A stretch of 14,328 nucleotides of DNA from Alphaproteobacteria bacterium (GTDB lineage: Bacteria; Pseudomonadota; Alphaproteobacteria; Micavibrionales; UBA1664). The notes under the pieces were generated by a model. The model made no database searches. It worked only from the letters and a program-made list of their open reading frames with translations, and was not told where the DNA came from. Location: assembly GCA_030427215.1 (NCBI GenBank), contig JAUHXB010000006.1, forward strand, positions 1 to 14,328, read 5' to 3'. The translations under genes and the position numbers were made by a program. Below are positions 1-14,328 of this stretch, piece by piece (the stretch's first letter is position 1; every line of letters starts with the position of its first letter).

Positions 1-163
1 TTACGACATTAAAGGGGTCATTGAGATCACTCACCCATGTTTGTGCAATTTTTTTTGATCGTTCCCCCACTAATCCTTGGTCAGGGCCATAAATTATAAT
101 GACGCGCGCCTTGGGGTCAGGGTTTTTAACAAAGGGTTCAATCTGTTTGAAGGTTAATTTCAT
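1..163 (-). CDS. holA: DNA polymerase III delta subunit, N-terminal part (cut by window edge)
   Basis: Only the first 54 codons are present, read leftward from an ATG at 163. The translation starts MKLTFKQIEPF and contains IIIYGPDQGLVGERSKKIA followed by WVSDLNDPFNVV. The YGPDxGLVxER and DPFxVV signatures are typical of the delta subunit of the clamp loader, which opens the beta sliding clamp during replication. The start codon overlaps the lptE stop in an ATGA, so the two genes are probably translationally coupled. The lptE-holA order is common in Gram-negative bacteria, including Alphaproteobacteria. The rest of the protein lies outside the window. Identification rests on the motif and the neighbour together. 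Confidence 0.85.
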   Translation of the reverse strand, partial: MKLTFKQIEPFVKNPDPKARVIIIYGPDQGLVGERSKKIAQTWVSDLNDPFNVV

Positions 164-636
164 CGGTTAAAATAAATTTCCAATTGCGTGATAATGTTAT
201 TGGATAACGCCCTTAAACCTTGTTCACGTGCATCTTGTTCGGTGATAAAGGTTGTAAATTGCCCGGCCAAGATATTATATCCGGTTGTTGATCGGATATC
301 GCGCACGAGCACAGCTTTGTTATTGTTTAAATCAATCAGGCGCATTGTGGTTTTCAAACGAAGTTGAGCGCGCGAGGCCTCATCATCCTTATCAATGCCG
401 ATTTCAACAATTGTTTCTTCAATCGCGGAGACATTGAGTTGATATCTTGGGTTTGAGGCATATCCTTTCCTATGAATGTGATCAATCAAATGATTGCGGA
501 CAATTTGCCCTTCACGATTGGGAATAATACCAATTTCAATATTGGATAATGCGCGCTCTGGCGATTTGGTCCCATAAACAGGCGAAAATCCGCATGCGGT
601 TATAATAAGAAGGCCAATTAAACTTAAATATTTCAT
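160..636 (-). CDS. lptE: LPS-assembly lipoprotein LptE
   Basis: The product has 158 residues. It begins with a lipoprotein signal peptide whose lipobox (LIITAC) places the lipidated cysteine at residue 15, followed by GFSPVYG, the usual start of mature LptE. LptE plugs the LptD barrel in the outer membrane and takes part in placing lipopolysaccharide on the cell surface. Length fits the short alphaproteobacterial LptE family. The stop codon overlaps the holA start. No strong Shine-Dalgarno or clear own promoter is visible. The divergent palindrome at 680-703 carries TATAAT-like sequences on this strand too, but without a good -35. Assignment rests on lipobox, length and holA linkage, because LptE sequences diverge strongly. 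Confidence 0.82.
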   Translation of the reverse strand: MKYLSLIGLLIITACGFSPVYGTKSPERALSNIEIGIIPNREGQIVRNHLIDHIHRKGYASNPRYQLNVSAIEETIVEIGIDKDDEASRAQLRLKTTMRLIDLNNNKAVLVRDIRSTTGYNILAGQFTTFITEQDAREQGLRALSNNIITQLEIYFNR

Positions 637-674
637 GATTAAAACCTATCATATCGCAATAATATTGAAAACCA

Positions 675-703
675 TTGACATTATAGGAATTATATCCTAT
701 AAT
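675..703 (+). promoter_or_regulatory. Consensus sigma-70 promoter for the 709-1290 gene pair
   Basis: TTGACA at 675-680 and TATAAT at 698-703 are separated by exactly 17 nt, a perfect match to the housekeeping consensus. The -10 box ends 5 nt before the ATG at 709, so transcription should begin at or within a base or two of the start codon, giving a leaderless mRNA. There is no Shine-Dalgarno before the ATG, which agrees with this. Confidence 0.8.
680..703. promoter_or_regulatory. Perfect palindrome, candidate operator
   Basis: ATTATAGGA (680-688) and TCCTATAAT (695-703) are exact reverse complements separated by the 6 nt ATTATA. The element fills the space between the -35 and -10 boxes and includes the whole -10 box, the classic position for a repressor that blocks RNA polymerase. 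Because of the symmetry it also places TATAAT on the minus strand, facing lptE. No terminator-like T-run follows it. The cognate regulator is not identifiable in the window. The symmetry is directly visible; the operator role is inferred. Confidence 0.6.
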
Positions 704-708
704 ACCTT

Positions 709-1056
709 ATGACTTATTCAGATACAAACGACACGCCACCTAAACCTAAAAAATCTTATCATGATCAAATCATGATGACGGCTGCTCAGCTTAAGGCCTC
801 AACAGATAAAAATGATGATGACACGCCGACCGAAGTTTTGATGCAACAATTAAAAACCCTAGGCCGCCTACACCATTTAATGGCAAAGGAAGCGCAATTG
901 AAAATCAATGAAAATCGCGAGGCCTTTCAATCCATTTCAATGGCTCTTCGGGCGCAAAACCAATATTGCCGGACCGCCCTTGCCCTTCAATATTTGGAAG
1001 AAAGACAAGATAAAATGGCAAATGCGTCAAACGAACTGCAAAATGAAAATAAGTGA
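709..1056 (+). CDS. Small conserved-type protein of unknown function, first of a pair
   Basis: The product has 115 residues, is hydrophilic, and has no signal peptide or membrane segment. The first 40 residues are rich in Asp, Lys, Thr and Pro and are probably disordered. Residues 41-110 look continuously helical, with a segment ISMALRAQNQYCRTALALQYL. Small proteins with a similar ALRAQxQCR core are, from memory, found next to TGPxTxEGKA proteins like the one that follows, so the pair may be a conserved unit. No function is known to me. Translation probably starts on a leaderless transcript. The next gene begins 9 nt after the stop. The reading frame is supported by its promoter and spacing. 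Confidence 0.7.
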   Translation: MTYSDTNDTPPKPKKSYHDQIMMTAAQLKASTDKNDDDTPTEVLMQQLKTLGRLHHLMAKEAQLKINENREAFQSISMALRAQNQYCRTALALQYLEERQDKMANASNELQNENK

Positions 1057-1065
1057 TTAAAATCA

Positions 1066-1290
1066 ATGAAATATATGACTCATCGCAGACGTAAAAAGAT
1101 TGAAAATGCGAAAAAATTTAAGCCTTGGGAACACTCAACCGGCCCTAACACAGATGAGGGAAAGGCCATATCATCTCAAAACGCCATGAAACATGGCATG
1201 CGAAGCGCCATGATGTTGAATCTTTACAAAGCCATGGCTGACCAAAATCGATATTTGCGTGAGGTTATGCAAGGAAATCGCTTCGGGTGA
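1066..1290 (+). CDS. Small basic protein with TGPxTxEGKA...NAxKHG signature
   Basis: The product has 74 residues with a very basic start (HRRRKK). Residues about 19-45 carry FKPWEHSTGPNTDEGKAISS and then NAMKHGMRS. This signature recurs in short, uncharacterised bacterial proteins, some of them in phage-like or mobile contexts. The basic, Pro/Gly-rich stretch could bind nucleic acid, but that is a guess from composition. It follows the 115-residue protein by 9 nt and should share its transcript. An in-frame ATG at 1075 would remove three residues and cannot be excluded, since neither start has a clear ribosome binding site. Confidence 0.7.
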   Translation: MKYMTHRRRKKIENAKKFKPWEHSTGPNTDEGKAISSQNAMKHGMRSAMMLNLYKAMADQNRYLREVMQGNRFG

Positions 1291-1303
1291 TGACATTTGA
1301 ATA

Positions 1304-1345
1304 TGTCGTCATTGCGAAGGAGCAAAGCGACCATGGCAATCCATA
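1304..1345. repeat. REP-like interspersed repeat, intergenic copy
   Basis: The element reads CGTCATTGC (from 1307), a 20-nt middle, then GCAATCCA (ending 1343). ATTGC at 1311-1315 and GCAAT at 1336-1340 form the outer inverted arms. The form CGTCATTGCGA...GCAATCC is a familiar short repeat scattered through many bacterial genomes, especially between genes. It lies 14 nt after the stop of the 74-residue gene. The outer ends CGTCATT and AATCCA match the element inside ccsA at 8976-9003. Confidence 0.65.
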
Positions 1346-1361
1346 CGACTCTTATCTTTAA

Positions 1362-1384
1362 CGCGAAGCTCATAAAGTTTCGCG
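1362..1384. other. Hairpin of uncertain role
   Basis: CGCGAAGCT (1362-1370) pairs with AGTTTCGCG (1376-1384) across a CATAA loop, giving a 9-bp stem with one G-T pair. A run of seven T residues occurs only about 19 nt later, at 1404-1410, so it is not a standard intrinsic terminator. It could end transcription of the upstream pair weakly or belong to the neighbouring repeat. Confidence 0.45.
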
Positions 1385-1416
1385 AAGTCAAAACGAAGAA
1401 GAATTTTTTTAAAAAT

Positions 1417-1445
1417 TTGACAGGTTCACATTTATTTTCTATAAA
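1417..1445 (+). promoter_or_regulatory. Near-consensus sigma-70 promoter for the 1451 gene
   Basis: TTGACA at 1417-1422 and TATAAA at 1440-1445 are separated by 17 nt. As at 675-703, the -10 box ends exactly 5 nt before the ATG, predicting a leaderless transcript. No Shine-Dalgarno is present. Confidence 0.7.
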
Positions 1446-1450
1446 AAAAT

Positions 1451-1942
1451 ATGATCAGGCCAACAAAAATAGATTTCAATAATGCACATGGGCATAAAGT
1501 TTGGCTCCAAGAGTTTGGAGATAATGGTTTGGATATTGTGTGTAAAACGGCAACTGAAATTAGAGCCGAAGGAGGGCAAGATGTTGGGCGAATTAATTGG
1601 GGAGGCGCAGAATTTAACCAAGTATATGAATCGGCGCAGCCAGATAGTCGGATAGCTGAAATTTATTTTGCAAGATTGGCCATTGATTTGAAAGTAAGTC
1701 AATCCGATGCAACAACGGCATTTCGATCTGTTGTTGGTGGCGGATCAAATTTTGGTATTGCCGTTAAAGATTTAAGAGAGAAGATCGAGAAACGTGTTCT
1801 CCGTTCTCATTACGATACGATGTTTGCGCTAAAAGGTGTGGCATGGGCAGATAATGAAACATATTCGGAAAGAGAGCTATTCCAAAAAGGCTATCGCTCT
1901 ATCATTCCCGCCGATTTGTCGTTTGATTTTATGGGTGTGTAG
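1451..1942 (+). CDS. Hypothetical protein, 163 residues
   Basis: I do not recognise this family. The product is soluble in appearance, with no signal peptide or membrane segment. It contains a glycine-rich stretch SVVGGGSNFGIAVKDLREK near residues 92-110 and a C-terminal half rich in charged and aromatic residues. The two cysteine-poor halves show no catalytic motif I can name. It has its own promoter and probably a leaderless mRNA. Its stop codon lies 4 bp from the gyrB stop on the opposite strand, with no room for a terminator between them. The length, promoter and clean frame support a real gene. Confidence 0.7.
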   Translation: MIRPTKIDFNNAHGHKVWLQEFGDNGLDIVCKTATEIRAEGGQDVGRINWGGAEFNQVYESAQPDSRIAEIYFARLAIDLKVSQSDATTAFRSVVGGGSNFGIAVKDLREKIEKRVLRSHYDTMFALKGVAWADNETYSERELFQKGYRSIIPADLSFDFMGV

Positions 1943-1946
1943 ATCC

Positions 1947-4495
<2,549 letters not shown>

Positions 4496-6070
4496 TTATC
4501 TCATTCTAAGTACGTCTGTAATAGATGGCGGAAGAGGTTTTTGATTTTGACTTTTAAGCCATTCTTCATACATTGAGAACATACCTGCTTCTGCCATATA
4601 CTCTCGACCTTCTTCACCAATATACCAATAATTTTCAATAAAGAATTCGATTGATAATTCGATATCAGGGATAATTTCAATAGCCTTTAATATTGATTTT
4701 TTACCAAATGATAACCATATACCATTGCGTAGATCATCAATGTCAATGTCACTAACTGCATTAAATAGCTGACACAAACCTTCAATATCGTTTTGATCTA
4801 TAGAGTGAGACAATCGCGCGTTGGCAAATTCTATTAATGCTTTTTTCTGAGCAACATAATGATCTTCACCATCTATGCCATAAAGTTGACTTCTTACATG
4901 CCTGGGAATAGCTTGATAAGCTTCGTCAGAGCATAATGAAATTATAGTTGGCAAAAGTTTTGGGTAATCATCACATAACTCCATCCAATCAACCGTGTTA
5001 TCGGCCTCGTTATGAAATTGGTTGTTGCGTAAATGAACCTGAAATCGATGTCCGTGTTTGTTACAAATCACCAAAAGATTATCAGAATAATCATCAAACG
5101 CATTACCTGTATGACCAAATGTATCAAAATTCCAGTCACCTTCATCATGTTCAAATTCGGCCGTGCACCATGACGTTCCCTGCCCAAAGGCATAGGCCGC
5201 ATCCACATTTTGTATGTGAACAATCATATAATCATCATTGGCATGCTTAATTTCAAAATCAGGCTGAATATTTCTTAATGTAAAAAGGGGTATCGTAAAT
5301 GATGGTTTCCCTTGCCACGGTTGCGGTAATTCGGATCGTTCATAACCAGCGGCATCAAGGGCGTTGATGAAGATATCCAATCCTTCACGCGGTATATGTG
5401 GTTCGGCCAAAGCCTTGGCTTCCTGAATTGTTTTAACGCCGAAAACATCAAACCCACTTCCATCTTGTTTATTTCTTGCTAAAAGATAACCGCGCATCGC
5501 ATAGGAAATATCTGAGTCCCAGTCTTCATCTTTCCATTGCCACTCGGTCTTAAGGTCGTTCCAACTATTCACAAGCCAGCGCATATAAGCAGGAGCACAA
5601 TAACCGATACCCGTTGCTGAAAACGTGATGCGTTCGCTCTCCGGTTTTTCTCGTTCTCGTCTTTCACGTTCAATACGGTTTCTGGTAGAAATAATCAAAT
5701 TGTCTTCAATCATCATATCAGCAAAATCATTAATGATGGCGTCGACAACCATATCAATTTGCTCTTCAAATTGAGTCATATGAGCTTCTAGTTCAGTATT
5801 AAATTCTTCCCAAGTGCCGTAACTGGATCGACTATCATCTGTAAGATATCGGTATTGTTTTTGAAATCGTTTTGCTTCTCTAATGAATTTCTCTCCCTCA
5901 TCACTTTCAACCATCATCATCAATGATCCAGAGATACCCATGCCATTATCATTCTCACCTTCGTTTGTTATATAATTATAAGGAAGACCAGCAATCGCAA
6001 CCTGCCTTCGCAATTGCTTGATCAATTTATTTGGATAAGACGACACATCGTTAAAATCTTTTTCTACCAT
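4496..6070 (-). CDS. Protein of unknown function with GTxWCTA (phage/PcfJ-like) signature
   Basis: The product has 524 residues with no signal peptide or membrane segment. Residues 1-150 are charged and largely helical, ending in an Arg/Glu-rich stretch (130-147). The recognisable core is FGQGTSWCTAEFE at about 295-307. It is followed by FDDYSDNLLVI (325-335), RFQVHLRNNQFHNEAD (342-357) and DW at 361-362. The pattern GTxWCTA, F..Y, LxVI, xxQxH, QFxxExD occurs in proteins of phages and mobile elements, including PcfJ-like proteins, as far as I recall. Their biochemical role is unsettled. Residues 370-524 form a helical tail. It has its own TTGACA promoter, a start codon without Shine-Dalgarno, and lies between two housekeeping genes, which suggests an acquired gene. 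Confidence 0.75.
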   Translation of the reverse strand: MVEKDFNDVSSYPNKLIKQLRRQVAIAGLPYNYITNEGENDNGMGISGSLMMMVESDEGEKFIREAKRFQKQYRYLTDDSRSSYGTWEEFNTELEAHMTQFEEQIDMVVDAIINDFADMMIEDNLIISTRNRIERERREREKPESERITFSATGIGYCAPAYMRWLVNSWNDLKTEWQWKDEDWDSDISYAMRGYLLARNKQDGSGFDVFGVKTIQEAKALAEPHIPREGLDIFINALDAAGYERSELPQPWQGKPSFTIPLFTLRNIQPDFEIKHANDDYMIVHIQNVDAAYAFGQGTSWCTAEFEHDEGDWNFDTFGHTGNAFDDYSDNLLVICNKHGHRFQVHLRNNQFHNEADNTVDWMELCDDYPKLLPTIISLCSDEAYQAIPRHVRSQLYGIDGEDHYVAQKKALIEFANARLSHSIDQNDIEGLCQLFNAVSDIDIDDLRNGIWLSFGKKSILKAIEIIPDIELSIEFFIENYWYIGEEGREYMAEAGMFSMYEEWLKSQNQKPLPPSITDVLRMR

Positions 6071-6079
6071 AATTACAGA

Positions 6080-6108
6080 TTAATAAACATATTTTTAACG
6101 CATGTCAA
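6080..6108 (-). promoter_or_regulatory. Sigma-70 promoter for the 524-residue gene
   Basis: On the minus strand TTGACA (6108-6103) and TATTAA (6085-6080) are separated by 17 nt. The -10 box ends 9 nt before the ATG at 6070, so the predicted leader is only about 0-4 nt. There is no Shine-Dalgarno. This is the third nearly leaderless arrangement in the window. Confidence 0.6.
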
Positions 6109-6125
6109 TTTATTGGCATAAAAGA

Positions 6126-6152
6126 AAAACCCCTAGATTTTCTAGGGGTTTT
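6126..6152 (-). terminator. Intrinsic terminator after the BI-1 family gene
   Basis: AAAACCCCTAGA (6126-6137) pairs perfectly with TCTAGGGGTTTT (6141-6152) over a 3-nt loop, a 12-bp stem. On the minus strand it is followed by TTTTTCTTTT, and it lies 26 nt past the stop of the membrane-protein gene. A and T runs on both sides make it potentially bidirectional. It isolates the downstream 524-residue gene, which then needs the promoter at 6080-6108. Confidence 0.88.
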
Positions 6153-6177
6153 AACAAAAGAAATTAATTAAGAAAAT

Positions 6178-6888
6178 CTACTCTCTATTACCGATCAGGC
6201 TGAGGATAAATTGGAAGATCATGATGAAGTTGATATAGAGGCTTAATGCGCCCATCACTGCCATCTTATTATTCATGTCTTCGTGACCACGCGTGGATGA
6301 ATATGTTTCCTTTATATTCTGCGTGTCATACGCGGTTAAAAGCGTATAAATACCAACACCCGCAACCGAAATAATAAATTGCAACATGGATGACCCAAGG
6401 AAAATATTCACCACCGCCGCAATTAAAATACCAATCACACCCATGATCAGGAACGATCTAAATTTACTCAAATCCGTTTTTGTCACATATCCGTAAACCG
6501 ATGTTGCCGCAAATGTTGCCGCGGCAATAAAAAATGCGCGTGCAATATCCGCCCCTGTATAGGCCAGAAATACAACGGATAGTGACGCACCAAAGACAGC
6601 AGAAAACAGGAAGAACATTGTTTTTAGTTGCCCCGCCGATTTTGTCATCACGGCCTTGTGCGAAAATCCGAACCAGATGAACGCCAAGGGCGCAAACATC
6701 ACAACCCATTTTAAGGGCGTGCCAAACAACAAATTAATCGCCGCAGGCCAATTTGCAATTGCAAATGCAACAAGCCCAGTTAAAACCAAACCAAGGCTCA
6801 TAACATTATAAACACCGCGAAAATGATCGCGTAGGCCTTCATCATAAGCCGTAGCAGTTGATCTTGTTTTTGTATTCATCATATTCAT
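6178..6888 (-). CDS. Bax inhibitor-1 / YccA family inner-membrane protein
   Basis: The product has 236 residues with about seven hydrophobic segments. Family hallmarks are GVYNVMSLGLVLTG near residue 25-38, FLAYTGADI, and the C-terminal YDTQNIKETY followed by MGALSLYINFIMIFQFILS. Members include E. coli YccA, which interacts with the FtsH protease, and TMBIM proteins with calcium-leak activity; the role in this organism is unknown. The ATG at 6888 is set by an excellent ribosome binding site, AAGGAGGA, 9 nt upstream. A strong hairpin terminator follows the gene. It is divergent from the redox cluster and shares a 68-bp promoter region with it. Confidence 0.93.
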   Translation of the reverse strand: MNMMNTKTRSTATAYDEGLRDHFRGVYNVMSLGLVLTGLVAFAIANWPAAINLLFGTPLKWVVMFAPLAFIWFGFSHKAVMTKSAGQLKTMFFLFSAVFGASLSVVFLAYTGADIARAFFIAAATFAATSVYGYVTKTDLSKFRSFLIMGVIGILIAAVVNIFLGSSMLQFIISVAGVGIYTLLTAYDTQNIKETYSSTRGHEDMNNKMAVMGALSLYINFIMIFQFILSLIGNRE

Positions 6889-6897
6889 CGTTTAATT

Positions 6898-6905
6898 TCC
6901 TCCTT
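6898..6905 (-). promoter_or_regulatory. Strong Shine-Dalgarno of the BI-1 family gene
   Basis: AAGGAGGA on the minus strand, 9 nt before the ATG at 6888, fixes that start over the inner Met codons at residues 3 and 4. Its strength contrasts with the absent ribosome sites of the orphan genes nearby. Confidence 0.85.
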
Positions 6906-6932
6906 AACAATGACGTATTTGCTCTATATCAT
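6904..6932 (+). promoter_or_regulatory. Candidate promoter for the redox/cytochrome c cluster
   Basis: TTAACA (6904-6909) and TATCAT (6927-6932) are 17 nt apart, each one mismatch from consensus. Transcription would start near 6939, about 18 nt before the ATG at 6957. It overlaps the opposing promoter at 6923-6952. Confidence 0.5.
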
Positions 6933-6952
6933 ATATTAATAAATTGTGGCAA
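6923..6952 (-). promoter_or_regulatory. Candidate promoter for the BI-1 family gene
   Basis: On the minus strand TTGCCA (6952-6947) and TATAGA (6928-6923) are 18 nt apart. Transcription would start near 6916, leaving a short leader that carries the strong ribosome binding site. It is interleaved with the divergent promoter at 6904-6932, so both cannot be occupied at once. Confidence 0.45.
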
Positions 6953-6956
6953 TTCA

Positions 6957-7880
6957 ATGAAAACCGACACGAAAGTTATTTATATGCGTTTATTTTCCAT
7001 TTTTACCTTTTTATTATTTGCAATTCCATCGATTGCATCGGCGCAGATATCATATGATCCCGATCCGCCAGAGGCATTGGAGAGAATGGTCGAACAAGGC
7101 AGCCAAGTTTTTTACCTTGGCGAATTTGAAGGGATGAAAGGATGGGCGTTGATACGCGAAGGGAAGCCTGAATTTTTCTATCAAAATCGTGAGGGAACGG
7201 CTCTTATCATGGGTCTCATGTTCAATCAAGATGGTGAAATGGTCACAATGGGTCAATTGCGCGCCCTTTATCAAGAGGTCGGTGATGACATGTATGCCGT
7301 GACAGGCGGTGCAATTTCAAATTTACCATCATCGGATGAAATCGCATCTGTCACCAATCCAGTTGTTACACAAAATCAAGAAACGCAACCATCAAAGCCT
7401 ATGGTGACCGAGGCCAATTTAACACCTGCAAAACGTATGTATGCCGATTTATTGGCATCCAATTGGGTGACGCTTAATCCAAATGGACAACATGATATTT
7501 TCGCATTTATTGATCCAGATTGCCCGCACTGTAAGGCTTTTCTTCGTGATGCTGAACCTTTCATGACGGATGATGGATTACGCCTTCGTATTATTCCTAT
7601 TGGAATGTCTGACCCCGCGTTAAAAAAGGCGGCCTTATTATTGGCTTCTGCAAATCCTGAAGAACGATTAATGGCCTATGCTAAGGGCGATCAAACGCAA
7701 TTAAATGCACCAGACAATATCAATACGGCGGGTGTTGAATCCAATGTCACCATGATGTTTAAGCATGGGTTTGATGTTACGCCCATTATTGTTTACCGCA
7801 CGAACAAAGGTGAAATTCGTATGATCCGCGGGAAACCATCGGATTATAATATGGTGATCAATGACATCGTCGAAAATTAA
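6957..7880 (+). CDS. DsbC/DsbG-like periplasmic thiol:disulfide protein
   Basis: From the ATG at 6957 the product has 307 residues. A signal peptide runs to about residue 29 (SIASA before QIS). An N-terminal domain carries the DsbC/DsbG-type pattern GKPEFFYQNREGTALIMG followed by a vT-x-QL segment near 97-101. A Pro/Gln/Thr-rich linker leads to a thioredoxin-fold domain with the active site DPDCPHCKAF (CPHC at 189-192) and a VTP cis-proline motif at 274-276. Family members reduce or isomerise disulfides in the periplasm. The start is uncertain: ATG at 6984 gives a tidier signal peptide, and neither has a good ribosome site. Its end overlaps the ResB gene by 20 bp, tying it to cytochrome c maturation. 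Confidence 0.85.
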   Translation: MKTDTKVIYMRLFSIFTFLLFAIPSIASAQISYDPDPPEALERMVEQGSQVFYLGEFEGMKGWALIREGKPEFFYQNREGTALIMGLMFNQDGEMVTMGQLRALYQEVGDDMYAVTGGAISNLPSSDEIASVTNPVVTQNQETQPSKPMVTEANLTPAKRMYADLLASNWVTLNPNGQHDIFAFIDPDCPHCKAFLRDAEPFMTDDGLRLRIIPIGMSDPALKKAALLLASANPEERLMAYAKGDQTQLNAPDNINTAGVESNVTMMFKHGFDVTPIIVYRTNKGEIRMIRGKPSDYNMVINDIVEN

Positions 7881-8961
7881 TACCTTAAAAGATCAATTAT
7901 TAAAAACGGGGCGGCGATTGGCACGCCCCGATTTATTGTTTTGGACATTGCCATACCTGATGATCCTCATTTTTGTGGGGACAATTGCCCAAAAATCAAT
8001 GGGATTATACGAGGCGCAAAAGATGTTTTTTTCATCTTTTTGGTTTTTTTGGTATGGCGTGCCTTTGCCTGGTGGATACAGTGTTCTGGCGTTTATGACA
8101 TTGAATTTAGTGTGCAAATTTTTATTTCTCAGCCCATGGACAAAGGCCAAAATCGGCATTCATATTATTCATCTTTCCATCATTATTTTATTTGTTGGCG
8201 GGTTATTAACCGCAATCACAATGAAAGAAGGTTATATCGCGTTGAGCGAAGGGCAAAGCGGATCGTCCGTAAATGATTACCATGAACGCACTATGACTTT
8301 CACAAATGATGATAACCAAATCGCCATGTCTTTTTATGATTTAAAAAACACCACTATTAGCGATTTGCCTTTTAACGTTAAAATATTAAAAACATGTGTG
8401 AATACCGCCATTCGCCCGCGTGAAAATTTGGATGCCAATAATAATGAAGGCATCGGCGCGGCGTCTATGGCGGAAATGGTATGTGCCGATCCGTTTGTAG
8501 AAAATGAACGTAATATCGCTGGCGTGACCTATCGCGTCAGTGGCGCAGATGAAGGCCAAAATGGGATTTACATTGCCTTTGAAACACGCCAAACGACTGA
8601 TCAAATTAATGGGTATGATGTTCGCCTTGACCGTGAAAATCGTGCCCTGCCTTTTTCTGTTACGCTTAATCGATTTCAACGCGATGTTTATCCGGGGACA
8701 AACATGCCCCGCGATTATGAATCGCGTGTGACCATCCAAGATGGCGATATCATATGGCCCGCCGTGATTTCCATGAATGAGCCTCTGCGGTATGGAGGCT
8801 ATACTTTTTATCAGGCCTCGACATTGATTGACCAAGATGGACAGGCCGTATCGGTGTTAAGCGCGGTGCGTAACCAAGGATGGATATTCCCTTATATCAG
8901 TGGAATTTTATTGGCGGTTGGGCTGCTTATTCATATTTTTATGCGGGTGAAAAAGACATGA
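7861..8961 (+). CDS. resB: System II cytochrome c biogenesis protein, ResB/CcsB type
   Basis: The product has 366 residues. It has three N-terminal membrane segments (about 26-44, 73-91, 100-119), a large periplasmic domain (about 120-340) and a final membrane segment (341-361). Family signatures include PYLMILIFVGTIAQ, GIHIIHLSIIILFVGG with His101 and His104, SMNEPLRYGGYTFYQAS, and WIFPYISGILLAVGLLIH. CcsB and CcsA together export heme and attach it to CXXCH cytochromes. The histidines in the third and fourth segments are the expected heme ligands; which ones bind is inferred. It overlaps the DsbC-like gene by 20 bp and ccsA by an ATGA, so all three are probably translationally coupled. Confidence 0.9.
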   Translation: MTSSKINTLKDQLLKTGRRLARPDLLFWTLPYLMILIFVGTIAQKSMGLYEAQKMFFSSFWFFWYGVPLPGGYSVLAFMTLNLVCKFLFLSPWTKAKIGIHIIHLSIIILFVGGLLTAITMKEGYIALSEGQSGSSVNDYHERTMTFTNDDNQIAMSFYDLKNTTISDLPFNVKILKTCVNTAIRPRENLDANNNEGIGAASMAEMVCADPFVENERNIAGVTYRVSGADEGQNGIYIAFETRQTTDQINGYDVRLDRENRALPFSVTLNRFQRDVYPGTNMPRDYESRVTIQDGDIIWPAVISMNEPLRYGGYTFYQASTLIDQDGQAVSVLSAVRNQGWIFPYISGILLAVGLLIHIFMRVKKT

Positions 8962-10658
8962 CCTTACTCTACCATCGTCATTCCGGCGCAGACCGGAATC
9001 CATTTCAAAAAGTTACGCTATGGCTACTATGTATTGTGGCCTTCGCCACAATGACGACTGCTCAATTAAATGCCGCCGAACCGAGCATGGATCATTTCGG
9101 TGCATGGCCTGTTTTGCATGATGGGCGTGTGAAAACAATGGAAAGTTTTTCGCGGTCCGTCTTTCATGACATTGCGGGAACGGATCATTTAAATGGATTA
9201 AATGCAACGCAATGGATGGCGACAACTTTATTCGACCCGGCCTCAACAATTTCCGATCCTTTTATTAAAATAAATCGGACAACAATTTTGGAATTGCCCA
9301 ATCGTGATACAAAATATTATTCAATGAACGAGGTTATGACGGCACTGACCCCACATCAGGATTTATTGATGAATTTAGAAAAGATGGATCCAGCGCGCCT
9401 GTCCGCCCCTCAAAAGGAGTTATTGAAAATTTATCGGGCGGTGTCCCTCTATAATCAAATCATTCAATCATTCAGCGCGATTTTGCCTCTGGCTGGATCG
9501 GATAAGGCATTTATTGGCGGAGGTGGCTCACGCGCTCAACGCGCCTTGATTGCTGAAGGCGGTGCGGGGAACACTCTCCTCAAAATCATTCCAACCGATA
9601 ATCCATCAATGCCAATGATATCTGTGTGGCAGGCGATCAATGATGATGTTGAGACACCGATTATTTCCACTCTCAAATCCATGGCAAGTGATTGGAACGC
9701 TGGCGATTATGATGCGTGGAACATGAGCGCGGAACAGGTTAAATTGGTTTTGGACGATACACATGGCACAACCTCGTGGCGCCTCACCCTTGAACATTAT
9801 TATGTGACCATGCAACCCATGATCTGGGTGATGGTGTTTTATGTTTTGGGCGTGGCCTTGGCGTATTTTAAACCGTTAATCGCAAGTGGTTTCATAGGGT
9901 TAGGCTTCATAATCCATATAGGGGCGTTACTGTTCCGATCGCTCATTTTATCGCGTCCACCCACCGGAACACTCTATGAAACATTATTATTTGGATCCGC
10001 GATTATTGTTTTGGTTGGGCTGATTATCTATTTCAAAAACCGTAACCATATTTTGTTTTTATCGGTGTGCGCCGGCTCTGCTGCATTTTTACTGTATGTG
10101 TCGCGAGGATTTATTCAGGGGGATAGTTTGAATGTGTTGGTGGCGGTTTTAAACACCAATTTCTGGCTGTCCACCCACGTCACATGCATTATTATCGGGT
10201 ATGCATTTTGTGTGATGGCGGCGATGATTGGGCATGTTGTGTTGTGGAATGACCGATCCCCGGTCGAAAAATTAATGGTCCCAATGACATTGGCGGCGTT
10301 ATTATTCACATCCGTTGGAACGTTATTGGGTGGCATTTGGGCAGATCAATCATGGGGGCGTTTTTGGGGATGGGATCCAAAAGAAAACGGCGCGTTATTA
10401 ATTGTCCTATGGTTGATATGGATTTTACATGGACGCATATCGGGGCATTTTCAAAGGCGCAGCTTTGCCGCCGCCTTGGCGTTAACAAATATTATGGTTG
10501 CCCTGACATGGTTTGGCGTGAATTTATTGGGTGTGGGTCTACACAGCTATGGCTTTATCGAAGGCATCGCATGGGGATTGGGCAGTTTTATTGTTATTCA
10601 AATCTCAGTTGTAAGTGGATTATATTGGCGGAGCTATAAACGATGCTCAAAAACCTAA
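8958..10658 (+). CDS. ccsA: System II cytochrome c synthase, CcsA/ResC type
   Basis: Read from the ATG that overlaps the resB stop, the product has 566 residues; a longer frame opens at 8880 inside resB but is unlikely. After a signal-like segment comes a periplasmic region of about 240 residues with DHFGAWPVLHDGRVKTMESF (45-64) and NGLNATQWM. It resembles the GRxKPLDTF region of long CcsA proteins of Bacteroidetes and Epsilonproteobacteria. From about 285 there are some eight membrane segments with RPPTGTLYETLLF (333-345), STHV (His407), the tryptophan-rich heme domain WGRFWGWDPKENGA (466-479) and GLHSYGF (His529). These are the synthase's heme-handling motifs and external histidines. Codons 7-15 come from an interspersed repeat. 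Confidence 0.92.
   Translation: MTLLYHRHSGADRNPFQKVTLWLLCIVAFATMTTAQLNAAEPSMDHFGAWPVLHDGRVKTMESFSRSVFHDIAGTDHLNGLNATQWMATTLFDPASTISDPFIKINRTTILELPNRDTKYYSMNEVMTALTPHQDLLMNLEKMDPARLSAPQKELLKIYRAVSLYNQIIQSFSAILPLAGSDKAFIGGGGSRAQRALIAEGGAGNTLLKIIPTDNPSMPMISVWQAINDDVETPIISTLKSMASDWNAGDYDAWNMSAEQVKLVLDDTHGTTSWRLTLEHYYVTMQPMIWVMVFYVLGVALAYFKPLIASGFIGLGFIIHIGALLFRSLILSRPPTGTLYETLLFGSAIIVLVGLIIYFKNRNHILFLSVCAGSAAFLLYVSRGFIQGDSLNVLVAVLNTNFWLSTHVTCIIIGYAFCVMAAMIGHVVLWNDRSPVEKLMVPMTLAALLFTSVGTLLGGIWADQSWGRFWGWDPKENGALLIVLWLIWILHGRISGHFQRRSFAAALALTNIMVALTWFGVNLLGVGLHSYGFIEGIAWGLGSFIVIQISVVSGLYWRSYKRCSKT
8976..9003. repeat. REP-like interspersed repeat inside the ccsA start region
   Basis: ATTCCGG (8980-8986) and CCGGAAT (8993-8999) are perfect inverted arms around a 6-nt loop, flanked by CGTC and CCA. 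This is the widespread bacterial GTCATTCC...GGAATCC repeat. It is read in frame and adds RHSGADRNP, close to the HSGESRNP peptide typical of such insertions, to the amino end of CcsA. Its outer bases match the intergenic copy at 1304-1345. Confidence 0.75.
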
Positions 10659-11149
10659 TTCTTGCATCATGCGTTGTGATTTTTGCCGCGATTGTGACAT
10701 TTGGTTTGGATCATTATTTCAAAACCAATCGTGGTGATTTTTTTGTGCTTGAACAGGGGCAAGCCGTTCCTGATTTTACGTTTGAAACAATTGATGGTGA
10801 CACATATTCACTATCTGATTTTTCCAATCAGACAATCCTTATCCATTTTTGGGCATCATGGTGTGCGCCATGTGTTGTCGAATTTCCAGAGCTTGTTGAA
10901 CTGGCGAAAAAACGCGATAACGTCACTATTCTGGCCTTTTCATCCGACAGGACAAAGGCCGCAATTGACCGATTTATAGAACAGGATTTACCCGATAATT
11001 TCAAAATCATTCATGACAAAGATCAAACAATCACAGAGGGCAAATTCAGCGTTTTTCGCCTGCCCGAAACATATATCCTTAAACCCAATATGATTATGAA
11101 TCGCCATATTGCTGGCGCCTATAAAGGGTGGGTTGATTTAGACTTATAA
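10643..11149 (+). CDS. resA: ResA/TlpA-type membrane-anchored thioredoxin
   Basis: The product has 168 residues. Residues 5-22 form an uncleaved membrane anchor. The remainder is a periplasmic TlpA-like thioredoxin fold with VPDFTFETIDGDTYSLSDF (42-60), active site WASWCAPC (70-77, cysteines 74 and 77) and the cis-proline motif RLPETYI (Pro141). ResA-type proteins reduce the CXXCH cysteines of apocytochrome c before heme attachment. It overlaps ccsA by 16 bp and has a GCGGAG ribosome site 9 nt before its ATG, inside ccsA. The position directly after CcsBA makes the ResA role much likelier than a general TlpA role. The System I counterpart CcmG is similar in sequence. Confidence 0.88.
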   Translation: MLKNLILASCVVIFAAIVTFGLDHYFKTNRGDFFVLEQGQAVPDFTFETIDGDTYSLSDFSNQTILIHFWASWCAPCVVEFPELVELAKKRDNVTILAFSSDRTKAAIDRFIEQDLPDNFKIIHDKDQTITEGKFSVFRLPETYILKPNMIMNRHIAGAYKGWVDLDL

Positions 11150-11162
11150 TCGCCACATTTTA

Positions 11163-11191
11163 TTCAGATACTGTACACTTATTCATATAAG
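11163..11191 (+). promoter_or_regulatory. Weak candidate promoter before the second thioredoxin gene
   Basis: TTCAGA (11163-11168) and TATAAG (11186-11191) are 17 nt apart in the 58-bp gap after resA, the only real gap in the plus-strand cluster. The predicted start would fall inside the ribosome binding site of the next gene, which weakens the case. It may simply be a spacer in one long operon. Confidence 0.3.
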
Positions 11192-11207
11192 TTGAAGGGG
11201 GAAGTTC

Positions 11208-11639
11208 ATGTTAAAATCACTGTTTATTATGGCGTTTGCCGTTTTTGGAATACTGTCATCTGCGCAGGCCGATGATCATATAGGCATGAAGCCATTGGCC
11301 AATGACACAGATAAACCAACAATCGCATTATTCCACGCCGATTGGTGTGGGTCGTGCAAAATTATGGATCCTAAGCTTGAAGAAGCAATGTCTATGTTAG
11401 ATAATAAAGACGCGCTGAAAGTCGTTAAATTTGACCTGACTGATGATAAAACAAAGGCCAAATCGGCGGCAATGGCGGCGGAAAATAATTTAACGGATTT
11501 GTATAATGCCAAGGCACCAAAAACTGGTTTCGCAGTTTTGGTGAATGAGTCTGGTGAAAATCCAATGACAATTACAAAGGCGGACAGCATCGAAGTGATT
11601 AAGGCAAAATTAGAAACCTACATCGCGACAAGATCATAA
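11208..11639 (+). CDS. Exported thioredoxin-like protein (WCGSC)
   Basis: The product has 143 residues. A signal peptide ends near residue 21 (SSAQA before DD). The thioredoxin fold carries FHADWCGSCKIMDPKLEEA, with active-site cysteines 47 and 50. The position that normally holds the cis-proline reads KTGFAVLV, with Gly107 in place of proline, which is unusual for an active thioredoxin and often changes substrate release or metal binding. A strong ribosome site (GAAGGGGGAAG) precedes the ATG. It sits 6 bp before the DsbD-type gene and is a plausible partner that takes electrons from it. A specific substrate cannot be read from the sequence. Confidence 0.85.
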   Translation: MLKSLFIMAFAVFGILSSAQADDHIGMKPLANDTDKPTIALFHADWCGSCKIMDPKLEEAMSMLDNKDALKVVKFDLTDDKTKAKSAAMAAENNLTDLYNAKAPKTGFAVLVNESGENPMTITKADSIEVIKAKLETYIATRS

Positions 11640-11645
11640 TTAACC

Positions 11646-13655
11646 ATGAATAAAATCTTCACCCTTTTTCTGGTCTTATTTTTTGCACTGCCTACGCATG
11701 CGAAAGACCCATACGTCACATTGGATGTTTTCGCATCACAAAGTGCGGTTAAAAAGGGCGAGGATATTCAAATTGCCATCCGCCAAAATATATTTGATGG
11801 GTGGCATACTTATTGGACGAATGCGGGGGATTCGGGCGAACCCATGTCAATCATTTGGGATTTGCCGAATGGTGTGAAGGTGGGTGATATACAACACCCT
11901 ACGCCAAAACGCATCAATTATGATCCCTTGGTGAATTTCGGGCATTACGGACAACCGATATTTACACAAACATTATCCGTATCCGATGATTTTGAGGGGG
12001 AAAGACTAACCCTGAAGGGTGATGCATTTTGGTTGGTTTGTGATGATATATGTATTCCTGAAGAGCAAAAAATTAGCCTTATTATTCCCATTGGTGAAGG
12101 CATGCCAATCAATCAAGATGTTTTTGAGCAAGCTAAAGACTCACAACCTGAAATCGTTCAGTGGCAAAGTGATTTTTCAGTTAATGGCGCTGAAGCTATC
12201 CTAAATGTTGAGATTCCAACGGATCTGCATAATCAATTCACAGATGTTGAAATCTTTCCTTATGATTGGGGATTAATACTGCCAACATCCGATGTCATGG
12301 CAGATATTGCCGATAATTCAATCACCTTTACGGCATCCGCTGGTGATCGTGGTTTGGACGATATTAAACAGACTGAATTTGTTTTAAAAACGGGGAATGA
12401 TGCCTATCTCATTACGGTACGTACAGGCAACGTACAGATACATAATTATAATGATACAAACCTAATCTTTATCCTGCTATTCGCCTTTATTGGTGGATTA
12501 ATTTTGAACCTGATGCCTTGTGTGTTTCCTGTCCTATCGATGAAGGCGCTATCGCTGGTGAAGTTATCAGACAAGGAAAAATCACATGCTCGTAAAAGTG
12601 GTCTAGCCTATACGGCAGGGATCATCCTGTCTTTCGTATTGATTGCAGGGATATTAATTATATTAAAAGGTGCGGGTGAAACAATCGGATGGGGTTTTCA
12701 ATTGCAAAACCCGTATGTTGTTACCGCACTTGCGACATTGCTATTCCTGATCGGTTTAAACTTGCTCGGTTTGTTTGATATCCATGGTCGGTTCACCAAT
12801 ATCGGATCAAAATTGACGACAGGCAATGACACCAAATCATCCTTTTTCACAGGGGTGCTGGCAACATTGGTGGCAACGCCATGCACCGCGCCATTTATGG
12901 CATCCGCGATTGGTTATGCCCTCACCCAATCCGCTATTGTCGGGTTATTGGTGTTTGCGGTTTTGGGGTTAGGCTTGGCGTTTCCGTATTTGTTACTAAC
13001 GTACATGCCGGTGATCCAAAGAATACTACCCCGCCCTGGTGCATGGATGGATACATTTAAACAGGCCTTATCATGGCCGATGTTTGCATCCACGATATGG
13101 TTGGTATGGGTTTTGATTCAGCAAGCAGGCGATTTAGCCGCGATTTATATCCTTGGCCTATTTTTGACGATTGCATTCATTATTTGGTTTATGGGTAAGG
13201 CTCAATCTAAATTATGGCGCGTCATCGTGGTGGCGTTTTTGGCGGGTGTATTTGTGGCGTACGCGTCCGTTCTGTCACCAAAAGTTGATATGAATTATGA
13301 ACCATTTGATCAAATCAAATTAGATCAAATGATAGCCGATGACCCTGATCAAGCCGTGTTCATTAATATGACTGCGGCATGGTGTATTACATGTTTGGTG
13401 AATGAACAAACGTCATTGTCCCAACCATCAGTCAAACAAGCATTTGAAGACCAAAATATTGTATATATGAAGGGTGATTGGACCAATCGTGATGAAAATA
13501 TCACAAAATATCTGGAATCCCATGGACGAAACGGGGTTCCGCTCTATGTCTTTTATGGTGCGCAGGGTGATAACGGCGAAAGACCAACCCCTGTTTTATT
13601 ACCGCAAATTTTAACAGCCGATATTATTTTAAACACTATCAAAAAAGGAGACTAA
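11646..13655 (+). CDS. DsbD/ScsB-type transmembrane thiol reductase
   Basis: The product has 669 residues with three modules. After a signal peptide (1-19) comes a periplasmic domain with the cysteine pair WLVCDDICIPEE (Cys132, Cys136), as in ScsB-like proteins. The membrane core of about eight segments starts near 273 with LNLMPCVFPVLSMKA (Cys292) and includes LVATPCTAPFMAS (Cys413). The C-terminal thioredoxin domain has INMTAAWCITCLVNE (Cys580, Cys583) and GVPLYVFY. The family passes electrons from cytoplasmic thioredoxin across the inner membrane to periplasmic thiol proteins. All six expected cysteines are present. The N-terminal domain differs from E. coli DsbD and favours the ScsB branch. 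The thioredoxin-like and peroxiredoxin-like neighbours are likely clients. Confidence 0.93.
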   Translation: MNKIFTLFLVLFFALPTHAKDPYVTLDVFASQSAVKKGEDIQIAIRQNIFDGWHTYWTNAGDSGEPMSIIWDLPNGVKVGDIQHPTPKRINYDPLVNFGHYGQPIFTQTLSVSDDFEGERLTLKGDAFWLVCDDICIPEEQKISLIIPIGEGMPINQDVFEQAKDSQPEIVQWQSDFSVNGAEAILNVEIPTDLHNQFTDVEIFPYDWGLILPTSDVMADIADNSITFTASAGDRGLDDIKQTEFVLKTGNDAYLITVRTGNVQIHNYNDTNLIFILLFAFIGGLILNLMPCVFPVLSMKALSLVKLSDKEKSHARKSGLAYTAGIILSFVLIAGILIILKGAGETIGWGFQLQNPYVVTALATLLFLIGLNLLGLFDIHGRFTNIGSKLTTGNDTKSSFFTGVLATLVATPCTAPFMASAIGYALTQSAIVGLLVFAVLGLGLAFPYLLLTYMPVIQRILPRPGAWMDTFKQALSWPMFASTIWLVWVLIQQAGDLAAIYILGLFLTIAFIIWFMGKAQSKLWRVIVVAFLAGVFVAYASVLSPKVDMNYEPFDQIKLDQMIADDPDQAVFINMTAAWCITCLVNEQTSLSQPSVKQAFEDQNIVYMKGDWTNRDENITKYLESHGRNGVPLYVFYGAQGDNGERPTPVLLPQILTADIILNTIKKGD

Positions 13656-13659
13656 GACT

Positions 13660-14259
13660 ATGAAAAAACTACTTTTAACAACTGCACTTGTTGTATGGAC
13701 AAGCGCATCAGCAATCGCTGCACCTGTTGTGGGTGAGGCCGCGCCAATTTGGACGGGAATGGATACCAACGGTGTTGAGCATAATCTGACTGACTTTAAG
13801 GGCAAAACGGTGATCATGGAATGGACAAATCACGAATGCCCGTATGTTGTAAAACATTACGACAGTGGAAATATGCAGTCATTACAAAAAGAAGCCACAG
13901 ATAACGGCGCGGTTTGGGTTACGATTGCATCATCTGCAGAAGGTAAGCAAGGGCATGTTACTGCGGAAGAGGCCAACGCCATTATGGAAGAGGTTGGTTC
14001 AAATGCAACGGCGCGTATATTGGATGCCTCTAGCGAAATCGGCCAGATGTATGACGCCAAAACAACACCGCATATGTTTGTTGTGGATCCCGAAGGAACA
14101 TTGGTTTATGCGGGTGCAATCGATTCTGACCCATCGTTTAAACAAGACGGCATTGCGGACGCCACGAACTATGTGAAGGCCGCATGGGAAGCCGTCGCCG
14201 CAGGCGAACCCGTTGAAGTTTCCTCAACACAACCTTATGGATGTTCGGTTAAATATTAA
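13660..14259 (+). CDS. Exported peroxiredoxin-like protein (AhpC/TSA, PRX_like1 type)
   Basis: The product has 199 residues with a signal peptide to about residue 20 (SAIA before APVVG). The redoxin fold shows MEWTNHECPYVVKHYDSGNM (53-72) with Cys60 at the peroxidatic position, SSAEGKQGHVT (91-101), a TTPHMFVVDPEGTLVYAGA segment with cis-Pro137, and the invariant ending PYGCSVKY with Cys195 as possible resolving cysteine. The ECPYVxKHY and YGCSVKY motifs define a common but little-studied group of redoxins. A peroxidase role is inferred from fold only. An AAGGAG ribosome site lies 9 nt upstream, inside the end of the DsbD-type gene; the genes are 4 bp apart, so DsbD/ScsB may recycle it. Confidence 0.88.
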   Translation: MKKLLLTTALVVWTSASAIAAPVVGEAAPIWTGMDTNGVEHNLTDFKGKTVIMEWTNHECPYVVKHYDSGNMQSLQKEATDNGAVWVTIASSAEGKQGHVTAEEANAIMEEVGSNATARILDASSEIGQMYDAKTTPHMFVVDPEGTLVYAGAIDSDPSFKQDGIADATNYVKAAWEAVAAGEPVEVSSTQPYGCSVKY

Positions 14260-14262
14260 TAT

Positions 14263-14328
14263 ATGAAACTATTTTTATATATATTGTTGGCTATTCCGCT
14301 ATTTATAGCGGGATGCCTTCCTCAAAAA
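14263..14328 (+). CDS. Lipoprotein, N-terminal 22 residues (cut by window edge)
   Basis: An ATG 3 nt after the peroxiredoxin-like stop opens a frame that continues to the window edge. The 22 residues (MKLFLYILLAI, then PLFIAGCLPQK) form a lipoprotein signal peptide with lipobox FIAGC and lipidated Cys18. The close spacing makes it the next gene of the operon. Function cannot be told from so little; an exported redox or metal-handling lipoprotein would suit the neighbours, but that is a guess. Confidence 0.65.
   Translation, partial: MKLFLYILLAIPLFIAGCLPQK

Follow-up and report, generated by a model that had tools for sequence, protein, structure and literature searches.

The window, by which we mean the whole 14,328-nucleotide stretch of DNA analysed here, contains an exact TTGACA-N17-TATAAT promoter sequence at positions 675-703. 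It is the only exact match when spacers of 15-19 nt are allowed, while shuffled versions of the window hold a mean of 0.04 such promoters, with at least one in 8 of 200 shuffles. The -10 hexamer ends 5 nt before the ATG at 709 that opens a pair of short genes, ORFA and ORFB. The relevant features are:

160..636, minus strand: lptE-like lipoprotein gene, the divergent neighbour (name taken from the initial annotation)
675..680, plus strand: -35 hexamer TTGACA, exact sequence match
680..703, no strand assigned: operator-like palindrome ATTATAGGA-N6-TCCTATAAT, conserved core TAGGA-N6-TCCTA
698..703, plus strand: -10 hexamer TATAAT, exact sequence match, within the right palindrome arm
709..1056, plus strand: ORFA, 115 aa, leaderless start suggested by its position, helical model
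1030..1037, plus strand: AACGAACT box in the terminal part of ORFA, recurring 3' of the promoter in relatives, on the sense strand only
1059..1068, plus strand: AAAATCAATG, holding the ORFB start codon and also found in the 3'-element core of other units of this genome
1066..1290, plus strand: ORFB, 74 aa, a small basic protein (KPWExSTGPxTxEGK..NAxKHG)

The arms of the palindrome, ATTATAGGA at 680-688 and TCCTATAAT at 695-703, are 100% complementary and separated by a 6-nt centre. The initial annotation had described a consensus promoter combined with an exact 9+9 palindrome and had read the palindrome as an operator laid over the promoter; both features are present at exactly these positions, with the arms spanning the spacer and the -10 hexamer. 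A dyad-symmetric site that overlaps the spacer and the -10 box, as seen here, is one of the features of a repressor-operator sigma-70 promoter, and a palindrome so placed occupies the classical position of a repressor. The further proposal that a single protein could act on lptE through minus-strand -10 boxes found no support. The best -35 for the minus-strand TATAAT at 685-680 matches 2 of 6 positions over spacers of 15-19 nt, and a minus-strand promoter towards lptE is unsupported because a usable -35 is absent. The product of the lptE-like gene (160..636) has no Pfam or NCBIfam match at E<=1. A fully symmetric version of the site, TTGATATTATAGGAATAATATCCTATAATATCAA, which could fire both ways, lies before hemF in the relative G034 (L385/L189).

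The palindrome recurs in this genome as part of a promoter. Searched alone at up to 3 mismatches, it has 15 matches in the whole genome (1.49 Mb), compared with 1 for a reversed control. TTGAC directly precedes one arm at 14 of these 15 places (the exception, C286, has TTGCG), and they therefore represent the same promoter; many copies unrelated to promoters, which would have spoken against the initial annotation, are not what the genome-wide search returned. The combined promoter-palindrome pattern occurs at 22 places with up to 2 mismatches, 20 of which were kept after removal of C150 and C268 as chance-like, and at 31 places with up to 3 mismatches (reversed controls, 3+3). Exact TTGACA-N17-TATAAT sequences, with the palindrome not required, number 11 in the genome (reversed control, 1+1), and all 11 are palindromic, with at least 5 of 6 core positions complementary. 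Over nine genomes the same holds for 44 of 62 exact-consensus promoters, where a random model gives about 1%. The proportions are 11/12 in G101, 11/15 in G103, 5/8 in G034 and 3/4 in G067, four genomes picked for this comparison because they are site-rich, and 1/1 in G010, 1/2 in G019 and 1/5 in G087. Three genomes count against a shared operator: G118, of the same genus, has four exact-consensus promoters and none with such a core (0/4), G087 has only the 1/5 just given, and the exact-promoter scan of G046 found zero exact-consensus promoters.

The pattern is also widespread among relatives. We surveyed 142 genomes of the order to which the window belongs, an order that holds Micavibrio MAGs and that we take to be the Micavibrionales of GTDB; NCBI taxonomy places the genus Micavibrio in Bdellovibrionota. 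With up to 2 mismatches the pattern is present in 91 of the 142 genomes, some single matches among these looking chance-like, and the reversed control gave, by our own count, 13 matches in 12 of the same genomes. Up to about 20-27 near-consensus copies occur per genome. Conservation of the palindrome in relatives, named at the outset as a test of the idea, is thus seen in these 91 genomes and likewise at the head-gene and ORFB loci described below. Among named genomes the exact pattern occurs at 47 loci, 18 of them in Micavibrio or Alphaproteobacteria records, and viral contigs contain only 2 exact matches. The order includes epibiotic bacterial predators (PMC3189940).

One target of the promoter is a phage-derived gene. 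A phage major-head gene (PF19821, E 9e-80; phrog_3437) is found in 103 of the 142 genomes of the order (G000 to G141), most with a single match, and in L102 a T7-type scaffold gene (PF05396) lies ahead of it. The PF19821 locus resembles the head locus of a domesticated phage or gene-transfer agent. Examples and neighbouring features are:

L142:484-1353, and also L102 and L163: phage-head gene, PF19821
L102:1003-1407, minus strand: PilZ-like gene, Pfam E 5e-4, narrowly below the cut-off
L122, L163, L168, L173, L194, L205 and L214: PilZ-like gene, identified by eye

We assembled 69 head-gene upstream regions, 29 from loci already at hand and 40 fetched, out of more than 100 matches listed; the copy in the window's own genome was left out as it runs into the end of its contig, and the query protein itself came from a motif-found locus. 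In each region the best -35/-10 pair with a 17-nt spacer was chosen blind to the palindrome. A promoter with up to 2 mismatches was present in 37 of 69 regions (shuffled, 76/1380) and one with up to 3 mismatches in 48 (shuffled, 459/1380). Promoters with up to 3 mismatches that also carry the palindromic core were found in 32 of 69 regions and in 2 of 1380 shuffled ones, this joint threshold being missed by the remaining 37. In the 37 best promoters, spacer positions 11-15 carry 1.2-2.2 bits and arm positions 21-23 carry 1.2-1.7 bits, and of the -10 positions 24-25 are invariant and 26-29 reach only 0.35-0.8 bits. Because the arm positions outscore -10 positions 26-29, the arms are conserved in their own right. 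In 8 of 11 loci inspected, the divergent neighbour of the phage-head promoter is a PilZ-like gene, and a motif of the form TATCAACGCC..TTGCGTCT was seen by eye to recur within the leaders of capsid sites.

The promoter also heads the ORFA-ORFB gene pair in relatives. An alignment of the window's ORFB with eight relatives identifies the ORFB family in 58 of 142 genomes. At the 25 of 30 loci that could be located, a promoter with up to 2 mismatches is present at 18 and is combined with the core at 14; without the seven alignment seeds, promoter and core occur together at 9 of 18 loci, compared with 2 of 750 in shuffles of all loci. Where promoters tied, the core decided between them, and the shuffles were treated alike. 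These numbers agree with the initial view of a palindromic promoter driving a gene pair. At E<=1e-3 the ORFB family numbers 2259 related proteins, of which the 120 listed (P0001-P0120) are without a Pfam family. ORFA is more elusive: direct search with the window's protein finds it in 1 of 142 genomes, its own, and the family is visible only with an alignment. One protein from close relatives, P0139 (58 aa, 96% identical to ORFA over the covered half), is a shorter version set by a gene caller and starts at an internal ATG. Divergent ORFA relatives are alike at their N-termini from the ATG at 709, often beginning MTD, MTN, MTE or MTY, and the start at 709 is therefore favoured over the internal ATG of P0139. 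The predicted folds of ORFA and ORFB are helical and have no PDB match at E<=0.001, and neither protein matched Phd in a profile search. ORFA relatives occur on two Polaromonas plasmids, where the translated next genes are not ORFB-like. The initial annotation had envisaged a prophage or defence switch. Its phage side is supported by the phage-derived head gene behind the promoter (32/69), while its defence side found no counterpart in a PADLOC scan of ORFA, ORFB, ORF1451, ORF4496 and one mini-Phd protein, which returned 0 defence families; an anti-phage defence role was rejected on the absence of a match for these five proteins.

The spacing between promoter and start codon points to a leaderless layout. 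We counted this spacing over 163 distinct sites, comprising 125 non-capsid sites of relatives, 20 sites of the window's genome and 18 capsid sites. An ATG lies 5-6 nt past the -10 hexamer at 67 of the 125 non-capsid sites of relatives, and among ORFB promoters with up to 2 mismatches it lies at +5 to +7 in 15 of 18. The window's own genome has an ATG at +5/+6 in only 5 of 20 sites and at +7 in 2, and capsid sites have leaders of about 130-350 nt with an ATG at +5/+6 in 0 of 18. The leaderless layout suggested earlier from the 5-nt distance in the window is considered conserved because the short spacing is common among the non-capsid sites of relatives.

What is observed is that the promoter recurs, that its palindrome is conserved outside the hexamers as well, that the ATG spacing is kept and that particular downstream classes are linked to it. 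On the basis of these sequence comparisons, we propose, with a probability of roughly 0.6, that the palindrome is the operator of a dimeric repressor common to about 20 promoters in this genome and to many relatives. The sequence at 675-703 would act as a sigma-70-type consensus promoter with a palindromic operator (TAGGA-N6-TCCTA) covering its spacer and -10 box. A putative dimeric repressor, serving some twenty promoters here and their counterparts in many relatives, would block RNA polymerase when bound. Its release would yield a strong leaderless ORFA-ORFB transcript starting at or beside the ATG. The regulon would include the order-wide phage-head gene, the ORFA-ORFB operon, genes for Phd-like mini-antitoxins and numerous reduced units headed by the promoter. 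We infer that the binding protein is a repressor and a single one, and likewise its release signal and the transcription start. The genes downstream of the sites are without an obvious common theme, which counts against a shared operator, and inspection by eye of the genes listed after sites revealed no apparent candidate for a DNA-binding regulator. SOS/LexA regulation was set aside, no SOS gene having been noticed after sites.

Many copies of the promoter head small dispersed units. The window copy heads an intact two-gene operon, presumably the ancestral form, and many other copies head shrunken units, of which one, in G009, has the appearance of an insertion. The following features define them:

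675..680 equivalent (TTGACA): left boundary of the homologous units dispersed in relatives' genomes, based on eight g9 copies
L008, L009, L012, L015, L016, L018, L029, L034 and L037: units with a 14-bp-stem 3' element

Within this genome, a AATAAAATCAAT core with up to 1 mismatch lies within 330 nt after 17 of 20 copies (a raw count, shuffle-free), 68-108 nt from the -10 box in 12 of them and 193-195 nt away in five; in three of these five a mini-Phd frame separates the -10 box from the core. The core is diverged in L005 and absent in L039, and its match in the window is chance-like. One subtype of this 3' element forms a 14-bp stem around AATAAAATCAAT, with 84% of cells paired compared with at most 42% when the structure is slid along the alignment. 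Its covariation score was reached by 2 of 500 shuffles, the structure having been derived from the same sequences, and its 5 pairs changed on both sides were reached by 146 of 500. An Rfam scan of the window and 7 loci of this genome gave no match for the 3' elements. The presence of AAAATCAATG at the ORFB start may be due to chance because the 14-kb window has three occurrences of this 10-mer and AAATCAAT is sparse in relatives (downstream at only 12 of 138 sites, with 1 upstream and 1 antisense); through their AAAATCAATG core, the units in this genome are weakly linked to those of relatives. REP-like stretches were seen by eye inside several relatives' units, and a CGTC-type REP-like stretch (CGTCATTGCGAAGG...GGCAATCC) at 1307-1343 of the window. 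When the g9 copies and those of this genome were read by eye, neither terminal inverted repeats nor duplicated target sites were noticed. Between genera, the genes found after units recur, namely hemF, thyA, argS, lpxC and murB, as judged from reading the sequences, not by HMM.

These units raise the alternative that the palindrome is the left end, as a DNA hairpin, of small non-autonomous mobile units and has a secondary operator role or none, which we regard as unlikely. Several observations are in line with mobility. The eight g9 copies have unrelated sequence in the 25 nt before TTGACA and are alike from TTGACA onward, five of them also sharing the middle part. Between a trmL-like gene and hemF, G009 has a unit of roughly 300 nt whose left edge, TTGACA, lies at the end of the trmL-like gene; the two genes are close neighbours in L383, L384 and L386 from other genera. 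As a housekeeping control we used hemF upstreams, 29 of which were located among the 30 best loci, with genus g43 outside the sample; a promoter with up to 1 mismatch and a core of at least 4 was present only in G009 and G034 (2/29), and the joint threshold was reached by 1 of 29 (shuffled, 1/870). The AACGAACT box lies downstream at 57 of 138 relatives' sites, a set that includes duplicates, and at 0 upstream and 0 antisense positions within 500 nt, and a 3' hairpin is present in units of this genome. Other evidence argues against a mere mobile end. The phage-head locus keeps the palindromic promoter over much of the order, and because it is boxless (0/18 capsid sites) the promoter and palindrome evidently persist without the rest of the unit; among the 20 sites of this genome, only the window copy has the box (1030-1037). 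The -35 hexamer and the ATG spacing are retained, which a simple transposon end would not need. In G101, G102 and G103 of genus g43 a site lies 141-259 nt ahead of hemF, which speaks for inheritance in this genus. G010, of the same genus as G009, offers no clean empty site because another ORF separates its trmL-like gene and hemF. For M. aeruginosavorus ARL-13, a complete lack of transposons is reported (PMC3189940). A shared operator and dispersal may also be combined: a phage-type repressor circuit could have been spread through the order by small mobile units with the operator-promoter as their left end, bringing housekeeping genes such as hemF, thyA, lpxC and argS beside the same switch as drives the fixed phage-head gene, a scenario we put forward tentatively and consider doubtful.

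A different reader of the motif is conceivable as well. TTGAC (1.75-2.2 bits, partly a result of selection) and the arms outscore the last four -10 positions, and ordinary sigma-70 promoters are not known to show such -10-poor conservation. This would fit recognition of TTGAC + TAGGA + TCCTA as one site by an activator, or else by an alternative sigma factor, in place of a repressor. A perfect sigma-70 consensus hardly needs an activator, however, and the symmetry of the site indicates a dimer while its position covers the -10 box, so that we find this explanation improbable.

Phd-like mini-antitoxins are associated with a subset of the promoters. From 25 matches to these small proteins, 15 loci were located, and 11 of the 15 have a promoter with up to 1 mismatch and a core of at least 4, seven of these being alignment seeds. 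At the seven seed loci the ATG lies 6-7 nt past the -10 box. Four of the eight non-seed loci (L343, L344, L359 and L360) have a promoter that deviates at no more than one position, with 4 or 5 of the 6 core positions complementary, while L346, L348 and L349 are without such a promoter and that of L345 is weak. Phd/YefM is the best of three Pfam families scanned, with scores under the cut-off. These loci would be expected if the mini-antitoxins bound the palindrome and controlled their own and the other copies in the manner of toxin-antitoxin systems. The family is rarer (20/142 genomes) than the motif (91/142), and we therefore rejected a Phd-like protein as the common repressor; at L232 (G103), which sits after a palindromic promoter, the Phd-like frame even ends early. 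Taken together, control by these proteins is very unlikely. A gene for a zeta-toxin-like kinase (Pfam E 3e-10) lies behind the truncated frame at L232. In self-regulated Phd/YefM toxin-antitoxin operons, too, a small Phd-like gene immediately follows the palindromic promoter; here, in contrast, a toxin-like gene was noticed near L232 only and the motif extends far beyond the family.

Finally, a strong promoter in AT-rich intergenic DNA that happens to look symmetric, as the consensus promoters in 8 of 200 window shuffles might suggest, is refuted by the recurrence within the genome and in 91 of 142 genomes and by the head-gene, ORFB and exact-promoter results, leaving chance with a negligible probability.

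Promoters covered by a repressor are already known, and the set described here, present in multiple copies, often leaderless in layout and including a fixed phage-head locus, would be a variant of them. Operator-overlapped sigma-70 promoters in general combine a strong promoter with a dyad that covers its spacer and -10 box, as is the case here; the present promoters differ in number, with up to about 20-27 near-consensus matches in a genome, and in the leaderless layout of many of them. CGTC-tagged REP elements, short palindromes dispersed between genes, have been reported in Micavibrio aeruginosavorus (PMC3733652). The present palindrome differs in sequence and in being a promoter with fixed -35, -10 and ATG spacing. 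In our literature searches, no title or abstract opening describing this promoter family was noticed. If the shared operator is real, the order would possess a large uncharacterised regulon with a 29-bp site, strong leaderless output and a conserved phage-head target. The 29-bp site would be a ready bait for the regulator and would make joint switching of the head locus and the dispersed units testable.

The same exact pattern with TAGGA/TCCTA half-sites is found in Clostridia (L051, L071, L077, L090 and L094), before ORFs that by eye resemble cysteine desulfurases. The Clostridial promoters differ in having a further TCCTA before the -35 hexamer and an ORF start far behind the -10 box, and they probably represent an independent Rrf2-type site. 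The Clostridial site with its extra TCCTA is possibly an Rrf2/IscR-type operator and may hint at the family of the regulator.
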